Shown: positions 1-64,000 of the stretch, piece after piece
Layout of the letters: each line of letters starts with the position of its first letter
Position numbering within the stretch: position 1 is the first letter of the stretch
Assembly: GCF_023272795.1 (NCBI RefSeq)
Contig: NZ_CP096829.1
Span: 3,782,001-3,846,000, forward strand
From: Flavobacterium humidisoli
Lineage (GTDB): Bacteria; Bacteroidota; Bacteroidia; Flavobacteriales; Flavobacteriaceae
DNA length: 64,000 nt
Direction: 5' to 3'
Position numbers and translations under genes: made by a program
The notes under the pieces: model-generated
Told to the model about the DNA's origin: nothing
The model's database searches: none
What the model saw: the letters and a program-made list of their open reading frames with translations, nothing else

Positions 1-1
1 C

Positions 2-166
2 TTTTTTCGTGCCAATCGACAGTTTTTTATTCGCGCCGAAAGCATCAAATCTATTGCGAACTATTTCAACGCAAAACTTAAAATCCAATTAAAACTTGAC
101 CCCGAACGAGAGGTAATCATCAGCAGAGAAAAAACACCTTTCTTTAAACAGTGGATGGATCGATAA
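2..166 (+). CDS. LytTR-domain DNA-binding regulator, 3' end only
   Basis: An open frame enters from the left edge and stops with TAA at 164-166, giving 54 residues. It starts FFRANRQFFIRAESI, contains IANYFNAKLKI and ends SREKTPFFKQWMDR. This is the typical end of a LytTR domain: an FxRANRQ strand, a helix around YFN, then the VSRxKxxxFKxWxD end. LytTR proteins are response regulators that bind DNA with a beta-rich C-terminal domain. The receiver and the start lie outside the window, so the partner kinase cannot be seen. The next gene is 600 bp away across repeats, so there is no evidence that it controls the efflux operon. Confidence 0.75.
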   Translation, partial: FFRANRQFFIRAESIKSIANYFNAKLKIQLKLDPEREVIISREKTPFFKQWMDR

Positions 167-392
167 GTAAGGCGCAAAGGTTCAGAGGGACAAAGGCTCA
201 AAGGTTTTCTGTTTTTGCTACTAAGAACGCTAAGTCACAAAGTTTTCTTTTATTGCATTTTACGATAATGTTTGTCATTCCTACTGATAAAAATTCTAGA
301 AATTAAATCTGTATTATTTTACAGAACAATTTTAATTAGAGAAATTCGTGAATTGTTTCGCCTGTTCGCTATCGCTCGGGTTGTGGCAAAAA

Positions 393-686
393 AAACTTAG
401 CGCCTTTGCGACTTTTGCGAGATTCCTTTTCTTTTATTCTTAAAAAAAACTTAGTGACTTAGTGCCTTCGTGGCAAAAACTCGCATCAAAAAAAAACTTA
501 GCGACTTAGCGACTTTGCGAGATTCCTTTTCTTTTATTCTTAAAAAAAACTTAGTGACTTAGTGCCTTCGTGGCAAAAACTCGCAGTAAAAAAAAAATAG
601 TACTCTAGAGCCTTTGCGAGATTCCTTTTCTTTTATTCTTTAAAAAAAAACTTAGTGACTTAGCGCCTTCGTGGCATATCCGTTTC
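393..686. repeat. Three tandem ~100-bp repeat units
   Basis: The anchor GCGAGATTCCTTTTCTTTTA begins at about 417, 517 and 616, so the period is 99-100 bp. Each unit carries a poly-A run followed by CTTAGTGACTTAGTGCCTTC and GTGGC; the third copy is partly diverged (TAGTACTCTAGAG replaces the GCGACTTAGCGAC part). The flank at 168-206 has three CAAAGG words in a similar 'caaagg' style. The whole 167-780 stretch has no credible gene. Similar CTTAGCGACTTTGCGA-style intergenic repeats are, from memory, common in Flavobacterium genomes. Function is unknown. Confidence 0.8.
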
Positions 687-780
687 AGTATCAAAAAATG
701 TCGCTTGGGTAACTTTCTTCCTTAAAAAAGCCCTTTTCCGCTGTTATTTTGCGCCCAAATTTGAGGTAATTCATTTAAAA

Positions 781-1926
781 ATGAAAAGTAAAATGACAAA
801 ACAGTTTTTTAAAAATAATAACGCAATTGGCAAGATTGCAATTTTATTGCTAATGGTCTCTCTTTCTTCATGCGGAAAAAGCGGAGAGGCGCAAATGGCT
901 CCTCCAAAGCCAGAAGTAGACTTTCTTCAGACCAATTCGGCAACAGGAGAGGTAGAAAAGAAATATCCAGGAACAGTCGAAGGTACGGTAAACGTAGACA
1001 TAAAAGCACAAGTATCAGGTTATTTGGAAGCAATTTATGTTAAAGAAGGAGACTATGTAACCAAAGGACAATCTCTTTTTAAAATAAAAGGCGATGTTTA
1101 TGCCGAACAAGTAAACAACAGCCGTGCAGCTTACAAAAGCGCTTTGGCCAATCAGGCAAATGCAAAACTGGAAGTAGAGAAAATCAAACCTTTGGTTGAA
1201 GGGAAAGTTTTCTCAGACATGCAGTTAAAAACAGCACAAGCCAATTACGAAGCTGCAACTGCACAAGTAGCACAGGCTAAAGCCGCTTTAGGATCATCTC
1301 AGTTAAATGCCGATTTCTCTTTGATTAAAGCTCCTGTAAGCGGCTATATTAGCCGTATTCCAAACCGTATCGGAAACTTAGTTACTCCAAATGATGCCGT
1401 TCCATTAACTACACTTTCAGAGATTAACAGCGTATTTGTTTATTTCTCTTTAACAGAAGCCGATTATTTAGCTTTCTCAAAAGACGCAAAAAACAATCAG
1501 ACTGTAAGTTTGATTATGGCCGATGACAGCGAATACGATCAAAAAGGAAAACTGGAAGTTGCCAGCGGAAACATCGATCGTGCAACGGGTACAATTGCTT
1601 TAAAAGCCATTTTCCCAAATCCGAAAAAAGAATTGCGTTCTGGAGGTTCTGCAAGAATTGTTTTGAACAAAAGTTTGTCGTCTGTAATTACAGTTCCTAT
1701 GGCGAGCGTAAAAGATATTCAGGATAAATTCTTTGTTTTTGTTCTAAAAGAAGGCAACAAGATAGCAATGGTTCCAATCGAGATTGCAGGAAGCGCAGGA
1801 GTAGATTATTTTGTAAAATCTGGATTAAAACCTGGAGATAAAGTGGCACTAAACAATATCGATGTCCTTTATGATGGTATGGAAGTCGTTCCAAAAATCG
1901 CTGCTAAAAACGCAAGCAGTAAATAA
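781..1926 (+). CDS. RND efflux periplasmic adaptor (AcrA/MexA-type lipoprotein)
   Basis: This is the membrane-fusion protein of a tripartite efflux pump, bridging the inner-membrane RND pump and the outer-membrane channel. The 381 residues begin with a short basic N-terminus, a hydrophobic stretch and a lipobox LSSC near residue 31, so it should be a lipoprotein. A biotinyl-lipoyl-like half follows (VDIKAQVSGYLEAIYVKEGD), then a coiled-coil hairpin rich in Ala, Gln and Lys (about 110-175), then the second lipoyl half (IKAPVSGYISRIPNRIGN) and beta-barrel and membrane-proximal domains. The length is usual for the family. It is followed 27 bp later by the pump gene and then the outer-membrane factor, so it is the first gene of the operon. 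The substrate cannot be read from the sequence. Confidence 0.93.
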   Translation: MKSKMTKQFFKNNNAIGKIAILLLMVSLSSCGKSGEAQMAPPKPEVDFLQTNSATGEVEKKYPGTVEGTVNVDIKAQVSGYLEAIYVKEGDYVTKGQSLFKIKGDVYAEQVNNSRAAYKSALANQANAKLEVEKIKPLVEGKVFSDMQLKTAQANYEAATAQVAQAKAALGSSQLNADFSLIKAPVSGYISRIPNRIGNLVTPNDAVPLTTLSEINSVFVYFSLTEADYLAFSKDAKNNQTVSLIMADDSEYDQKGKLEVASGNIDRATGTIALKAIFPNPKKELRSGGSARIVLNKSLSSVITVPMASVKDIQDKFFVFVLKEGNKIAMVPIEIAGSAGVDYFVKSGLKPGDKVALNNIDVLYDGMEVVPKIAAKNASSK

Positions 1927-1953
1927 TTTTTCATTTAATAAAATAACATTTCC

Positions 1954-4900
1954 ATGTTAAAGAAAATAATAGACAGGCCAGTATTGGCCACAGTTATCTC
2001 TATTGTACTGGTTATACTGGGGATTATAGGTCTTACCCGACTATCGGTAACGAGATTCCCAGATATTTCTCCGCCAACAGTTATGGTAAGCGGTTCGTAT
2101 CCTGGAGGAAACAGTGAAACCGTTATACGTTCGGTAGTAACACCTTTAGAAGAGCAGATTAATGGAGTTGAAAATATGCAGTACATTAAATCTACTGCCA
2201 GCAATGACGGATCTTTCTCTATTAGTGTCATTTTCAAGCAAGGTGTAGATCCAGATCAGGCTGCGGTAAATGTACAGAACAGAGTACAGCAAGCCACTCC
2301 AAAACTGCCTCAGGAAGTTATCCGAATGGGCTTAACGACTTCGAAACAGCAAAACAGTATGATTGTTATTTTCAACTTGTATACAGATGATAATAGCAAA
2401 TACGACGAATTGTTTCTGCAGAACTATGCCAACATCAACTTAGTGCCTCAAATGAAACGTGTTCCAGGAGTAGGACAAGTTCAGATTTTTGGGGTGAAGG
2501 ATTATTCGATGAGAATCTGGCTGGATCCGCGTAAAATGGCCAATGCAGGTTTAGTGCCTTCAGATGTTACTCAGGCAATTGCAGAACAGAGTTTAGAATC
2601 GGCTCCAGGAAAACTAGGAGAAGAATCTTCAGCAGCATTAGAATATGTAATTCGTTACAAAGGAAAAAAGAACAAACCAGAGCAATATGAAAATATTGTG
2701 GTTAAAAACGTTGGAAGCAATGTTTTGAGGCTAAAAGATGTCGCTAGAGTAGAATTTGGTTCTATTTCGTACAGCGGTGATAATAAATCGAATAGTAAAA
2801 ATGCCGTTACGATGGCGATTTTACAGACTTCGGGTTCAAATGCTAATGACATTGAGATTGGGATTAATAAAGAAGTAGAACGTTTATCTAAATCTTTTCC
2901 GCCAGGTATCAAATACGTTAATGTAATGAGTACCAAAGAAAGATTGGATGAAGCAACAGGGCAGGTAAAATCGACTTTGTTTGAAGCTTTTATTCTGGTG
3001 TTTATCGTAGTGTTTATTTTCCTTCAGGACATTCGCTCGACGATTATTCCAGCGATTGCAGTTCCGGTTGCAATTGTAGGAACATTTTTCTTCCTGCTCG
3101 TTTTCGGATTTACCATTAATATTTTAACGCTTTTTGCTTTGGTACTGGCAATTGGAATTGTGGTCGATGATGCGATTGTGGTTGTCGAAGCCGTGCACAG
3201 TAAAATGGAAGAAGATGAAGGAATTTCAGCCAAAGAAGCGACACATAGCGCCATGGCAGAAATTACGGGAGCGGTAATTTCGATTACTCTGGTAATGTCA
3301 GCGGTATTTATTCCGATTGGTTTCATGACGGGATCTTCGGGGATTTTCTATAAACAATTTGCTTACACGCTGGCGATTGCTATTATCATCTCGGCTGTAA
3401 ATGCCTTGACGCTTACGCCTGCATTATGTGCGCTTTTGCTGAAGAATCACGGAGCTAAACATGGGGAACACGAACACAAAACTACTTTTAAAGACCGCTT
3501 TTTTGTTGGATTTAATACAAGTTTCAACAATTTAACGGGTAGATATATTAAGGGTGTACGTTTTTTAATTGGTAGAAAATGGATTGCGGCTGGTTTAGTA
3601 GCTGGAATTACAGCGCTTGCCGTGTACATGATGACATCGACACCAAAAAGTTTTGTGCCTCTTGAAGATGACGGTTTCATGGTGTACAGTTTATCAATGC
3701 CACCAGGAACAGCTTTGGATCGTACAACAGCTGTAATTCAGAAATTGGAAAAAGAATTAGCTCCTATAGAAGCAATTGATGTCAATACGAGTATTACAGG
3801 ATTCAATATTTTGAGTAATAGTGCCAGCCCAGCTTATGGTTTAGGTTTTATCAAACTGAAGGCGAAAAAAGATAGGGGAGATGTTAAGGATATTGAGGAA
3901 ATCATGAATATCGTAAGCGGAAAACTGGCTAAAATAAAAGAAGGCCAAATCATGGTTTTCAGAATGCCTCCTGTAGAAGGATTTGGGGTAACAAGTGGTG
4001 CTGAGATTGTGTTGCAAGATAGAATGGCGAGAAGTCCAGAAACTTTAAAAGCAATGTCTGATAAAGTAATCGGACAGATTATGCAGCAGCCTGGAGTTCA
4101 ATACGCTTACACGACTTTTAGAGCCGATTACCCGCAATTGGAATTGGAAGTTGACGAAGACAAAGCACGTCAAATGGGAGTGAACATCAAGGAACTTTTA
4201 GGAAATATCCAGACGTATTTTGCAGGAGATCAATCAGCTGACTTTTCTAGATTTGGTAAGTTTTACCGTGTGAATGTCAAAGCTGATGGTATTTTTAGAA
4301 TGGATGAAGATGCCTTTAATGAAATTTTCGTTAGAAATGCAGATATGCAGATGGTTCCTGTAAAATCAATTGTGAAATTCCATAAAGTGTATGGACCAGA
4401 ATCGGTAAACCGTTATAACCTTTATAATTCGGTAAACATTACAGCGATGGCGTTACCGGGTTATAGTAACGGACAAATTATGGGAAACCTAGAACAAGTT
4501 TTAGACAAGCTTCCATCTGATTACACTTACGAATGGACAGGTTTAAGTTTGGAAGAAAAAGCAGGAGGAAGCCAGACCGTGGCCATTTTCGGATTGTGTC
4601 TATTGTTTGTATTCTTCTTATTGGCAGCTCAATACGAAAGTTATTTGTTGCCACTTGCGGTATTGCTTTCTATTCCTACAGGAATTTTAGGAGCTTTCGC
4701 CGGAATTAAAGCGGTTGGTTTAGACAACAATATTTATGTTCAGGTCGGATTAATCATGCTTGTTGGACTTCTGGCTAAAAATGCCATTTTGATTGTGGAG
4801 TTTGCTTTACAGAGACGTCTTGCTGGATTAACCATAGTCGAAGCTGCAATTGAAGGTTCAAGATCAAGGTTACGCCCCATTATCATGACTTCGCTGGCTT

Positions 4901-5109
4901 TTATTGTAGGTATGATTCCGTTGATGTTTGCTTCTGGAGGAACTGCAGTTGGAAACCGATCAATCAGTGTGAGTGCGGCAGTAGGAATGTTTAGCGGTGT
5001 TGTACTAGGAGTTTTTGTGATTCCGTTGCTTTTTATTGTATTTCAATATCTACAGGAAAAAGTATCTAGAAAAAAGATCGCAACCCAAGTTCAAACGATA
5101 AAAGAATAA
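1954..5109 (+). CDS. RND multidrug efflux pump (AcrB/HAE1 family)
   Basis: This is an inner-membrane proton-driven efflux transporter, 1051 residues, the normal size for an HAE1 pump. The N-terminus (IIDRPVLATVISIVLVILG) is the first membrane helix. The proton-relay Asp pair sits in GIVVDDAIVVVEA at residues 405-406. The family repeats are visible: two large periplasmic loops, each followed by a block of membrane helices, and the second-half motif GLLAKNAILIVEFA. A basic tail follows the last helix. Its stop and the start of the TolC-like gene are 2 bp apart, so the three genes are one transcription unit. Clinical-type substrates cannot be inferred. Confidence 0.95.
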   Translation: MLKKIIDRPVLATVISIVLVILGIIGLTRLSVTRFPDISPPTVMVSGSYPGGNSETVIRSVVTPLEEQINGVENMQYIKSTASNDGSFSISVIFKQGVDPDQAAVNVQNRVQQATPKLPQEVIRMGLTTSKQQNSMIVIFNLYTDDNSKYDELFLQNYANINLVPQMKRVPGVGQVQIFGVKDYSMRIWLDPRKMANAGLVPSDVTQAIAEQSLESAPGKLGEESSAALEYVIRYKGKKNKPEQYENIVVKNVGSNVLRLKDVARVEFGSISYSGDNKSNSKNAVTMAILQTSGSNANDIEIGINKEVERLSKSFPPGIKYVNVMSTKERLDEATGQVKSTLFEAFILVFIVVFIFLQDIRSTIIPAIAVPVAIVGTFFFLLVFGFTINILTLFALVLAIGIVVDDAIVVVEAVHSKMEEDEGISAKEATHSAMAEITGAVISITLVMSAVFIPIGFMTGSSGIFYKQFAYTLAIAIIISAVNALTLTPALCALLLKNHGAKHGEHEHKTTFKDRFFVGFNTSFNNLTGRYIKGVRFLIGRKWIAAGLVAGITALAVYMMTSTPKSFVPLEDDGFMVYSLSMPPGTALDRTTAVIQKLEKELAPIEAIDVNTSITGFNILSNSASPAYGLGFIKLKAKKDRGDVKDIEEIMNIVSGKLAKIKEGQIMVFRMPPVEGFGVTSGAEIVLQDRMARSPETLKAMSDKVIGQIMQQPGVQYAYTTFRADYPQLELEVDEDKARQMGVNIKELLGNIQTYFAGDQSADFSRFGKFYRVNVKADGIFRMDEDAFNEIFVRNADMQMVPVKSIVKFHKVYGPESVNRYNLYNSVNITAMALPGYSNGQIMGNLEQVLDKLPSDYTYEWTGLSLEEKAGGSQTVAIFGLCLLFVFFLLAAQYESYLLPLAVLLSIPTGILGAFAGIKAVGLDNNIYVQVGLIMLVGLLAKNAILIVEFALQRRLAGLTIVEAAIEGSRSRLRPIIMTSLAFIVGMIPLMFASGGTAVGNRSISVSAAVGMFSGVVLGVFVIPLLFIVFQYLQEKVSRKKIATQVQTIKE

Positions 5110-5111
5110 GA

Positions 5112-6521
5112 ATGAAAACATTATATAAAATCGGAATGGTTTTACTTACTGGAGCGATCATGACATCGTGTGTGGTAGGAAAAAAGTATTCTCGTACAGA
5201 TTTAAATGCTCCAGAAAAGTACCGCGAAGAAGTAGCGGTTACTGGAGATACAGTTTTGCTTCCGTGGAAAAACTATTACAAAGATCCTTTGCTGGTTGCT
5301 TTGATTGAAAAAGCTTTAGTCAAAAACAATGAAGTTATCATTGCTATGAAAAGCATGGAACAGCTCGACCTCAGTTATAAACAAGCCAAATTATCGTTAT
5401 TACCCACACTAGATTTCGATGCTGGAGCGAGCCGTTCTTATCAATCTAAAAACTCTTTAAATGGGTCGTTGAGTGCGCAGTTTATTGGTAAAGATTATAT
5501 GGATGATTATAACGCCAATCTACGTCTTGCTTGGGAAGTGGATATTTGGGGAAAAGCAGCCATGCAGAAAAGAGACGCTAAAGCCGCTTATTTTGCTCAA
5601 AAAGAAAACCTTTCGGCATTAAAGACTCGAATTATTGTTCAAGTGGCACAAGCGTATTACAATCTTTTAGGATTAGATGAACAGCTGAAAATAGCAGAGA
5701 AAAACATCGAATTGAGCACGAATACTTTGAGCATGATGGAATTGCAATATAAATCGGGTTCTATTAGTTCTTTGGCGGTAAATCAAACCGAGGCTCAGAA
5801 AAAAACGGCCGAATTGCTCGTGCCTTTAGCGAAAGCGAATATTGCAGTTCAGGAAAATGCTTTGCAGATTTTATGCGGAGAATATCCAGATAAGATTGAA
5901 AGAGCCGGAAATATTGATGCTGCCGAAGTTTCGGTACTTTTCCCAACAGGAATTCCAGCTTCACTTTTAAGCAGAAGACCAGATGTAAAAGCTAGCGAAT
6001 ATGCGGTAATATCTGCTAACGCCAAAACGGGATTAGCAAAAGCAACGATGTATCCAACGTTAAGTTTAAATCCGTCAATTGGAGTTAATTCTTTTGAATT
6101 TGAAAACTGGTTTAATTTTCCAGGTTCTGTTACCAAAACCATTGCTGCCAATTTAGTACAGCCCATTTTTAGAAAAAAAGCATTGCGAACAGCTTATGAA
6201 GTTGCGGTTTTAGAACAAGAAAAAGCGGTTGTACAATTCAAACAATCTTTTATAACAGCAGTTGGTGAAGTGAATGATGCCATGTCTAGATTGAAGTATG
6301 CTGATGAGCGTATTGTTTTAGCAAAAGATAAAGCAGAATCTTTAGATAAAGCGACTTCAGATGCTTCTCTGCTTTATAAGAGCGGAATGGCCAATTATCT
6401 TGAAGTAATCGCAGCCCAGAACAGTTCGCTCCAAAATGAATTGGATCTTGTAACAATAAAACTCGAAAAACTGAATGCAGCAATTAACCTGTACCGTGCT
6501 TTAGGAGGCGGAGTAGAGTAG
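5112..6521 (+). CDS. Outer-membrane efflux factor (TolC/NodT lipoprotein family)
   Basis: This is the outer-membrane channel of the RND system, 469 residues. The N-terminus has a lipobox (MTSC at about residues 17-20), as in OprM/NodT-type factors. The body shows the two structural repeats of the TolC fold: long Ala/Leu/Gln-rich helices with the family-type segments AYYNLLGLDEQLKIAEKNIEL in the first half and SRRPDVKASEYAVISANAKTG at the start of the second. It begins 2 bp after the pump stop, so translation is probably coupled. A strong hairpin lies just downstream and should end the operon. Confidence 0.93.
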   Translation: MKTLYKIGMVLLTGAIMTSCVVGKKYSRTDLNAPEKYREEVAVTGDTVLLPWKNYYKDPLLVALIEKALVKNNEVIIAMKSMEQLDLSYKQAKLSLLPTLDFDAGASRSYQSKNSLNGSLSAQFIGKDYMDDYNANLRLAWEVDIWGKAAMQKRDAKAAYFAQKENLSALKTRIIVQVAQAYYNLLGLDEQLKIAEKNIELSTNTLSMMELQYKSGSISSLAVNQTEAQKKTAELLVPLAKANIAVQENALQILCGEYPDKIERAGNIDAAEVSVLFPTGIPASLLSRRPDVKASEYAVISANAKTGLAKATMYPTLSLNPSIGVNSFEFENWFNFPGSVTKTIAANLVQPIFRKKALRTAYEVAVLEQEKAVVQFKQSFITAVGEVNDAMSRLKYADERIVLAKDKAESLDKATSDASLLYKSGMANYLEVIAAQNSSLQNELDLVTIKLEKLNAAINLYRALGGGVE

Positions 6522-6536
6522 TACTTAATTTTTCTT

Positions 6537-6580
6537 AATTCACCATTACTATAAGAAATTATAGAAATGGTGAATTTTCT
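6537..6580 (+). terminator. Hairpin terminator after the efflux operon
   Basis: AATTCACCATT (6537-6547) pairs perfectly with AATGGTGAATT (6566-6576), and inside it CTATAA pairs with TTATAG around a GAAA loop. A T-rich run (TTTCTTTT) follows. It sits 16 bp after the outer-membrane-factor stop. Confidence 0.75.
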
Positions 6581-6603
6581 TTTGAATTGATTTTATCTGA
6601 TTT

Positions 6604-7386
6604 ATGGACAAAATTACTTTTACCCGATCAGAACTTTATGGTTTGGTTTGGAAATTTCCAATTCCGCAGATTGCAAAGCATTATGAAGTTTCTAGTATGG
6701 GAATTAAAAATGCTTGCGAAAAAATGAATATTCCGCTTCCTAAAAGCAGACATTGGATTGGACCCGCATATAAAAGGAAAAATGTTCCTCAACTTTCATT
6801 GGATTTTAAAGGAAATAATGAAATTGCCATTTTAAAAAAGACGTACGAAATGCAGCTTCGAGTTCCTTCAAAATCAACACCTTTGCTTGATTTGGCTCAA
6901 AGTATAAAAAACGATGTTTATGCTCCGTTGACCATTAGCGATAAGCTAGAAAATCCGTTTGAGATTATTACGTTAACCAAGCGATATTGGGAAAGCAAAA
7001 CTTTAAATCAAGATATCCAGCCAGATAAATTGGAGATTTTGGATTTAAATGTTTCTAAAGAAAACCTCAATAGGGCTTTACTGTTTATAAATGCTTTAAT
7101 CAAACTGATTCACTATCGAGGATATGAATTTAGAAAAGGTCTTGATGGTTTGGATACCATCATCTTTAAAAATGAAAATGAAATAAAAATCGATTTGAGA
7201 GAAGCGCAGAAAAGAATAACCAAAAATGGATTAAGAGAAACTTCTGGTTACATTTTTACAGGCGATTTCATTTTTAGAATTTCAAGAGGATCCAATAAAA
7301 AGGAGTGGCGCGACGGAAAGATTACTTTAGAAAATAATCTTGCATTAATTATGGCAAAAATAGAATTAATGGCTGCAGAAGATTAG
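6604..7386 (+). CDS. Hypothetical protein with an N-terminal HTH-like segment
   Basis: The 260 residues have no signal peptide. The first 45 residues follow a recurrent pattern that I know from uncharacterised bacterial proteins: RxELYxxVW, P(x)2-IAKxYxVS, GIKxACxKMxIPLPxxxHW. The spacing resembles a helix-turn-helix that reads 'try this cell type of DNA', so DNA binding is a reasonable guess. The rest (about 100-260) is charged, with no motif I recognise. The gene stands alone after a terminator; its neighbour on the other side is convergent. No function is assigned. Confidence 0.7.
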   Translation: MDKITFTRSELYGLVWKFPIPQIAKHYEVSSMGIKNACEKMNIPLPKSRHWIGPAYKRKNVPQLSLDFKGNNEIAILKKTYEMQLRVPSKSTPLLDLAQSIKNDVYAPLTISDKLENPFEIITLTKRYWESKTLNQDIQPDKLEILDLNVSKENLNRALLFINALIKLIHYRGYEFRKGLDGLDTIIFKNENEIKIDLREAQKRITKNGLRETSGYIFTGDFIFRISRGSNKKEWRDGKITLENNLALIMAKIELMAAED

Positions 7387-7501
7387 ATTTAATCCAGAGT
7401 GGAATTCAAATAAGAAAAATGATAAAGCCCCTTTAGAGTTTTATATTGTAAATGTTTTTATTCTCTGCTATAAATTCCGCTTCTTTGGAAATTATAAAAA
7501 A

Positions 7502-7527
7502 AGAGGCTTATTTTTACGGTAGCCTCT
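7502..7527 (-). terminator. Terminator of the dioxygenase gene
   Basis: AGAGGCT (7502-7508) and AGCCTCT (7521-7527) form a 7-bp stem. Read on the minus strand the stem is followed by a run of seven T, giving an intrinsic terminator 52 bp beyond the dioxygenase stop. On the plus strand the stem is followed by CTTTT, so it may work weakly both ways between the convergent genes. Confidence 0.6.
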
Positions 7528-7579
7528 CTTTTCAAATAGTTGTGTTGTGGTTTAAAAAGAAACCAGCTTAGTATATAAA

Positions 7580-8518
7580 TTAATTAATTTTAACCAAATG
7601 CTCTTCAATAGCAGCTCTTTGAGATTCGTATTGAGCTGGAAGTTTCAAGTTTTGACCTAATTCTTCTAAGCTTTCGTCTACAGTAAATCCAGGATTATCG
7701 GTTGCAATTTCAAACAAAACACCTCCTGGTTCTCTGAAATATAGAGAGTGGAAATATTGTCTGTCAATTTGCGGCGTAATCTGCAATCCGTATTCTTCGA
7801 TTTTTTCTCTGAATTTCATTAAAATTTCATCATTCTGTACACGGAAAGCCACGTGATGAACAGTTCCGTTAGCATTTAAACCGCGTTTTTCTTCTGGCAA
7901 TTCTACCAAGTCAACAATAGCAGCATTTTCTACAGCATCTGTTGCATAACGGTAACGGTTAACATCCTGATCGATCAATTTATAACCAAAAATATCAGTT
8001 AAGATAGCAGCAGTTGGTTTAATGTTGTTCAAAGTCAAAGTAATGTTATGAAAACCTTTTGTAGCCACATCTGCTTTTACTTCGTCAGTTTCCCAAGCTT
8101 TTCTGTTATCGTCTGTTTTAGATTCGATTAACTCCAATTTTAGTCCGTCTGGATCTAAGAAAGTCAAATATTTTTCTCCAAACTTTTCAGCTGGTTTATT
8201 GTAAATTACATTGTATTGCTCAAAACGTTTTTGCCAGAAATCAAGACTTCCTTTTGGAACAGAATATCCAATTTCAGTCGCCATTCCAGAACCTTTTCTT
8301 CCTTGCTGAATTCCGGCTCCCCAAGGGAAGAAGGTTAAAATAGTTCCTGCGCTTCCAACTTCGTCGCCAAAGTAAAAATGGTAGGTTCCTGGATCGTCAA
8401 AGTTCACTGTTTTTTTAATAAATCTTAATCCTAAAATTTTTGAATAAAAGTCAAAATTGCGTTTAGCGTCACCTGCAATTGCAGTAATATGGTGTAAGCC
8501 TAAAATTTTATTTTCCAT
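7580..8518 (-). CDS. Ring-cleaving dioxygenase (MhqO-like, glyoxalase/VOC superfamily)
   Basis: The 312 residues contain two vicinal-oxygen-chelate halves. The N-terminal motif GLHHITAIAGDAKRNFDFY carries a metal-ligand-type His; the second half starts GFHNITLTLNNI and later has VHHVAFRVQND and a REPGGVLFEIATDNPGF end with the Glu ligand. This is the layout of MhqO/MhqE-type ring-cleaving dioxygenases, which act on hydroquinones and catechol-like compounds. The cupin and MhqD-like hydrolase downstream of the divergent regulator fit the same stress theme. It is transcribed away from a sigma-54 type activator, which is its likely regulator. The actual substrate is an inference from family. Confidence 0.85.
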   Translation of the reverse strand: MENKILGLHHITAIAGDAKRNFDFYSKILGLRFIKKTVNFDDPGTYHFYFGDEVGSAGTILTFFPWGAGIQQGRKGSGMATEIGYSVPKGSLDFWQKRFEQYNVIYNKPAEKFGEKYLTFLDPDGLKLELIESKTDDNRKAWETDEVKADVATKGFHNITLTLNNIKPTAAILTDIFGYKLIDQDVNRYRYATDAVENAAIVDLVELPEEKRGLNANGTVHHVAFRVQNDEILMKFREKIEEYGLQITPQIDRQYFHSLYFREPGGVLFEIATDNPGFTVDESLEELGQNLKLPAQYESQRAAIEEHLVKIN

Positions 8519-8557
8519 GGTATTTTTTATATTAAATTGTTATTGATTTTTCTTTTA

Positions 8558-8565
8558 CAAATTTA
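8558..8565 (-). promoter_or_regulatory. Candidate -7 element for the dioxygenase
   Basis: On the minus strand these bases read TAAATTTG, a perfect TAnnTTTG -7 element, about 40 bp ahead of the dioxygenase ATG. I see no clear TTG at the usual -33 distance, so this is a weak call. Confidence 0.35.
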
Positions 8566-8834
8566 CGGCGGTTATGCTTCTGCATCGATTAACCTAGATT
8601 AAGAAATAAAACAGCATTGTTTTTTGAAAACATCAAAGCAAACCAAATAACATTCCGATTTTGAAAAGACTTTGAAAACAAGGCTTTTGGCAGAAAACCA
8701 TATTTTAGGCAATACGATATTTCGTAATTTTATGATATAAAAATGATGTATTTAGAAAATGTATACTTGTTTACTAAATGCTATTCCTTATTTTTACGCT
8801 ATCACCGCCAAAATACCACAATAAATACCCGTTT

Positions 8835-10406
8835 ATGGAAAAGCCTACAGAGAATGCTGTAATCGCTATAAATCGATTGCAGGAAAGAGAAAAAGAACAA
8901 ATGCTCATTATGTCTATTTGTGCAGCACTTTCTCGGGCTTTAAACAAAAAGGAACTAGAATCTCTTGTAAACGGAATATTAAAAGATAATTTTCAATTTG
9001 ATGATTTTATTTTGGCTTCTTCTGATGAAAGCAAAGGGGATTATTTCATTTTTCATTCAACAGATAAATATATAGATTCAAAAAGTTACGCTACAAATGA
9101 TGGCTTTTTTGATGATTGCATTAATTCTCCTGATGTAGTTTCTTTCGACTTATCAAATTCAAAGCATCCAGAATACATTCAGAACATTTATAAAAAAGGC
9201 TCTAAAAACGCATTTGGGATTGGACTTCCTTATATAAAAGGAAATCGAAATGTGCTTTTTCTTTTTTTTAAAAATGCTAAAACTTTCAGCAGAGAATCTA
9301 ATCGTATTTTGAGAGGAATTGTTATGCAGCTTTCTATCACGCTAAGAAACATTATGCTGACACAGCAAAATGAAAGCGTTCTTGCTGAATTGGAAATAAT
9401 GAAGCAGAATATTTTAGGAAAGAAAGAAAAAAACATTCAGAAAAAGCAAGGTTTTCAGGGAATTATTGGGACTAGTGATGCTATGAAAGACGTTTATGAA
9501 TTGATTGCTCAAGGCGCATCTTCAAATTCTACGGTTTTAATTTTGGGCGAAACCGGAACAGGGAAAGAACTTGTAGCAAGTGCAATTCATAATTTATCTG
9601 AAGTTTCCAACCAAAAAATGATTAAGGTAAATTGCGCTTCAATTCCCGAAAATTTGATCGAAAGCGAATTATTCGGTCATGAGAAAGGTGCTTTTACAGG
9701 GGCAACCGAACAAAGAATAGGTAAGTTTGAACAAGCCGAAAACAGTACCATTTTTCTAGACGAAATAGGAGAGTTGCCATTAGAATTGCAAGGTAAACTG
9801 CTTCGTGTTCTGCAAGAAAAGGAAATTGAACGGGTTGGCGGAAACAAAAGCATAAAAGTGAATGCTAGAGTTATTGCCGCAACCAATAAAATACTAGAAA
9901 AAGAAGTTTATGGTGAGCGCTTTAGAAGTGATTTATATTTTAGATTGAATGTTTATCCTATTAAGCTTCCTGCTTTACGTGACCGTAAAGAAGATATTCC
10001 AGTTTTGGGACATTTTTTCTTAGAAAAGCATGCTGCAAAAATGGGAAGAAATCTAAAACGGTTTTCTAAAAAAGTACTCAATAGTATGATGGCCAACCCA
10101 TGGCCTGGAAATGTGCGTGAGCTAGAAAATATGGTAGAAAGAAGCATCTTGTTTGCCAAAGATGAAAAAATCAAAGAAATGATTTTTCCTGAAATTGTAA
10201 TGGCTAGCTCAGATACTTTAGTCAATGAATTTTATACCAAACCCCTTCAAGAAGTAGAGAAGGAGCACATTCTAAAAGTGATAAAAAAATGTAACGGACG
10301 AATTTCGGGACCGCAAGGCGCAGCTGTTTTACTCGGTTTGCCGTCTACAACATTGACTTCTAGAATGAAGAAGCTAGGAATTAAAAAAGAACATTTTTTG
10401 GATTGA
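8835..10406 (+). CDS. Sigma-54-dependent Fis-family activator with GAF sensor
   Basis: The ATG at 8835 ([15 protein letters not shown]) is preferred; an in-frame ATG at 8778 would add 19 hydrophobic residues with no family match. With this start the protein has 523 residues. Residues about 20-190 look like a GAF sensor, and a coiled linker follows. Then comes the AAA+ domain: Walker A GETGTGKE at 238-245 and the sigma-54 contact loop GAFTGA at 285-290, followed by the Walker B region and the R-finger area. A Fis helix-turn-helix closes it ([25 protein letters not shown]). Because GAFTGA is intact it should activate RpoN promoters. It is divergent from the dioxygenase gene, the natural target, though I found no -24/-12 site. 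Confidence 0.9.
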
Positions 10407-10423
10407 AATATGTGTAAAGGTAA

Positions 10424-10454
10424 AACTTTGTCAAAGTTTGAAACTTTGACAAAG
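10424..10454. repeat. Perfect inverted repeat between convergent genes
   Basis: CTTTGTCAAAGTTT (10426-10439) and AAACTTTGACAAAG (10441-10454) are perfect reverse complements separated by one base; each half is also nearly palindromic. It lies between the activator stop and the cupin stop and could act as a bidirectional terminator. The core AACTTTGTCAAAGTT recurs at 12297-12311. Confidence 0.7.
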
Positions 10455-10480
10455 CTCGAGCAGAACATGGAACCAAACCT

Positions 10481-10834
10481 TTAACCTAATTTTATAAAAA
10501 TAGATTTTCTCAGTTTAGGTTCAATATTTTTGGTTTTGTGACCTTTTCCTGTGGTATCTTCTACCAATAAAATAGAACCCGTATTGAATATCCTTTTTTC
10601 TCCTAATGAAGTTTCGATTTCTACGCCTCCTTCTAGCAAAACAATGTATTGTCGATCTGGAGCATTGTGAAAATCGTAATCGTAAGAAGGACTAACTTCT
10701 CTAAAAACGATAGATTTAACAGGTTCATCATTAGATAAAAATCCGATGTCGCCATTGTTTTTCAGCGGAACTTCAAAGTCTTCAAAATGACTTTCTCCAT
10801 TGGCATCGCTGTAAACACGAGTTATCGTAATCAT
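10481..10834 (-). CDS. Small cupin-domain protein
   Basis: The 117 residues form a single predicted cupin: strands with FHNAPDRQYIVLLEGGVEIET, then RIFNTGSILLVEDTTGKGH. The 'G(x)5HxH' metal motif is degenerate, with His in YDFHNAP and GKGHKT. Its ATG overlaps the hydrolase stop by one base (TAATG), so translation is coupled and the two work as a unit. No substrate can be named; cupins near quinone-stress hydrolases are common. Confidence 0.75.
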   Translation of the reverse strand: MITITRVYSDANGESHFEDFEVPLKNNGDIGFLSNDEPVKSIVFREVSPSYDYDFHNAPDRQYIVLLEGGVEIETSLGEKRIFNTGSILLVEDTTGKGHKTKNIEPKLRKSIFIKLG

Positions 10835-11454
10835 TATTTTTTATTAAAAATTAATGCATTGGCACAATTTATCTCATCTTGACTGATAGTATGTCCCATA
10901 TTTGGGTAGATTTTTTTAGTAACATCTGCGCCCATTTTTTCCATCAGCTCTTCGGTTTCATTGACTCTTTCTACAGGAACGTGAAAATCTGGATCGCTTG
11001 TTCCGATGAAAACAGGTGTATTTTCAAAGTTTCCTGAATAATGATTTTCATAAACTTGATCACCAATTAATCCGCCCGTAAAAGCTACTATTCCGCCATA
11101 TTTGGCTGCATTTCTTGTGGTGAATTCTAAAGCAAGACAAGCGCCTTGAGAAAATCCTAAGAAATAAATATTCTCTTTTTCGATTCCGTTTTGCTGTATA
11201 GCCACCACAACTTTATGTATGGCTTCCAATGATTTTGAAAATGATGGTTCATTTTCGTTCAAAGGAGCTAGAAAAGAATACGGATACCAAGTTCTATTTT
11301 CTGCTTGAGGTGCGACCAACGCAAAGTCATCTACTTTAAGATGTTTTGCAATCGAAAGAATATCATGAGCGCTGGCACCACGTCCGTGAATTAGAATCAG
11401 GGCTTTTTTAGCTTCATTTAAAGGAATACCGTCTGTTAAAATATCTGTATTCAT
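10834..11454 (-). CDS. Carboxylesterase/phospholipase (MhqD-like alpha/beta hydrolase)
   Basis: The 206 residues have the compact alpha/beta hydrolase layout. The oxyanion-type motif HGRGASAHD is at about 23-31, the nucleophile elbow GFSQG puts Ser at 102, the acid is probably Asp154 in GTSDPDFHVP, and the catalytic His is 188 in MGHTI. MhqD-type hydrolases are co-regulated with MhqO-type dioxygenases in Bacillus under quinone stress, and both are present here. The substrate is unproven. The ATG at 11454 follows an AT-rich stretch. Confidence 0.85.
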   Translation of the reverse strand: MNTDILTDGIPLNEAKKALILIHGRGASAHDILSIAKHLKVDDFALVAPQAENRTWYPYSFLAPLNENEPSFSKSLEAIHKVVVAIQQNGIEKENIYFLGFSQGACLALEFTTRNAAKYGGIVAFTGGLIGDQVYENHYSGNFENTPVFIGTSDPDFHVPVERVNETEELMEKMGADVTKKIYPNMGHTISQDEINCANALIFNKK

Positions 11455-11496
11455 AGTATATTTTTATTTTTTAATTATTAGCGCAATTTTGTCATT

Positions 11497-11582
11497 TCGA
11501 CGGAGGAGAAATCTTCGCGAGAAGCTCGACAAAGATTGGGTTTTCTGTACGGAGTTACTTGTGAAGATTTCTCCTCCGTCGA
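11497..11582. repeat. Dispersed inverted-repeat element, perfect 20-bp arms
   Basis: TCGACGGAGGAGAAATCTTC (11497-11516) and GAAGATTTCTCCTCCGTCGA (11563-11582) are perfect reverse complements around a 46-bp loop that includes GAAGCTCGACAAAGATTGGG. The arms start in GTCATTTCGAC, a phrase I associate with an interspersed flavobacterial repeat. It lies between the GNAT gene and the hydrolase gene, on the path of the minus-strand transcript, where it would fold as a long hairpin. Confidence 0.8.
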
Positions 11583-11602
11583 CAAACTTTGTTTAGAATT
11601 AA

Positions 11603-11893
11603 TTATTTCTTCCAGATATCTTCGTATTCGTCTGGATGTCTTTTAAATTGCGCGTGAACGTAAGGACAAAGCGGTAAAACTTTCAGATTATTGGCACGAA
11701 CATAAGAGACCATTTCTTCTAAAAGTTTCTTAGCGTAACCTTTTCCTTCTGCTTCTGGCTCAACTCCCGTGTGGTAAACAGTCAGCAAATCAGGTTTGAT
11801 GCTTACAGTCATTTCGCCTAGTTTTTTATCATCTACATAAAGATTAAAAGCGCCATGTTTTTTCTCGTCTAATTCTAGTTTTATTGTTTCCAT
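11603..11893 (-). CDS. Small GNAT-like acetyltransferase (YjdJ-type)
   Basis: The 96 residues match the short GNAT family with the acetyl-CoA loop GVEPEAEGKGYAKKLLEEMV and a C-terminal PLCPYVHAQFKRHPDEY. That end, with CPY and HPxY, is typical of the ~95-residue YjdJ/CG-type acetyltransferases. The substrate is unknown. It runs in the same direction as the hydrolase but 148 bp away, with the inverted repeat between them, so it may be a separate unit. Confidence 0.8.
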   Translation of the reverse strand: METIKLELDEKKHGAFNLYVDDKKLGEMTVSIKPDLLTVYHTGVEPEAEGKGYAKKLLEEMVSYVRANNLKVLPLCPYVHAQFKRHPDEYEDIWKK

Positions 11894-12059
11894 TTTTTCT
11901 GGCTTTAGTTGTTATAATGGCAAAGTTCGCTAAGTAGTACGTTTAGATCTCTTAATGTAGATTAATAAAAAAATCTACGTCAGATAATAAACTTTGCGTT
12001 AATACAATTCCGATTGCAATAAGCATTGCGCTCTTTGCGGTTAAAAAAACAGTATTAAA

Positions 12060-12317
12060 TTAATTATATCCCTGCTTAATTCCTAATTTTTTCATTTTGG
12101 AATACAAAGTCTGCGGTTGCAGTTTTAAAAGTTCGGCAGCGCCGCCGATACCCGAAACTTTACTATTGCACATTTGGAGCGCATTCATAATATGTTTTTT
12201 TTCCATTTCTTCCATCGACTTTATTTTATCTGTACCGATTTCTAAAGAGATGATAGAGCAATGGAAGGTAAATCTGTCTGTCAAATTCTTTGTGAGAACT
12301 TTGTCAAAGTTGGCCAC
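12060..12317 (-). pseudogene. 3' remnant of a sigma-54 Fis-family activator
   Basis: Only the C-terminal Fis helix-turn-helix survives: TDKIKSMEEMEKKHI then GIGGAAELLKLQPQTLYSKMKKLGI. It lines up with the end of the intact activator at 8835-10406 ([32 protein letters not shown]). The GAF and AAA+ parts are gone. Upstream the frame runs into the AACTTTGTCAAAGTT repeat (12297-12311), so residues 1-25 are probably repeat, not protein. Whether it is expressed as a small DNA-binding protein cannot be told, but loss of the AAA+ domain makes activation impossible. Confidence 0.7.
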
Positions 12318-12407
12318 ATAGCGTAATCCATTTTTTTGTAAATAATATCGATCTGTCTTTCCTTAAATAAAAATCAGAATTAGTTAAAATAAATACAAAA
12401 TAGTATG

Positions 12408-12415
12408 TACTTTTG
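12408..12415 (+). promoter_or_regulatory. -7 element of the copper island
   Basis: TACTTTTG is a perfect TAnnTTTG -7 element; the -33 TTG is not clear (GTTA at the expected place). Transcription would start near 12421 and favours a downstream translation start. Confidence 0.5.
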
Positions 12416-12427
12416 CGAGCAAACTAT

Positions 12428-12817
12428 TTGAACAAGCATTTGAAAAGGTTAATCATCATAGCACTTTCTATTTTACTTATGTCGCCATCTTTTGGCAGCT
12501 TGTTTATTTATGCTTCTTTTAAAATCAATCAGAAAGAAATTGCTAAAACGATTTGCGTTCAGCGCAAACAGGCTTTTAACAGTTGTAATGGTCGATGCGA
12601 ACTTCAAAAAAGCATTAAAAAATATTCTGATAATGAACGAAAAATGCAAGACAGCCTAAAAGATAAATTAGAGCTTGTGTATGTTCAAAATACTGCTGAA
12701 ATCACTTTTAGCGCAATTCCGGTTATGGAATCAAAAAATAACACTACAATTTTGTTTGAGAAGAAACCAATCGGAGCTTCTAATCTTACTTTTCATCCTC
12801 CTCTCTGCACAGTTTAG
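12428..12817 (+). CDS. Small membrane-anchored protein with Cx9Cx3C motif, copy 1
   Basis: The start is a TTG: 12428 (MNKHLKRLIIIALSI) or 12440 (MKRLIIIALSI). The promoter at 12408 rules out the TTG at 12413. From 12428 the protein has 129 residues. A basic end is followed by one hydrophobic segment, then FKINQKEIAKTICV with C43, and NSCNGRCELQK with C53 and C57. The spacing Cx9Cx3C and the FK(I/L)NQ lead-in recur in the gene at 16047, so the two are paralogues on either side of the TonB receptor. Both end in a proline pair, FHPPLCTV here. I infer a periplasmic metal-handling role, probably copper. No database name is known to me. Confidence 0.75.
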   Translation: MNKHLKRLIIIALSILLMSPSFGSLFIYASFKINQKEIAKTICVQRKQAFNSCNGRCELQKSIKKYSDNERKMQDSLKDKLELVYVQNTAEITFSAIPVMESKNNTTILFEKKPIGASNLTFHPPLCTV

Positions 12818-13132
12818 GGATCAAATTTTTTTAAATTCCAATTTTTAAATTCCAAATTCCAAACTTTTTGAAATTCCAATTTGAGATTTTGAATTTCGAA
12901 TGTTTTATTTGCTCGCTTTCTGAGATTTAAAATCTTGGTTTAAGTATCTTATTAGGTAATTTATTTTCTGGAACTGATTTTGATCTTCTTTTTGTAATTG
13001 AAGAATAGCTTTATGTGCTCTTCATTTGCGTTGCCATTTTCTTGGCTCATTAACTAGCATTTAAGTTTTTTGGTATTCAAAATTTTATAGCTTAATGCTA
13101 AATTTTAAACATTTTTTTATAACATTCATCAA
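12818..13132. other. AT-rich gap inside the copper island
   Basis: No gene is visible. The first 90 bp is a low-complexity run built on AAATTCCAA words; the rest is AT-rich with no hairpin or promoter that I can defend. Confidence 0.5.
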
Positions 13133-14056
13133 ATGAAATCTTATAATTTTTGGATAATCGCACTATTATTTGCGGTTACTTCCTGTACAATTGATAAAAC
13201 AGATTACGAAGCTGAAATAGGTTCTGAAGTTCCTGAAAATATAGAATTTAAAGAAGCGACATCACTTACAAGAGGTAACTATAAAATTAGTATAGAAGCT
13301 TTAAATGGCACTTTTTATAAAGGATATAATGAGCTTCATTTTAAAATTATCAATACTCAAAACAGCCAAGAATTAACGACAGCTACAGTAACTTTTTTGC
13401 CCATAATAAGTAATGCTGACGGAAGCAAAAGTTCTTGTCCGCACGAGTATAATGTGCTGTATGATTCTGCTAACAAATACTACAACGGTTATTCTGTTTT
13501 TACAGGAGAAAGCACTACAACAGCAAGCTGGAAATTGTACATCAGCTTTACAGCTGATAATCAAAAATATGAGATCAATAAAGATGTTACTGTTGAAAAA
13601 CAAAGCAATAAAAACCTTAATATGACTGCTTTTGCAGGAAATGATGGCGAACAATATGTTATAGCCTTGATTTCGCCTCAAAAACCTACAGTTTCAGAAA
13701 ACTCATTGGTTGCTGGTGTTTACAAATACAACAAACCAACAACTCCTGCAGGAACATTTCCAGATCCGTCGCAGTTTTCTTATTCTAAAGTTGTGGGATA
13801 CACTTTAAAATTAGATCCTAGAATGCCAGAACCTTCTATGGGAAATCATTCTTCGCCAAATAATAAGGATTTAACACAAGGAGACGATGGTTTATATCAC
13901 GGTGTTGTCAATTATACAATGACAGGAAACTGGACATTGAACTTCATTATGATGAACCAAAATGGTTTAATCGTGAAAGGAACCATAGTTCCAACCGATC
14001 ATACGCCAGGTGTAGAAGGCGTAAAAAGTGAACTTTATATTGATACTTTATTCTAA
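13133..14056 (+). CDS. Lipoprotein with copper-ligand-like motifs (possible YtkA/FixH-like domains)
   Basis: The 307 residues begin with a short signal and lipobox VTSC (C18). Two beta-rich halves follow. The first holds SCPHEY (C102, H104); the second holds RMPEPSMGNHSSPN (M231, M236, H239). Met/His clusters of the form MPxxxMxxH are typical of copper-binding YtkA/FixH-like domains, which I recall only as a family resemblance. Its stop is 4 bp from the start of the TonB receptor, so it belongs to the same operon. Role inferred: periplasmic copper relay. A plain structural lipoprotein is the alternative. Confidence 0.65.
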   Translation: MKSYNFWIIALLFAVTSCTIDKTDYEAEIGSEVPENIEFKEATSLTRGNYKISIEALNGTFYKGYNELHFKIINTQNSQELTTATVTFLPIISNADGSKSSCPHEYNVLYDSANKYYNGYSVFTGESTTTASWKLYISFTADNQKYEINKDVTVEKQSNKNLNMTAFAGNDGEQYVIALISPQKPTVSENSLVAGVYKYNKPTTPAGTFPDPSQFSYSKVVGYTLKLDPRMPEPSMGNHSSPNNKDLTQGDDGLYHGVVNYTMTGNWTLNFIMMNQNGLIVKGTIVPTDHTPGVEGVKSELYIDTLF

Positions 14057-14060
14057 AAAC

Positions 14061-16040
14061 ATGAAATATATTATAATGCTGCTTTTCTTTGGTTTTTCAG
14101 TTACAGCTCAAAATCAGCATGCACATCACGATAGCATAAAAAACTTAGAAGAAGTAACGGTAAAAAATGCGACGAAAAAGAAAATAGAAACAGAAATGAA
14201 AATGGCTGTTTCTGTTGATGAATTTTTGTCTTCATCAGATAATATCAGTTTCATAAAACGTGGAGCTTACGCTTGGGAGCCTTTATTAAACAATATGAGC
14301 ACAGAACGTTCGACGGTTACTATTGACGGAATGCATGTTTTTGGCGCTTGCACCGATAAAATGGATCCAATTACGTCTTATGTTGAAAGCAATAATCTGG
14401 CGGCAGTAGATATTAAATCGGGTCAGGAGGGAAGCTTGCATGGAGCAACTGTTGCGGGAAGTATTGATTTAAAAAGAAAAAGCACACCATTTGGACTTCA
14501 TAAGAAATGGAATGGAGGATATCAAACGGGATTTGAGTTTAATAATAAACAGTTTTTCAATTTAGGAAATATTGCTTATTCAGGGACAAAATTTGTGGCT
14601 GATGGAAGCATTTCGTACCGAACTGCCGATAATTATAACGACGGAAACAACAACGAAGTAAAGCATTCTCAATACAATAAATTCAATACGTCGTTAGGTT
14701 TGGCTTATAAAACGAGCGATTTGTCATCGGTTAGATTAGACGCGATTTTTGATGTGGCAAAAGATGTAGGTTATCCCGCTTTACCAATGGATTTGTGGCT
14801 TTCGCGTGCTCTAATTACTTCGGCTTCTTATAAACAATTGTTCGAAGAAGGTTTAGTTAGAGTGGTTGACACTAAAGTATATTTTAATGCAATTGAGCAT
14901 TATATGGACGATACAACACGACCAGAAAACTTAGTTCACATGGATATGCCGGGTTGGAGTACAACATACGGATTGGTTTCGAAAGCTAATTTGAAAAAGA
15001 ATGATTACTCTTCTGAAATTCAACTGAATGCTTACGATAATTTGTCTATTGCAGAAATGCGCATGTATCCGCAAGATCGAAGCGAAAGGACGATGTTTGC
15101 TTATAGCTGGCCTTGGGTTACGACTCGTTATGCAGGACTTTCTATGAATAATTCTTGGGACATTTCTGAAAAAAGTCAAGTGCATTTGGGAGGCTCTTTG
15201 GGCGTGAATTATAATTATTCTAAATATGTAGAATTCAATTGGATTTTTCATCCAGGAGCACCTCAAGAAAAAACGAGATTTCTGCCAAGCCTAAATGCGG
15301 CATATAACTTAAATATTAATCAGTTTAATTTTTCTGCCGGAACTGGTTATGGCCATAGAGCGCCTTCTGTTTCTGAAGGTTACGGTTATTATATCTATAA
15401 TAGTTTTGACCGCTATGATTATATTGGAGATCCGAATCTAAAAAATGAAATTTCGTATGAAGGAAATGCAAGTGCAGGTTTTAAAAACGAAAAATTAAGC
15501 ATTCAAGGAAAAGTCAACTATTTCTATATTCAGAATTATATTATTGGTAAAATCTTGAGCATGGGAAGTCCGATGAATTATCAATCGGTTGGAGTAAAAG
15601 GATATACATCGTTAGATTATGCAACGCTTTTAAATATGTCTGCCAATGTTAGTTACGATATTCTGGAGCATCTGCATTGGAAGGGAACACTTACCTATGC
15701 ACGCGGAATGGATAATAAAGGAGGAAATTTGCCTTTCATACGTCCGTTAAGTTACTTGACTTCTATTCATTATATGTATAAAAATTTTGGAATCCAGACT
15801 TCTGTAAATGGTGATTTTGAACAGATTAATTACAGTCCAGAATACGGAGAAGATCAGACAGCATCTTATGCCATTTGGAATATTTCTGCCAATTATTCTT
15901 TTAAGATTAATACGGTGCGAAGTACGATACAAGTTGGTGCAGAGAACATATTAAATGCGTATTACAGTACTTATGCGGATTGGGGAAATATCCCAAGAAT
16001 GGGACGTAATATTTTCACGTCTTTAAAATTGAATTTCTAA
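14061..16040 (+). CDS. TonB-dependent copper receptor, OprC-like
   Basis: The ATG at 14061 gives 659 residues and a clean signal (KYIIMLLFFGFSVTAQ); an in-frame upstream ATG overlaps the previous gene. The mature protein starts NQHAHHDS, a possible metal site. The plug contains TIDGMHVFGACTDKMDPITSY with C97 and M101 in CxxxM spacing, and the barrel has EHYMDD with H280 and M282 in HxM spacing. Those two motifs are the copper site of OprC of Pseudomonas (CxxxM-HxM). VHMDM follows at 293-297. The barrel ends in a C-terminal aromatic (LKLNF). Neighbours encode MbnP and MbnH. Copper import is therefore a well-based inference. Confidence 0.9.
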   Translation: MKYIIMLLFFGFSVTAQNQHAHHDSIKNLEEVTVKNATKKKIETEMKMAVSVDEFLSSSDNISFIKRGAYAWEPLLNNMSTERSTVTIDGMHVFGACTDKMDPITSYVESNNLAAVDIKSGQEGSLHGATVAGSIDLKRKSTPFGLHKKWNGGYQTGFEFNNKQFFNLGNIAYSGTKFVADGSISYRTADNYNDGNNNEVKHSQYNKFNTSLGLAYKTSDLSSVRLDAIFDVAKDVGYPALPMDLWLSRALITSASYKQLFEEGLVRVVDTKVYFNAIEHYMDDTTRPENLVHMDMPGWSTTYGLVSKANLKKNDYSSEIQLNAYDNLSIAEMRMYPQDRSERTMFAYSWPWVTTRYAGLSMNNSWDISEKSQVHLGGSLGVNYNYSKYVEFNWIFHPGAPQEKTRFLPSLNAAYNLNINQFNFSAGTGYGHRAPSVSEGYGYYIYNSFDRYDYIGDPNLKNEISYEGNASAGFKNEKLSIQGKVNYFYIQNYIIGKILSMGSPMNYQSVGVKGYTSLDYATLLNMSANVSYDILEHLHWKGTLTYARGMDNKGGNLPFIRPLSYLTSIHYMYKNFGIQTSVNGDFEQINYSPEYGEDQTASYAIWNISANYSFKINTVRSTIQVGAENILNAYYSTYADWGNIPRMGRNIFTSLKLNF

Positions 16041-16046
16041 GAAAAA

Positions 16047-16415
16047 ATGAAAAAAGTTTTTAGTATCACAATGACGATTCTGTTCCTGCTGGTTTCTTTC
16101 CAGCAGGCACTTATTGTTGTGCACTTTAAACTGAATCAAGTTGCTATAGAAAAAGAGTTTTGCGTTAACAAAGCCAAGCCAGAATTGCAATGTCATGGTA
16201 AGTGCCATTTAAAGAAAGAACTTCAAGAATCGGAAAAAAATACCGATTTAGAATTGAGAAGCATTAGCAAAAAGATTGATATTGCTTTAAACACAACTAT
16301 TGAATTTCAGGTTCCACTATTAAAAACTATAACATCCAAGAAAGTGTCGATCTATAAAGAATCGGATCGATTAGAACCTTGTCTTGAAATTTTTGTACCG
16401 CCGCCTATTTTATAA
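16047..16415 (+). CDS. Small membrane-anchored protein with Cx9Cx3C motif, copy 2
   Basis: It starts 6 bp after the receptor stop and has 122 residues. One hydrophobic segment (residues 3-25) is followed by FKLNQVAIEKEFCV (C39) and LQCHGKCHLKK (C49, C53), the same Cx9Cx3C spacing as the gene at 12428, with an added His in each C-x-G loop. It ends FVPPPIL. The gene lies directly between the receptor and mbnP, so co-transcription is very likely. Inferred role: periplasmic copper handling or delivery. Function is unproven. Confidence 0.75.
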   Translation: MKKVFSITMTILFLLVSFQQALIVVHFKLNQVAIEKEFCVNKAKPELQCHGKCHLKKELQESEKNTDLELRSISKKIDIALNTTIEFQVPLLKTITSKKVSIYKESDRLEPCLEIFVPPPIL

Positions 16416-16463
16416 TTCTCTTTTCGATTAATAAAATACAATACAAAAATTAAAATCATAAAA

Positions 16464-17330
16464 ATGCAAAATTTAAAAAAATACCTTTTATTATCAGTGG
16501 CCGCTTTGGCATTTGTTTCATGTTCAAACGATGACGATGCTCCAGCAGCAAACAATGTAACGTTGGAATTCAACAATACGTTTAAAGATAAAACAATTGT
16601 TTTGGGAGATGCAACTTCAACATCTGCGTCTACAAATACTTCAGCCGTAGGACAAGTGCATCATTTTTCTGAAGTAAAATATGTGATTAGTAATATTCGT
16701 CTAATAAAAGATGATGGAAGTGAAGTGCCTTACAACGTAAATGATTTAGACAAAGGTGCAACGGTAATAGATCAGGCAAAAGCGGCTTCATTAAGCTATG
16801 TTTTGAGCAATGTGCCTTCTGCGTCATACAAGCAGATTAAATTTGGTTTGGGTATTAAAACAGAACAAAATACACTAGACCAAACAAGATTTCCTAAGTT
16901 TTATGCAGCAGCTGGAGCCAACGACACGGCAATGATGTGGGAATGGGGTACAGGGTATCGTTTTACAAAAGTGGAAGGCTTTTATGATACAGACAATAAA
17001 GCCATGTCTATTCACACAGGAAGTACTGTTGCAGGAGAAGAAGGAGCATATAAGCAAGGTGTAAATGCATATAGAGATATTACGTTAAACCTTACTGCAA
17101 ACGCAATTGTGGGTAAAAATGCTCCGAAAATTAAAATTAAAGCCGATTTCGACAAATTATTGAGCGGAAAAATCAATACCATTACTTTGTCTACAGGAAC
17201 AGGAATGGGCGATAATGCGACTCCAAATGTTCATACTGCAGCGCAAATGGTAAAATTTGTAGATAATCTAGGAGGTAACGGAACAAACGACATTACAGGA
17301 ATGTTTTCTATTACTAGTGTAGAAAACTAA
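16464..17330 (+). CDS. mbnP: MbnP-family copper-binding lipoprotein
   Basis: The 288 residues start with a lipobox VSCS (C20). The family core is present: YVISNIRLIKDDG at 73-85, the loop MMWEWGTGYRFTKVEG (W149, W151) at about 147-162, and SIHTGS (H174). MbnP proteins bind copper after the partner di-heme enzyme MbnH oxidises a Trp to kynurenine, as reported for methanotroph MbnP. The partner is the next gene. The Ni/Cu preference of this copy cannot be read. It needs no methanobactin; none is encoded here. Confidence 0.88.
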   Translation: MQNLKKYLLLSVAALAFVSCSNDDDAPAANNVTLEFNNTFKDKTIVLGDATSTSASTNTSAVGQVHHFSEVKYVISNIRLIKDDGSEVPYNVNDLDKGATVIDQAKAASLSYVLSNVPSASYKQIKFGLGIKTEQNTLDQTRFPKFYAAAGANDTAMMWEWGTGYRFTKVEGFYDTDNKAMSIHTGSTVAGEEGAYKQGVNAYRDITLNLTANAIVGKNAPKIKIKADFDKLLSGKINTITLSTGTGMGDNATPNVHTAAQMVKFVDNLGGNGTNDITGMFSITSVEN

Positions 17331-17340
17331 ATTATTTTTC

Positions 17341-17372
17341 AGAGCCGTCTGAAATTAAAAAAAGACGGCTCT
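17341..17372 (+). terminator. Hairpin between mbnP and mbnH
   Basis: AGAGCCGTCT (17341-17350) pairs perfectly with AGACGGCTCT (17363-17372); ATTTT follows. It looks like a partial terminator or transcript stabiliser that would set mbnP above mbnH. Confidence 0.6.
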
Positions 17373-17390
17373 ATTTTAAAAATCATTAAA

Positions 17391-18410
17391 ATGAAAAAAA
17401 TAGTTGGCTTTATCCTAATGGTACTCTTTTTCACTTCTTGTAGCAGTAGTGATTCTGATGAAACTTATTTTGATAATCCGGAGCTTTCATTGCCTATTCC
17501 GACTGATTTTCCAGAGGTAAACAGTTATGTGAGTTTGAACAAGCCCACAAAATATGGTGCTGAATTGGGCGAAAAGCTTTTCTCAGATAAAAGATTTAGT
17601 AAAGACAATACCATTTCTTGCTCAAGCTGTCATATCCAAGCGAATGCTTTTGCAGATCATAATGCGCAAGCTATTGGAATCGAAGGAAGAGTGGGACTTA
17701 GAAATGCGCCACCGCTTCAGAATTTGATGTTTTTAAAATTCTTTAATTGGGATGGAAGCAGATTGCAATTAGAGACCCAGCCTTTGGTTCCTATTATAAC
17801 TCACGAAGAAATGGATTCTTCGATTCTGGAAGTTATTGGAAAAATTAAAGATGATGCTTCGTATAAAGAAATGTTCAAAAAAGCATTTGGAGATCAGGAA
17901 ATTACACCAGATAGAATTTATAAAAGTATTGCTCAGTTTGAATACACTTTAATTTCTGCTAATAGCAAATACGATAAAGTAAAACGAAAAGAAGGTCAAA
18001 CGTTTACAGAAAGTGAAGCGGCAGGTTATGCAACATTTCAGCAGAAATGCGCCAGCTGTCATAGCACCGAATTGTTTACAGATCAGAGTTTTAGAAATAT
18101 TGGATTTCCTTTAAACACAGACACTAACGAGGCAGGACGAGGCAGAGTTACTGGAATTCCGTCTGACTTTATGAGTTTTAGAGTTCCGAGTTTAAGGAAT
18201 GTTGAATATACAGCACCTTACGGAAGTTTTGGTCAGTTTGCTACCTTACGATCTGTCTTGGATTATTTTGATAGCGGAGTTTTAAGTGCTGAGAATTTAG
18301 ACCCTATTTTTAAAAATAATGAGAATAGAATTCCGCTTACAGAACAAGAAAAAGAGAATCTTCTTGCATTTATGAAAACTCTGAGCGACAAAGATTTTAC
18401 AGGAAACTAG
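17391..18410 (+). CDS. mbnH: MbnH-like di-heme cytochrome c peroxidase-family enzyme
   Basis: The 339 residues have a lipobox FTSC (C17). Two c-type heme sites are present: CSSCH (C77, C80, H81) and CASCH (C220, C223, H224), as in the bacterial cytochrome c peroxidase/MauG superfamily. The ALFDxRFSxDxTxSCxxCHxQ-like start and LRNAPPLQNLMF are typical of the MbnH branch. MbnH oxidises Trp in MbnP to form the copper site; here mbnP sits directly upstream. It is exported as a lipoprotein, so heme attachment occurs in the periplasm. An ordinary peroxidase is the alternative, but the pairing argues against it. Confidence 0.9.
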   Translation: MKKIVGFILMVLFFTSCSSSDSDETYFDNPELSLPIPTDFPEVNSYVSLNKPTKYGAELGEKLFSDKRFSKDNTISCSSCHIQANAFADHNAQAIGIEGRVGLRNAPPLQNLMFLKFFNWDGSRLQLETQPLVPIITHEEMDSSILEVIGKIKDDASYKEMFKKAFGDQEITPDRIYKSIAQFEYTLISANSKYDKVKRKEGQTFTESEAAGYATFQQKCASCHSTELFTDQSFRNIGFPLNTDTNEAGRGRVTGIPSDFMSFRVPSLRNVEYTAPYGSFGQFATLRSVLDYFDSGVLSAENLDPIFKNNENRIPLTEQEKENLLAFMKTLSDKDFTGN

Positions 18411-18583
18411 CTTGAAAAGTCTTGATTTTACTGGTGTTTTATATTCCTTTTTAAAAAAGAGAAAGATGTTTATAATATGTTGATAAATAATACGTTGCGA
18501 ACTGTGTTAAAATCTGATTTCGATAGATTAAATGTTTTAAATTTATAACTGAATGATAGTTAATTATTTAAAAATTTTTGAAT

Positions 18584-18832
18584 ATGGAAAGAGCTATAAA
18601 ATTACAGGTTCGCAAAGAACTTGATGGAAAACAGGAAGTAAACATTATTAAACTAAAAGGGAGTTTAATAACCAAAGGCTACACAGAAATTATCCATATT
18701 ATCGACAAGGACGACGAATTCTATATTAATTCTTTTGCAACCAAAACAGAAGCAAGCAAAGAAGTAAAAGAATTTATTTTGGATTTTATAAACAAAGAAA
18801 ATTTAAGCAATACAATCAGCGTTCTAGCATAA
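18584..18832 (+). CDS. Small conserved-looking hypothetical protein
   Basis: The ATG at 18584 (MERAIKLQVRKELDG) gives 82 residues; an in-frame TTG is 6 bp upstream. The protein is acidic and basic by turns, with no signal peptide or membrane segment. The segment KQEVNIIKLKGSLITKGYTEI suggests a small alpha/beta fold. No family is recognised. The gene stands alone. Confidence 0.55.
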   Translation: MERAIKLQVRKELDGKQEVNIIKLKGSLITKGYTEIIHIIDKDDEFYINSFATKTEASKEVKEFILDFINKENLSNTISVLA

Positions 18833-18879
18833 CGCATAGAATCGCAGGATTGTAATGCTTAAATTAAGTAGCCTTTAGT

Positions 18880-19083
18880 TTAAATTGCATTTGTAAAACT
18901 TGTATTTTGATCCAGATAAAGATGCTGATCTTTTAAAATATTATCTGGTTTCTCGTCCCAATCTCCCCAATCTCCTACATAAGTTTTACGAAATATCAAT
19001 TCATTATTATCACCATCACAAACCAAAGTTCGGTCTGTACAGGTTTTATTGTTTGGACTGAAATTTATTTGTGTATTTTTCAT
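18880..19083 (-). CDS. Small hypothetical protein
   Basis: The 67 residues start MKNTQINFSPNNKTCTD and are rich in Asp, Asn and Trp (VGDWGDWDEKPD). No signal peptide, membrane segment or known motif is seen. Support is the plain ATG and a composition that is not shadow-like. It could be spurious. Confidence 0.45.
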   Translation of the reverse strand: MKNTQINFSPNNKTCTDRTLVCDGDNNELIFRKTYVGDWGDWDEKPDNILKDQHLYLDQNTSFTNAI

Positions 19084-19210
19084 GGCGCAACTATTTAAAT
19101 TGTTTGTAAATCAGATCATAAAATTAAAAAGATCAGGTAAGATTTAGTTATAAAAAAATATTAAATTATTATCTAATTCCCATGTATGTGACTGAAAAAT
19201 AACTCTATAC

Positions 19211-19243
19211 AAAAAATGCTAAACAACATGTTTAGCATTTTTT
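19211..19243. terminator. Bidirectional hairpin terminator
   Basis: AAAAAATGCTAAAC (19211-19224) pairs perfectly with GTTTAGCATTTTTT (19230-19243) around a 5-base loop. T runs flank it on both strands, so it can end the monooxygenase transcript. Confidence 0.75.
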
Positions 19244-19250
19244 ATTTAGT

Positions 19251-19333
19251 TTCAATCTTCAATTTTCTATCTTTCCTCTTCAATCTTTCTTCTTTACTCT
19301 TTACTCTTTCTTCTTTCTTCTTTACTCTTTTTA
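19251..19333. repeat. Pyrimidine/purine tandem array at the 3' end of the monooxygenase
   Basis: On the plus strand this is a degenerate array of CTTCTTTACTCTT and CTTTCTTC words; on the minus strand it is AAGAGTAAAGAAG. The last codons of the monooxygenase gene are made of it. Similar AAAAGAG arrays lie at 34505-34560 and 62168-62216. Confidence 0.65.
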
Positions 19334-20733
19334 GAGCATCGTCCTCTAGGTTCATCGCCTTCTTGCAGTATAATTTCAGAATGTAAAAACTGAGCGGCAT
19401 CAGCAGAACCTTGTACTTTAGTGGCACTGCGTTCGAGCATTTCAGATTCAAATTCGTTTAAGACACATTCTCTCAATCCTCTTTCTTTCCATTGTGATTT
19501 AGCGTTACAGCCTTTCGAGATTTTTCTAGCCAATTTTAAAGCATCCAATAAAGCCTGATTGGCACCCTGACCTTTAAATGGACTCATCGGGTGTGCCGCA
19601 TCGCCAATTAAAGTAATATTCGGATTCTTCTCTAATAATGTTGAACTCAATAATTCTCGATCATAAACAGGATAACCAGAAATTAGATTTTCCTGTGTTG
19701 CCTCCAAAATCTGAGGAATAGGAGTATGCCATTGCGTTCTTCGGCAAGCTTCTTCTTTTAAGGCTTGCGGTCCTTTTGCGCTTAGTTCTTTGGCCTCTTC
19801 TTCAGGCATCGGGAAACTCAATTGCCACATGACAGAATCTTGAGTATAAGGCATTATATAAATACGTTCATTCCCGTTGGCAGTCTGAAATATTGTTGCG
19901 CCATCTAGTAAATCACTCGAAAGTCCTTCGAGCGAACTTAAAGGACAAATTCCTAAGATTACAATACAATCCAAATAACGTAGCGGTGTTGCCTCTTCGC
20001 CAATTATTAGCTTTCTCACGGCACTGCGAATACCATCTGCACCGACAACAAGATCGGCCTTTGCAGTTTTTATTTCGCCGTCTGCCTGAAAATGTAGTTC
20101 AACACCGTTTTCAGATGCTACAAAATCTATTAATTGATTTCCCCATTGGACATTATTATTTCCCCCAAGTTGTTCTAATAAAGCTAAACGTAGCGATTGT
20201 CTTGCGATATGTATGTTGGTGCGTTTTGTAGGCGTTTTAACCGCGGTCTCCAGCCATTTTCTGGTTCCCCATTCGCCTAATATTTTTCCTTCTGTATTGT
20301 GTACGATATGCTTTGTAGAAATTACTCCATCTAAAGAAGTAATTCCCAACCCTTTCATGGCTTTACTGGCTTGCTGTAAAGTAAGTCCATAACCTTGAGA
20401 TCGGGCATCAAAGTCGCTGTCTCTTTCATAAATTGTAAACGGAATTCCGCGATGTAAGCATGCTACCGCTAGAGCAACCCCGCCAATACCTGCACCAATT
20501 ATGGCAACATGCGGTTTTGTGAGATCGGGTTCAAGATAGTTTTCAGATTCAATTAATCCAGACCCAGAACAATTTGTGCATAAATGCAAATGTGCCTTCG
20601 GACGTATCGGAGCATTGTTACTTTGCTTACTCTCATATGCAGCCAATTCCGTTTTATAAAGGCGTTGTGCTTTTTTAGTGAGTCCGCGATTTATTTTACC
20701 CTGTCCTTGGCATTCATGGCATATAGTCCACAT
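19294..20733 (-). CDS. FAD-dependent monooxygenase with N-terminal zinc finger
   Basis: The ATG at 20733 (MWTICHEC) is preferred to a GTG 15 bp upstream. Residues 1-75 carry two DnaJ-like zinc knuckles, CHECQGQG and CTNCSGSG. Then comes a flavin monooxygenase of the PHBH/TetX superfamily: dinucleotide fold AIIGAGIGGVALA, the DG motif VVGADGIRSAVR, and GDAAHPMSPFKGQGANQAL near the end. It should hydroxylate an aromatic or polycyclic substrate with NAD(P)H. The zinc part is unusual for this family. The last 12 residues (KKSKEERRKSKE) come from the tandem repeat, so the natural end may have been altered. The gene is monocistronic. Confidence 0.87.
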   Translation of the reverse strand: MWTICHECQGQGKINRGLTKKAQRLYKTELAAYESKQSNNAPIRPKAHLHLCTNCSGSGLIESENYLEPDLTKPHVAIIGAGIGGVALAVACLHRGIPFTIYERDSDFDARSQGYGLTLQQASKAMKGLGITSLDGVISTKHIVHNTEGKILGEWGTRKWLETAVKTPTKRTNIHIARQSLRLALLEQLGGNNNVQWGNQLIDFVASENGVELHFQADGEIKTAKADLVVGADGIRSAVRKLIIGEEATPLRYLDCIVILGICPLSSLEGLSSDLLDGATIFQTANGNERIYIMPYTQDSVMWQLSFPMPEEEAKELSAKGPQALKEEACRRTQWHTPIPQILEATQENLISGYPVYDRELLSSTLLEKNPNITLIGDAAHPMSPFKGQGANQALLDALKLARKISKGCNAKSQWKERGLRECVLNEFESEMLERSATKVQGSADAAQFLHSEIILQEGDEPRGRCSKKSKEERRKSKE

Positions 20734-21030
20734 ATTCTGTTGTATCACTTACTTTGAGTATTGAGGCTGCAAAGTTACGTCAACTAAAGCATTTAAACTA
20801 CTGATTTTCAAAGCTAAACTGTTTTTATTGTTAAGTAATTATTTTGCTGAAAATCAGTAGATTATATTTGTTTGTTTTTTGAAACAGCGATATTTAGCAG
20901 ATTTTCGAAATACAGTAAATAGGTATGAGATAAATAGAAGCAGTTTTATTTTATAATTTTTAAAAATGATTATATAAGCCAAGCCATTGTATTTGAGCTA
21001 ATTTTAATAATCATTTAAAAACTAGGAATT

Positions 21031-21234
21031 ATGGAAAAGAATAATCAAACCCAGAAAAACCCGAATCCTAAACAACAGGGTGGAGGAGATCATCGAAACG
21101 ATACGAGAAAACATCAATATAAAGATCATGATGAAGTTTTGACAAATGATGAAAACTATGATGTTGACACGAAAAAGTTTAAAGGCAAAGAACCTGAACT
21201 TGATGATAAATTGAATAACGAAGAAAAAAAATAA
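21031..21234 (+). CDS. Small hydrophilic hypothetical protein
   Basis: The 67 residues are very rich in Asn, Asp, Glu, Lys and His and have no hydrophobic stretch: MEKNNQTQKNPNPKQQGGG at the start and a charged end. It looks like a stress- or desiccation-type disordered protein, but no family is recognised. A good terminator follows. Confidence 0.6.
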   Translation: MEKNNQTQKNPNPKQQGGGDHRNDTRKHQYKDHDEVLTNDENYDVDTKKFKGKEPELDDKLNNEEKK

Positions 21235-21242
21235 TACAGAAG

Positions 21243-21272
21243 CGTCTCAATGTTTATTTGAGGCGTTTTTTT
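21243..21272 (+). terminator. Intrinsic terminator
   Basis: CGTCTCAA (21243-21250) pairs with TTGAGGCG (21258-21265), with one G-T pair, then a run of seven T. It lies 9 bp after the small gene. Confidence 0.8.
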
Positions 21273-21408
21273 ATTTTTTTTCGTTTAGAAAACACTTTTT
21301 TTTAATAGATAAAAGTAAAGAAGCAAAAGTATGGTTGGATTTTTATAGATTTGTAAAATTCTAATACAGTTTTTCAAACAATAATTGAGAAATAATATAT
21401 AATAAGGC

Positions 21409-22044
21409 ATGAAATCGGTTACTTCATTTTTTTTACTTTTAATGTTTATCTGTTCAAGTTCATATTCACAATTGAGTTCAGACAAAATATTTGAAAGTTT
21501 TAAGCAAGGTGAACGTACAAATTGTTCATCGATAGCATTTATTAAAGCTTCTTTAAATGTGTACGGATTGGATAATCTATTTGAAAGCGAAAAACTACAC
21601 AATAACTCTTATAGGATTACGCTAAAAAACAATGCAACCTTTAATTTGGACAGCAGCGAAGTTACTAAAGCTAGAAAATCTGCAGGTTTTGTTTATATTA
21701 AAGATAATTGCGACAGCGAAAAAATACGTGATTATGCTGTTTTGACGTATGCTGTTATGGCAAAATACATGCAGATTATCGATAAAGAACCCACTTTTGA
21801 GAAAGCCTTAGAAGAATTAGAAGAAGGCACTGTATACACTCCAACAATCTATAAATATTTGGGATTTAGATTAGGTAAACAAATTCAGAAGTTAAAAAGA
21901 CAATCAGGAAGCGAATATTGCGGAGTTGTGGCTTGGTCGAAAGCCCATGCTGTTTTTGTTTGCGAAGATTTTATGGATTACTACGGAAACAAAAAAAGTA
22001 TTTGGATCAAATATCCAGGACGTTTTAGAATCATTAAATCTTAA
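21409..22044 (+). CDS. Secreted hypothetical protein with Cys and His landmarks
   Basis: The 211 residues have a cleavable signal peptide (MKSVTSFFLLLMFICSSSYSQ). In the mature part, RTNCSSIAFIKASL and later WSKAHAVFVCEDF could match a papain-like Cys and His pair, as in calpain or transglutaminase folds. This is a resemblance from memory only. The other large parts are helical and charged. No family is recognised. Confidence 0.6.
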   Translation: MKSVTSFFLLLMFICSSSYSQLSSDKIFESFKQGERTNCSSIAFIKASLNVYGLDNLFESEKLHNNSYRITLKNNATFNLDSSEVTKARKSAGFVYIKDNCDSEKIRDYAVLTYAVMAKYMQIIDKEPTFEKALEELEEGTVYTPTIYKYLGFRLGKQIQKLKRQSGSEYCGVVAWSKAHAVFVCEDFMDYYGNKKSIWIKYPGRFRIIKS

Positions 22045-22145
22045 AAAAGAACGATTGGAATATCGCAATTTGTAGGCGTTTTATTTCTATTTTGCTAATT
22101 ACATTAAAAGATTATTATAATTTTAGCAAAAAGGGATTGTAAAAA

Positions 22146-22175
22146 TTGGATTTTAAGTTAAATTATATATTTTTG
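22146..22175 (+). promoter_or_regulatory. Bacteroidota-type promoter
   Basis: TTG at 22146-22148, a 19-bp spacer, then TATTTTTG at 22168-22175. This fits TTG-N17-20-TAnnTTTG exactly and would start a transcript about 26 bp before the ATG at 22207. Confidence 0.65.
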
Positions 22176-22206
22176 TTTTTATTCAAGAACCAAATCTATT
22201 AAGAAA

Positions 22207-22650
22207 ATGAAGAGTAAAATTATTTTATTATGTGCACTTTTCTTCTTGACGACTGCCGCTGTTTCTGCACAGGCAAAAAACGCACCAAGAAGTATCATTA
22301 GTACAACAGCTTTAATCCGTAAATACCACGATCAAAAAGAACTAAGCGGTATGCAAAAAGGTGAGCTTTTAGAATTGTACATTGAACGTATTAAAGTTTT
22401 AGTAAAAACACTTCCTTACATTGCTTTGGTTACTAAGCCAGGTGTTACAATGGCAGATTTAGGTATTCCTGACACGGCAGATAATAAAAAAATATTAGAT
22501 GGTCAGGCAGTAGGTACAACTAGTTTCTTAGATACTACAGTAGAATTTCAGAGAAAAATGATGCCTTACTCAGATAAAGGAAATCTGATTGCAGCAATTT
22601 TATTTTATGAAACTACATTAAAATCTCTACACGAATTCAACGAGCTATAA
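22207..22650 (+). CDS. Exported hypothetical protein
   Basis: The 147 residues start with a signal peptide (KIILLCALFFLTTAAVSAQ). The rest is a helical protein with TALIRKYHDQKELSGMQKGEL and FQRKMMPYSDKGNLIAAILFYE. No family is recognised. A clear promoter is in front and an intrinsic terminator behind, so it is its own unit. Confidence 0.65.
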   Translation: MKSKIILLCALFFLTTAAVSAQAKNAPRSIISTTALIRKYHDQKELSGMQKGELLELYIERIKVLVKTLPYIALVTKPGVTMADLGIPDTADNKKILDGQAVGTTSFLDTTVEFQRKMMPYSDKGNLIAAILFYETTLKSLHEFNEL

Positions 22651-22676
22651 TAAGTTAGAAATACAAAAAATATCAA

Positions 22677-22709
22677 CTCCAAGGTCTTATGATCTTGGAG
22701 TTTTTTTTT
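22677..22709 (+). terminator. Intrinsic terminator
   Basis: CTCCAAG (22677-22683) pairs with CTTGGAG (22694-22700), followed by nine T. It closes the exported hypothetical gene. Confidence 0.85.
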
Positions 22710-22892
22710 GGTTTAAACTTTCCAAAAATTGGAATTTAAAATAGTTAAAATGTTTTTTTGTTTTTAAGATTTTAGTACAATTCTTATAAAACCGTAAAAA
22801 TATATGTTTTTTATAACTTATTTGTTTTTAGTTATTTAAGGCTTTTTGTTTAAAAAGGTTAACATTTTTTTTTCAAAAAGTTTAATTAAAAT

Positions 22893-22922
22893 TTGGGTAA
22901 TAATATTTTTAACTTACTTTTG
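22893..22922 (+). promoter_or_regulatory. Promoter of the SusC/SusD operon
   Basis: TTG at 22893-22895, a 19-bp spacer, and TACTTTTG at 22915-22922. The match to the Bacteroidota consensus is exact. Transcription from near 22928 would leave a leader of about 380 bases before the SusC start. Confidence 0.7.
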
Positions 22923-23085
22923 TTCTATCAAATTAGTAGAGTTTAAAATATAAGTTAAAAGCCAGAGATTAGAGCCACGATATTTCATCCAAAATAAGCA
23001 AAAGCATTCGGCAGTTTTCGTCCTTATGCATCCTACGGTTAAAATTCCTCTTTTTTAATTCATTATAAATTTTAAGAAGTACAAC

Positions 23086-23102
23086 AATCCCCAATAGGGA
23101 TT
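23086..23102 (+). other. Hairpin in the SusC leader
   Basis: AATCCC (23086-23091) pairs with GGGATT (23097-23102) over a 5-base loop; outside it AAATTTTAA and TTAAAATTT can extend the stem. It lies in the untranslated leader. No known riboswitch class is recognised. Confidence 0.5.
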
Positions 23103-23152
23103 AAAATTTTATAGGCCAATTTAAAATAATAGTAATCCAAAAAAAAGTAAAA

Positions 23153-23179
23153 ATGAAAAAACGAATGTGCTGCAGATAA
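23153..23179 (+). CDS. Leader peptide MKKRMCCR upstream of SusC
   Basis: ATG AAA AAA CGA ATG TGC TGC AGA TAA encodes eight residues with adjacent Cys codons. It sits 130 bp ahead of the SusC start in the long leader. The bases TGCTGCA (23168-23174), which include both Cys codons, are complementary to TGCAGCA (23200-23206) inside the next hairpin. So the two folds exclude each other, as in attenuation leaders. The gene has no separate ribosome-site evidence. The interpretation is inference. Confidence 0.5.
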   Translation: MKKRMCCR

Positions 23180-23189
23180 AAAGAAAAAA

Positions 23190-23213
23190 CCATTTCTGTT
23201 GCAGCAGAAATGG
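23190..23213 (+). promoter_or_regulatory. Attenuator-like hairpin
   Basis: CCATTTCTG (23190-23198) pairs perfectly with CAGAAATGG (23205-23213) around TTGCAG. Its loop and right arm can instead pair with the Cys codons of the leader peptide. No T run follows. Confidence 0.55.
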
Positions 23214-23243
23214 TAGAAGCTTAAAAGAAATTGTCATCTCTAA

Positions 23244-23285
23244 AAGGCAAAGCTAGAATAGCACAAAGCTTTCTAAGCTAGCCTT
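23244..23285 (+). promoter_or_regulatory. Imperfect hairpin near the SusC start
   Basis: AAGGC (23244-23248) pairs with GCCTT (23281-23285); AGCTAGAA pairs inside with TTCT and AGCT, with small bulges. It ends 24 bp before the SusC ATG. Confidence 0.4.
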
Positions 23286-23308
23286 ATTTATTAAACTAAA
23301 ACAAAGTA

Positions 23309-26300
23309 ATGAAAATAAAATTAAAAAGATATGCTTGGCTATGTATTTTGTTGATTTCCATAGGAGTTAAAGCTCAAGAGACAAAGCCACTAATTCAGTC
23401 TAAACTGGAAGGAACAGTTGTCGATGCAGTTACAAAAGAGCCTATTATTGGGGCTTCGGTAACGATTCAAGGAACTACACATGGTGTTATCACAGATACA
23501 GATGGAAAATTTTATTTCCAAACAGGACAAAAATTCCCTTATGTGCTTTTAGTTAGTTATTTAGGATATAAAAAACAAGAAGTTGTAGTAAACAAAAACG
23601 ATATTACGATCAATCTTACCGAAGAACAAAATGCTTTATCTGAAGTTGTGGTTACAGCACTTGGAATTTCAAAAGAAAAGAAATCTCTAGGATACACAAC
23701 TCAGGCAGTAAAGGGAAAAGAATTGGCGACTACCAAGGAAACCAACTTCTTGAATGCTCTTTCTGGTAAAGTAGCGGGTGTGCGTATTACCAATTCGCAA
23801 GGAGATATGGGGTCTTCTCGTATTATTATTCGTGGAGAAACCTCTATTGCTGGAAACAACCAACCGCTTTTTGTGGTAGATGGTGTTCCGGTAGATAATT
23901 CACAGTTGAATTTTGGAGGAGCTACTCGTGATTTCAGAAACGCAATTGCCGATTTGAATCCGCAGGATATTGAAACTTTAACTGTTTTAAAAGGGCCAAA
24001 TGCTGCTGCTCTTTACGGATCGCGTGCTGCTCATGGTGTTGTACTTATTACTACAAAATCAGGAAAAGGACAAAAAGGAGGATTTGGCGTTACTTTTAAT
24101 ACAGGTCTAACTGTTTCTCAAGTGGCTACTTTGCCTTCTTTCCAGAACACTTTTGGACAAGGTTCTAATGGAAGATTCAGCTACGTAGACGGAAAAGGTG
24201 GAGGAATTAATGATGGTGTTGATGAAAGCTGGGGACCAAGAATGGACGGACGCCTTATCCCGCAATTTTATTCTAAAGGAGAAGCTGTTCCTTTTGTTGC
24301 ACATCCAAATAATGTGAAAGATTTCTTCAATACAGGACTTACTTATGATAATAGTGTTTCTATAGCAAAAGCTAACGAAAAATCTGATTTCCGTTTAGGT
24401 GTAAACAATCAAAAACAGCTTGGAACTGTACCGAACAGTGAAATAAACAAAACAAATTTTTCTATTAATACCAATTACCAGATTTCTGAAAGTGTAAAAG
24501 TTGGGGTTAATGCTAATTATATCGCTACAAATGCTCCTCAATTGCCAGGTGGTCCATCTGGTGGGCGTGCTGCTGGAGTAATGCTTCAGTTTCTTTGGTT
24601 CGGACGTCAGGTTGACATTAATGAATTGGAAAAAGATAGGAATACCAACTGGAATAACAGCTATTACAGCAACCCATATTGGAATGCCTATTACAATACA
24701 ACAAGCCAACAGCGTAATCGTTTAATTGGGGATATCCATTTGGACGCGAAATTGGCAGAAGGATTAAACTTCAGATTCCGTACAGGGGTTGATTATTATA
24801 ACGATAGAAGAAAATATACTATTAAATATGGTACAAATGGAACTCCTTTCGGATCGTACGCAGAAGATGCTTACACGGTAAATGAGCAAAATACCGAGGG
24901 TATATTTCAATATACAAAACAGCTTAATGACGATTTCAGTTTAGATGCACTTGCAGGTTTCAATATCCGTAACCATAGCGATGCCAATAACTATCAGAAA
25001 GCACCTCGTTTAGCAGTTCCAGATTTATATACTTTAACAAACTCTAGAGATCCGTTAACATCATCAAATTCATTATCTAGATTAAGAGTTTATAGTGCTT
25101 ATGCTTCTGCGCAAGTAGGATTTAGAAATTATGCTTTCTTGAACGTTACGGCTCGTAATGACTGGTCTTCTACATTACCAAGCAGCAACCGTTCTTATTT
25201 TTACCCATCTATTAACGGTAGTGTGGTTTTAACAGATGCATTAAATATTAAGAGCAGTACATTAGATTTCTTAAAGCTTCGTGGAGGATGGTCTGAAGTA
25301 GGTAACGATGCAGATCCGTACCAATTGGCTACAGTTTATAATTTCCAAACAGCATTTGACGGAAATCCTATTCAAACTTCTTCTCAAAGAAAACTGAATG
25401 AAAATTTGAAGCCAGAAACGACACGTTCTACTGAAGTAGGTGGTGAAGCTTCTTTCTGGAAAAACAGACTTCATTTTGATATTGCTTATTACAATACCAA
25501 TAGTTTCGACCAGATTTTAGAAATCAAAACTACAGCAGCAAGCGGTTATACTTCGCAGTTAATCAATGCAGGTAAAATTAATAACCAAGGTATTGAAATA
25601 CAGTTAGACGGAAATCCTGTTCAAACAGAAAACTTTAAGTGGAATGTTGCTGTAAATTATTCTAAAAATAAAAGTAAAGTAGAAATTCTAGATTACGCAG
25701 GAGATATTAAAAACTATACAATTGGTTCTTCTGGAGGTGTAGATGTATTGGCATCTGTAGGACAAGCGTATGGAGCGCTTTACGGAACAGCTTACGAGCG
25801 TGATGCAAGCGGAAATATCGTAGTAGGTGCAAATGGTCTTCCAAAAGCAGATCCGACGAAAAAGGTGTTAGGACATTATACTCCAGATTATTTAGCGGGT
25901 CTAACCAATACTTTGACTTACAAAAATCTTGAGCTTTCGTTCCTTGTTGATGCTAGTGTTGGTGGAGAACTTTTCTCAGGAACAAACAGAACAGGTAACT
26001 ATACAGGGGTTTTAGCACAGACTCTTCCAGGTCGTGGTGCTGAAAATGGAGGGTTAAGCTACTATTATCCAGGAAATAATACAGCTAATCCGAAAACTTT
26101 GGTAACAGGTGGAGCAGCTCCAGGTGGTGCAACAATTTATGATGACGGAATGATTTTCGGAGGTGTGTTTGCAGACGGAACTCCTAATAATAAAGTGATT
26201 AGCGCGCAAGAATATTATAAAGCATCATACAATATTAGCGAAGCTTACATCTATAGTTCAACTTTCGTAAAAATGAGAGAGATAAAACTTACTTATAATT

Positions 26301-26500
26301 TTAATAAAAAGCTGATTAAAAAACTTGGATTAGAAGGAGCGAGCGTTACTGCTGCTGGCCGTAACTTATTCTTTATCTATAAAGATGCTCCAAATATTGA
26401 TCCTGAAACGGCTTTCAATACTGGAAATGCGCAAGGATTGGAAAGTTTAGCTTTACCAACAACTAGAAATTTCAGTTTAAACCTTAACGTTAAATTTTAA
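23309..26500 (+). CDS. SusC/RagA-family TonB-dependent outer-membrane transporter
   Basis: The 1063 residues show the full SusC layout: a signal peptide, an N-terminal carboxypeptidase-like regulatory domain (LEGTVVDAVTKEPIIGASVT), a TonB-box-like ALSEVVVTALGISKEKKSLGY segment, a plug with GVRITNSQGDMGSSRIIIRG and PLFVVDGVPVDN, and a long beta barrel ending in an aromatic Phe (LNLNVKF). SusC pairs with SusD to import glycans, peptides or similar nutrients across the outer membrane. The SusD gene follows 12 bp later. The substrate is not apparent; the Cys-Cys leader makes a sulfur link worth testing. Confidence 0.93.
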   Translation: MKIKLKRYAWLCILLISIGVKAQETKPLIQSKLEGTVVDAVTKEPIIGASVTIQGTTHGVITDTDGKFYFQTGQKFPYVLLVSYLGYKKQEVVVNKNDITINLTEEQNALSEVVVTALGISKEKKSLGYTTQAVKGKELATTKETNFLNALSGKVAGVRITNSQGDMGSSRIIIRGETSIAGNNQPLFVVDGVPVDNSQLNFGGATRDFRNAIADLNPQDIETLTVLKGPNAAALYGSRAAHGVVLITTKSGKGQKGGFGVTFNTGLTVSQVATLPSFQNTFGQGSNGRFSYVDGKGGGINDGVDESWGPRMDGRLIPQFYSKGEAVPFVAHPNNVKDFFNTGLTYDNSVSIAKANEKSDFRLGVNNQKQLGTVPNSEINKTNFSINTNYQISESVKVGVNANYIATNAPQLPGGPSGGRAAGVMLQFLWFGRQVDINELEKDRNTNWNNSYYSNPYWNAYYNTTSQQRNRLIGDIHLDAKLAEGLNFRFRTGVDYYNDRRKYTIKYGTNGTPFGSYAEDAYTVNEQNTEGIFQYTKQLNDDFSLDALAGFNIRNHSDANNYQKAPRLAVPDLYTLTNSRDPLTSSNSLSRLRVYSAYASAQVGFRNYAFLNVTARNDWSSTLPSSNRSYFYPSINGSVVLTDALNIKSSTLDFLKLRGGWSEVGNDADPYQLATVYNFQTAFDGNPIQTSSQRKLNENLKPETTRSTEVGGEASFWKNRLHFDIAYYNTNSFDQILEIKTTAASGYTSQLINAGKINNQGIEIQLDGNPVQTENFKWNVAVNYSKNKSKVEILDYAGDIKNYTIGSSGGVDVLASVGQAYGALYGTAYERDASGNIVVGANGLPKADPTKKVLGHYTPDYLAGLTNTLTYKNLELSFLVDASVGGELFSGTNRTGNYTGVLAQTLPGRGAENGGLSYYYPGNNTANPKTLVTGGAAPGGATIYDDGMIFGGVFADGTPNNKVISAQEYYKASYNISEAYIYSSTFVKMREIKLTYNFNKKLIKKLGLEGASVTAAGRNLFFIYKDAPNIDPETAFNTGNAQGLESLALPTTRNFSLNLNVKF

Positions 26501-26512
26501 AAACTCGGAATC

Positions 26513-27937
26513 ATGCTAAAAAAACTATCATATACAATACTGTTTGCATTGACACTGAGCTCTTGCAGTGATACTTTGGACGATATTAACAAAAATCCAA
26601 ATGCAACTGAAACCCCGCTTGCGCCGTATCTTTTAACAGGTACTTTAAAACAAAGTGCAGATTTGTACTGGGGAGATGCCAATAACTTTAACTCTACTTT
26701 GCTGTTTGTGCAGCATTGGGCTAAAATTCAATATACAGAACCAGATCGTTACGATGTTTCTAATGCTTCTTTCACGTCATTGTGGGATAAGGGATATTCG
26801 ACTCTAATTACAGATTTGAATACTATTATAAAATTTCCAGATGCTCAGGCAAACTCTAACTATAAAGGTATCGCTTTAACGTTACGTTCATGGACATTTT
26901 TATTGCTTACAGATGCTTACGGAAGCATTCCATACAAAGAAGCGGGTCAAAATGTAACGCCTGCTTATAACACACAAAAAGAAGTATACACAGGATTGCT
27001 TGAAGATTTAAAACAGGCTCAATCTTTGTTAAATCCAGCAAATGGTTCTGTTACGGGTGATTTGGCTTACAAAGGCGATATCTTGAAATGGAAAAAACTG
27101 GTAAACTCACTTCGTTTGCGTATTGCCCTGAGAATTTCAGACAAAGAACCAGGCTTGGCAAAACAAGCAGCTATAGACGCTACAAGCGATGCAGGAGGAT
27201 TAATTAGCAGTAATGCCGAAACCTTCCAATTTGTTTATACAAGTTCGCCACAGCAAAATCCAGCCTCGGCTTGGTTTGAAACTAGAGATGATTTCCGTAT
27301 TTCAAAAACTATGGTTGATCAATTATATGCATTGTCGGATCCTCGTTTGCCTGTTTTTGCACAATTGCCTTCAGATGCAAGTGTAGGGAAGTATGTAGGA
27401 GGTGCGAACGGATTATCAAATAGTGATGCCAATAGCCAAGGTTTTGCTAAAACATCAAAACCTGGAACTTATTTCTTAACATCGGCTTCTCCAGCGGTCA
27501 TTGCTTCTTATTCAGAAACATTGTTTAATCTTGCAGAAGCAGCAGCCCGCGGATATATTTCGGGAGATGCAGAACAGTATTATAAAAATGCCATTACAGC
27601 ATCTTTGAATCAGTTTGGAATTACTAATTCGACTACTATTTCTACTTATTTAGATCAAGCAACTGTAAAGTATGATGCGTCAAATTATGCTAAATCTATT
27701 GGTACGCAAAAATGGATTGCTTTTTTCGGACAAGGGTTAGATGCTTTTACAGAGTGGAGAAGATTGGATTATCCAGTTCTTACAGCTGGGCCTGCTACTG
27801 TTTTGGACGGAAAAATTCCTTCGCGTCTTTTCTATCCTGGTACAGAACAGTCATTAAACGGTGCTAGTTATCAAGCAGCGGTAGCTGAACAAGGAAAAGA
27901 TTTATTGACAACCAAATTATGGTTTGATGTGAAATAA
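26513..27937 (+). CDS. SusD/RagB-family nutrient-binding lipoprotein
   Basis: The 474 residues start MLKKLSYTILFALTLSSCS, with the lipobox Cys at about 18, and begin the mature chain with TLDDINKNPNATET, a SusD-like_2 hallmark. The rest has helical tetratricopeptide-type repeats (KGIALTLRSWTFLLLTDAYG), then the WxxFFGQGLDAFTEWRRLDYP segment near the end, typical of SusD-like lipoproteins. It caps the SusC channel and binds the nutrient. It is co-transcribed with SusC. Confidence 0.92.
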   Translation: MLKKLSYTILFALTLSSCSDTLDDINKNPNATETPLAPYLLTGTLKQSADLYWGDANNFNSTLLFVQHWAKIQYTEPDRYDVSNASFTSLWDKGYSTLITDLNTIIKFPDAQANSNYKGIALTLRSWTFLLLTDAYGSIPYKEAGQNVTPAYNTQKEVYTGLLEDLKQAQSLLNPANGSVTGDLAYKGDILKWKKLVNSLRLRIALRISDKEPGLAKQAAIDATSDAGGLISSNAETFQFVYTSSPQQNPASAWFETRDDFRISKTMVDQLYALSDPRLPVFAQLPSDASVGKYVGGANGLSNSDANSQGFAKTSKPGTYFLTSASPAVIASYSETLFNLAEAAARGYISGDAEQYYKNAITASLNQFGITNSTTISTYLDQATVKYDASNYAKSIGTQKWIAFFGQGLDAFTEWRRLDYPVLTAGPATVLDGKIPSRLFYPGTEQSLNGASYQAAVAEQGKDLLTTKLWFDVK

Positions 27938-27958
27938 AAATATGTTGTTTTGTTGAGT

Positions 27959-27994
27959 CAAAAAGCCCTGTATCTTAGTTGATGCAGGGCTTTT
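27959..27994 (+). terminator. Terminator of the SusC/SusD operon
   Basis: AAAAGCCCTG (27961-27970) pairs with CAGGGCTTTT (27985-27994) across a loop with TATC and GATG that can extend the stem. It is 22 bp after the SusD stop. The gap up to 28262 (324 bp with the terminator) holds nothing else that I can see. Confidence 0.8.
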
Positions 27995-28261
27995 GCTTTG
28001 GTATTTTCTATATTTCAATTTAAAAGAAGTAAAAAAGTTATAGAATCGAGTAACAAAACTCTCACCGATTTTACTAATAAGAAGAATGGCAAAAATGGTA
28101 TGTTTTTTTGTTGTAATTTAGAAATAAATTAACTGATTTATAGATTCTAAAGTAGCAATAAAGTAGAATATAAATGAGTTAGAGTTTATGAGACTTGCCA
28201 CAATTTTCTATAATAAAAACAAGTATCAGAAAAAATAAAGCAATTTAAAAAGTTAAGCAGT

Positions 28262-29191
28262 ATGCAGACTATATTAGGAGCCAACGGACAGATTGGAGAA
28301 GAATTGGCTAGAGAATTGAAAAGAAATTATACCTCAGATATACGAATTGTAAGCCGTAAAGCACAAAAAGTAAATGATACAGATGCCGTTTTTTCGGCAG
28401 ATTTAACCATTAAAGAAAAAGCAATAGAAGCGGTGAAAGGCAGTGAAATAGCCTATTTTACATTAGGACTTCCGATGGATTCTGATTTATGGGAAAAACA
28501 ATTTGTGCTTATTTTAAGAAATGTTATTGAAGCCTGTAAAATCAATAAAACGAAATTGGTCTTTTTTGATAATACCTATATGTATCCGCAAGACAGCAGA
28601 GTGCTTACCGAAGAAACTCCATTTGAACCTGTTGGAAAAAAGGGAGAAATTAGGAAAGAAATGGCGGAAATGGTGCTAAACGAAATAAAAGCTGGACAAT
28701 TGGAAGCCGTAATTTGTCGTGCGCCTGAATTTTATGGGCCTGCCAAAACGCAGAGTATTACCAACACTTTAATTTTTAATGCTATTAAAGAAAATAAAAA
28801 GCTAAAAGTGCCTTTAAAAGACTCTAAAAAAAGAAGTCTAATTTGGACACCTGATGCAAGTCGTGCCACAGCTTTAATAGGAAATACACCAAATGCTTTT
28901 GGACAGACATGGCATTTGCCAGTAGATGAAAGTCATCTTAATTACAAAGAATTCATTGCCTTAGCTTCAGAAATATATGGGAGAAAACTAAAATATAAAG
29001 TTATTCCAAAGTTTGTTTTTACCATTGGAGCCTTTTTCAATAAACAAGCAAAAGAACTGCAAGAATTGCTTCCAAGATATGAGCATGCCAATGTTTTTGA
29101 TGATTCAAAATTTAGAAAGCGTTTTCCAGATTTTCCTGTAACAAGCTATAGAAACGGAATTGAAGAAATAAAAAAGGAGCAGCATTCTTAA
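28262..29191 (+). CDS. NAD(P)-binding epimerase/reductase-like protein
   Basis: The 309 residues show a Rossmann start, LGANGQIGEELARELK (GxxGxxG-type), and an extended-SDR layout: FFDNTYMYP, EICRAPEFYGP-like region (VICRAPEFYGPA), and LIWTPDASRATAL. The usual YxxxK pair is not clean, so it is more a NAD-dependent epimerase-like or atypical SDR protein. The substrate is unknown. A hairpin terminator follows. It begins 324 bp after SusD and is not clearly part of that operon. Confidence 0.75.
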   Translation: MQTILGANGQIGEELARELKRNYTSDIRIVSRKAQKVNDTDAVFSADLTIKEKAIEAVKGSEIAYFTLGLPMDSDLWEKQFVLILRNVIEACKINKTKLVFFDNTYMYPQDSRVLTEETPFEPVGKKGEIRKEMAEMVLNEIKAGQLEAVICRAPEFYGPAKTQSITNTLIFNAIKENKKLKVPLKDSKKRSLIWTPDASRATALIGNTPNAFGQTWHLPVDESHLNYKEFIALASEIYGRKLKYKVIPKFVFTIGAFFNKQAKELQELLPRYEHANVFDDSKFRKRFPDFPVTSYRNGIEEIKKEQHS

Positions 29192-29217
29192 TTGCAATGA
29201 TGGTTTGAAAGAAAATT

Positions 29218-29248
29218 AAAATGCTAAATCTAAAAGATCTAGCATTTT
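29218..29248 (+). terminator. Hairpin terminator
   Basis: AAAATGCTA (29218-29226) pairs perfectly with TAGCATTTT (29240-29248), 27 bp after the epimerase-like stop. Confidence 0.7.
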
Positions 29249-29280
29249 AATATATTTTTTAAGGTTGAAATATATAATTT

Positions 29281-29379
29281 CTATAGCGATTCATACCAGT
29301 TCAAAATATAATCGGCAATATTTTCCCAGCCAGCTAAAGCTGTAGGCAATTGATTTAATGCGCCGGCGGAGCAGAATAT
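29281..29379 (-). pseudogene. Short gene remnant of unknown family
   Basis: On the minus strand 32 residues are open to a stop: AGALNQLPTALAGWENIADY and ILNWYESL. Upstream an in-frame TAG closes it. The protein-like composition suggests the 3' end of a decayed gene. The rest of 29192-29746 has no gene. I recognise no family. Confidence 0.35.
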
Positions 29380-29746
29380 CTATAACAGGTTCAATTTCAT
29401 CGCTACAGAAAGCTCCAGAGAAGCGACATAAAAATGGTTTTAGACAAGGAGATCGCATTACACTGATTTTCTGTAAATTAAAATAGCACTTATAAAATAA
29501 AATCTTTATCTTTAACTAGTTGGTATATCGGTTTATATGTGTTTTTTGCTGTTATACTTTTTTCGCTGTTTAAGTTAAGGACCCCAAATTTTCATAAACA
29601 GTATATGCTAAATACATTCAAACAATTTCAGAATTTATCTGAATAATAAGTTTTTATCTCATTTCTATTTTATCCTGCCGTTTTTAATTAAACAGCAAAG
29701 AAGTCGCTAGTTAAAAGTAATTTCAATTCATAAGAATATTATATAG

Positions 29747-31198
29747 ATGTACGTAAGACTAAATTTTCTAAAACCTTTTATTTTGTTTTGCTTTTTGTTG
29801 TGTCTGGAAACAAAAGCGCAGACGACTTCTCTAGAAGAATGTTTTTCTATAGCACAGCAAAATAATATTACCATCAAACAGGCAAAATCTGCATTAAAGA
29901 CAGGCGAGTACAATCTTCAAGCAGAAAAAAAAGGTTATTTGCCTAAAGTAGATCTTTTATCGAGTTATTCTTATTTGAGCAGTCCGCTTACGATAAACTT
30001 GCAGACCGTTAAAGACGGAATCGTTGAAGGTTCGTCACAGCAAAGCGTGAATACGGCAAACGAAATTTATCATGAAATTACAGGAAACAATTTATCACAA
30101 GCAGCGCAGGATCGTATTTATAATACTTCAAAAACGGTTATTGGCGGCATTTATCCAGACTATAATCCTAGTTTAAGTAAACAGTCTTATTTTGTTGCAG
30201 GAGTGGGCGTTCGTCAGCCTATTTTTCTTGGAAACAAAATAAACTCCAGTATAGATTTGGCTCAATCAGTGGCAAATTCGGCAGGAATTGGTGTTGAGAT
30301 TGCAGGTAAAGAAGTTAATTTTTTAATTGCAGTGCAATATCTTAGAATATTGTACCTCAATTCTTTAATTAAGAAACAAGAACAAATCGTAAACGCTTTA
30401 GATAAAAATAAAAATTACGCCGAAGAACTGGTCAAAAATAAAATACTACCGCCATACCAAAAAAACTGGACCAATGTGGTTTTAATTCAGGCGCAGACTC
30501 AGTATAACAATATTAAGATGGAAAAACAAAATGCCCATCTTGAATTGAATAAACTAATGGGAGTTGATCTTGACGCTGCAATAGTGATTTCTGACACTTT
30601 AAAATATGCCGAAATTAATCTAGAGAAACCTATGAATGATTATTGGCTTTCAAATCCAGTTTACAGAATTGCAAACAACAAAATCTCTTATGCAGAAACT
30701 GCTGAAAAAATCAGTAAATCCATGGCTTTGCCTAACGTTTTTGCCATTGGAAATTACAATTTATATCAGAAAGACTTGCCCGTTTCTATTCCCGATTGGT
30801 TTGTAGGACTGGAATTGCAATGGACTTTATATAACGGACAGACCAATAAAAAGACTTTAGCCGCAAAACAATTGATAGAAGAAGCCAAGTTAGGAGAGGA
30901 GAATTCTAGTTTAATGCTTCAGGTGCAGTCTAGAGTGGCAAAGAACAAAATGATTTCATTGCAAAACGATGTTATGGCTATGGATGCAGCGAGAAAGGAA
31001 GCCAATACGACAAGCAGTTTAATTACCAAGAGAATGAACAATCAGCTGTCGTCGCCAAAAGATGTGAATGATGCTTTATTGATAGAAACTGAAATAGAAA
31101 AAGGGTATTATACTGCTGTTTTAGGATACTATCTAGCATTAGCGGAATATTTTAATAGTTTAGGAAATCCAAGTCAAATAACGCAATTTATTAAATAG
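29747..31198 (+). CDS. TolC-family outer-membrane channel
   Basis: The 483 residues begin with a signal peptide ending TKAQ and then TSLEECFSIAQQNN, the normal TolC start. Two long helical repeats follow with Ala/Gln/Lys/Leu periodicity. The family shape (VNFLIAVQYLRILYLN...KNKILPPYQKN) supports an outer-membrane channel of a type I or ABC-2 export system. It abuts the adaptor gene (1-bp gap), so this is the first gene of a four-gene operon. Confidence 0.88.
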   Translation: MYVRLNFLKPFILFCFLLCLETKAQTTSLEECFSIAQQNNITIKQAKSALKTGEYNLQAEKKGYLPKVDLLSSYSYLSSPLTINLQTVKDGIVEGSSQQSVNTANEIYHEITGNNLSQAAQDRIYNTSKTVIGGIYPDYNPSLSKQSYFVAGVGVRQPIFLGNKINSSIDLAQSVANSAGIGVEIAGKEVNFLIAVQYLRILYLNSLIKKQEQIVNALDKNKNYAEELVKNKILPPYQKNWTNVVLIQAQTQYNNIKMEKQNAHLELNKLMGVDLDAAIVISDTLKYAEINLEKPMNDYWLSNPVYRIANNKISYAETAEKISKSMALPNVFAIGNYNLYQKDLPVSIPDWFVGLELQWTLYNGQTNKKTLAAKQLIEEAKLGEENSSLMLQVQSRVAKNKMISLQNDVMAMDAARKEANTTSSLITKRMNNQLSSPKDVNDALLIETEIEKGYYTAVLGYYLALAEYFNSLGNPSQITQFIK

Positions 31199-32188
31199 AT
31201 GAAAGAGATATTTAAAAACTACTGGGCGCTGATTATTCCAATCTTTGTAGTACTAGCAGGATTGATTTTTTTCTTAAAAGACAATAAAGAAGATGATAAT
31301 TTTATAGGAATCGTCGATGCGACAAGTGTTGATGTAGCGGCAGAATTTCCAGGCAGATTGGATTCGTTGCTTGTAAAACAGGGCGATACTGTAAAAACCG
31401 GACAATTGCTAGCTGTACTTCGATCTAATGAAATAAATGCTATAAAAGCACAGGCATTGTCGGCAATTGACGCGGCAAAAGGTCAGCAAGAACTGCTTAC
31501 ACAAGGGGCAAGACCAGAATTGATCGAAGCGACTTCTAAACTGTATCAAATCAGTCAGGAACAATATAAATTGTTTAGCACGACTTATGACCGAATGGAA
31601 CGATTGTATAATGAAGATGTGATATCGGGACAGGAAAAGGATGTTTTCTATTTTAAATTTCAAGCCGCAAAAAAGGAAATGGAAACGACTCAGTTAAATC
31701 TTCAGATGCTGAAGAATGGCACAAGGCCCGAATTGCTAAAAACGGCTAATGCCATCGTAAAACAAGCAGAACAAGCTTATGAATTGACCAAAGCACTTGG
31801 AGATAATACGAGAGTTTATGCCCCAGCAGATGGAGTAATTTCAAACTTGGTTACGCATCAGGGCGAAATTATTTCTATAGGGTATCCGATTATGACCATT
31901 GAGAAGAAAAATTCTACCATAATTAAATTTAATATTCGACAGGATAAATCCAATTTGCTTAAAGTGGGAAGCAAGACAGCGGTTAAAGTTCCGGGTTGTG
32001 AGCCTGAAACATTTGATGCCGTTGTGCATTCTATTGCTCCAACATTAGAATTTGCCAATTGGGTTCCGTCAAAAGATAAAGGAGAATTTGAATTGAGAAC
32101 TTTTACAATAGAAGTGAAGCCAGAGAACCTTGCTCAAATAAAAGGGCTTCGTTCTGGTATGACTGCTTCTTTAATTCTTCCGCAATGA
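31199..32188 (+). CDS. HlyD/MFP-family periplasmic adaptor
   Basis: The 329 residues start with a membrane helix (IFKNYWALIIPIFVVLAGLIFF), then a lipoyl half VDVAAEFPGRLDSLLVKQGD, a long coiled-coil hairpin (AIDAAKGQQELLTQ, about 85-200), and the second half VYAPADGVISNLVTHQGEIIS. It resembles the YbhG/HlyD adaptors that join ABC-2 exporters to TolC. It overlaps the next gene by 4 bp. Confidence 0.88.
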   Translation: MKEIFKNYWALIIPIFVVLAGLIFFLKDNKEDDNFIGIVDATSVDVAAEFPGRLDSLLVKQGDTVKTGQLLAVLRSNEINAIKAQALSAIDAAKGQQELLTQGARPELIEATSKLYQISQEQYKLFSTTYDRMERLYNEDVISGQEKDVFYFKFQAAKKEMETTQLNLQMLKNGTRPELLKTANAIVKQAEQAYELTKALGDNTRVYAPADGVISNLVTHQGEIISIGYPIMTIEKKNSTIIKFNIRQDKSNLLKVGSKTAVKVPGCEPETFDAVVHSIAPTLEFANWVPSKDKGEFELRTFTIEVKPENLAQIKGLRSGMTASLILPQ

Positions 32189-33369
32189 TTTTTATGATCA
32201 ACATAATTGTAAGGGAATGGAAGCGCATTCTGAGTTTGAAGGTTTTTTATTTGGTAATGCTCGTTGTTCCCGTAGCCTTGTTTTTCTTCTATGCTTTTAT
32301 TTATCAGAAACAGGATGCTAAGAATTTAGCATTTGCGATTTGGGATGAGGATCAAAGTGCCATAAGCCGAGAGCTGATTTTTTTACTGGAGCAAAAAGAA
32401 ACATTGCAGATTACGAGAAGAGTAAGCAGCGAAGCCGAAGTCAAAAAACTGATTCAAGAAGGGAAAATACTGGGCGCCGTACATTTTCCTGCAAATCTGC
32501 AAAAGAATATCTACAGCCGTCATCCGAGTAATGTGACTTTGTACACCAATGCCGCCGCGCTTGTTCCTGCTAAGTTAGTTTACAAGGCTGTCGCCGAAGT
32601 TGTAATTACAGGAAGTACTGGGCTAATTTTGCAGAAATTGGTAAAAACCGGAATGAAATCTGATCAGGCCATGGCAATTGCAAATCCAATTAGTCTGAGA
32701 ACCTATCAGCTTTACAACCCAACTTACAATTATCAGGAATATTTGGTTCCAGGATTGATTACGGTGGGAATGCAGATGATTCTAATTATCAGCTCTATGC
32801 TGGCTTTAAATTATGAGCGGGTCACAGGAACGATGCACGAGCTATACGATTCATCAAGAGGTTCTGTAGTGGCAGTAATTATAGGCAAAACAATTGCTCA
32901 TCTCGCCATAAGTTGGATTAATTTTATCATTATTACAGGGATTATTTTTCCATTTTTTGATATTGGCATTCCCGCAGCCACTGGAAAGTTTTTTGCACTA
33001 TACACCATGCTTTCTTTGGCCTGTATTGGCATTGGCATGTTTATATCGGCTTTGTTCAAAGACGTGATGCTTTCAGGAGATGTAGCTCTTTTCTATACTT
33101 CACCCGCTTTTGTGTTCAGCGGATTTACTTTTCCAAGATGGGCAATGCCTTGGTACGATCAGTATTATGCGCTTATTATGCCTTATACTGCATTTCTAGA
33201 CGGATTTTTTAAGGTGTATTATATGAATTTGCCTTTGAAATATGCTCAAGGAGAATTCGCCAAACTCTTGTTGTTTTGCTTGGTAATGTATCCAACAGCA
33301 ATATTGTTGTTTAAGCGTCAATTTAATTCGATTAAAGATGAAAAAGAAACCGCAACAATCGTTGATTAG
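32185..33369 (+). CDS. ABC-2 type exporter permease, first copy
   Basis: The 394 residues have one N-terminal membrane helix, a large periplasmic segment with the ABC-2 feature AIWDEDQSAISRELIFLLEQKE, then five or six C-terminal helices (MQMILIISSMLALNYERVTGTMHELYD, FIIITGIIFPFFDIG, and SGFTFPRWAMPWYDQYYA). This is the YbhS/YbhR-type permease. It overlaps its neighbours by 4 and 32 bp. No nucleotide-binding protein is in the operon. Confidence 0.86.
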   Translation: MIFMINIIVREWKRILSLKVFYLVMLVVPVALFFFYAFIYQKQDAKNLAFAIWDEDQSAISRELIFLLEQKETLQITRRVSSEAEVKKLIQEGKILGAVHFPANLQKNIYSRHPSNVTLYTNAAALVPAKLVYKAVAEVVITGSTGLILQKLVKTGMKSDQAMAIANPISLRTYQLYNPTYNYQEYLVPGLITVGMQMILIISSMLALNYERVTGTMHELYDSSRGSVVAVIIGKTIAHLAISWINFIIITGIIFPFFDIGIPAATGKFFALYTMLSLACIGIGMFISALFKDVMLSGDVALFYTSPAFVFSGFTFPRWAMPWYDQYYALIMPYTAFLDGFFKVYYMNLPLKYAQGEFAKLLLFCLVMYPTAILLFKRQFNSIKDEKETATIVD

Positions 33370-34504
33370 TCTCTTTTTAAGAGAAGCTTCGCAAGTAGTA
33401 AAGGATCATAGTTTACTGCTTACGCTTCTTATTGCTCCTTTGCTTTACGCTTTTTTTTACGGAAGCATATATATCAATAAAGAAGAGTTTGATGTAAAAT
33501 TGGCCGTTGTTGATGATGATGGCTCCAGATTGTCACGTCTGCTGCAGCAAAATATAGACGATTCTCCGATAGTTGAATTGATCCATTTTTCTAATCTGGA
33601 ACAGGCAAAGGAGCAGATGTATCAGGGCAATTGTCAAGGATATTTTTATATTCCAGAAGGTACAGAAGCAAATTTATTGAGTTTAAAACAAAGTAATGTA
33701 GTATTGGCTATCAATGCTGCAAGGTTTCTGCCTTCGAGTGATTTGTTATTAAATGTACAGCAAATATGCCTGACAGTTGGAGCAGGAGTACGGCTTCAAT
33801 ATTATCAAAAAAAAGAAGGAATGAGTACTACCATTGCTATGGAAAACGTAATGCCTGTAAATTTAGATTATCGTCCTTTATTTAATGAAAGATCGAGTTA
33901 TGGCGCATTTTTATTGCCAGGATTGTTAGCTTTGATATTACAGCAGACATTATTAATTGGTTTGTGCGAAAGTGTGGCAGGCGAGCGGCAGCGTTTTCGC
34001 TTAGGAGAATGGCTCGGTTCGGGTATTTCTAATGGTATTTGGGGAAAAGGATTATTTTATCTGATACTTTTTTCTTCATATGGCTTTTTCTTTCTAAATG
34101 TAAATTACAAACTGCTTAATTTACCCATGAGAGGTTCTGGATTCGAATTGAGTTTATTGCTGCTTTTGTTTATTGTTACTTTAATTCCGATGGCTCAGTT
34201 TATTGGTTCTTTGTTCAAATCGCAATTGCTTTGTTTGCAAATGATGGCTTTTTCGACTTATCCGATTTTTTTGATTACAGGATACAGCTGGCCATTTGAA
34301 TCGCTTCCGCTAGCATTACAGTGGCTGTCTAATCTTTTACCTACAACACCATTTATTGTTTTGTATACCGCTATTGTGCAGTCAGGTGCCAGTTTATGGG
34401 ATAATCCCTCTGTTTTATTGCATCTTATACTGCTTTTTGCTTTTTATAGTACAATTTGTTTTATTCGTTTAAAATATTTGATGGGTAGAGGAAAAAGAAT
34501 ATAG
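33338..34504 (+). CDS. ABC-2 type exporter permease, second copy
   Basis: The 388 residues have the same layout as the first permease: a leading helix, a periplasmic region starting FDVKLAVVDDDGSRLSRLLQQ, then membrane segments with YGAFLLPGLLALILQQTLLIG and TGYSWPFESLPLALQWLSNLLP. It begins 32 bp inside the first permease, so the two should form a heterodimer. The ATPase must be encoded elsewhere. A purine-rich repeat and a hairpin follow. Confidence 0.85.
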   Translation: MKKKPQQSLISLFLREASQVVKDHSLLLTLLIAPLLYAFFYGSIYINKEEFDVKLAVVDDDGSRLSRLLQQNIDDSPIVELIHFSNLEQAKEQMYQGNCQGYFYIPEGTEANLLSLKQSNVVLAINAARFLPSSDLLLNVQQICLTVGAGVRLQYYQKKEGMSTTIAMENVMPVNLDYRPLFNERSSYGAFLLPGLLALILQQTLLIGLCESVAGERQRFRLGEWLGSGISNGIWGKGLFYLILFSSYGFFFLNVNYKLLNLPMRGSGFELSLLLLLFIVTLIPMAQFIGSLFKSQLLCLQMMAFSTYPIFLITGYSWPFESLPLALQWLSNLLPTTPFIVLYTAIVQSGASLWDNPSVLLHLILLFAFYSTICFIRLKYLMGRGKRI

Positions 34505-34553
34505 AGGATAGAAAAAAGAATATAGAGGAAAGAGGAAAGAGGAAAAGGAGCTT
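34505..34553. repeat. Purine-rich repeat after the exporter operon
   Basis: Degenerate AGAGGAAAGAGGAAA and AGAATATAGAGG words fill the first 50 bp after the permease stop. It resembles the arrays at 19251-19333 and 62168-62216. Confidence 0.5.
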
Positions 34554-34592
34554 TGAAACCTGCTGAATCTAATTGAGTGGAGTTTGTATAAA

Positions 34593-34635
34593 AAATGCTG
34601 GAATAAATCGCATTTTACGATTTGTTCCAGCATTT
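34593..34635. terminator. Bidirectional hairpin between convergent operons
   Basis: AAATGCTGGAA pairs with TTCCAGCATTT, and AATCG/CGATT extends it inside. It serves both the exporter operon (plus) and the porin gene (minus). Confidence 0.75.
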
Positions 34636-34656
34636 CTTATTTTGTTAATTACAATA

Positions 34657-35850
34657 TTATAATACAACCAAAGGAGAAATTACACCAAGCATAATTCTTC
34701 CTGTTGTGTTATTGGATTGACCCAAATCTGTTTTGGCATAATCGCTGTAATTGTAGAATCTTGCGACATAAGTGGCAAAAAACTTTAAATTAAAGTTTTT
34801 GATCGGATAAAACTCTACTGTTGGAATAACACCCCATGCAGTACGAATTCGGTTGGAACTGACATTTGGATCAGGAATATCTTTCCAAGAAGCTTTACTA
34901 ACCATGCCAATGGCCGAAATTTTCCATTGCTCATTTAGAGAATATACAGTTCTAAGCCAATGTTCTATATAATAAACATTTTCTGCAGCGTGATCTAAAA
35001 CAGTATCTGGAAGTAAAGAACTCACAACTCCTGTTCGGTCAAGATCTTCGCTGCTCCATTTGAAATCATATTGAAAGAGCCATTTTTTAGTGCGAAACTG
35101 ATTTCCTAATGCGGTATAATACATATTTACCGGTTTTCCATTTTTTGTGGCTTCCTGAAAAATACTGAAACTGTAAATGGTCTTAAATTTTCCATCTAAA
35201 AAACTTCCGTTCCAGTTTCCTACATAAGCGGCAGGAAATTTTGCTTCTTCAACATCAGGTACATTTTGATATAGTTCAGAAAAGGTTTTGGTTCTGGAAT
35301 TTAAGATCTGTCCCGAAAAAACGTGATCAGCATTTAGTTTCCAGTTTACTTGAACTCCAGTCAAAAAGTTGTCCGAATTCTCCACAATATCATTGTATTG
35401 ATAGATATCAATCGGATTCATATCGAACTCATAACCGCCCCAGTTTGCTGTCATTTTTCCAATTGCAATACTGGTTCTGTTGGATATATTATACCCAATA
35501 AAAGCCAAGTCTGTAGAACTACTGATGTTATCTGTAGATTGCGGTTCAGTTTCTTTGGTATATCGGTCTCTAAATCTAAAAAATACTTTATCCTTATACA
35601 CTTTCCCTTTTACTTCCAATCTAAACTGGTTTACTTCAAATTTACTTCCAGTATATTTTCCATCTTCGATATAGGTGTTAAAACCCAATTGAGTATTGAA
35701 AATTAAATCAACATTGTTAAGCAAATCAACTTTGGTTGCTTTTATTAGGGGAGTTTTATGATTTAGAACGGTATCAGTCTGTTTTTCCTGCTGGGCATAG
35801 GCGCCAGCAGCCAGAAAAACACTCAAAATTATTGAAGTTAAGATACGCAT
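34657..35850 (-). CDS. Outer-membrane porin (OprP/OprO-like)
   Basis: The 397 residues have a signal peptide ending AYAQ and a beta-rich chain with an N-terminal region KATKVDLLNNVDLIFNTQLG, as in phosphate-selective porin O/P-type porins. It ends with an aromatic-free LVVL. It is the last gene of aspT-aspD-ansB-porin, 20 bp after ansB. The likely job is outer-membrane entry of asparagine or other small solutes; this is inference. Confidence 0.8.
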   Translation of the reverse strand: MRILTSIILSVFLAAGAYAQQEKQTDTVLNHKTPLIKATKVDLLNNVDLIFNTQLGFNTYIEDGKYTGSKFEVNQFRLEVKGKVYKDKVFFRFRDRYTKETEPQSTDNISSSTDLAFIGYNISNRTSIAIGKMTANWGGYEFDMNPIDIYQYNDIVENSDNFLTGVQVNWKLNADHVFSGQILNSRTKTFSELYQNVPDVEEAKFPAAYVGNWNGSFLDGKFKTIYSFSIFQEATKNGKPVNMYYTALGNQFRTKKWLFQYDFKWSSEDLDRTGVVSSLLPDTVLDHAAENVYYIEHWLRTVYSLNEQWKISAIGMVSKASWKDIPDPNVSSNRIRTAWGVIPTVEFYPIKNFNLKFFATYVARFYNYSDYAKTDLGQSNNTTGRIMLGVISPLVVL

Positions 35851-35870
35851 AGTTTACAATTTCAATTGGT

Positions 35871-36920
35871 TTAATACTCAAAGAAGTATTCTTGGAGTTT
35901 TTTACTGTCCGTAGTTTGGGTAAGTCCCAACATTAATAGAATCCTAGCTTTTTGAGGAATTAGATCATCTGCGACTATGGTACCAAGCTTTTGATCATCG
36001 GTTTCGTCAAATAAAGTAACTCTTCCAGACGGTACTCTAGAAGCTCTTGCAACAGCAATTCCTTTTTTAACAGCGCTTGCGGCAGCATCTGAGTTTGCTT
36101 TATTTAGATTTCCGTTGCCTAAACCGCCAGTTACAATTCCTTTTACCCCAGAAGCTACATACGCATTTATTGCAGTTGCTGGCGCATCAGCGTATAATTC
36201 GACAACAGCTACTTCTGGTAAAGTGGTTAATCCTGTAATATCAAACGGAGTATTTTTATTGGTTTTTCTAATCGGACTTTCATAAAGTGTCACCTTTCCG
36301 TCATAAACCTGCCCAATTGGACCGCTGTTTGGAGCTGTAAATGCATTTAAGTGCGTTGTACTCGTTTTTACAGCATTTCTTCCCGTAAAAATATATTCAT
36401 TAAATACCAGTAAAACACCACTGTGTGCTGCCTGTTTAGACGCTGCTAAAGTTACGGCATCATATAAATTCTTTGGACCGTCTGCACTTATGGCTGTTGC
36501 TGGACGCATAGATCCAGTAACGATTACAGGTTTATCATATCGTGCGGTCAGCGATAAAAAATAAGCTGTTTCTTCCTGCGTATCGGTTCCGTGAGTGATT
36601 ACGATACCATCAGCTTCATTATTTTTATAAATTTCATTGATTCTTTTATTCAGCTTAATCCAAATCTCCACAGTCATATCCTGACTTCCTACATTTGAAA
36701 TCTGTTCTCCAGAAATTTCGGCAACTTTATCAATTCCTGGAACCGCTGCGATTAAATCTTTTATTGGCAATTGTCCCGCAGTATAAGCAGAGCGATCTGC
36801 AGATGCACCTTGTCCGGCAATTGTTCCTCCAGTTGCAAGTATCTTAATTCTAGGTAATTTTTGAGCATAAATACCTGTTACTAATAAAACGGACAATAAT
36901 AAAGTAAATAAATTTTTCAT
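35871..36920 (-). CDS. ansB: Type II L-asparaginase, periplasmic
   Basis: The 349 residues begin with a signal peptide ending IYAQ. The two catalytic Thr regions are intact: ILATGGTIAGQG (nucleophile T33) and VITHGTDTQEETAY (T112, D113). The C-terminal ADGPKNLYDAV, VSRVPSGRV-type (RASRVPSGRV) and other family stretches are also present. It hydrolyses asparagine to aspartate and ammonia in the periplasm. It lies directly downstream of aspD and aspT, which consume aspartate. Confidence 0.93.
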   Translation of the reverse strand: MKNLFTLLLSVLLVTGIYAQKLPRIKILATGGTIAGQGASADRSAYTAGQLPIKDLIAAVPGIDKVAEISGEQISNVGSQDMTVEIWIKLNKRINEIYKNNEADGIVITHGTDTQEETAYFLSLTARYDKPVIVTGSMRPATAISADGPKNLYDAVTLAASKQAAHSGVLLVFNEYIFTGRNAVKTSTTHLNAFTAPNSGPIGQVYDGKVTLYESPIRKTNKNTPFDITGLTTLPEVAVVELYADAPATAINAYVASGVKGIVTGGLGNGNLNKANSDAAASAVKKGIAVARASRVPSGRVTLFDETDDQKLGTIVADDLIPQKARILLMLGLTQTTDSKKLQEYFFEY

Positions 36921-36948
36921 AGGTTTAATATTTTAATTTAAGCTTCTA

Positions 36949-38595
36949 TTATTTTGTTGAGTTTTCCCAACTGGTTACATATTCCATTAAAATTTTACGG
37001 ATATTTTTTCCAAGAATCAGATAACTATCAGTTGGAAGATTGGCAAGAGAAACCCTGATACTCCATTCAGGTCCAGCAAAGCCTCCACCATTTAAAAGGA
37101 CAATAGCTGTCTTTTCGGCTAAACGGAACAATATATCAACGGGTTCAAAATTGGTTTTCAGCCAATTGGCAAAATCATCTCCGTAAAAGTGTTTTGCCGC
37201 TACCATAATATCAATTTCAGAATAATATCCAGCACGCATCGGATCTTCTAGAATTGGAACTTCTAATCCTTCCCATAATAAGCTAAGACGTTTGTGAATA
37301 ATAGACTGAGTAAGCGTTTTATAAACATCCTGAGTATCTAATAAACAAAATGCAGAGAAAAGCATCATTTGAAATTGCTGTGGTAATGATAATCCTGCTG
37401 TGTGGTTTAAAGCTACTTGTCGGCTATCGGCAACAAGTCTGTCAATAAACTTGATTTTTTCTGGTTCTAATGTCAGAGAGGAATAACGATCGTGTAGTTC
37501 TTTTTTGAGAGCCGGACTTAAATTAGCAATCTTTTTATCGAAAATATTGTCTTGATGAATGGCAATAGTTCCAAGTCTCCAGCCCGTACAGCCAAAATAT
37601 TTTGAGAATGAATATACTGTGATGGTATTTTGTGGAATAATAGCCATTAACGATCTAAAATTATTAACGAAAGTTCCATAAACGTCATCTGTAATAACCA
37701 TCAAACCAGGGTTATGATTTTTTACTATATCAGCGATATAATTTAAAGTATCTGTACTCATTGCCGAAGATGGTGGATTGCTCGGATTTACCACAAAAGC
37801 CACTTTAACCGCTGGGTCTTTAAGTTTATCTAATTCAGAATTTGGATATTGCCAGGTATGGAATCCGTTTTCGCCAACTCCGCTTGCTTCTACATAAACT
37901 ACATCAAATTTGTATCGATCTAATTCCGGAATTTCGATGTAGGGCGTAAAAGTAGGCGTAAGCAAAGCTATTTTATCACCACGCTCAGTAAGGTGGTTTT
38001 GCATAAGCGAATCAAAAATATAACACATTGCCGCAGTTCCGCCTTCAACGGCAAAAATGTCAAATTTGCCTTTATCATTTCCCGCACCGCACATTTCTTG
38101 CACCAAATAATCGTGCACAATAATTTCTATTTGGCTTAGCATACGATCTGGAACGGGATAGTTGAACCCAATTACAGCTTCTATCCATTCACGAATCCAC
38201 GCATCACCATCAAAATCATGTTTGTCTACACCATAATGATATGTTTTTTCTAAAAGTGCAGCTGCAGGAGTATCTTTATGTTTCAATAAAAAGGCTTCAA
38301 AACGAGCTGCCACTCCGCTTTTGTTTTGTACAATTCCTGCCAGTATGCCTTGTTCTTCCATAACATTGCGACATTCTTCTAATGCAAATTGTCCGAAAAG
38401 GAAAAAAGCTTCTCTAGGAACTGTAGCAATCCAGTTTGGGTTTCCTCTTCCAGCGTTCAGTGTTATCGCTGTAGATTTAAGTGCGCTTTCATCTGCCAAA
38501 TGAATTAATTCATTTTTAATTTCAAATGGGCTGAGGGTTTGAAGTGTTTTTTCTACCTCTCTTGATGTTTTTATTTTTGAAATATCAATTGCCAT
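36949..38595 (-). CDS. aspD: Aspartate 4-decarboxylase/aspartate aminotransferase (PLP)
   Basis: The 548 residues are the length of bifunctional aspartate 4-decarboxylases. The start ITLNAGRGNPNWIATVPREAF and the PLP lysine in VYSFSKYFGCTGWRLG are typical, and the fold-type-I aminotransferase motifs (VVNPSNPPSSAMS, ITDDVYGTFV) are in order. The enzyme turns aspartate into alanine and CO2. The aspT antiporter upstream supplies aspartate and removes alanine. It is cytoplasmic. Confidence 0.9.
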   Translation of the reverse strand: MAIDISKIKTSREVEKTLQTLSPFEIKNELIHLADESALKSTAITLNAGRGNPNWIATVPREAFFLFGQFALEECRNVMEEQGILAGIVQNKSGVAARFEAFLLKHKDTPAAALLEKTYHYGVDKHDFDGDAWIREWIEAVIGFNYPVPDRMLSQIEIIVHDYLVQEMCGAGNDKGKFDIFAVEGGTAAMCYIFDSLMQNHLTERGDKIALLTPTFTPYIEIPELDRYKFDVVYVEASGVGENGFHTWQYPNSELDKLKDPAVKVAFVVNPSNPPSSAMSTDTLNYIADIVKNHNPGLMVITDDVYGTFVNNFRSLMAIIPQNTITVYSFSKYFGCTGWRLGTIAIHQDNIFDKKIANLSPALKKELHDRYSSLTLEPEKIKFIDRLVADSRQVALNHTAGLSLPQQFQMMLFSAFCLLDTQDVYKTLTQSIIHKRLSLLWEGLEVPILEDPMRAGYYSEIDIMVAAKHFYGDDFANWLKTNFEPVDILFRLAEKTAIVLLNGGGFAGPEWSIRVSLANLPTDSYLILGKNIRKILMEYVTSWENSTK

Positions 38596-38630
38596 GACTA
38601 AAATGTTTAGAGATTATATAAAAAATTCGA

Positions 38631-40325
38631 CTAACTCATGATTAAAATAATGACGACGCCCCATATAATGAGCAACGTATTACCAACGGCATAGGTCACG
38701 GTATAACCCAATGCAGGGGTTTTGCTTTTTACGGCATCTTGCAAAGCTCCAAGGGCGGCAGTAGTTGTTCTTGCCCCAGCAGCACACCCTAAAGTTATAA
38801 TAGGATGGAATTTGAAAATGTATCTTCCTATAAGAAGTCCGAGGATTAACGGAATTGCTGTTGCTGCCGCACCTGCAATAAAAAGTCCCCATCCGGCTTC
38901 TTGAAATCCGACAATAAAACTTGGCCCCGCTGTAATACCCACTACAGCGATAAATATGTTTAATCCAACATTATTCATAATCCACAAGGCAGGTTCTGGA
39001 ATTCGTCCAAAAGTAGGATGCTGACCTCTTAGCCATCCGAAGAAAAGTCCAGATATTAATGCACCTCCACTGGTACTAAGGCTTATTGGCACTCCGCCAA
39101 CTTTAATGGTTAATGCGCCAAGTAGTCCTCCTAATACTATTCCTAAACCAACAAATGCCATATCGGTAGAGTTTGTAGGACGATCGGGATAACCGATATG
39201 TGTTGCAACTTGATCTACGTCTCGTTTAATGCCAATCAGTTCGATCATATCTCCTTTTTGAAGAACAGTATTTGGCAAAATTGGCATCTGGATTCCAGAC
39301 CTTTTTAAAGATCTTACAACAACGCCATGCATATATTTTAAATGACGCAAATCGGCAATGGTTTTGTTGATGACTTCTTTTTTTACAATTAGCACGCTTA
39401 GAACTTCTACTGGAAAATTAAGAAGTTCTATATCTAGCACTTCTTTTTCATTTACAGCGACATAATTCATCATGTATTCTCTTCTTCCGCCGAGTGCAAC
39501 AACATCATTTTCTTTAATTATAAATTCTGGAGAAGCGTCTATAATTTCTTTTCCTCTTCGAATTCGCTGTATAAACAAACGTCTGCCTTTGCTTTCCAAT
39601 TCATTTTCGACATCTGCAACTGTTTTGTTGTTAGCATAAGAATGTGCGGCAATCTGATAGGCATTGTATATGACACGATCGTAAGCAGAGGCAATACTTG
39701 GATCATCGCCAATTGCATCTCCTCCAAGTTGGATTTCGAGTTCTTTTGCTTTTTCAACTAAATTGCCACCTAACAATTTTGGTCCGATAGAAGCCAATAA
39801 CCAAGCAGATCCGGCTGTTCCGAAAATATAAGTTACAGCATAAGCAACTGGTATTTTGTTAATTAATGCCGCTTTTTGATCAGCAGGAATTCCCAACTGA
39901 TTGATAGTGTCTGATGCAACACCAATAACGGCAGAGATGGTTTGAGAACCCGCAAGCATACCAGCGGTCAGCCCCATATCGTAACCCATGATTTTGCCTA
40001 TCAGATACGGACAGATCAGGCACAAGACACATACTACCGCGGCATAAAGCATTTGAGGAAGTCCATCTTTTTTTAATCCTCCAAAAAATTGAGGTCCAAC
40101 GCTATAGCCGACAGCGAAAAGAAACATGAGGAAAAAGACAGATTTAACATTGGGAGAAATTACAATGTCTAGTTGTCCTACTAGTACCCCAACAAGCAAA
40201 ACACTGGTAACAGTTCCTAAAGAAAAGCTTCCAATTTTAAACTTTCCGATGAAGTAACCTAGAGACAAGGTGAGAAAGATGGCTAGCTCGGGATAATCTT
40301 TTAATGTAGTAATAATCCAATCCAT
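38631..40325 (-). CDS. aspT: Aspartate:alanine antiporter
   Basis: The 564 residues match AspT of the AAEx family: N-terminal membrane helices ([21 protein letters not shown]), a central soluble part with two TrkA-C/RCK-C-like folds (about 205-380), and a second membrane half with [14 protein letters not shown] and [19 protein letters not shown]. AspT exchanges aspartate for alanine in an electrogenic cycle. It is the first gene of the operon; aspD starts 35 bp further. Confidence 0.9.
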
Positions 40326-40429
40326 AATTAGTGGTTTTAGTTTAGATCTATTAATAATTGATTATGAAAATCGCAGAAGTAGGAGAAGATGGGGGAGGCT
40401 TGTAAAAGAAGGTTGTTTTTTACGTCTTT

Positions 40430-40437
40430 CAAATATA
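40430..40437 (-). promoter_or_regulatory. Candidate -7 element of the aspT operon
   Basis: Minus-strand TATATTTG, about 105 bp ahead of the aspT ATG. A TTG lies 24 bp upstream, a little further than usual. Confidence 0.4.
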
Positions 40438-40492
40438 TGTCACAAACTGAGAATAATTGTACAAAATGGAAGAAGGAGATGTTTCATATTAT

Positions 40493-40532
40493 AATTTGCA
40501 ACAAAGTAAAATGAAACTTTATGTTGCAAATT
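40493..40532. promoter_or_regulatory. Inverted repeat between divergent aspT and LLM genes
   Basis: AATTTGCAACA (40493-40503) pairs perfectly with TGTTGCAAATT (40522-40532). A second overlapping pair, GTTTCAT (40481-40487) and ATGAAAC (40511-40517), sits over it. It is in the shared upstream region, so an operator is possible. The rest of 40326-40826 has no convincing gene. Confidence 0.5.
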
Positions 40533-40793
40533 TTTGTTTTTATGTGTTGTAAATCAGGTATTTGTGATATTGGAACGAAGAAGGAATTTAAGCGTAACAG
40601 CTGTGATGGCAATGCTTGACAAAGAAAAAGACTGTTTTTTATTCCTTGAACGAACAGTCAAAGAAAAAAAGAAATCATTAAAAAGTTTGAATAGCAAAAT
40701 ATTTAATAGTAATGTGCTTTGTTGTTAAAAATGAACAAGTTATATCTATTTTCAAGAAAAAAAACACGATTTTCTTTATTTCTCAGTTATGCG

Positions 40794-40801
40794 TATATTT
40801 G
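40794..40801 (+). promoter_or_regulatory. -7 element of the LLM oxidoreductase
   Basis: TATATTTG is a perfect TAnnTTTG, 25 bp before the ATG at 40827. No clear -33 TTG is seen. Confidence 0.45.
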
Positions 40802-40826
40802 AGAGAATAAAAAAATAAAAGCCATT

Positions 40827-41849
40827 ATGAAGAAAATAGGATTTTTATCATTTGGGCATTGGTCTAATCATCCATCATATAAAACTCGTACAGCGGCAGA
40901 TACCCTGTTGCAATCTATTGATTTAGCAGTAGCAGCTGAGGAAATAGGCATCGATGGCGCTTATTTTCGAGTGCATCATTTTGCACAGCAGTTAGCTTCT
41001 CCTTTTCCTTTGCTTGCGGCTATAGGCGCAAAGACAAGCAAAATAGAGATCGGAACAGGTGTGATCGACATGCGGTACGAAAACCCAATGTATATGGTAG
41101 AAGATGCTGGATCTGCTGATTTGATATCAGGAGGACGTTTACAGTTAGGAATAAGCAGAGGATCACCGGAACAAGTTATAGACGGTTGGAGTTATTTTGG
41201 TTACGAACCTGCTGCAGGTGAAACCGATGCTGATATGGGCCGTAAAAAAGCTTTGGAGTTTTTGGATAAGCTTAACGGAGAAGGATTTGCAGAACCAAAT
41301 CCGTACCCAATGTTTCCAAATCCGCCTGGATTATTGCGTATCGAACCGCATTCTGAAGGATTAAGAGAAAGAATCTGGTGGGGAGCTGCATCGAATGCAA
41401 CTGCTGTTTGGGCAGCCGAAAACGGAATGCATCTTCAGAGTTCCACGCTTAAGTATGATGAAAACGGAAAACCTTTTCATGTTCAGCAAGCCGAACAGAT
41501 AAGATTGTATAAAGAGGCTTGGAAAAATGCAGGCCATCAGCGTGAAGCGAGAGTTTCGGTAAGTCGTTCGATATTTGCATTGGTCAATGAGCAGGATAGA
41601 TATTATTTTGGCGGACAAGCTAAAGGCAATGATAGTTTTGGTTATATCGAGCAAGACAAAAGAGCCATCTTTGGTAAAAGCTATGCAGCAGAACCCGATA
41701 AACTAATTGAAGAACTTGCTCAAGATGAAGCTATTCAAGAAGCGGATACTTTATTGCTCACTATTCCGAATACTATAGGTGTAGATTACAATATTCATAT
41801 TTTGTCTTCTATTTTAGAACACGTTGCACCTGCATTGGGCTGGCGATAA
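40827..41849 (+). CDS. Luciferase-like (LLM) flavin-dependent oxidoreductase
   Basis: The 340 residues begin KKIGFLSFGHWSNHPS and have the LLM barrel features: IDGAYFRVHHFAQQLASPFPLLAAIGAKT, IEIGTGVIDMRYENP and RLQLGISRGSPEQV. The family uses FMN or F420 with alkanal-type or sulfonate-type substrates; the true substrate is unknown. A terminator follows. The gene is alone and divergent from aspT. Confidence 0.88.
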   Translation: MKKIGFLSFGHWSNHPSYKTRTAADTLLQSIDLAVAAEEIGIDGAYFRVHHFAQQLASPFPLLAAIGAKTSKIEIGTGVIDMRYENPMYMVEDAGSADLISGGRLQLGISRGSPEQVIDGWSYFGYEPAAGETDADMGRKKALEFLDKLNGEGFAEPNPYPMFPNPPGLLRIEPHSEGLRERIWWGAASNATAVWAAENGMHLQSSTLKYDENGKPFHVQQAEQIRLYKEAWKNAGHQREARVSVSRSIFALVNEQDRYYFGGQAKGNDSFGYIEQDKRAIFGKSYAAEPDKLIEELAQDEAIQEADTLLLTIPNTIGVDYNIHILSSILEHVAPALGWR

Positions 41850-41870
41850 GTTTGATAAAAGAATGAAAAT

Positions 41871-41897
41871 AGCCCTCTGTTTATGGAGGGCTTTTTT
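41871..41897. terminator. Terminator between convergent genes
   Basis: AGCCCTC (41871-41877) pairs with GAGGGCT (41886-41892), followed by six T. Confidence 0.8.
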
Positions 41898-41912
41898 ATG
41901 AAATAATAGTAA

Positions 41913-44291
41913 CTAATCTCTATTAGCATCATTTGCTTGTCGAATTGCTTTTGCATCGGTTAGATTAAAACGATAAACAAAACTTAGGCGATATCTCGCT
42001 GCATTTGGAATACTATTATCTTTGATGATATAATCGGTTCCAGATGTAACGCTTTTGTATTGACGAAGATTAAAAGCATTTGTAACATCAAAAACAATAG
42101 TGGCTTTATCTTTAAGAAGGAGTTTGCTAAATCCGAAATCAATTGATTGTAAGGCTTCGCTGATAGTTTGCGCATTGCGTTTTTCTCCACGAAAGTTATA
42201 ACGGCCTTGAAAACTAAATTTAGCGGGAAGTTTAATCTGCGTACTTAATCGAGCAGTAAAGTTCTGACTGCTGTAATTAAGATTTTGTTCCATGTAATTT
42301 CCTTTTTGTTTGAAGTGATAATAATTCATTTCGGCATTCACCTGAAGCCATTTTAGCGGATTGTATAAGGTTGATAATTCAATTCCGCTTCTTATTTCGT
42401 AATCAATATTTATCGGAGTTGTAAGAAAGATATCATCTTGTCGATACGTATAATCTTGAATAAAGCCTTTTTCGTATTGATAATAAAGCGAAGGATTCAG
42501 AGTAAATGTTTTCCAGTTTTTAAGAAATGCCATTTCAAACGCATCTGTATAGGAAGGATTTAAATCAGGATTTCCGATATATTGTGCATTTAAATCTGTG
42601 ACTTCATTAAACGGGTATAAGGCATATAATGAAGGACGCTTAATGCGTTTGCTATAATTTAACTGTAATGTCGAAGCATCAAACTTATAGCCTAAATTGA
42701 CAGTAGGAAACAGTTTGTTATAGTTTTTTTTATCGCTATAAGCATTTTCTGCATCTTTAATGGCAATATCTGTAAGCTCGGCTCTTAATCCCAGCATATA
42801 ACTAAACGCATTGATTTTACTGCTAAATTGCATATAAGCTCCCGTTATGGTTTCGTCGTAATTTAAGGCATTATCAATATTCTGATAAACGACCCAATTA
42901 TTGTTCTGTTGTTCTTCTGCCAGATAATTGCTAGCTACAGTTCTAATTTCAGTTTTTAATCCCAATTCTAAAGTAGAAAGACTATCAATTGGCTGTATAA
43001 AATCGGTCTTAGCCAGAAAATCTTTGCTGTTTCCTATAGAGCTTGTTCTAATGCCCGGATAAGGCATTACGTCCGGAAGTAGACGCTGTGTAGAAAGATC
43101 CCATTTTTTGTCGCTGTTCCACCAATCGTATTGAACGTCAATAGTCCATTTTTTTGCTTTCTGTTGGAATGTTCTTGTATAATTAAATTCAATTTGACTG
43201 TAATCACGTTTTTCCAATGATTTTCCGTGTCTTGTCAAAAGACTATCAGGTGTTGTATTGCCTAGATCACTATCGTATTGATAACGCAAATCGGTTTTAT
43301 CATTATCATGTGTGGCGTTCTTTAAAAAAGCGGCTGTTATAGTTTGATGTTCATTAATAAAATAATCCGCACCCATATAAAGTAATTTTCCATCGTCGTG
43401 ACGGTCTTCATTCTGCACGCGATGCATGTAATTTGGAGAAGTTGTGCTATTGGTTACCTGATCGGTTGTGTACAAACCCACATAATCGCTAGAACGAATA
43501 CTGAAATTGGAAAAAATATTGATTTTGTTTGATTTAAAATTAATACTCGGATTAAGGCGGCTATCATTTGGCGAGCCTGCAACCAATCTAACCTGACCGT
43601 TAAAACCGCTTTTTTTATTCTTTTTCAGTATAATATTAATAATCCCTGCAGAACCCGCAGCATCATATCTTGAAGAAGGATTGGTAATAACCTCAATTCG
43701 TTCGATCTGATCGGCTGCAATCTGATCAAGCGCATTGCTTTGGGTAAGTCCAGATTGTCTTCCGTTAATTAATATCAAAACATTACTATTTCCACGAAGA
43801 CTTACTGTTCCCGCAGCATCCACGGCGACAGATGGAACTCCATTTAATACATCATGAGCAGAACCATTTTGCGAAAGCACATCTTTACCAACTTCAAACA
43901 CCTTTTTGTCTAGTTTTAAACTAACACTCGATTTTTGGCCACTAATTTCAACAGCTTTTAATTGTACAATACTGCTTATTAAATCAATTGTTCCCAAATC
44001 AATTTTTTGTTTTCCTGAAAAGAGTAAAGATTGTGTATGATTTTGATACCCCGTATAACTAAACGAGATAGTGGGAGAGCCAGTTGGCGCTGCATCAAGA
44101 GTAAATAAACCAAGATCGTCTGTTATGGCTGTAGCCAATGTTTTTGAGGTACTATCTTGTATGGTTACTGTTACGTAAGGTAGTGCTTCTTTTGTAGAAC
44201 TGTCTTGAACTTTACCAGAGATAACGGTTTGCTGTCCTATTCCTAAAAACGGAATAAAAAGAATTAAGGTTTTGATTATTAGTGATTTCAT
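41913..44291 (-). CDS. TonB-dependent receptor-type outer-membrane barrel
   Basis: The 792 residues start with a signal peptide, then a carboxypeptidase-like domain (ISGKVQDSSTKEALPYVTVT) and a plug-like region with VLNGVPSVAVDAAGTVSLRGNS, NVLILINGRQSG, and RIEVITNPSSRYDAAGSAGIINIIL. This is the outer-membrane beta-barrel receptor type often seen in Bacteroidota. Divergent LytS/LytR genes lie upstream, so they may control it. The ligand is unknown. Confidence 0.88.
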   Translation of the reverse strand: MKSLIIKTLILFIPFLGIGQQTVISGKVQDSSTKEALPYVTVTIQDSTSKTLATAITDDLGLFTLDAAPTGSPTISFSYTGYQNHTQSLLFSGKQKIDLGTIDLISSIVQLKAVEISGQKSSVSLKLDKKVFEVGKDVLSQNGSAHDVLNGVPSVAVDAAGTVSLRGNSNVLILINGRQSGLTQSNALDQIAADQIERIEVITNPSSRYDAAGSAGIINIILKKNKKSGFNGQVRLVAGSPNDSRLNPSINFKSNKINIFSNFSIRSSDYVGLYTTDQVTNSTTSPNYMHRVQNEDRHDDGKLLYMGADYFINEHQTITAAFLKNATHDNDKTDLRYQYDSDLGNTTPDSLLTRHGKSLEKRDYSQIEFNYTRTFQQKAKKWTIDVQYDWWNSDKKWDLSTQRLLPDVMPYPGIRTSSIGNSKDFLAKTDFIQPIDSLSTLELGLKTEIRTVASNYLAEEQQNNNWVVYQNIDNALNYDETITGAYMQFSSKINAFSYMLGLRAELTDIAIKDAENAYSDKKNYNKLFPTVNLGYKFDASTLQLNYSKRIKRPSLYALYPFNEVTDLNAQYIGNPDLNPSYTDAFEMAFLKNWKTFTLNPSLYYQYEKGFIQDYTYRQDDIFLTTPINIDYEIRSGIELSTLYNPLKWLQVNAEMNYYHFKQKGNYMEQNLNYSSQNFTARLSTQIKLPAKFSFQGRYNFRGEKRNAQTISEALQSIDFGFSKLLLKDKATIVFDVTNAFNLRQYKSVTSGTDYIIKDNSIPNAARYRLSFVYRFNLTDAKAIRQANDANRD

Positions 44292-44415
44292 TTTGATTGA
44301 TTTTGTTGTACAAGATTAATTCATAAAAGAAAGCACTGTTTTCGAAAACATTCAAACGGCTCTATAAGCTTCTCAAAAGCATTTGGCAATTCGATATTTG
44401 TTCTATCTTTATCTT

Positions 44416-46056
44416 ATGTATAAATCTTACTTTTTTATCATTTTACTTCTTCTAATGTTTACCTCGTGTAACTATTACAAAGAGTACGTTACAACCGATG
44501 TAACCTATGATGTTGATTACGATCATCAGAAGATGGATTGGGGTAAATCGGATAGTTCGAGTTTTAGATTCCAAACAGATGTTGAAATACAAAAACGAAA
44601 AGACACTTCTCAATCGTTAGGGCTTCAGATAAATGCCTTTGGTGCTTTTGATGTGTATTGGGATGGAGTTTTGATTGGGAGAAATGGTCAAATGGCAAAA
44701 TCAGATCGTGTTGAGGTGCCAGGAACAGAAACATCTTATTATCAAATACCTAATAATTTGTCTAAATTGGGCAAACACACTGTTGTTTTAATTGGTTCAC
44801 AGACCTACAATAGAGAAGCTGAGCGCGGTATTGATGTAAAACTTAAAGATTATCTGCTGCTTCATCGTTCACCGCTTATCGTGGTTTCTTTTATGAATAT
44901 TATGGCAGGTGCTTTCCTTATTGCAGGCATCTACTATTTTTTTTTATATCTAAATAGTACTCGAAAAGAACTAGCAGTTTTGCTTTTCGGAATTATTTGC
45001 CTGCTTTTCTTTTGTCTGCTAATTATCGAATATGTCAAGTATTATTTAGAAATTCCTTATAATGAATTTTATACTCGTTTAAAGATTATTGGCTGGCTTA
45101 CTTTTGCTATTTCAATGCTCGTGCCGTGGTATTTTATGTTACAGTTTGAATTTAAAAGAAAGAAACTAGTGCTGCTTTTTTTGTTCATTGTCCTTTTAGC
45201 AATTTATATTGGCTATTATGGTCATTATGATATTTCGGCAGCCTATTTTACTATAACTGCCCGTTTCTTTTCTATTGTAATCGCTATTGAAGCCGCCATT
45301 AGAAAAGCAAAAGGCGGACTTATAGTTGCAGTTGGTTTATTGGCAGGAGTAGTGGTCAATTATTTTATGTTTTATGACTTCGGATTGTTTATTGCTTTTA
45401 CCATTTTGGTGCTTTGCATGCTCTATCTCCATACCATACGGACAAAGGCAATGGAAGAAGCTCATAATGCATCATTGCTGCTTTCTTCAAGATTGCAATT
45501 AGAATTGATCAAGAAAAATATTCAGCCGCATTTTCTTCGAAATACTTTAACCTCGCTGATCGATTGGATTGAAGAATCGCCTAAAGAAGGGGTTGTTTTT
45601 ATTCGCGCTCTAGCGGAAGAATTTGATATAATGAATGATATTGCCGAAGACACACTTATTCCAATCAGACAAGAAATTGATTTGTGCAGAAGACATTTAG
45701 AAGTAATGTCTTTTCGTAAAGAAATTTGTTATGAATGGCAAGAAGAGGGAATTGAGGAAAATGAAACGATTCCGCCTGCTATTTTTCATACCATTATAGA
45801 AAACGGAATTACACATAGTCTTCCTCCAGAACAAGGTTGTATTGTTTTTTGTTTGAAATTCGTCAAAGAGAAGCAATTCAAACAATACACTTTATTGACT
45901 TTTGCTAAAAATCGTCAAGCGAAAAAAGACAAGCGAATAGGAACGGGATTTAAATACATTGAAGCTAGATTAACAGAAAGTTACGGTACCAATTGGTCTT
46001 TCGATTCTCATGCTGTAGAAAAAGGGTGGGAAACCATCATTAAAATTTTGGATTAA
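44416..46056 (+). CDS. LytS-type sensor histidine kinase
   Basis: The ATG at 44416 is preferred; a TTG 33 bp upstream is in frame but has no support. The 546 residues have a lipobox-like FTSC at about 17-20, a 7TM-like membrane region, and a His_kinase domain with NIQPHFLRNTLTSLIDWIEE, where His is the phosphate site. The N box is IIENGITHSLPPEQG. Its stop is 1 bp from the response regulator. The signal is unknown; the nearest divergent gene is a TonB-type receptor. Confidence 0.85.
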   Translation: MYKSYFFIILLLLMFTSCNYYKEYVTTDVTYDVDYDHQKMDWGKSDSSSFRFQTDVEIQKRKDTSQSLGLQINAFGAFDVYWDGVLIGRNGQMAKSDRVEVPGTETSYYQIPNNLSKLGKHTVVLIGSQTYNREAERGIDVKLKDYLLLHRSPLIVVSFMNIMAGAFLIAGIYYFFLYLNSTRKELAVLLFGIICLLFFCLLIIEYVKYYLEIPYNEFYTRLKIIGWLTFAISMLVPWYFMLQFEFKRKKLVLLFLFIVLLAIYIGYYGHYDISAAYFTITARFFSIVIAIEAAIRKAKGGLIVAVGLLAGVVVNYFMFYDFGLFIAFTILVLCMLYLHTIRTKAMEEAHNASLLLSSRLQLELIKKNIQPHFLRNTLTSLIDWIEESPKEGVVFIRALAEEFDIMNDIAEDTLIPIRQEIDLCRRHLEVMSFRKEICYEWQEEGIEENETIPPAIFHTIIENGITHSLPPEQGCIVFCLKFVKEKQFKQYTLLTFAKNRQAKKDKRIGTGFKYIEARLTESYGTNWSFDSHAVEKGWETIIKILD

Positions 46057-46057
46057 A

Positions 46058-46753
46058 ATGAAAATACTCATAATTGAAGATGAAGCTCGTATTGCCAAAA
46101 GAGTAGAAAGAATGACGCGTGATTTCTTTGACAAAGACGTGCAAATTCTGCTTTCTGATTCTCTTGAAAACGGACTTTCGGTTATTGAAAATAATCCAAT
46201 CGATCTTCTGCTTCTAGATTTAAATCTGAATGGAGAAGATGGATTTGAAATCTTGCAGACTTTTGTGGCGGGTTCCTTTCAGACCATTATTATTTCTGCC
46301 TATACCGATAAAGCTATTACTGCCTTCAATTATGGAGTTTTGGATTTTGTACCCAAACCTTTCGATCAAAATAGATTGGAGCAAGCCTTTACGCGTTATA
46401 CCACACAGGGAAAACAATCGGGTGGAGATGTTCGTTTTTTGGCGGTAAGAAAAGCAAAGACGTTCAGACTTGTGCCTGTTAATGAGATTTTATATATTAA
46501 AGGAGCAGGGATTTATACCGAATTACATTTGGCCAATAACAAAATAGAATTACACGATAAATCACTTGAAGCTTTAGAAAAACTGCTTCCTGAAACATTT
46601 GAAAGAATACATAAATCGTATATTTTATGTTGGGAGCAAGCAGACAAAATTGTGGTAGAAGCAGGAGGAAAGTACAGTATGCAACTTAAAAATGGTGATT
46701 TATTGCCAATTGGACGTTCTAAGTATAAAGAGATTAAGAATAAACTGCTATAG
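46058..46753 (+). CDS. LytTR response regulator
   Basis: The 231 residues have a receiver domain with phosphoacceptor D54 in LLLLDLNLNGEDG and the conserved Lys in VPKPFD (about 107). The LytTR DNA-binding domain (about 130-231) has FLAVRKAKTFRLVPVNEILYIKG and ERIHKSYILCWEQAD. It forms a two-component pair with the kinase directly upstream. Confidence 0.9.
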   Translation: MKILIIEDEARIAKRVERMTRDFFDKDVQILLSDSLENGLSVIENNPIDLLLLDLNLNGEDGFEILQTFVAGSFQTIIISAYTDKAITAFNYGVLDFVPKPFDQNRLEQAFTRYTTQGKQSGGDVRFLAVRKAKTFRLVPVNEILYIKGAGIYTELHLANNKIELHDKSLEALEKLLPETFERIHKSYILCWEQADKIVVEAGGKYSMQLKNGDLLPIGRSKYKEIKNKLL

Positions 46754-46891
46754 TTTCCAGCACAGTAAAAGAGTTATCGCTACAGAAGAATGTACTTAAT
46801 TTTTAATATTGATTTTTTATTAAACTTTAACGAATTGTCAAAAGAGAAGGCTAATGCAAAAAACGCATTAACAAATTAAAAAATAGCATTT

Positions 46892-46919
46892 TTGTGCATT
46901 AGGTTTTTGCCTAGTTTTA
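46892..46919 (+). promoter_or_regulatory. Candidate promoter of the tandem GNAT
   Basis: TTG at 46892-46894, a 17-bp spacer, then TAGTTTTA (one mismatch to TAnnTTTG). It is 35 bp before the ATG at 46954. Confidence 0.35.
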
Positions 46920-46953
46920 TCCCTAGAAAAACACAGATACAAAGAGCCACAAA

Positions 46954-47928
46954 ATGATAACAACCAAAAACCTTTTAATAAAACCTTATAGAATAGCGGA
47001 TTCCGAATGCTTTTTCAAAAGTATAACTGATAACAGTGAATATTTGTATGATTACTTTGCGAACATGATTAAAGTGAATGATAGCTTAGAATCAACAAAA
47101 AAATATTTGGAGCAGAAAGAGAAAGAATGGCTAGAAAATAAAAGTTATGCTTGCGGTATATTTTCAAAAGAAAACAATGAATTTATAGGACATATATCTG
47201 TACGAGAAATCGATTGGAGAGTTCCAAAAGGCGAACTGGCTTATTTTATTTTAAAAGAACATAACGGTAATAATTATGCAGCCGAAGCATTAACGGCTTT
47301 TAAAAACTGGTGTTTTGCAACTAAAAAGTTTAATAGGCTTTTTATGAAAATTGCAGAAGAAAACGCCGCAAGCATTAAAGTAGCCGAACGTTCTGGATTT
47401 GTGTATGAAGGACTTCTAAAAAAAGATTACAGAAAAAGAGAAGAAGAGTTGACAGATATGAAAATATACGGATATACTGAAGATTTGGAACTCGTAAGAA
47501 CGACTTCTCAAAATGCAGATTTCGCCAATTTAATTGTAAAACTAGATGAGAATTTAGCAAGCCGAAATGGCGATATGCAAGAATACTTCAACCAATTTAA
47601 TAAAGTTGATGCCATTAAGCACGTCATTATTGCTTATATCAACGGAATAGCAGTGGGCTGTGGAGCTATAAAACAATTTGATAATGAATCTGTTGAGGTA
47701 AAACGCATGTTTGTTTCTGACGAATATAGAGGAAGACGCATTGCATCAAAGGTTTTAAATGAGTTGGAAAACTGGGCTAAGGAATTAGGTTATGCATCGG
47801 CCGTTTTAGAAACCAGCAATGTGCAAACAGAAGCAGTTGCATTGTATACTAAAACGTATACGGTTACCGAAAATTACGGACAATATGCTGGAATAGATAC
47901 TAGTATTTGCTTTAAAAAGGAATTGTAG
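46954..47928 (+). CDS. Tandem GNAT acetyltransferase fusion
   Basis: The 324 residues contain two acetyltransferase modules. Residues 1-175 are a RimJ/RimL-like GNAT (FIGHISVREIDWRVPKGELAYFI, NNYAAEALTAFKNWC, AAEEN and SIKVAERSGFVYEGLLKKD). Residues 180-324 are a second GNAT with VKRMFVSDEYRGRRIASKVLNELE. Both CoA loops look intact. The substrate is unknown; a dual acetylation of a ribosomal protein or antibiotic is possible. It stands alone. Confidence 0.85.
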   Translation: MITTKNLLIKPYRIADSECFFKSITDNSEYLYDYFANMIKVNDSLESTKKYLEQKEKEWLENKSYACGIFSKENNEFIGHISVREIDWRVPKGELAYFILKEHNGNNYAAEALTAFKNWCFATKKFNRLFMKIAEENAASIKVAERSGFVYEGLLKKDYRKREEELTDMKIYGYTEDLELVRTTSQNADFANLIVKLDENLASRNGDMQEYFNQFNKVDAIKHVIIAYINGIAVGCGAIKQFDNESVEVKRMFVSDEYRGRRIASKVLNELENWAKELGYASAVLETSNVQTEAVALYTKTYTVTENYGQYAGIDTSICFKKEL

Positions 47929-47945
47929 AAAGCCTTTAACTAATA

Positions 47946-47988
47946 ACAACTTCGATGCTTTCATGGTAACAAATAGCATCGAAGTTGT
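47946..47988. terminator. Hairpin between convergent genes
   Basis: ACAACTTCGATGCT (47946-47959) pairs perfectly with AGCATCGAAGTTGT (47975-47988). It ends the GNAT gene and faces the PL14-like gene. Confidence 0.75.
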
Positions 47989-48035
47989 AGGGTTTATTTT
48001 TTTCGGTTCAAATGTTTTTTAAATTGTGTTAAACA

Positions 48036-48824
48036 CTATAGAGCATCCCAAGATGCGCTAGGATAGTAGATAGAGCTTGTTACAGGAGCTGTCCAGTAGC
48101 TTTGACTTCCTCCTCGGAAAGTATGAAGACTTACTGCATTTATATTTCGCTTAGCATCGTTGGTTACCCAGCGAATTTTTTCGTTCAATATCTCTGTACC
48201 GTTCACGTAATATTTTACGTATCCGTCAGTATTTGATCCTGTATTTAACTTCACAGATATTTGGCAGTTATAGGTAACGCCTTCCTGTATGTAATATTTC
48301 TTTCCGAAATCGTTACCATATTGTCCCGGCTGATCTCTATAATATACGTAAGGTTGAAGATAAGCACCGCTTCCTTTGGCTGTATTAGAACCGCTTGGAC
48401 AATACCACATAAACCTTGCGCTACCGCCGTTTCCATCCCATGCAGCATCGCCACCCGTATTTTGGTCACCAATTAAGATGCCATATCCGCATTTACCGCC
48501 TCGGCTCCAATAAAATCCATTGTTAAATTTCATTTGGAACCAAACGGTATAAACGCCTGTAGACCATACGCCATATGAGGTGCACAATCCGCCTGGACAA
48601 GATAAGGTGTTGGTTTGCAAAGTGATCGTTCTTGCTCCAGCAGTTCCTTTTGCTGTTGTACCGGCTTGTATTGCGGAATTATTTGAAATAGTGTCTCTAT
48701 TCGCGATTAAGTCAGAATCTTTTTTAGCAGTTTGGGACACATCTAAATCTTGCTCCTTTTCGCAGGAATAAAACACTAATGCTGCAGTAGCGAGCATACA
48801 AGATAATTTTATGATTTTCTTCAT
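48036..48824 (-). CDS. PL14-like polysaccharide-lyase-fold lipoprotein
   Basis: The 262 residues have a lipobox FYSC at about 18-21, then a linker rich in Thr, Gly and Ala. The core matches what I recall for the PL14/vAL-1 lyase fold: VWFQMKFNNGFYWSRGGKCG, DAAWDGNGGSARFMWYCPSG and YVKYYVNGTEILNEKIRW. PL14-type enzymes degrade polyuronides such as alginate or glucuronan. As a surface lipoprotein it could act outside the cell. The substrate is not assigned. A second chance is a plain concanavalin-like binding protein. Confidence 0.65.
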   Translation of the reverse strand: MKKIIKLSCMLATAALVFYSCEKEQDLDVSQTAKKDSDLIANRDTISNNSAIQAGTTAKGTAGARTITLQTNTLSCPGGLCTSYGVWSTGVYTVWFQMKFNNGFYWSRGGKCGYGILIGDQNTGGDAAWDGNGGSARFMWYCPSGSNTAKGSGAYLQPYVYYRDQPGQYGNDFGKKYYIQEGVTYNCQISVKLNTGSNTDGYVKYYVNGTEILNEKIRWVTNDAKRNINAVSLHTFRGGSQSYWTAPVTSSIYYPSASWDAL

Positions 48825-49477
48825 TTTTTAAATTTTAAGGTTAGTAAACAATTAATAGTTAGTAAAATAGATAGTAGTATTTTAAACCGAAAGTGTAAAG
48901 TTGATTATTAATAATTTATGCAAGGAGTAATAAAGTACGTTTTTACGTACACAGAAATCCAGCGTATGTACTTGTTAAGCATTCCAATACATAAGGCTGA
49001 TGTTGAGAAACTTTTCGTCACAAGCAAAAATGTCAATAAATAGAAATCAACTTAGAAGAAATGTAAAAGAAAAATTATGGTATTTAATTTTATTTCAGAT
49101 ATCAAAAAAAGTTTTCCTACAATCACAATTTCGAGATATTTCTTTTATAGGATTTGCGCAAATTTTAACTTTTTGGAGATCCAAGTTTTGACAAATGTCT
49201 AAGCAGACCGATGCGCTATAGGAAGAAAATCAGACTAATTTTTATGGCTGTTATAAAACTTTAATGGTGTCCTTAAAATCAGAAAAAGGTCAATAAATAC
49301 TTGGTTTGTTTATGTTGAGGATATGTTAGTGTTTATGCTTATATATTGATTATATTGCATTATTTTGTCTAAATTATCAAAAAATATGCCAAAATATACT
49401 ATTTTTTTTACCGAAAAAATTTGTTTGTTTTGAAAGATTTAAATTACATTTACAACAAACAAACATAATCTTCAGAC
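48825..49477. other. Long AT-rich intergenic stretch
   Basis: No gene is supported. A candidate promoter is at its right end: TTG at 49425-49427, a 17-bp spacer and TACATTTA at 49445-49452 (last base off), before the VKOR gene. No hairpin of note is seen. Confidence 0.45.
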
Positions 49478-51028
49478 ATGGTACAATTAGTTCAAAAGTA
49501 TTTAAGTATAAATAATTATAAAGATCAAACAGAAGAATTTGAAGACCTATTTCAGTCTCATCCTGATTATCCCAGCTTATTTGCCATTACCGATACTTTT
49601 GATTTATTATCCATAGAAAATGTAGCTGTAAGAATTCAAAAAGAGCAATTATCTGAATTGCCAGATTCTTTTTTGGCTGTATACAAACAAAATATAGTGT
49701 TGGCAACTCAAAAAGAAGAAACAATAACTATTGAGTCAGAAGAGGAAGGAAAAAAGGTTTTACTACTTGATGATTTTGTCCAAGACTGGGATGGAATTGT
49801 AGCAGTTATTGAACCAAATGAAACTCCAAAATCAGCAAGCTTTAAGACAACTTCAAATTGGCATTATTATGCTTTAGCAATTCTTGCTTTGGTAATTGTT
49901 TCGTTTTTTTATAATAGTTATGGCATTAGCGAAATTTTGTTGCTCTTAACCTCAATTGCAGGCCTTGTTTTCAGCGTTTTTATAGTTCAAGAAAAACTAG
50001 GTGTTAAAAACGAAATGGTATCTAAATTTTGCAGTATGAGTCCTAGCGCATCATGTGACTCTGTAATTGGCTCCAATAAAGGAGAGATTAATAAATGGAT
50101 TAATTTCGCAGATTTGCCTGTTCTTTTTTTCGGTGTTAATTTACTTGCGGTACTAGCAAATCCTTCTGGGTCAAGTGTTGTAATTGGATTTTTAAGTTTA
50201 TTATCTCTCCCTGTAATTGCTTATTCTATTTATATACAAAAATGGCAGCTTAAAAAATGGTGCTTATTATGTTTGACAGTTTCCGCCATTATAATTCTTC
50301 AAAGTGCTGTTTGGGTTTTTATGATGCAACCATTTGTTTATAATGTATCTAGTCTTTTTCCTTATTTGTTTTCGTTAATATTAATTGTTAGCTCTTGGTT
50401 AGCTATAAAACCTATTTTAACAGGTAAAATGAAAGCAGAAGAAGAGGTAAACAAATTGAAAAAATTTAAAAGAAATTTCGGGGTGTTAAATTCATTGACC
50501 AAAGAGATTCCAGTTTTGGCTGGTTTTAATAAACTAGAGGGGCTTCAGTTTGGTAAAATTGATGCTGATGTAGAACTTTTAATTATTTTAAGTCCAAGTT
50601 GCGGGTATTGCCACAAGGCTTTTGCAGAATCTATGGAATTAATAAATAGATATCCAGAAAAAGTATCTCTTAAAGTTTTATTCAATATTAATCCTGATAA
50701 TACGAACAATCCATATAAAATTGTTGTAGATCAATTATTGGAAATTAATAACAAAAATAAGGATTCGGTTTTAGAAGCAATTTCAGATTGGCACATAAAA
50801 AAGATCGGACTGGATAAATGGTTAGAGAAATGGAATTCAGGTTCGATTAGTATGAAAATAAATCAACAAGTAGAATTGCAATACGATTGGTGTCGTGAAA
50901 ATAAATTTAATTATACGCCAGTGAAAATTGTAAATAATGAAATCTTTCCTCATGAATATGAAATAAGTGATTTAAGATACTTTTTAGGTGATTTTTCAGA
51001 AGCAAAAAGTTTAAGAAAAGTAGTTTGA
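49478..51028 (+). CDS. C39-like/VKOR/thioredoxin fusion oxidase
   Basis: The 516 residues combine three parts. Residues 1-115 look like an inactive peptidase C39 domain (HPDYPSLFAITDTFDLL, LLDDFVQDWDGIVAVIE) without the catalytic Cys. Residues 130-310 are the VKOR membrane part with all four cysteines: C185 and C193 in the loop, C262 and C265 in WCLLC. Residues 330-516 are a thioredoxin domain with SCGYC (C375, C378). Such a protein can take electrons from protein thiols to quinone and so form disulfides in secreted peptides. The next gene encodes a six-Cys, double-glycine peptide, the obvious client. Confidence 0.88.
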   Translation: MVQLVQKYLSINNYKDQTEEFEDLFQSHPDYPSLFAITDTFDLLSIENVAVRIQKEQLSELPDSFLAVYKQNIVLATQKEETITIESEEEGKKVLLLDDFVQDWDGIVAVIEPNETPKSASFKTTSNWHYYALAILALVIVSFFYNSYGISEILLLLTSIAGLVFSVFIVQEKLGVKNEMVSKFCSMSPSASCDSVIGSNKGEINKWINFADLPVLFFGVNLLAVLANPSGSSVVIGFLSLLSLPVIAYSIYIQKWQLKKWCLLCLTVSAIIILQSAVWVFMMQPFVYNVSSLFPYLFSLILIVSSWLAIKPILTGKMKAEEEVNKLKKFKRNFGVLNSLTKEIPVLAGFNKLEGLQFGKIDADVELLIILSPSCGYCHKAFAESMELINRYPEKVSLKVLFNINPDNTNNPYKIVVDQLLEINNKNKDSVLEAISDWHIKKIGLDKWLEKWNSGSISMKINQQVELQYDWCRENKFNYTPVKIVNNEIFPHEYEISDLRYFLGDFSEAKSLRKVV

Positions 51029-51052
51029 TAGTATTATAAAAATATATAAAAA

Positions 51053-51068
51053 ATTCTTGCGCAAGAAT
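51053..51068. promoter_or_regulatory. Perfect 16-bp palindrome upstream of the peptide gene
   Basis: ATTCTTGCGCAAGAAT is fully self-complementary, 65 bp before the peptide ATG and 24 bp after the oxidase stop. It could be an operator or a hairpin with a minimal loop. AGACA (51069-51073) and TGTCT (51085-51089) form a second small stem just after. Confidence 0.5.
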
Positions 51069-51132
51069 AGACATAAACTTCAAGTGTCTTTAAGCAGATT
51101 GAAGTATTAACTAATATTAAAAACTATATACT

Positions 51133-51318
51133 ATGTTAAAAAACATTTTAAAGTTAGACGGCGTTGCTGAACTAACTAAAACTGAAAAAAGAAGTGTTAA
51201 AGGAGGTTTGGCTTGTGTTGACGGAGTATGTCCAAAACCAGGTAATTATTGTTGTCCTCCTTATCCAGATACAGAAGAACAGCTTTGCAGACTAATTGGC
51301 ACAAGTTGTCCAGGTTAA
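51133..51318 (+). CDS. Double-glycine leader peptide with six cysteines
   Basis: The 61 residues have the GG-leader form MLKNILKLDGVAELTKTEKR then SVKGG, with the double glycine at 24-25. Cleavage there gives a 36-residue peptide with Cys at 28, 33, 40, 41, 52 and 59 of the precursor, enough for three disulfides, and several Pro and Gly. It is therefore a bacteriocin-like or signalling peptide precursor of the Bacteroidota GG type. No C39 ABC exporter is in the window. The VKOR-thioredoxin protein just upstream could oxidise it. The mature activity is unknown. Confidence 0.85.
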   Translation: MLKNILKLDGVAELTKTEKRSVKGGLACVDGVCPKPGNYCCPPYPDTEEQLCRLIGTSCPG

Positions 51319-51410
51319 GAATTTCATATTCTGTTATATTTCAGATTAGGTGCTTTAACGTGACATAATATAACTATCGAAAAAAGAATTTCTAACATTA
51401 GAATATTAGA

Positions 51411-51439
51411 AGAGACTGTTTAGGCAGTCTCTTTTTTTT
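51411..51439 (+). terminator. Intrinsic terminator after the peptide gene
   Basis: AGAGACTG (51411-51418) pairs with CAGTCTCT (51425-51432) and is followed by seven T. It separates the peptide gene from 51573. Confidence 0.85.
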
Positions 51440-51572
51440 GTTTTAAAAAGTTTTGGCAAAGTACTGAAAACAGAAAATATCTTGACTTAAAAATATATTT
51501 TTAGTAGAAATAAATATACATTAGCTTAAAAAAACATTACAAACTACAATCATTCTTCACTGAAATATTTTA

Positions 51573-52715
51573 ATGAAAAAATACGCATTAGCATTTTGTT
51601 TTGTATTACTATCGGTTTGCATTTTTGCTCAGGAAAACCAAGTTCCAGCCATAAAAATATATTTGGAAGATGCAGAAAATGGTAAAAATGTGAAGGATGC
51701 AAAAGTTACTCTTGAGGGTTTTGGGCTTCCAGATATTACTGCAGAGTATAATAAGAAAGATAAAAGTTATTATTTTAATGAAATTCCATTAAGGTATAAT
51801 ACCGTCATGACTTATCATGAAAAATACAACGAAAAAGGTTTTCAGAATGTAGAAGGATTACCAAACGAATTGAAATTCAGGCTCTTCAAACCAATTAAGG
51901 TGTCTTATGGATTTGAGTTTTTCTGGTTTCACTATTTTCCAGAGAAAAGTTATGTCGAAGATCCTTATAAACTGAGTATTTCATTGAATGATAATGATAT
52001 GAATTATAATTCTTTGAGAGCATATATCAGCAAAAAAATTAAAGAGTTAAACCTTGAAATGGAATTGGTAAATCCTTTTTGGGAAGAAAGTAAAATAATG
52101 AAGTATAGCTTAACTTTTCCAAACCAAAAAGAAGCTTATCCTTTGCTTAGTTCAAAGAATACCAATGTCATAGATCATGAATATGTTTTTCCGTTAAAAG
52201 GAGGCGTAAGTTCTATTTTTCCAGAGCGAGAATATTCTAATACATCCAAGGATATTTGTTTTATTGTGCGAAAAAAAGATGGTTCAAAATTTAAACGATT
52301 TAATGATCCTATAATTAAAAAGTTGAAAGAAGAAAATTTTAATGTTTCCGCGATTGTTTTAAATAAAATAACAGGATACGACAACGCACGCACAAAATTA
52401 GAAAAGAGAGATAGGTTTAGTAAAAAGTTTAACTTAAAACACGATGTAGATTCATCAAAGGTTTTCTTTTATAATTTATACAACCAAAAGCCTATAAGGT
52501 TGTTTTTTTGGAAACGCAGATCACGAGTTAGCATCATGGAACCAGATCAGTTTCCTCAACTTCCTTTGTTTTTTCTTATATCAAATGATAATTTAGATAT
52601 TCCAGAATATAGACCGAATACAGAAGGAGTGGAGTTTCAGAAAATTCCCATTCAAGATAAAGCATTAGGTCTTGGAATATTAGATCAATATGGATATTAT
52701 CTCAATGCAAAATAA
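51573..52715 (+). CDS. Secreted protein of unknown family
   Basis: The 380 residues have a signal peptide ending FAQ. The first 75 residues resemble a beta-sandwich repeat (AIKIYLEDAENGKNVKDAKVTLEG), a little like a carboxypeptidase-regulatory or bacterial Ig type. The rest is a mixed, aromatic-rich region with no catalytic motif I know. A terminator divides it from the peptide gene, so any link to that pair is only by neighbourhood. Confidence 0.6.
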   Translation: MKKYALAFCFVLLSVCIFAQENQVPAIKIYLEDAENGKNVKDAKVTLEGFGLPDITAEYNKKDKSYYFNEIPLRYNTVMTYHEKYNEKGFQNVEGLPNELKFRLFKPIKVSYGFEFFWFHYFPEKSYVEDPYKLSISLNDNDMNYNSLRAYISKKIKELNLEMELVNPFWEESKIMKYSLTFPNQKEAYPLLSSKNTNVIDHEYVFPLKGGVSSIFPEREYSNTSKDICFIVRKKDGSKFKRFNDPIIKKLKEENFNVSAIVLNKITGYDNARTKLEKRDRFSKKFNLKHDVDSSKVFFYNLYNQKPIRLFFWKRRSRVSIMEPDQFPQLPLFFLISNDNLDIPEYRPNTEGVEFQKIPIQDKALGLGILDQYGYYLNAK

Positions 52716-52893
52716 CGCCTTCAAAATCATTATAAGTATTAATTAATTCTATTCAAAACATGACTTCTTTTTTCTTAATCTGTTTTTAGATAAAACACTT
52801 TCGTCAAAAAAAACAGGCTTCACACAATTTAAAAACTAAAAATAAATTGTATCTTTTATATCGTTTTTAAACAGATATAATAAAAAATAAATT

Positions 52894-54252
52894 ATGATAA
52901 AGTCTATAAATCCTTATAACCAAGAGATCGTATATGAGGTTGCTGAATTTGATAGAAAAGATATAGAAAACGCAATTGATAAAGCTGATGCTCAATACGC
53001 GATTTGGAAAGAAATTCCCTTTTCTGAACGTTCAGTGCTAATGCAAGCAGCTGGTCAAGAGCTAAGGAAAAACTCACGCGAATATGCCGAGGTGATTACC
53101 CTAGAAATGGGAAAACCGATTACTCAGGCATTGGCAGAAGTAGAAAAATGCGCTGCTTTATGTGACTATTATGCTGAGAATGCTTCTAAGATGCTTGCCG
53201 ATAAAATAATCGAAACAGAAGTGCATAAGAGCTATGTAAGCTACGAACCAATAGGAATTGTTTTAGCCATTATGCCATGGAATTATCCTTTCTGGCAAGT
53301 GATGCGTTTTGCAGTTCCGGCATTAATGGCCGGAAATGTTGCCGTTTTAAAACATGCCAGCAATGTAATGAAAAGCGCCATGAGCATTGAAAAAATATTT
53401 GATAGAGCAGGCTTTCCTGTAGGGTGTTTTACTAATTTGCCCATTGGAAGCAAAATGGTAGAAGAAGTCATTAAACATCCTAAAATCAAAGCAGTTACAC
53501 TGACAGGAAGCGAAGCGGCAGGAAGAGCTGTTGCAGCTGTTGCCGGAAATGAAATTAAGAAAACAGTTTTAGAGTTAGGTGGCAGTAATGCTTTGGTGGT
53601 TTTTGCAGATTGCAACTTGCAGAAAACGGTTAAAACTTGTGTGCAAGCGCGCTTTCAGAATGCGGGGCAAAGCTGTATTGCTGGAAAACGTCTTTTAGTA
53701 GAATCGTCTATTGCAGAAGAGTTTACAAAAGCTTTTATAGAAGAAGTTGGCAAGCTGCGTGCAGGCGATCCTTTGAGTGAAGAAACAACAATAGGAACGA
53801 TGGCAAGAGTTGACCTTGCTGAGGAATTAGAAAAACAGCTTCAAGATGCATTGGATAAAGGAGGAGAAGTTTTACTAGGGGGCAAAAGGAATAAAGCTTA
53901 TTTTGAGCCTACTGTTATTGGGAACGTTACAACAGATATGTCGATTTTTAAAGAAGAAGTTTTTGGTCCATTAATTGGAATCACGACTTTTATGGATGAA
54001 AAAGAAGCTATTGCACTTTCAAACAATAGCCCATTTGGACTTGGCGTTACAATTTTTACAGAAGATTTTGAAAAAGCATTCCGTTTAGTGCCAAAATTTA
54101 ATGAAGGAGCAGTATTTGTAAATGAACTAGTAAAAAGTGATCAGAGGCTTCCTTTTGGCGGAACTAAAAACTCAGGATATGGCCGTGAACTTTCGCAAGA
54201 TGGCATTCAGGAATTTGTAAACAAGAAAACGGTTTACATTAATAAATATTAA
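52894..54252 (+). CDS. NAD(P)-dependent aldehyde dehydrogenase (succinate-semialdehyde-type)
   Basis: The 452 residues contain the ALDH hallmarks in order: NPYNQEIVYEV start, EPIGIVLAIMPWNYPFWQVMR, LTGSEAAGRAV, the catalytic Glu in VLELGGSNALVV, the catalytic Cys in NAGQSCIAGKR, and FGPLIGITTF with PFGGTKNSGYGRELS at the end. The short (452) length and YneI/GabD-like motifs suggest a succinate-semialdehyde dehydrogenase. It is soluble and cytoplasmic. It stands alone, with a terminator after it. Confidence 0.9.
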   Translation: MIKSINPYNQEIVYEVAEFDRKDIENAIDKADAQYAIWKEIPFSERSVLMQAAGQELRKNSREYAEVITLEMGKPITQALAEVEKCAALCDYYAENASKMLADKIIETEVHKSYVSYEPIGIVLAIMPWNYPFWQVMRFAVPALMAGNVAVLKHASNVMKSAMSIEKIFDRAGFPVGCFTNLPIGSKMVEEVIKHPKIKAVTLTGSEAAGRAVAAVAGNEIKKTVLELGGSNALVVFADCNLQKTVKTCVQARFQNAGQSCIAGKRLLVESSIAEEFTKAFIEEVGKLRAGDPLSEETTIGTMARVDLAEELEKQLQDALDKGGEVLLGGKRNKAYFEPTVIGNVTTDMSIFKEEVFGPLIGITTFMDEKEAIALSNNSPFGLGVTIFTEDFEKAFRLVPKFNEGAVFVNELVKSDQRLPFGGTKNSGYGRELSQDGIQEFVNKKTVYINKY

Positions 54253-54261
54253 CAGAATAAG

Positions 54262-54297
54262 AAAGGTGTTTGAAACTCTCAAACACCTTTTTCAATT
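54262..54297 (+). terminator. Intrinsic terminator
   Basis: AAAGGTGTTTGA (54262-54273) pairs with TCAAACACCTTT (54279-54290), then a short T run. Confidence 0.8.
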
Positions 54298-54354
54298 TTA
54301 TGAATCCTATTTAACGGATTAATTATGTCGGAGTCGGGAAGATAAAAAATAGAG

Positions 54355-54385
54355 TTGTAAAGAAATAAGAAGCAGCCTATTTTTG
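54355..54385 (+). promoter_or_regulatory. Promoter that sets the DUF1826 start
   Basis: TTG at 54355-54357, a 20-bp spacer, then TATTTTTG at 54378-54385. Transcription would begin near 54391, so the start must be the ATG at 54410, not the TTG at 54383. Confidence 0.6.
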
Positions 54386-54409
54386 CAATCGATCCAAAAT
54401 ATCCTAACG

Positions 54410-55108
54410 ATGAATAAAACATTTTTTTCTAGTAGCCAAATTGGTATAGTATCTACCTTTTCGGAGCTTGTGCATACTGATTTTAAGGAAGAAATGAATG
54501 CATTATGTTGGCACAGAAATTTGAATGGTGATTTTAAAGAAATTGTAAATCAATTAAGTTTAAAAGAAAATATAACAGAAGTTTCTCCAGAAGATTTAAT
54601 GGCACTTTCCTTATCTGAAAAAGGAAATATAGCCAGAGAAATAATCTTAAACGATTTGAAATTATTAACTGAATTTGGAGCTTCGCCCTCTCTTAATTTA
54701 TTGAAGTGTTACGAGCGAGATGACGAGTTTGATTTCATATCTACAGATGTGTATTCGTTTCATGTTGATCGTTCGCCCATTGCAACAGATACTTTTTTAT
54801 GCACTTATCACGGAGTGGCAAGTGATATTGTTCCTAATTCGCAAGCCGAACAGAAAATTTTAATTCCAGAAATTCGAGCAAAACTAAAAGAGCTGCATGA
54901 TGGGGCAGAGGAAGATTTCGAAGACTTTTTAAAAGAGAATTTCTTTGACTTGCATTATCAGTTGCATGAAGATGCAGTACCCATTAATTTAGAACAAATG
55001 CATCTTTGGCGTTTGGCTGTCGATCATCCAAAACAGCAAGTGAAGCCTTGCATTCATAGAGCGCCAAAAGAAAATGATGGAGAATATCGGTTGTTGCTGA
55101 TTTGCTAA
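54410..55108 (+). CDS. DUF1826-family protein
   Basis: With the ATG at 54410 (MNKTFFSSSQIGIV) the protein has 232 residues. The family features are present: NALCWHRNLNGDF, the SFHVDRSPIATDTFLCTYHGVASDIV core, and an end of CIHRAPKENDGEYRLLLIC. The His-x-Asp and His-Arg positions could bind a metal, but the family has no established function. A decayed copy of its 3' end lies at 56821-56904, after the permease. Confidence 0.8.
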   Translation: MNKTFFSSSQIGIVSTFSELVHTDFKEEMNALCWHRNLNGDFKEIVNQLSLKENITEVSPEDLMALSLSEKGNIAREIILNDLKLLTEFGASPSLNLLKCYERDDEFDFISTDVYSFHVDRSPIATDTFLCTYHGVASDIVPNSQAEQKILIPEIRAKLKELHDGAEEDFEDFLKENFFDLHYQLHEDAVPINLEQMHLWRLAVDHPKQQVKPCIHRAPKENDGEYRLLLIC

Positions 55109-55314
55109 CTAAAGAATCTCGAAAAATCATCTTTTGAATTTAAGTTGAAATAAAGAAGATTCTTTACATTATCAGTTTAGCGGTTATAAAATTAAATATG
55201 GTATGTTTGATTATAAAAGAAGTCACAGATTGATGCTTTGTGTGATTACTTTTTTAACTTATCTTCGCTTTTTATACATTTCTGAATACATTTAAATACC
55301 TTAAAACAAAATCT

Positions 55315-56739
55315 GTGAAAAATAATCATGATGCTGCAGCAGAAAATCAGCTTAAACGTGGACTAACTAATCGACACATTCAGTTAATTGCCTTAGGCGG
55401 TTCTATAGGAACAGGTCTTTTCCTCGGCATTGGTCCAGCTGCCGTATTAGCAGGACCATCTGTTATTTTAGGATATGCTATTGCTGGAATTATCGCTTTC
55501 TTTATTATGAGACAACTTGGCGAAATGGTTGTAGAAGAACCCGTATCGGGAAGTTTTAGCTATTTTGCTTATAAATATTGCGGTTCTTTTGCGGGTTTTG
55601 CATCAGGTTGGAATTATTGGATTTTATATATTCTAGTCAGTATGGCCGAACTTACAGCCATTGGAGTTTATGTGCAGTTTTGGTGGCCCGAAATTCCATT
55701 GTGGGCATCCAGTTTGTTTTTCTTTCTGGTTATTAATGCTTTAAATTTTGCCTCGGTAAAAGTGTACGGAGAAACAGAATTTTGGTTTTCAATTATAAAA
55801 GTGGTAGCCATTATTGCCATGATTCTTTTTGGTACTTATCTGCTAATAAGCGGAACAGGAGGAGAGCACGCTACGATTCATAATTTATATAATGACGGGG
55901 GCTTTTTTCCAAAAGGTTTTTTCGAGAAAAATGCAAATGGAAGTTTTCAAGGTTTATTGTCTGCAATGGCTTTGATTATGTTCTCTTTTGGTGGTTTGGA
56001 ACTTATTGGAATTACCGCTGCTGAAGCCGAAAATCCAGAAAAAAACATTCCAAAAGCAACCAATCAGGTTATTTATAGAATTCTTATATTTTATGTTGGG
56101 GCATTGGTCATTCTATTTGCTTTGTCGCCTTGGAGGCAAATTACGACTGACAGCAGTCCGTTTGTAATGGTTTTTCAAAATCTGAACGGAATGGAATTTG
56201 ATCTTTTTGGACGCAAAATATTTTTTACAAGCCTTATCGCCAATGTGCTGAATCTAATTGTTTTAACCGCAGCTTTATCAGTTTACAACAGCAGTGTTTA
56301 CAGCAACTCACGCATGTTATTTGGTTTAGCAGATCAGGGCAGTGCGCCAAAGTTTTTAAAGAAGCTCAACAAACATTCGGTACCGGTTAATGCCATTTTA
56401 ATTTCTTCTTGTTTTGCCGCTATTTGTATTTTAATCAATAAAGTGATGCCAGAAGAAGCTTTTAGTATTTTAATGTCTTTAGTGGTGTCTTGCCTAGTGA
56501 TTAACTGGGTTATGATTTCGTATACGCACTTGCAATTTAGAAGTGCCAAAGACAAAGAAAACACCAAAACGAAGTTTGCTTCTATATTTTATCCCGTAAG
56601 CAATTACATCTGTTTCGTATTTTTATTGGGAATTTTATCCATTATGTGGATGACGGATATGAAGTTATCTGTAGAATTAATTCCTATTTGGCTGGTTATT
56701 CTTTTTGTGTTTTATAAAGTTTTTAAAAAGAAAGAATAA
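55315..56739 (+). CDS. APC-superfamily amino-acid permease (AAT type)
   Basis: The start is a GTG at 55315 (VKNNHDAAAENQLKRGL). The 474 residues have twelve membrane helices with the AAT hallmarks: LKRGLTNRHIQLIALGGSIGTGLFLG, GEMVVEEPVSGSFSYFAYKYCG and GGLELIGITAAEAENPEKNIPKA. It is a proton-coupled importer of amino acids like LysP, AnsP or CycA; the substrate cannot be fixed. It stands between the DUF1826 gene and its remnant. Confidence 0.9.
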   Translation: MKNNHDAAAENQLKRGLTNRHIQLIALGGSIGTGLFLGIGPAAVLAGPSVILGYAIAGIIAFFIMRQLGEMVVEEPVSGSFSYFAYKYCGSFAGFASGWNYWILYILVSMAELTAIGVYVQFWWPEIPLWASSLFFFLVINALNFASVKVYGETEFWFSIIKVVAIIAMILFGTYLLISGTGGEHATIHNLYNDGGFFPKGFFEKNANGSFQGLLSAMALIMFSFGGLELIGITAAEAENPEKNIPKATNQVIYRILIFYVGALVILFALSPWRQITTDSSPFVMVFQNLNGMEFDLFGRKIFFTSLIANVLNLIVLTAALSVYNSSVYSNSRMLFGLADQGSAPKFLKKLNKHSVPVNAILISSCFAAICILINKVMPEEAFSILMSLVVSCLVINWVMISYTHLQFRSAKDKENTKTKFASIFYPVSNYICFVFLLGILSIMWMTDMKLSVELIPIWLVILFVFYKVFKKKE

Positions 56740-56768
56740 AGTAACTTTTACTATATTAAAATTATTAG

Positions 56769-56809
56769 GCATTGATTGTCAACGTTTAGTTGATTTTCAA
56801 TGCTTTTTT
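56769..56809 (+). terminator. Terminator of the permease
   Basis: GCATTGA (56769-56775) pairs with TCAATGC, and TCAAC pairs with GTTGA inside it. A T run follows. Confidence 0.7.
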
Positions 56810-56820
56810 ATTATAAAAAT

Positions 56821-56904
56821 GATCTACCAAAACAAAAAGTCTTCCCCCGTATTCATAGGGCTCTAGAAGAGAACGATGGCGAATATAGACTGTTGCTAAT
56901 TTGA
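56821..56904 (+). pseudogene. Decayed 3' copy of the DUF1826 gene
   Basis: The plus strand reads DLPKQKVFPRIHRALEENDG and EYRLLLI then a stop. It matches the end of the DUF1826 protein (DHPKQQVKPCIHRAPKENDG, EYRLLLIC). Upstream the frame is lost at once. So a second copy existed and has mostly gone. Confidence 0.75.
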
Positions 56905-57132
56905 TAAAAGAAATTTCAGGCAGAAGCTGAATCACGAGAACTGGATTCGCCCAGTTTTTATTTTCATGGTATTCCATTCTCCAAGGATTCCACCAAAAAA
57001 TTAAATGTAATGAGCATGATAAAGGAACTCGATGAATTAGTAACATGTGAAAATCATGTTAAAATTCTGTTTTTTGCAAATTTGGAAAAGAAAAGTCAAG
57101 ATTTGTGCTACTCAATTGTATTTTAACCCTGC

Positions 57133-57140
57133 TAAATTTG
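57133..57140 (+). promoter_or_regulatory. Candidate -7 element
   Basis: TAAATTTG, about 43 bp ahead of the ATG at 57183. The -33 TTG is 14 bp upstream, a short spacing, so the call is weak. Confidence 0.35.
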
Positions 57141-57182
57141 CAACTATAAAAGGAACAATCCTCTAATAATTGAAGTCTTCCG

Positions 57183-57575
57183 ATGAAGTTAGCTTATATT
57201 CTTTTTCTACAAATTTGTCTATTAACTATCCCAAATAGTTATAGCAATAGCATTGTAAATAAGGGAAATAGCAATACCACAATGGAATCATTTTTTGAGT
57301 CTTCAACTCCAAGTAAAGCCCTATTTGAAAAAGCACTTTCAGAATCCGACCAATTAAAATTTATCTTATTGGAGAATACTTCTGAAACGGAAAAATGCAG
57401 CACTCCTTTGCTTGCATCTCCACTTAATCTAAATGGCAAAAACTTAAGAGACAGCAGTTTTGTTTATACAGAAAATGCAAAATTGAACAGTCAGGGATTA
57501 TTGGAACGAAACATTACTCCTTTTCGAAACATGTCAAGAAATATCCTATTTCATAGTTTACAAATCCACTTTTAA
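57183..57575 (+). CDS. Small exported hypothetical protein
   Basis: The 130 residues start with a signal peptide (MKLAYILFLQICLLTIPNSYS). The mature part is Ser/Asn/Leu rich, with ITPFRNMSRNILFHSLQIHF at the end. No family is recognised. It is the last gene before the urease operon, in the same direction. Confidence 0.55.
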   Translation: MKLAYILFLQICLLTIPNSYSNSIVNKGNSNTTMESFFESSTPSKALFEKALSESDQLKFILLENTSETEKCSTPLLASPLNLNGKNLRDSSFVYTENAKLNSQGLLERNITPFRNMSRNILFHSLQIHF

Positions 57576-57786
57576 TTCTTTCCTAAAAGCTGCTTAATTG
57601 AAATGTAGTGCCATTATTTTATGATGAAAAAATGTGCCAATATTTTAATAGCAAAGTAAAAAGTACTTATTATCTATATAAGCGCTCGTTACATTGTGCA
57701 GCAAATAAGGGAGGTGCAGGGCTTTTCTATAAATGCACCACTAGCTTATCCAAGTAGAATTCTATTTGGAAAGGGCAGCTATTGCC

Positions 57787-57815
57787 TTGACTTTAACCCA
57801 TTTTTACTACATCTG
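57787..57815 (+). promoter_or_regulatory. Candidate promoter of the urease operon
   Basis: TTG at 57787-57789, an 18-bp spacer, then TACATCTG at 57808-57815 (one mismatch). It leaves a leader of about 78 bp before ureA. The rest of 57576-57898 shows nothing else that I can defend. Confidence 0.4.
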
Positions 57816-57898
57816 AAAAGTTATAATTGTTTCTAAAAATAGATCAGTTATGAAGCTTTCACTGCTACACGTTATTTTTTTAACTAAAATATTTTATT

Positions 57899-58201
57899 AT
57901 GCATTTAACACCAAGAGAAATTGAGAAGCTAATGCTGCACACAGCTGGCGAATTAGCTCAAAAAAGAAAAGCCCGTGGCTTAAAATTAAACTATCCTGAA
58001 ACTATTGCTCTTATCAGCAGTGAACTTATGGAATGTGCACGAGACGGTAAGACAGTAGCCGAATTAATGCAATATGGCGCAACGCTTCTTCGAAAAGAAG
58101 ATGTAATGGAAGGCGTTGCAGAAATGATTCACGATATACAAATTGAAGCAACATTTCCAGATGGTACCAAACTTGTAACTGTGCACAATCCAGTGCGATA
58201 A
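57899..58201 (+). CDS. ureA: Urease gamma subunit
   Basis: The 100 residues are the standard UreA size and read [57 protein letters not shown], with a [12 protein letters not shown] end. UreA packs against UreC in the hexameric or trimeric apoenzyme. It is separate from UreB here, as in most bacteria. The gene is first in the operon. Confidence 0.95.
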
Positions 58202-58219
58202 ATCTAAAAAAAATTAACA

Positions 58220-58591
58220 ATGATTCCAGGAGAAATTATATTAAAAGACAGTACTATTATTTGTAATGATAGCCGTGAAACGTTAAAGATTAAAGTTACA
58301 AATACGGGCGATAGACCCATTCAAGTAGGTTCCCATTTTCACTTTTTTGAAGTGAATAGAATGATGTCATTTGACAGAGAAAAAGCATTCGGAATGCGAT
58401 TAAATATTATTGCCAGTACCGCAGTGAGATTTGAGCCAGGAGAGGAAAAAGAAGTTGAACTGACGCAATTTGGCGGCACTCAGCATATTTATGGCCACAA
58501 CAATTTGGTAGATGGAGATTTATCTCCGCATAATAAAGCTCTTGCATTAGAACGCTTAGAAGAAGGGAAATTTAAAAATGTGAAATCATGA
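58220..58591 (+). CDS. ureB: Urease beta subunit
   Basis: The 123 residues start [20 protein letters not shown] and have [39 protein letters not shown], typical of UreB. Its stop overlaps the ureC start by 4 bp (ATGA). Confidence 0.95.
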
Positions 58592-60309
58592 GTTTAGAAG
58601 TAACTAGAAAAAATTATACAAGTATTTTTGGTCCAACGGTAGGAGATCAAATACGTTTAGGAGATACAGATATCATTATAGAAATTGAAAAAGATTTCTG
58701 CTCTTATGGAGATGAAGCAAAATTTGGTGGTGGAAAAACGGTAAGAGATGGTATGTGCCAATCATCCACAGCTTTACGTGACGGAGGTGTTCTTGATTTT
58801 GTAATTACAGGCGCTACAATTATTGACCACTGGGGAATTGTAAAGGGAGATATTGGTATCAAAGACGGAAAAATCGTAGGAGTTGGTAGAGCTGGAAATC
58901 CAGATACTATGGACAATATTACGCCTAACATGATCATTGGAGCTTCAACAGAAGTTCATGGAGGACATGGATATATTGTTACAGCTGGAGGAATTGATAC
59001 GCATATACATTTTATTAGCCCTACTCAAATAGAAACGGCTTTGTATAGCGGAGTTACTACCATGATAGGTGGTGGTACTGGCCCAGCTGACGGAACAAAT
59101 GCCACAACGGTTACTCCAGGAAAACACAACATTAAGAGAATGTTACAGGCTGCAGAAGCATTTCCTGTAAATGTTGGTTTCTTCGGAAAAGGAAATGTGG
59201 CTACCGAAGCTCCAATTGAGGAGCAAATTGAAGCAGGAGCATTAGGAGTAAAAATTCATGAAGATTGGGGAGCAACTCCTGCCGTGATAGACGCTTCTTT
59301 AAAAGTGGCTGATAAATACGATGTGCAAGTAGCTATTCACACTGATACACTTAACGAAGGAGGATTTCTTGAAGATACCATGAATGCTATTGCAGGACGT
59401 GTTATTCATACATTTCATACTGAAGGTGCTGGTGGAGGTCACGCGCCAGATATTATCAAGGCAGCGATGTATCCAAATGTATTGCCGGCCTCTACAAATC
59501 CAACCAGACCTTACACAACAAATACTATAGATGAGCATTTGGACATGCTGATGGTTTGCCATCATTTGAGCCCAAAAATCCCAGAAGATGTAGCTTTTGC
59601 CGATTCACGAATTCGTCCAGAAACTATTGCGGCAGAAGACGTGCTTCAGGATATGGGAGTGTTCAGTATCATGAGTTCTGATTCGCAGGCTATGGGACGT
59701 GTAGGAGAGGTAATTACCCGCACTTGGCAGACAGCAGATAAGATGAAGAAACAGAAAGGCCATTTAGCCGAAGATGAAGCAAACAAAAACGACAACTATC
59801 GTGCAAAGAGATATGTGTCTAAATATACAATCAATCCTGCCATTGCACACGGAATTTCTAATTATGTTGGATCAATAGAAGCAGGCAAAATTGCTGACTT
59901 GGTAATTTGGAAACCTTCATTATTTGGGGTTAAACCAGAAATTATCGTAAAAGGAGGTTTTATTGCCGCAAGCAAAATGGGGGATGCTAATGCTTCTATT
60001 CCAACACCACAGCCTATTATTATGCGTAATATGTTTGGAACTTATGGTAAAGCATTGACAAAAACCGTGTTCACCTTTGTTTCTCAGGCAGGTATTGATA
60101 ATAATATTGCCGAAGAATATGGTTTAGAAAAGAAATTACTAGCCGTTTCAAACTGTAGAAATATTGGTAAGGCAGATATGATTCATAATAATGCAACTCC
60201 AGAGATTATGGTAAATGCTGAAAACTATACCGTGACAATTGATGGAGAAAAAATCACCTGCGAACCAGTGGATAAACTTCCATTAGCACAGTTATACTAT
60301 TTGTTTTAA
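58588..60309 (+). CDS. ureC: Urease alpha subunit, catalytic
   Basis: The 573 residues carry all the nickel-site residues: H139 and H141 in DTHIHF, the carbamylated Lys222 in [10 protein letters not shown]251 in [12 protein letters not shown]277 in [12 protein letters not shown] and D365 in SSDSQAMGR. The flap Cys324 and His325 are in LMVCHHL. The usual Klebsiella positions are shifted by five, which is normal. It hydrolyses urea to ammonia and carbamate and is cytosolic. It overlaps ureB by 4 bp. Confidence 0.97.
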
Positions 60310-60323
60310 TTAATAAAATTCTA

Positions 60324-60355
60324 CTCACTGCAACAGTTTGTTGTGTTGCAGTGAG
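60324..60355 (+). promoter_or_regulatory. Strong hairpin inside the urease operon
   Basis: CTCACTGCAAC (60324-60334) pairs perfectly with GTTGCAGTGAG (60345-60355). No T run follows, so it is probably an mRNA stabiliser or processing site after ureC. Confidence 0.6.
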
Positions 60356-60384
60356 ATTAGAAATAAAAATATCAAAAGAACTTT

Positions 60385-60972
60385 ATGAATACTTGGAAAA
60401 TTAATTTAGGGTTAATTCTTCTCCTAGTATGTGCTAGTCTAACCACAGTTCATGCACAGAAAGGATCTTTAATGCTTTATGGTTCTTTAACCTATAAAGA
60501 CAATAATAATACAGGGAGCACTTTTGCGGCAAATCCAATAGGAGTGGGGTATTTTTTTAACGATCACGTCGTTGCAGGGATGAATTTTGCTTTTGACCAA
60601 GAGAAAAACGCAGTTGGAAATCTCACAGATTCTAAACACGAAATTGGTCCTTTTTATAGTGATTCTTGGAATATTGGAGAACACTTTGCAATCATTGCAC
60701 AGGTTGATGCGCATTACGTATGGGGAAATACGCTTATGAACACACCAGGATCTTATAGCTACAATGGTTATCTAGGAAGAATTTATCCCATTGTTGCCGT
60801 ATTTCTTGGGCACGGATGGGCATTAAAAGCGAAGTTCTGTGAATTATCTTATGAAAATACAACAGGAAATGATGCAAATAAAACAAGTAATCGAACATTT
60901 GTTGCAGGAATAAACGGGTCAACATTCGGGTTAGGAGTTTCAAAAAACATCTCCCTTAAAAAAACGAAATAA
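60385..60972 (+). CDS. Outer-membrane barrel protein within the urease operon
   Basis: The 195 residues start with a signal peptide ending TVHAQ and continue as alternating beta strands (GSLMLYGSLTYKDNNNTG, NPIGVGYFFNDHVVAGMNF, YPIVAVFLGHGWALK), ending in KKTK after a barrel-like NISLKK. This is an OprW/outer-membrane-beta-barrel-like protein. It is not a UreI or UreJ. Its TAA overlaps the ureE ATG (TAATG), so it is translated with the urease genes. A urea or nickel pore is the likely inference. Confidence 0.8.
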   Translation: MNTWKINLGLILLLVCASLTTVHAQKGSLMLYGSLTYKDNNNTGSTFAANPIGVGYFFNDHVVAGMNFAFDQEKNAVGNLTDSKHEIGPFYSDSWNIGEHFAIIAQVDAHYVWGNTLMNTPGSYSYNGYLGRIYPIVAVFLGHGWALKAKFCELSYENTTGNDANKTSNRTFVAGINGSTFGLGVSKNISLKKTK

Positions 60973-61475
60973 TGATTATACAACAGACAATAGGTAATAC
61001 CAAAACGCAATCAATTGAAGGGTTGGAGATCGATCTGCTGGAAATTGAGTGGTTTGAAACTACAAAGCGAATTCAGCGCAAGCAAACAAATTCAGGGGTA
61101 GAAATTGCGATTAAGTTTATTCAAGAAGGACAGCGATTGAATCAAGATGATATTCTTTATCAAGATGATAAAAAACTGATTGTCGTCAATATTAAGCCTT
61201 GTGAAGCGATCGTAATGACACCATCATCTTTATTAGAAATGGGAACAATTTGCTATGAAATTGGAAACAAGCATCTTCCATTATTTATTCAGAATGATCA
61301 GATTATGATGCCTTTTGAAATGCCAATGTTTCGATGGCTCGAAGCCAGCGGTTATGCACCAGAAAAACAAGAGACAAAGCTCTTGCATTTGCTGAAATCA
61401 AATGTAGCGCCTCATGGCCACGGAAATTCCTCTCTTTTTACAAAAATTCTAAATATGGCCTCTTCAAATGACTAA
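60972..61475 (+). CDS. ureE: Urease accessory protein UreE (nickel chaperone)
   Basis: The 167 residues follow UreE: N-terminal domain IIQQTIGNTKTQSIEGLEID and C-terminal domain with EMGTICYEIGNKHLPLFIQ, where His fits the nickel site, then a short PHGHGNSS tail. The long His-rich tail of some UreE proteins is absent. It delivers nickel to UreG/UreD-bound urease. Confidence 0.9.
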   Translation: MIIQQTIGNTKTQSIEGLEIDLLEIEWFETTKRIQRKQTNSGVEIAIKFIQEGQRLNQDDILYQDDKKLIVVNIKPCEAIVMTPSSLLEMGTICYEIGNKHLPLFIQNDQIMMPFEMPMFRWLEASGYAPEKQETKLLHLLKSNVAPHGHGNSSLFTKILNMASSND

Positions 61476-62166
61476 TATAGAAAACACCTATTTAGGAAGT
61501 CTTCTCCATTTGGCAGATCCAACTTTGCCAATTGGAGGATATACCCACTCTAACGGATTGGAGACTTACGTTCAGGATGAGGCGGTAAATTCTGTAGCTT
61601 CAGCAAAAGAGTTTGTAACAAATATGTTAATATATAACATTAAATATAATGATGCATCTTTCTTAAAATTAGCGTATCTGGCTGCAGAAGAAAATGATTT
61701 AGAAACTATCATTAAACTAGATCAAGAATGCAGCGCTTTAAAAAGTCCGCGCGAAATACGAGAGGCAAGCCAGAAACTGGGGATTCGATTAATCAAGATT
61801 TTTCGAAGACAAAAAGCCTTTGATCTCATTGATGGTTATGAACGTGCCATTGCAAATAAAGAAGCAACAGCACATTATTGCATTGCTTTTGGATTGTATG
61901 CGCAGTTATTGGAAATTCCACTGGATGAAGCCTTGTTCGCATTCTATTACAATGCTGCTATCGGAATGATTACCAATTCAGTAAAGCTCGTTCCTCTCGG
62001 GCAATTAGATGGACAAGATGTTTTATTCGAACTGCAGCCGCTGATTAAAAAATTAGCAAAAGAAACTTTAACAGTAGAAAGAGAGCTTGTTGGTCTTTGC
62101 AGCATCGCTTTTGATATTCGATGCATGCAGCACGAGAGACTTTATTCAAGATTATACATGTCGTAG
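61468..62166 (+). CDS. ureF: Urease accessory protein UreF
   Basis: The 232 residues match UreF: LGSLLHLADPTLPIGGYTHSNGLETYV, DGYERAIANKEATAHYCIAFGLYA and SAIGMITNSVKLVPLGQ-like (AAIGMITNSVKLVPLGQLDG). It overlaps ureE by 8 bp. It acts as a GTPase regulator within the UreD-UreF-UreG complex. Confidence 0.92.
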   Translation: MTNIENTYLGSLLHLADPTLPIGGYTHSNGLETYVQDEAVNSVASAKEFVTNMLIYNIKYNDASFLKLAYLAAEENDLETIIKLDQECSALKSPREIREASQKLGIRLIKIFRRQKAFDLIDGYERAIANKEATAHYCIAFGLYAQLLEIPLDEALFAFYYNAAIGMITNSVKLVPLGQLDGQDVLFELQPLIKKLAKETLTVERELVGLCSIAFDIRCMQHERLYSRLYMS

Positions 62167-62167
62167 A

Positions 62168-62216
62168 AAAAGAGAAAAGAGAAAAGAGAAAAGAGAAAAG
62201 AGAAAAGAGAAAAGAG
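62168..62216. repeat. AAAAGAG heptamer array between ureF and ureG
   Basis: Seven perfect AAAAGAG units run from 62168 to 62216, followed by a partial one. The array starts 1 bp after the ureF stop and ends about 25 bp before the ureG ATG. It is a simple-sequence tract that could change length by slippage. Confidence 0.8.
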
Positions 62217-62241
62217 AAAAGAAGAAATAAAAAAATAAAAA

Positions 62242-62880
62242 ATGGAAACTAGAAAATATGTTAAAGTAGGAGTTGCAGGCCCTGTAGGATCAGGAAAAAC
62301 TGCATTGTTAGAACGTTTAAGCCGAAAAATGCTGAACAACTATAATTTGGGAGTAATTACCAATGACATCTATACGAAAGAAGATGCCGAATTTATGGTG
62401 AAAAATAGTCTATTGCCAAAAGAGAAAATCATTGGAGTAGAAACTGGAGGCTGCCCTCACACAGCAATTCGTGAAGATGCCAGTATGAATTTGGAAGCGG
62501 TTGATGAATTGGTTTCGCGTTTTCCTGATATCGAATTGATTCTAATTGAAAGCGGCGGAGATAATCTTTCTGCAACCTTTTCACCAGACTTGGCCGATGT
62601 GACCATTTTCGTAATCGATGTGGCCGAAGGAGAGAAAATCCCTCGTAAAGGCGGGCCAGGGATCACAAGATCAGATTTGCTTTTGATCAATAAAATCGAC
62701 TTGGCACCTTATGTGGGAGCTAGTTTAGAAGTGATGGAAAATGATGCGAGAAGAATGAGAAAAGGTGCGCCATTTGTGTTTTCAAACCTTAGATCTACAG
62801 AAGGAATTGACGAAGTTATTGGCTGGATCAAGAAATATGCATTGCTTGAAGATATCGAAGAACCAAATTTAGTTCGTTAA
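62242..62880 (+). CDS. ureG: Urease accessory GTPase UreG
   Basis: The 212 residues have the P loop GPVGSGKT (13-20), [19 protein letters not shown] (CPH metal motif), [34 protein letters not shown] and LLINKIDLA. The His-rich start of some UreG proteins is missing. It hydrolyses GTP to drive nickel transfer. Confidence 0.95.
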
Positions 62881-62884
62881 TCAA

Positions 62885-63682
62885 ATGGTAAGTACCCTAA
62901 AAATAGAAATAGAAGAAAGAGATGGGGAATCATTTTTAAGAGATGCATACGTAACACAGCCTTTTAGAATTATGCCTGTGGGGCAGTATAAATCTGATGG
63001 AGCTTCCTACTTGATGATCATGAGCTCATCGCCTGGAATTTTAAGTGGTGATGCTTATGATATTCAGGTAAATATAAAAGAAAATGCTCGTTTGCAATTG
63101 CAATCACAATCCTATCAGAGATTGTTTAATATGGAAGGCAGTGCAGCGCAAATCATGAATGTCAAAATGGAAAAAGGAACTTCGTTCTCGTATGTGCCTC
63201 ATCCTGTAGTGCCTCATGAAGATTCTACTTTTAAAAGCCATAATAAGATTAGTCTCGACGATGATTGTGATCTAACGATAAGTGAAATCATTACTTGTGG
63301 ACGTAAACATCACGGAGAAACTTTTAAATATACTCATTTTCAGAATCTTCTTGAGGTTTATCACCATGATAGGCTTATTCTAAAGGACAATGTTCTGTTA
63401 AGACCCGATATTATGCCTTTATCGGCTATGGGGTTGTTGGAAGGTTACACTCATCAGGGAACTTTTGTATATCTCAATACAAAAAATGAAGAGGTGAAGG
63501 AACATATCGAATCCTTCTTTATTGAATTGGAAGCATTAGAAAATGTAACATTTGGAATTAGTGAGCTGGAAGCTAATGGCTTTGTCATTAGAATTCTAGG
63601 ACATGGAGGGGAGCAAATGTTTGATTTTTTCAGAAAGGTGCAGGACGTGCTTTGGGAAGAAAAAGACACAATACAAATTTAA
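62885..63682 (+). CDS. ureD: Urease accessory protein UreD (UreH)
   Basis: The 265 residues show AYVTQPFRIMPVGQYK, LMIMSSSPGILSGDAYDIQV and the FSYVPHPVVPHEDSTF segment typical of UreD/UreH. It binds apo-urease first and is needed for activation. It starts 4 bp after ureG. Confidence 0.9.
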   Translation: MVSTLKIEIEERDGESFLRDAYVTQPFRIMPVGQYKSDGASYLMIMSSSPGILSGDAYDIQVNIKENARLQLQSQSYQRLFNMEGSAAQIMNVKMEKGTSFSYVPHPVVPHEDSTFKSHNKISLDDDCDLTISEIITCGRKHHGETFKYTHFQNLLEVYHHDRLILKDNVLLRPDIMPLSAMGLLEGYTHQGTFVYLNTKNEEVKEHIESFFIELEALENVTFGISELEANGFVIRILGHGGEQMFDFFRKVQDVLWEEKDTIQI

Positions 63683-63688
63683 ACAGTT

Positions 63689-64000
63689 ATGGATTCAAAT
63701 TTAATAGCATTATCAGTTACAGCTATCAGCATTAGCTTTTTTCATACAGCATCGGGTCCAGATCATTATCTGCCGTTTATTGTTTTATCGCGATCGCGCA
63801 AATGGAGTCTGTCTAAGACCATTATGCTAACAATAGTTTGCGGTTTAGGGCATATTCTGAGTTCGGTTGTTTTAGGAATTATTGGGGTTTTCTTAGGATG
63901 GCAAATTAATAAAATAAGCTTTTTCCAAGACTTCAGAGGCAATATTGCAAGTTGGGCGCTGCTGTTATTTGGTGCCGTTTACCTTTGTTATGGGCTTTGG
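63689..64000 (+). CDS. Nickel permease (UreH/NicO-type), 5' part only
   Basis: The ATG at 63689 opens 104 residues that run off the window. Three membrane helices are visible and the metal motif is HTASGPDHYLPF, followed by a charged loop (SRSRKWSLSK) and CGLGHILSSVVLG. That HxxxGPDH pattern is typical of the high-affinity nickel/cobalt UreH or NicO family. Placement right after ureD makes nickel import for urease very likely. The C-terminus cannot be seen. Confidence 0.8.
   Translation, partial: MDSNLIALSVTAISISFFHTASGPDHYLPFIVLSRSRKWSLSKTIMLTIVCGLGHILSSVVLGIIGVFLGWQINKISFFQDFRGNIASWALLLFGAVYLCYGLW

Follow-up and report, generated by a model that had tools for sequence, protein, structure and literature searches.

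Does a predicted membrane disulfide oxidase serve the small cysteine-rich peptide encoded directly after it, and how would the peptide leave the cell when no exporter lies beside the pair? The question is raised by two genes in the window, meaning here the whole stretch of 64,000 nucleotides that was analysed, which belongs to a genome consisting of a single contig of 5.64 Mb. The first gene (49478..51028, forward strand) encodes a predicted membrane disulfide oxidase of 516 aa, composed of a dead C39-like domain, an extra transmembrane (TM) helix, a VKOR core and a DsbA-like domain. After a gap of 105 bp follows an open reading frame for a precursor peptide of 61 aa with a double-glycine (GG) leader (51133..51318, forward strand), which was divided into a leader of 25 aa (51133-51207) and a mature part of 36 aa with six cysteines (51208-51315). 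An intrinsic-terminator-like hairpin on the same strand (51408..51435), kept in two syntenic relatives, ends the two-gene unit. A sequence-only reading of the locus had described the four VKOR cysteines and the SCGYC site, a C39-like N-domain without the catalytic Cys, the six-Cys GG peptide as the next gene and the absence of an adjacent exporter, and these descriptions were borne out by the analysis given below; it had further suggested a dedicated disulfide former and had set conservation of the pair elsewhere as a test.

Using the C39 profile, the oxidase itself was the sole match in the whole window, and relatives of C39-ABC or HlyD proteins could be found on neither strand of a 19-kb stretch around the pair (L004). 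Searches with PHROGs and PADLOC gave no match, and the peptide had no match in Pfam and NCBIfam. A 380-aa protein encoded at 51573-52715 was considered as a further member of the unit and excluded; no match to it adjoins the pair in strain ACN2. About 2.7 kb upstream, at 44383-46753, lie two genes that are syntenic in two relatives and that, judged by eye, resemble a histidine kinase of the membrane and a regulator of LytTR type; they are a possible regulator.

The domain architecture of the oxidase was assessed by profile and structural comparison. Pfam VKOR (PF07884) was matched at residues 154-277 with 53.9 bits against a cut-off of 27.5 (E 2.7e-14), which places the protein in this family, and structural matches of the VKOR core reached Z scores of 12.6-13.7. 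The core carries C185, C193 and C262-X-X-C265, and the DsbA/ScsC-like thioredoxin domain (50495..51025, forward strand, assigned by structural match) carries the thioredoxin-type site C375-G-Y-C378 (SCGYC); all six cysteines were invariant in an alignment of 70 oxidases. Residues 343-510 showed a thioredoxin fold with a helical insert and the CXXC motif (Z 17.4 to Proteus ScsC) and could be assigned to the DsbA-like proteins, with ScsC and BdbD as the closest structures; Pfam Thioredoxin_4 matched under its cut-off (E 0.0084). A seventh, nearly invariant cysteine, C472, lies in this domain nine residues before the conserved Pro481. Sequence searches against solved structures were convincing for the VKOR and thioredoxin parts only when the family profile was used.

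Residues 1-117 (49478..49828, forward strand) were assigned as a degenerate C39 domain from a fold match on a low-confidence model and a weak profile alignment. Pfam Peptidase_C39 was matched at residues 18-115 with 23.2 bits, just over the cut-off of 22 (E 6.5e-5). The fold matches, with Z scores of 10.4 for PCAT1 (8vp9), 10.1 for LahT (6mpz), 9.9 for HlyB and 8.8 for the C39-like structure 3zua, rest on a stand-alone model of low confidence (pLDDT 56), and sequence likeness to the C39 domains of exporters was weak (hhalign E 8e-4, probability 24%). The catalytic Cys-His-Asp of peptidase C39 could not be found in the N-domain. The protein begins past the Cys position, residue 1 aligning one position after Cys27 of LahT, and in a weak profile alignment, where the catalytic residues were assigned by analogy with LahT, the presumed His and Asp columns are occupied by N72 and S87. 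Residue 1 presumably also falls after the corresponding catalytic sites of PCAT1 and ComA.

The window leader has Val at -4 and Leu at -12 and conforms to the double-glycine class II type. Leaders of 25 aa were found in 258 of 274 family peptides, with I/V/M/L at -4 in 253 and L/I/V/M at -12 in 257; at -7, the window peptide has Lys and the family mostly Gln. In the accessible text of the LahT study, Cys27 is the catalytic Cys, C39 domains bind leaders in a hydrophobic groove taking residues -4, -7 and -12, dead C39 domains recruit cargo, and Lys at the contact residue -7 impaired cleavage (PMC6363468). Because such a groove reads leaders and the family leaders are hydrophobic at -4 and -12, the dead C39 domain is, by analogy, probably a leader-docking module for the precursor, while the Lys at -7 speaks against a LahT-like fit at that position.

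In an AlphaFold model (pLDDT 74, pTM 0.49), the N-domain is separated from the DsbA-like domain by six TM helices, and the same segment (residues 126-329; 49853..50464, forward strand) could be delimited from VKOR structural matches and charge analysis. The extra helix, TM0, comprises residues 126-145, and the VKOR core with its four cysteines comes after it. As the TM count is even, the N-domain and the DsbA-like domain should share one side of the membrane. Among 70 family members, the mean number of K+R was 7.7 in the two loops with the catalytic cysteines versus 1.0 in the three opposite loops, and the catalytic side was the richer one in 70/70 members from the genus and 20/20 from outside it, whereas VKORs of the phylum without a C39-like domain showed the reverse bias in 25/27. 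Positive charges opposite the cysteines, as in canonical VKORs, were thus not seen in the family. In the outside control set, L219, one of 30 loci, was left unparsed, and two proteins listed as phylum VKORs with a C39-like domain were the same genes as L251 and L262 and were counted once. Because of the positive-inside rule applied to this bias, the family is predicted to be inverted, with the catalytic cysteines, the dead C39 domain and the DsbA-like domain facing the cytoplasm. A hydrophobic TM0 window exceeded the threshold in 68/70 genus members, 17/20 members from outside and 2/27 controls, of which a few sit just under the threshold. The two controls with TM0 (L231 and L234) were exactly the two with inverted charge bias, though they lack the C39-like domain; L234 matches the family profile, yet without its N-domain. 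TM0 may be the simplest cause of the predicted inversion, and the charge bias points to leader-guided disulfide formation before export.

Relatives of the oxidase were present in 129/398 genomes of the genus and, using the family profile, in 40/299 genomes of the family, own genome included. In the usual layout, the oxidase gene comes before a C39-ABC exporter and between one and sixteen GG peptides, which are Cys-rich and hypervariable. In a first set of 72 oxidases from 62 loci, at least one GG peptide was found no more than 6 kb downstream in 58 cases, and an exporter no more than 7 kb away in 58; of the 61 that scored over 380 bits, 57 had the peptide and 49 a C39-ABC exporter downstream. 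The second set came from the 80 best named loci; of its 84 oxidases, 71 had a GG peptide and 73 an exporter, mostly with one to three peptides per locus and sixteen in the largest; the two sets overlap and are not additive. Outside the genus, 19 of 20 picked loci held a relative, and 17 of these listed a Cys-rich GG peptide and 13 an exporter; at least 3 Cys were required of these peptides, and their leaders differ from the genus type. The own genome has three C39-ABC exporters by the C39 profile, and its paralogous cassette at G000:C1:1.47 Mb (L003) consists of an oxidase of 48% identity, three small leader-type ORFs, a C39-ABC exporter and HlyD. Upstream of this paralogous oxidase, on the opposite strand (L003:7437-8346, reverse), five tandem Cys-free GG peptides could be seen (e.g. 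..TIKGGDDPVIDPNNQNEPKKTGGNGNP).

No exporter was found in the examined stretch at 12 loci of the first set and, in the second set, at L119. Follow-up outside the window clade covered five of the exporter-less loci (L080, L086, L088, L100 and L107 being left out) and revealed an exporter further on in G231 and G195, a split one in G276 and one broken by a stop in G284; in G175 the contig ends inside the exporter. At L119 (Flavobacterium sp. ASV13), the peptide that comes after the RNA motif described below has 2 Cys and another type of leader.

The cysteine content of the peptides was evaluated on 267 distinct mature parts gathered in the genus without Cys as a criterion. They contained 2 (3 peptides), 3 (1), 4 (144), 5 (2), 6 (115) or 8 (2) cysteines, an even count in 264/267 peptides and 73/76 clusters, with 104 distinct Cys spacings among the family peptides. 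The peptides derived from the RNA motif, a set overlapping the 267, were even in 86/87. Parity was looser outside the genus, where parsing gave an even count for 38/44 listed peptides; only peptides with 3 or more Cys entered that search. At nine loci of oxidase-free C39-ABC exporters, which were chosen from existing match lists and not at random, 15 GG-like small ORFs all had 0-2 Cys; three of the loci gave no such ORF, and some of the 15 may be non-genes. The peptide regex overlooked real peptides at L113 and L119. The net charge was zero or negative in 237/267 mature peptides. Among eight relatives scanned with NCBIfam, the 'bacteriocin-like' leader model was hit by four, all under the cut-off, and TIGR04149 by one that barely exceeded its cut-off. 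That the peptide is a bacteriocin is a guess, and competition against related bacteria is our leading guess for the role of the product.

The test of conservation came out in favour of the pair, which was present in 4/4 clade species seen: besides the window, in Flavobacterium sp. ACN2, whose oxidase is the closest named relative found (95% identity), F. tyrosinilyticum (78%) and F. branchiicola (74%). The peptide frame C-x4-C-x6-CC-x(7-10)-CRL-x-G-x2-C is constant across the four species, and the loop after CC is variable. Gene order as in the window is common to ACN2 and F. tyrosinilyticum, not F. branchiicola. Between F. tyrosinilyticum and the window, the flanks are mostly about 92% identical and much of the oxidase 76-81%, a sequence pattern that suggests allelic replacement or fast divergence of the oxidase. 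C39-ABC and HlyD relatives were absent from both strands over 17.5-19 kb at each of the four clade loci, and a complete cassette occurs elsewhere in each of the four genomes (L003, L097, L166 and L155). The pair is thus more than chance, given its presence in 4/4 clade species and the Cys-rich GG peptides after most relatives, and it represents a branch without an exporter in a family whose members are mostly linked to one. As to the dedicated disulfide former, the sequence data argue well for it through the pairing, the even Cys counts and the Cys-poor peptides at oxidase-free exporters. The exporter-less branch, the predicted cytoplasmic catalysis and the probable leader docking by the dead C39 domain had been overlooked in the earlier reading.

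The gap between the two genes contains a 16-bp perfect palindrome, ATTCTTGCGCAAGAAT (51053..51068, forward strand), identical in two syntenic relatives and without another exact copy in the genome. A copy with two mismatches lies at the same position before an orphan peptide at G000:C1:2132980. Directly after the palindrome, upstream of the peptide start, a covarying 5'-UTR H-type pseudoknot could be predicted (51069..51105, forward strand; P1 51069-51073/51085-51089, P2 51077-51083/51099-51105). Full P1+P2 pairing in fixed geometry was obtained in 93/296 peptide upstreams, against a mean of 21.9 (max 29) in chimeras of different upstreams and 3.6 (max 6) in shuffles; about two thirds of the upstreams fail this strict test. 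Alignment A5 comprises the first 48 of 66 distinct types, with two removed by eye, and was chosen for pairing; its pair counts are not independent evidence of the pseudoknot, and the chimera test is.

A covariance model of the P2 stem gave good scores for the window and for an orphan gene at 2.13 Mb that encodes a 4-Cys peptide. The match at a third gene of the leader type (3.99 Mb) was weak (E 0.028 in 147.5 kb), and both stems there differ by paired changes; this site is missing from the whole-genome list (E up to 0.1), which contains a coding match of E 0.018. Two matches of E ~0.018 in a coding frame, which we take to be GAPDH-like, were treated as noise. In the own genome, the motif was located at 51069-51105, L015:6993-7045 and, weakly, L016:7689-7741. 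The gene at L015:7060-7245 (G000:C1:2133060) is a stand-alone 4-Cys leader peptide gene with no oxidase or exporter adjoining, related to array peptides of other species. The model gave no match at the paralogous cassette L003, and the motif was present at all four clade loci. Across five whole genomes, each of the 25 matches with E <1e-4 has a small ORF after it, and 24 of these ORFs are of the leader type, although many of the 25 sites belonged to the training set. In 80 loci, 92/92 matches lay on the oxidase strand. For 87 of them, the small ORF that comes next has a GG-type site, although not every case was inspected, and the other 5 lie before ORFs with the same leader and a degenerate site. 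Loci outside the genus gave 17 matches with E up to 0.1. One match, G157:C1:3584993, was left uninspected. At L281 (G386:C6:398760), the motif is also found ahead of a different type of small ORF, which is acidic and free of Cys. A Rfam scan of 50900-51500 gave seven matches up to E 10, none near the gathering score. Control of translation is our guess for the role of the pseudoknot.

We consider it fairly probable that the pair is a two-gene unit for the oxidative maturation of a secreted peptide. The 25-residue leader would dock on the dead C39 domain of the oxidase, and the DsbA-like domain would hand disulfides to the six peptide cysteines. The electron flow we infer would continue to the VKOR core, which would reoxidise the DsbA-like domain and reduce quinone. 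With TM0 bringing the number of TM segments to six, both soluble domains and the VKOR cysteines would be cytoplasmic, and the disulfides would be formed ahead of export. Cleavage at the GG site and export of the peptide would fall to a C39-ABC exporter from another locus, for which the cassette at G000:C1:1.47 Mb is the most likely source, and the 5'-UTR pseudoknot would control synthesis of the peptide. Export in trans is likely because a complete cassette is present elsewhere in the same genome; counting against it, the connection is the shared leader type, and there are three C39-ABC exporters in the genome. The only role of the bonds may be in stability, since linear synthetic bacteroidetocins are active according to the accessible text of their description (PMC6671954). 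A wider proposal, which we regard as evenly poised, is that the family is an inverted VKOR-DsbA fusion with a GG-reading dead C39 domain, that it bonds a conotoxin-like hypervariable repertoire in the cytoplasm, that a new pseudoknot joins orphan peptides in a regulon, and that the window pair is an exporter-less satellite.

In the conventional topology, the oxidase would be periplasmic and would oxidise peptides as the exporter releases them, like DsbA/VKOR systems. Bacteria normally form disulfides outside the cytoplasm, known VKOR-Trx systems are extracytoplasmic, which favours this arrangement, and the accessory thioredoxins of Gram-positive class II bacteriocins can be likened to it. The DsbA-like domain is closest to the extracytoplasmic ScsC and BdbD. 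The cytoplasm is reducing, which counts against bond formation there, and the dependence of the predicted topology on the positive-inside rule would also weigh against cytoplasmic oxidation. Also in favour of a periplasmic oxidase, bacteroidetocin loci, as far as the accessible text goes, combine a thiol oxidoreductase with a C39-ABC exporter (PMC6671954). A periplasmic oxidase is nevertheless unlikely: the charge bias is opposite in 90/90 proteins with the control as expected in 25/27, and the C39-like domain, some 125 residues long, would need to reach the periplasm without a visible signal peptide.

Loss of the exporter from a former cassette would make the window pair a decaying remnant, and broken or interrupted exporters in the related loci G284 and G276, together with the lack of an exporter near the pair, are in line with this. 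We find such decay improbable, as both ORFs are intact in four species, the six Cys are kept while the mature loop varies, and the UTR motif is found in all four clade loci and the terminator in the three compared. The oxidase could also serve the cell at large, as a thiol oxidase or isomerase of general function, with the peptide as an incidental neighbour; only the two C39-fused VKORs exceed the PF07884 cut-off in the genome, so wider duties are conceivable. The patchy distribution (129/398 genomes), the linkage to Cys-rich peptides and exporters and the presence of a leader-binding-type domain make this very improbable. Leader-directed oxidation by a dedicated enzyme is the reading we prefer. 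If the predicted topology holds, disulfide formation directed by a leader in the cytoplasm would have a natural example in bacteria, and a dead peptidase domain would have found new use in reading substrates. The origin of the disulfides in some Bacteroidota peptides would be explained, the oxidase and the RNA motif would offer a mining handle for a large unnamed peptide repertoire, and the enzyme could be a tool to make disulfide-rich peptides inside E. coli.

The general idea of an oxidoreductase with a GG peptide and an exporter is already known from the bacteroidetocins (class IIf). In the accessible text on these Bacteroidota GG-leader peptides, A and B have four Cys, the loci contain a C39-ABC exporter, and toxin activity is attenuated when a thiol oxidoreductase of the locus is deleted; the authors propose that this oxidoreductase forms the disulfides (PMC6671954). 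By the same text, their leaders have 15-16 aa and the mature parts of the five most alike have 42-48 aa, so that the window peptide, with 25 and 36 aa, falls outside class IIf; C has an uneven Cys number, the TM protein and the oxidoreductase are separate, and no C39-like/VKOR/DsbA fusion is described. The CLD of HlyB (3zua) resembles the N-domain as a C39 fold without the catalytic Cys and recruits the export substrate, as stated in the accessible text of PMC6363468. It is fused to an ABC exporter, whereas the present domain is fused to an oxidase. The open-licence PMC literature yielded no paper joining VKOR to GG-leader peptides, which does not prove absence. The VKOR-Trx and DsbB-DsbA pathways share the VKOR fold, the four catalytic Cys and a DsbA-like partner, to which the oxidase adds TM0, a reversed charge bias, the dead C39-like domain and the link to leader peptides. 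The VKOR of Aeropyrum pernix reportedly acts in two compartments, a result ascribed to Hibender in 2017. To our knowledge, no leader-docking domain or dedicated peptide substrate is known for this enzyme or for the VKOR of CyDisCo. The latter is an inverted VKOR, according to the accessible text of PMC5471842, and both enzymes are alike to the present one in being placed for cytoplasmic disulfides; the former is archaeal and the latter engineered. As far as the literature search reaches, the novelty lies in the fusion of the oxidase to a dead domain that reads leaders, in its predicted inversion, in the peptide arrays and in the RNA element.
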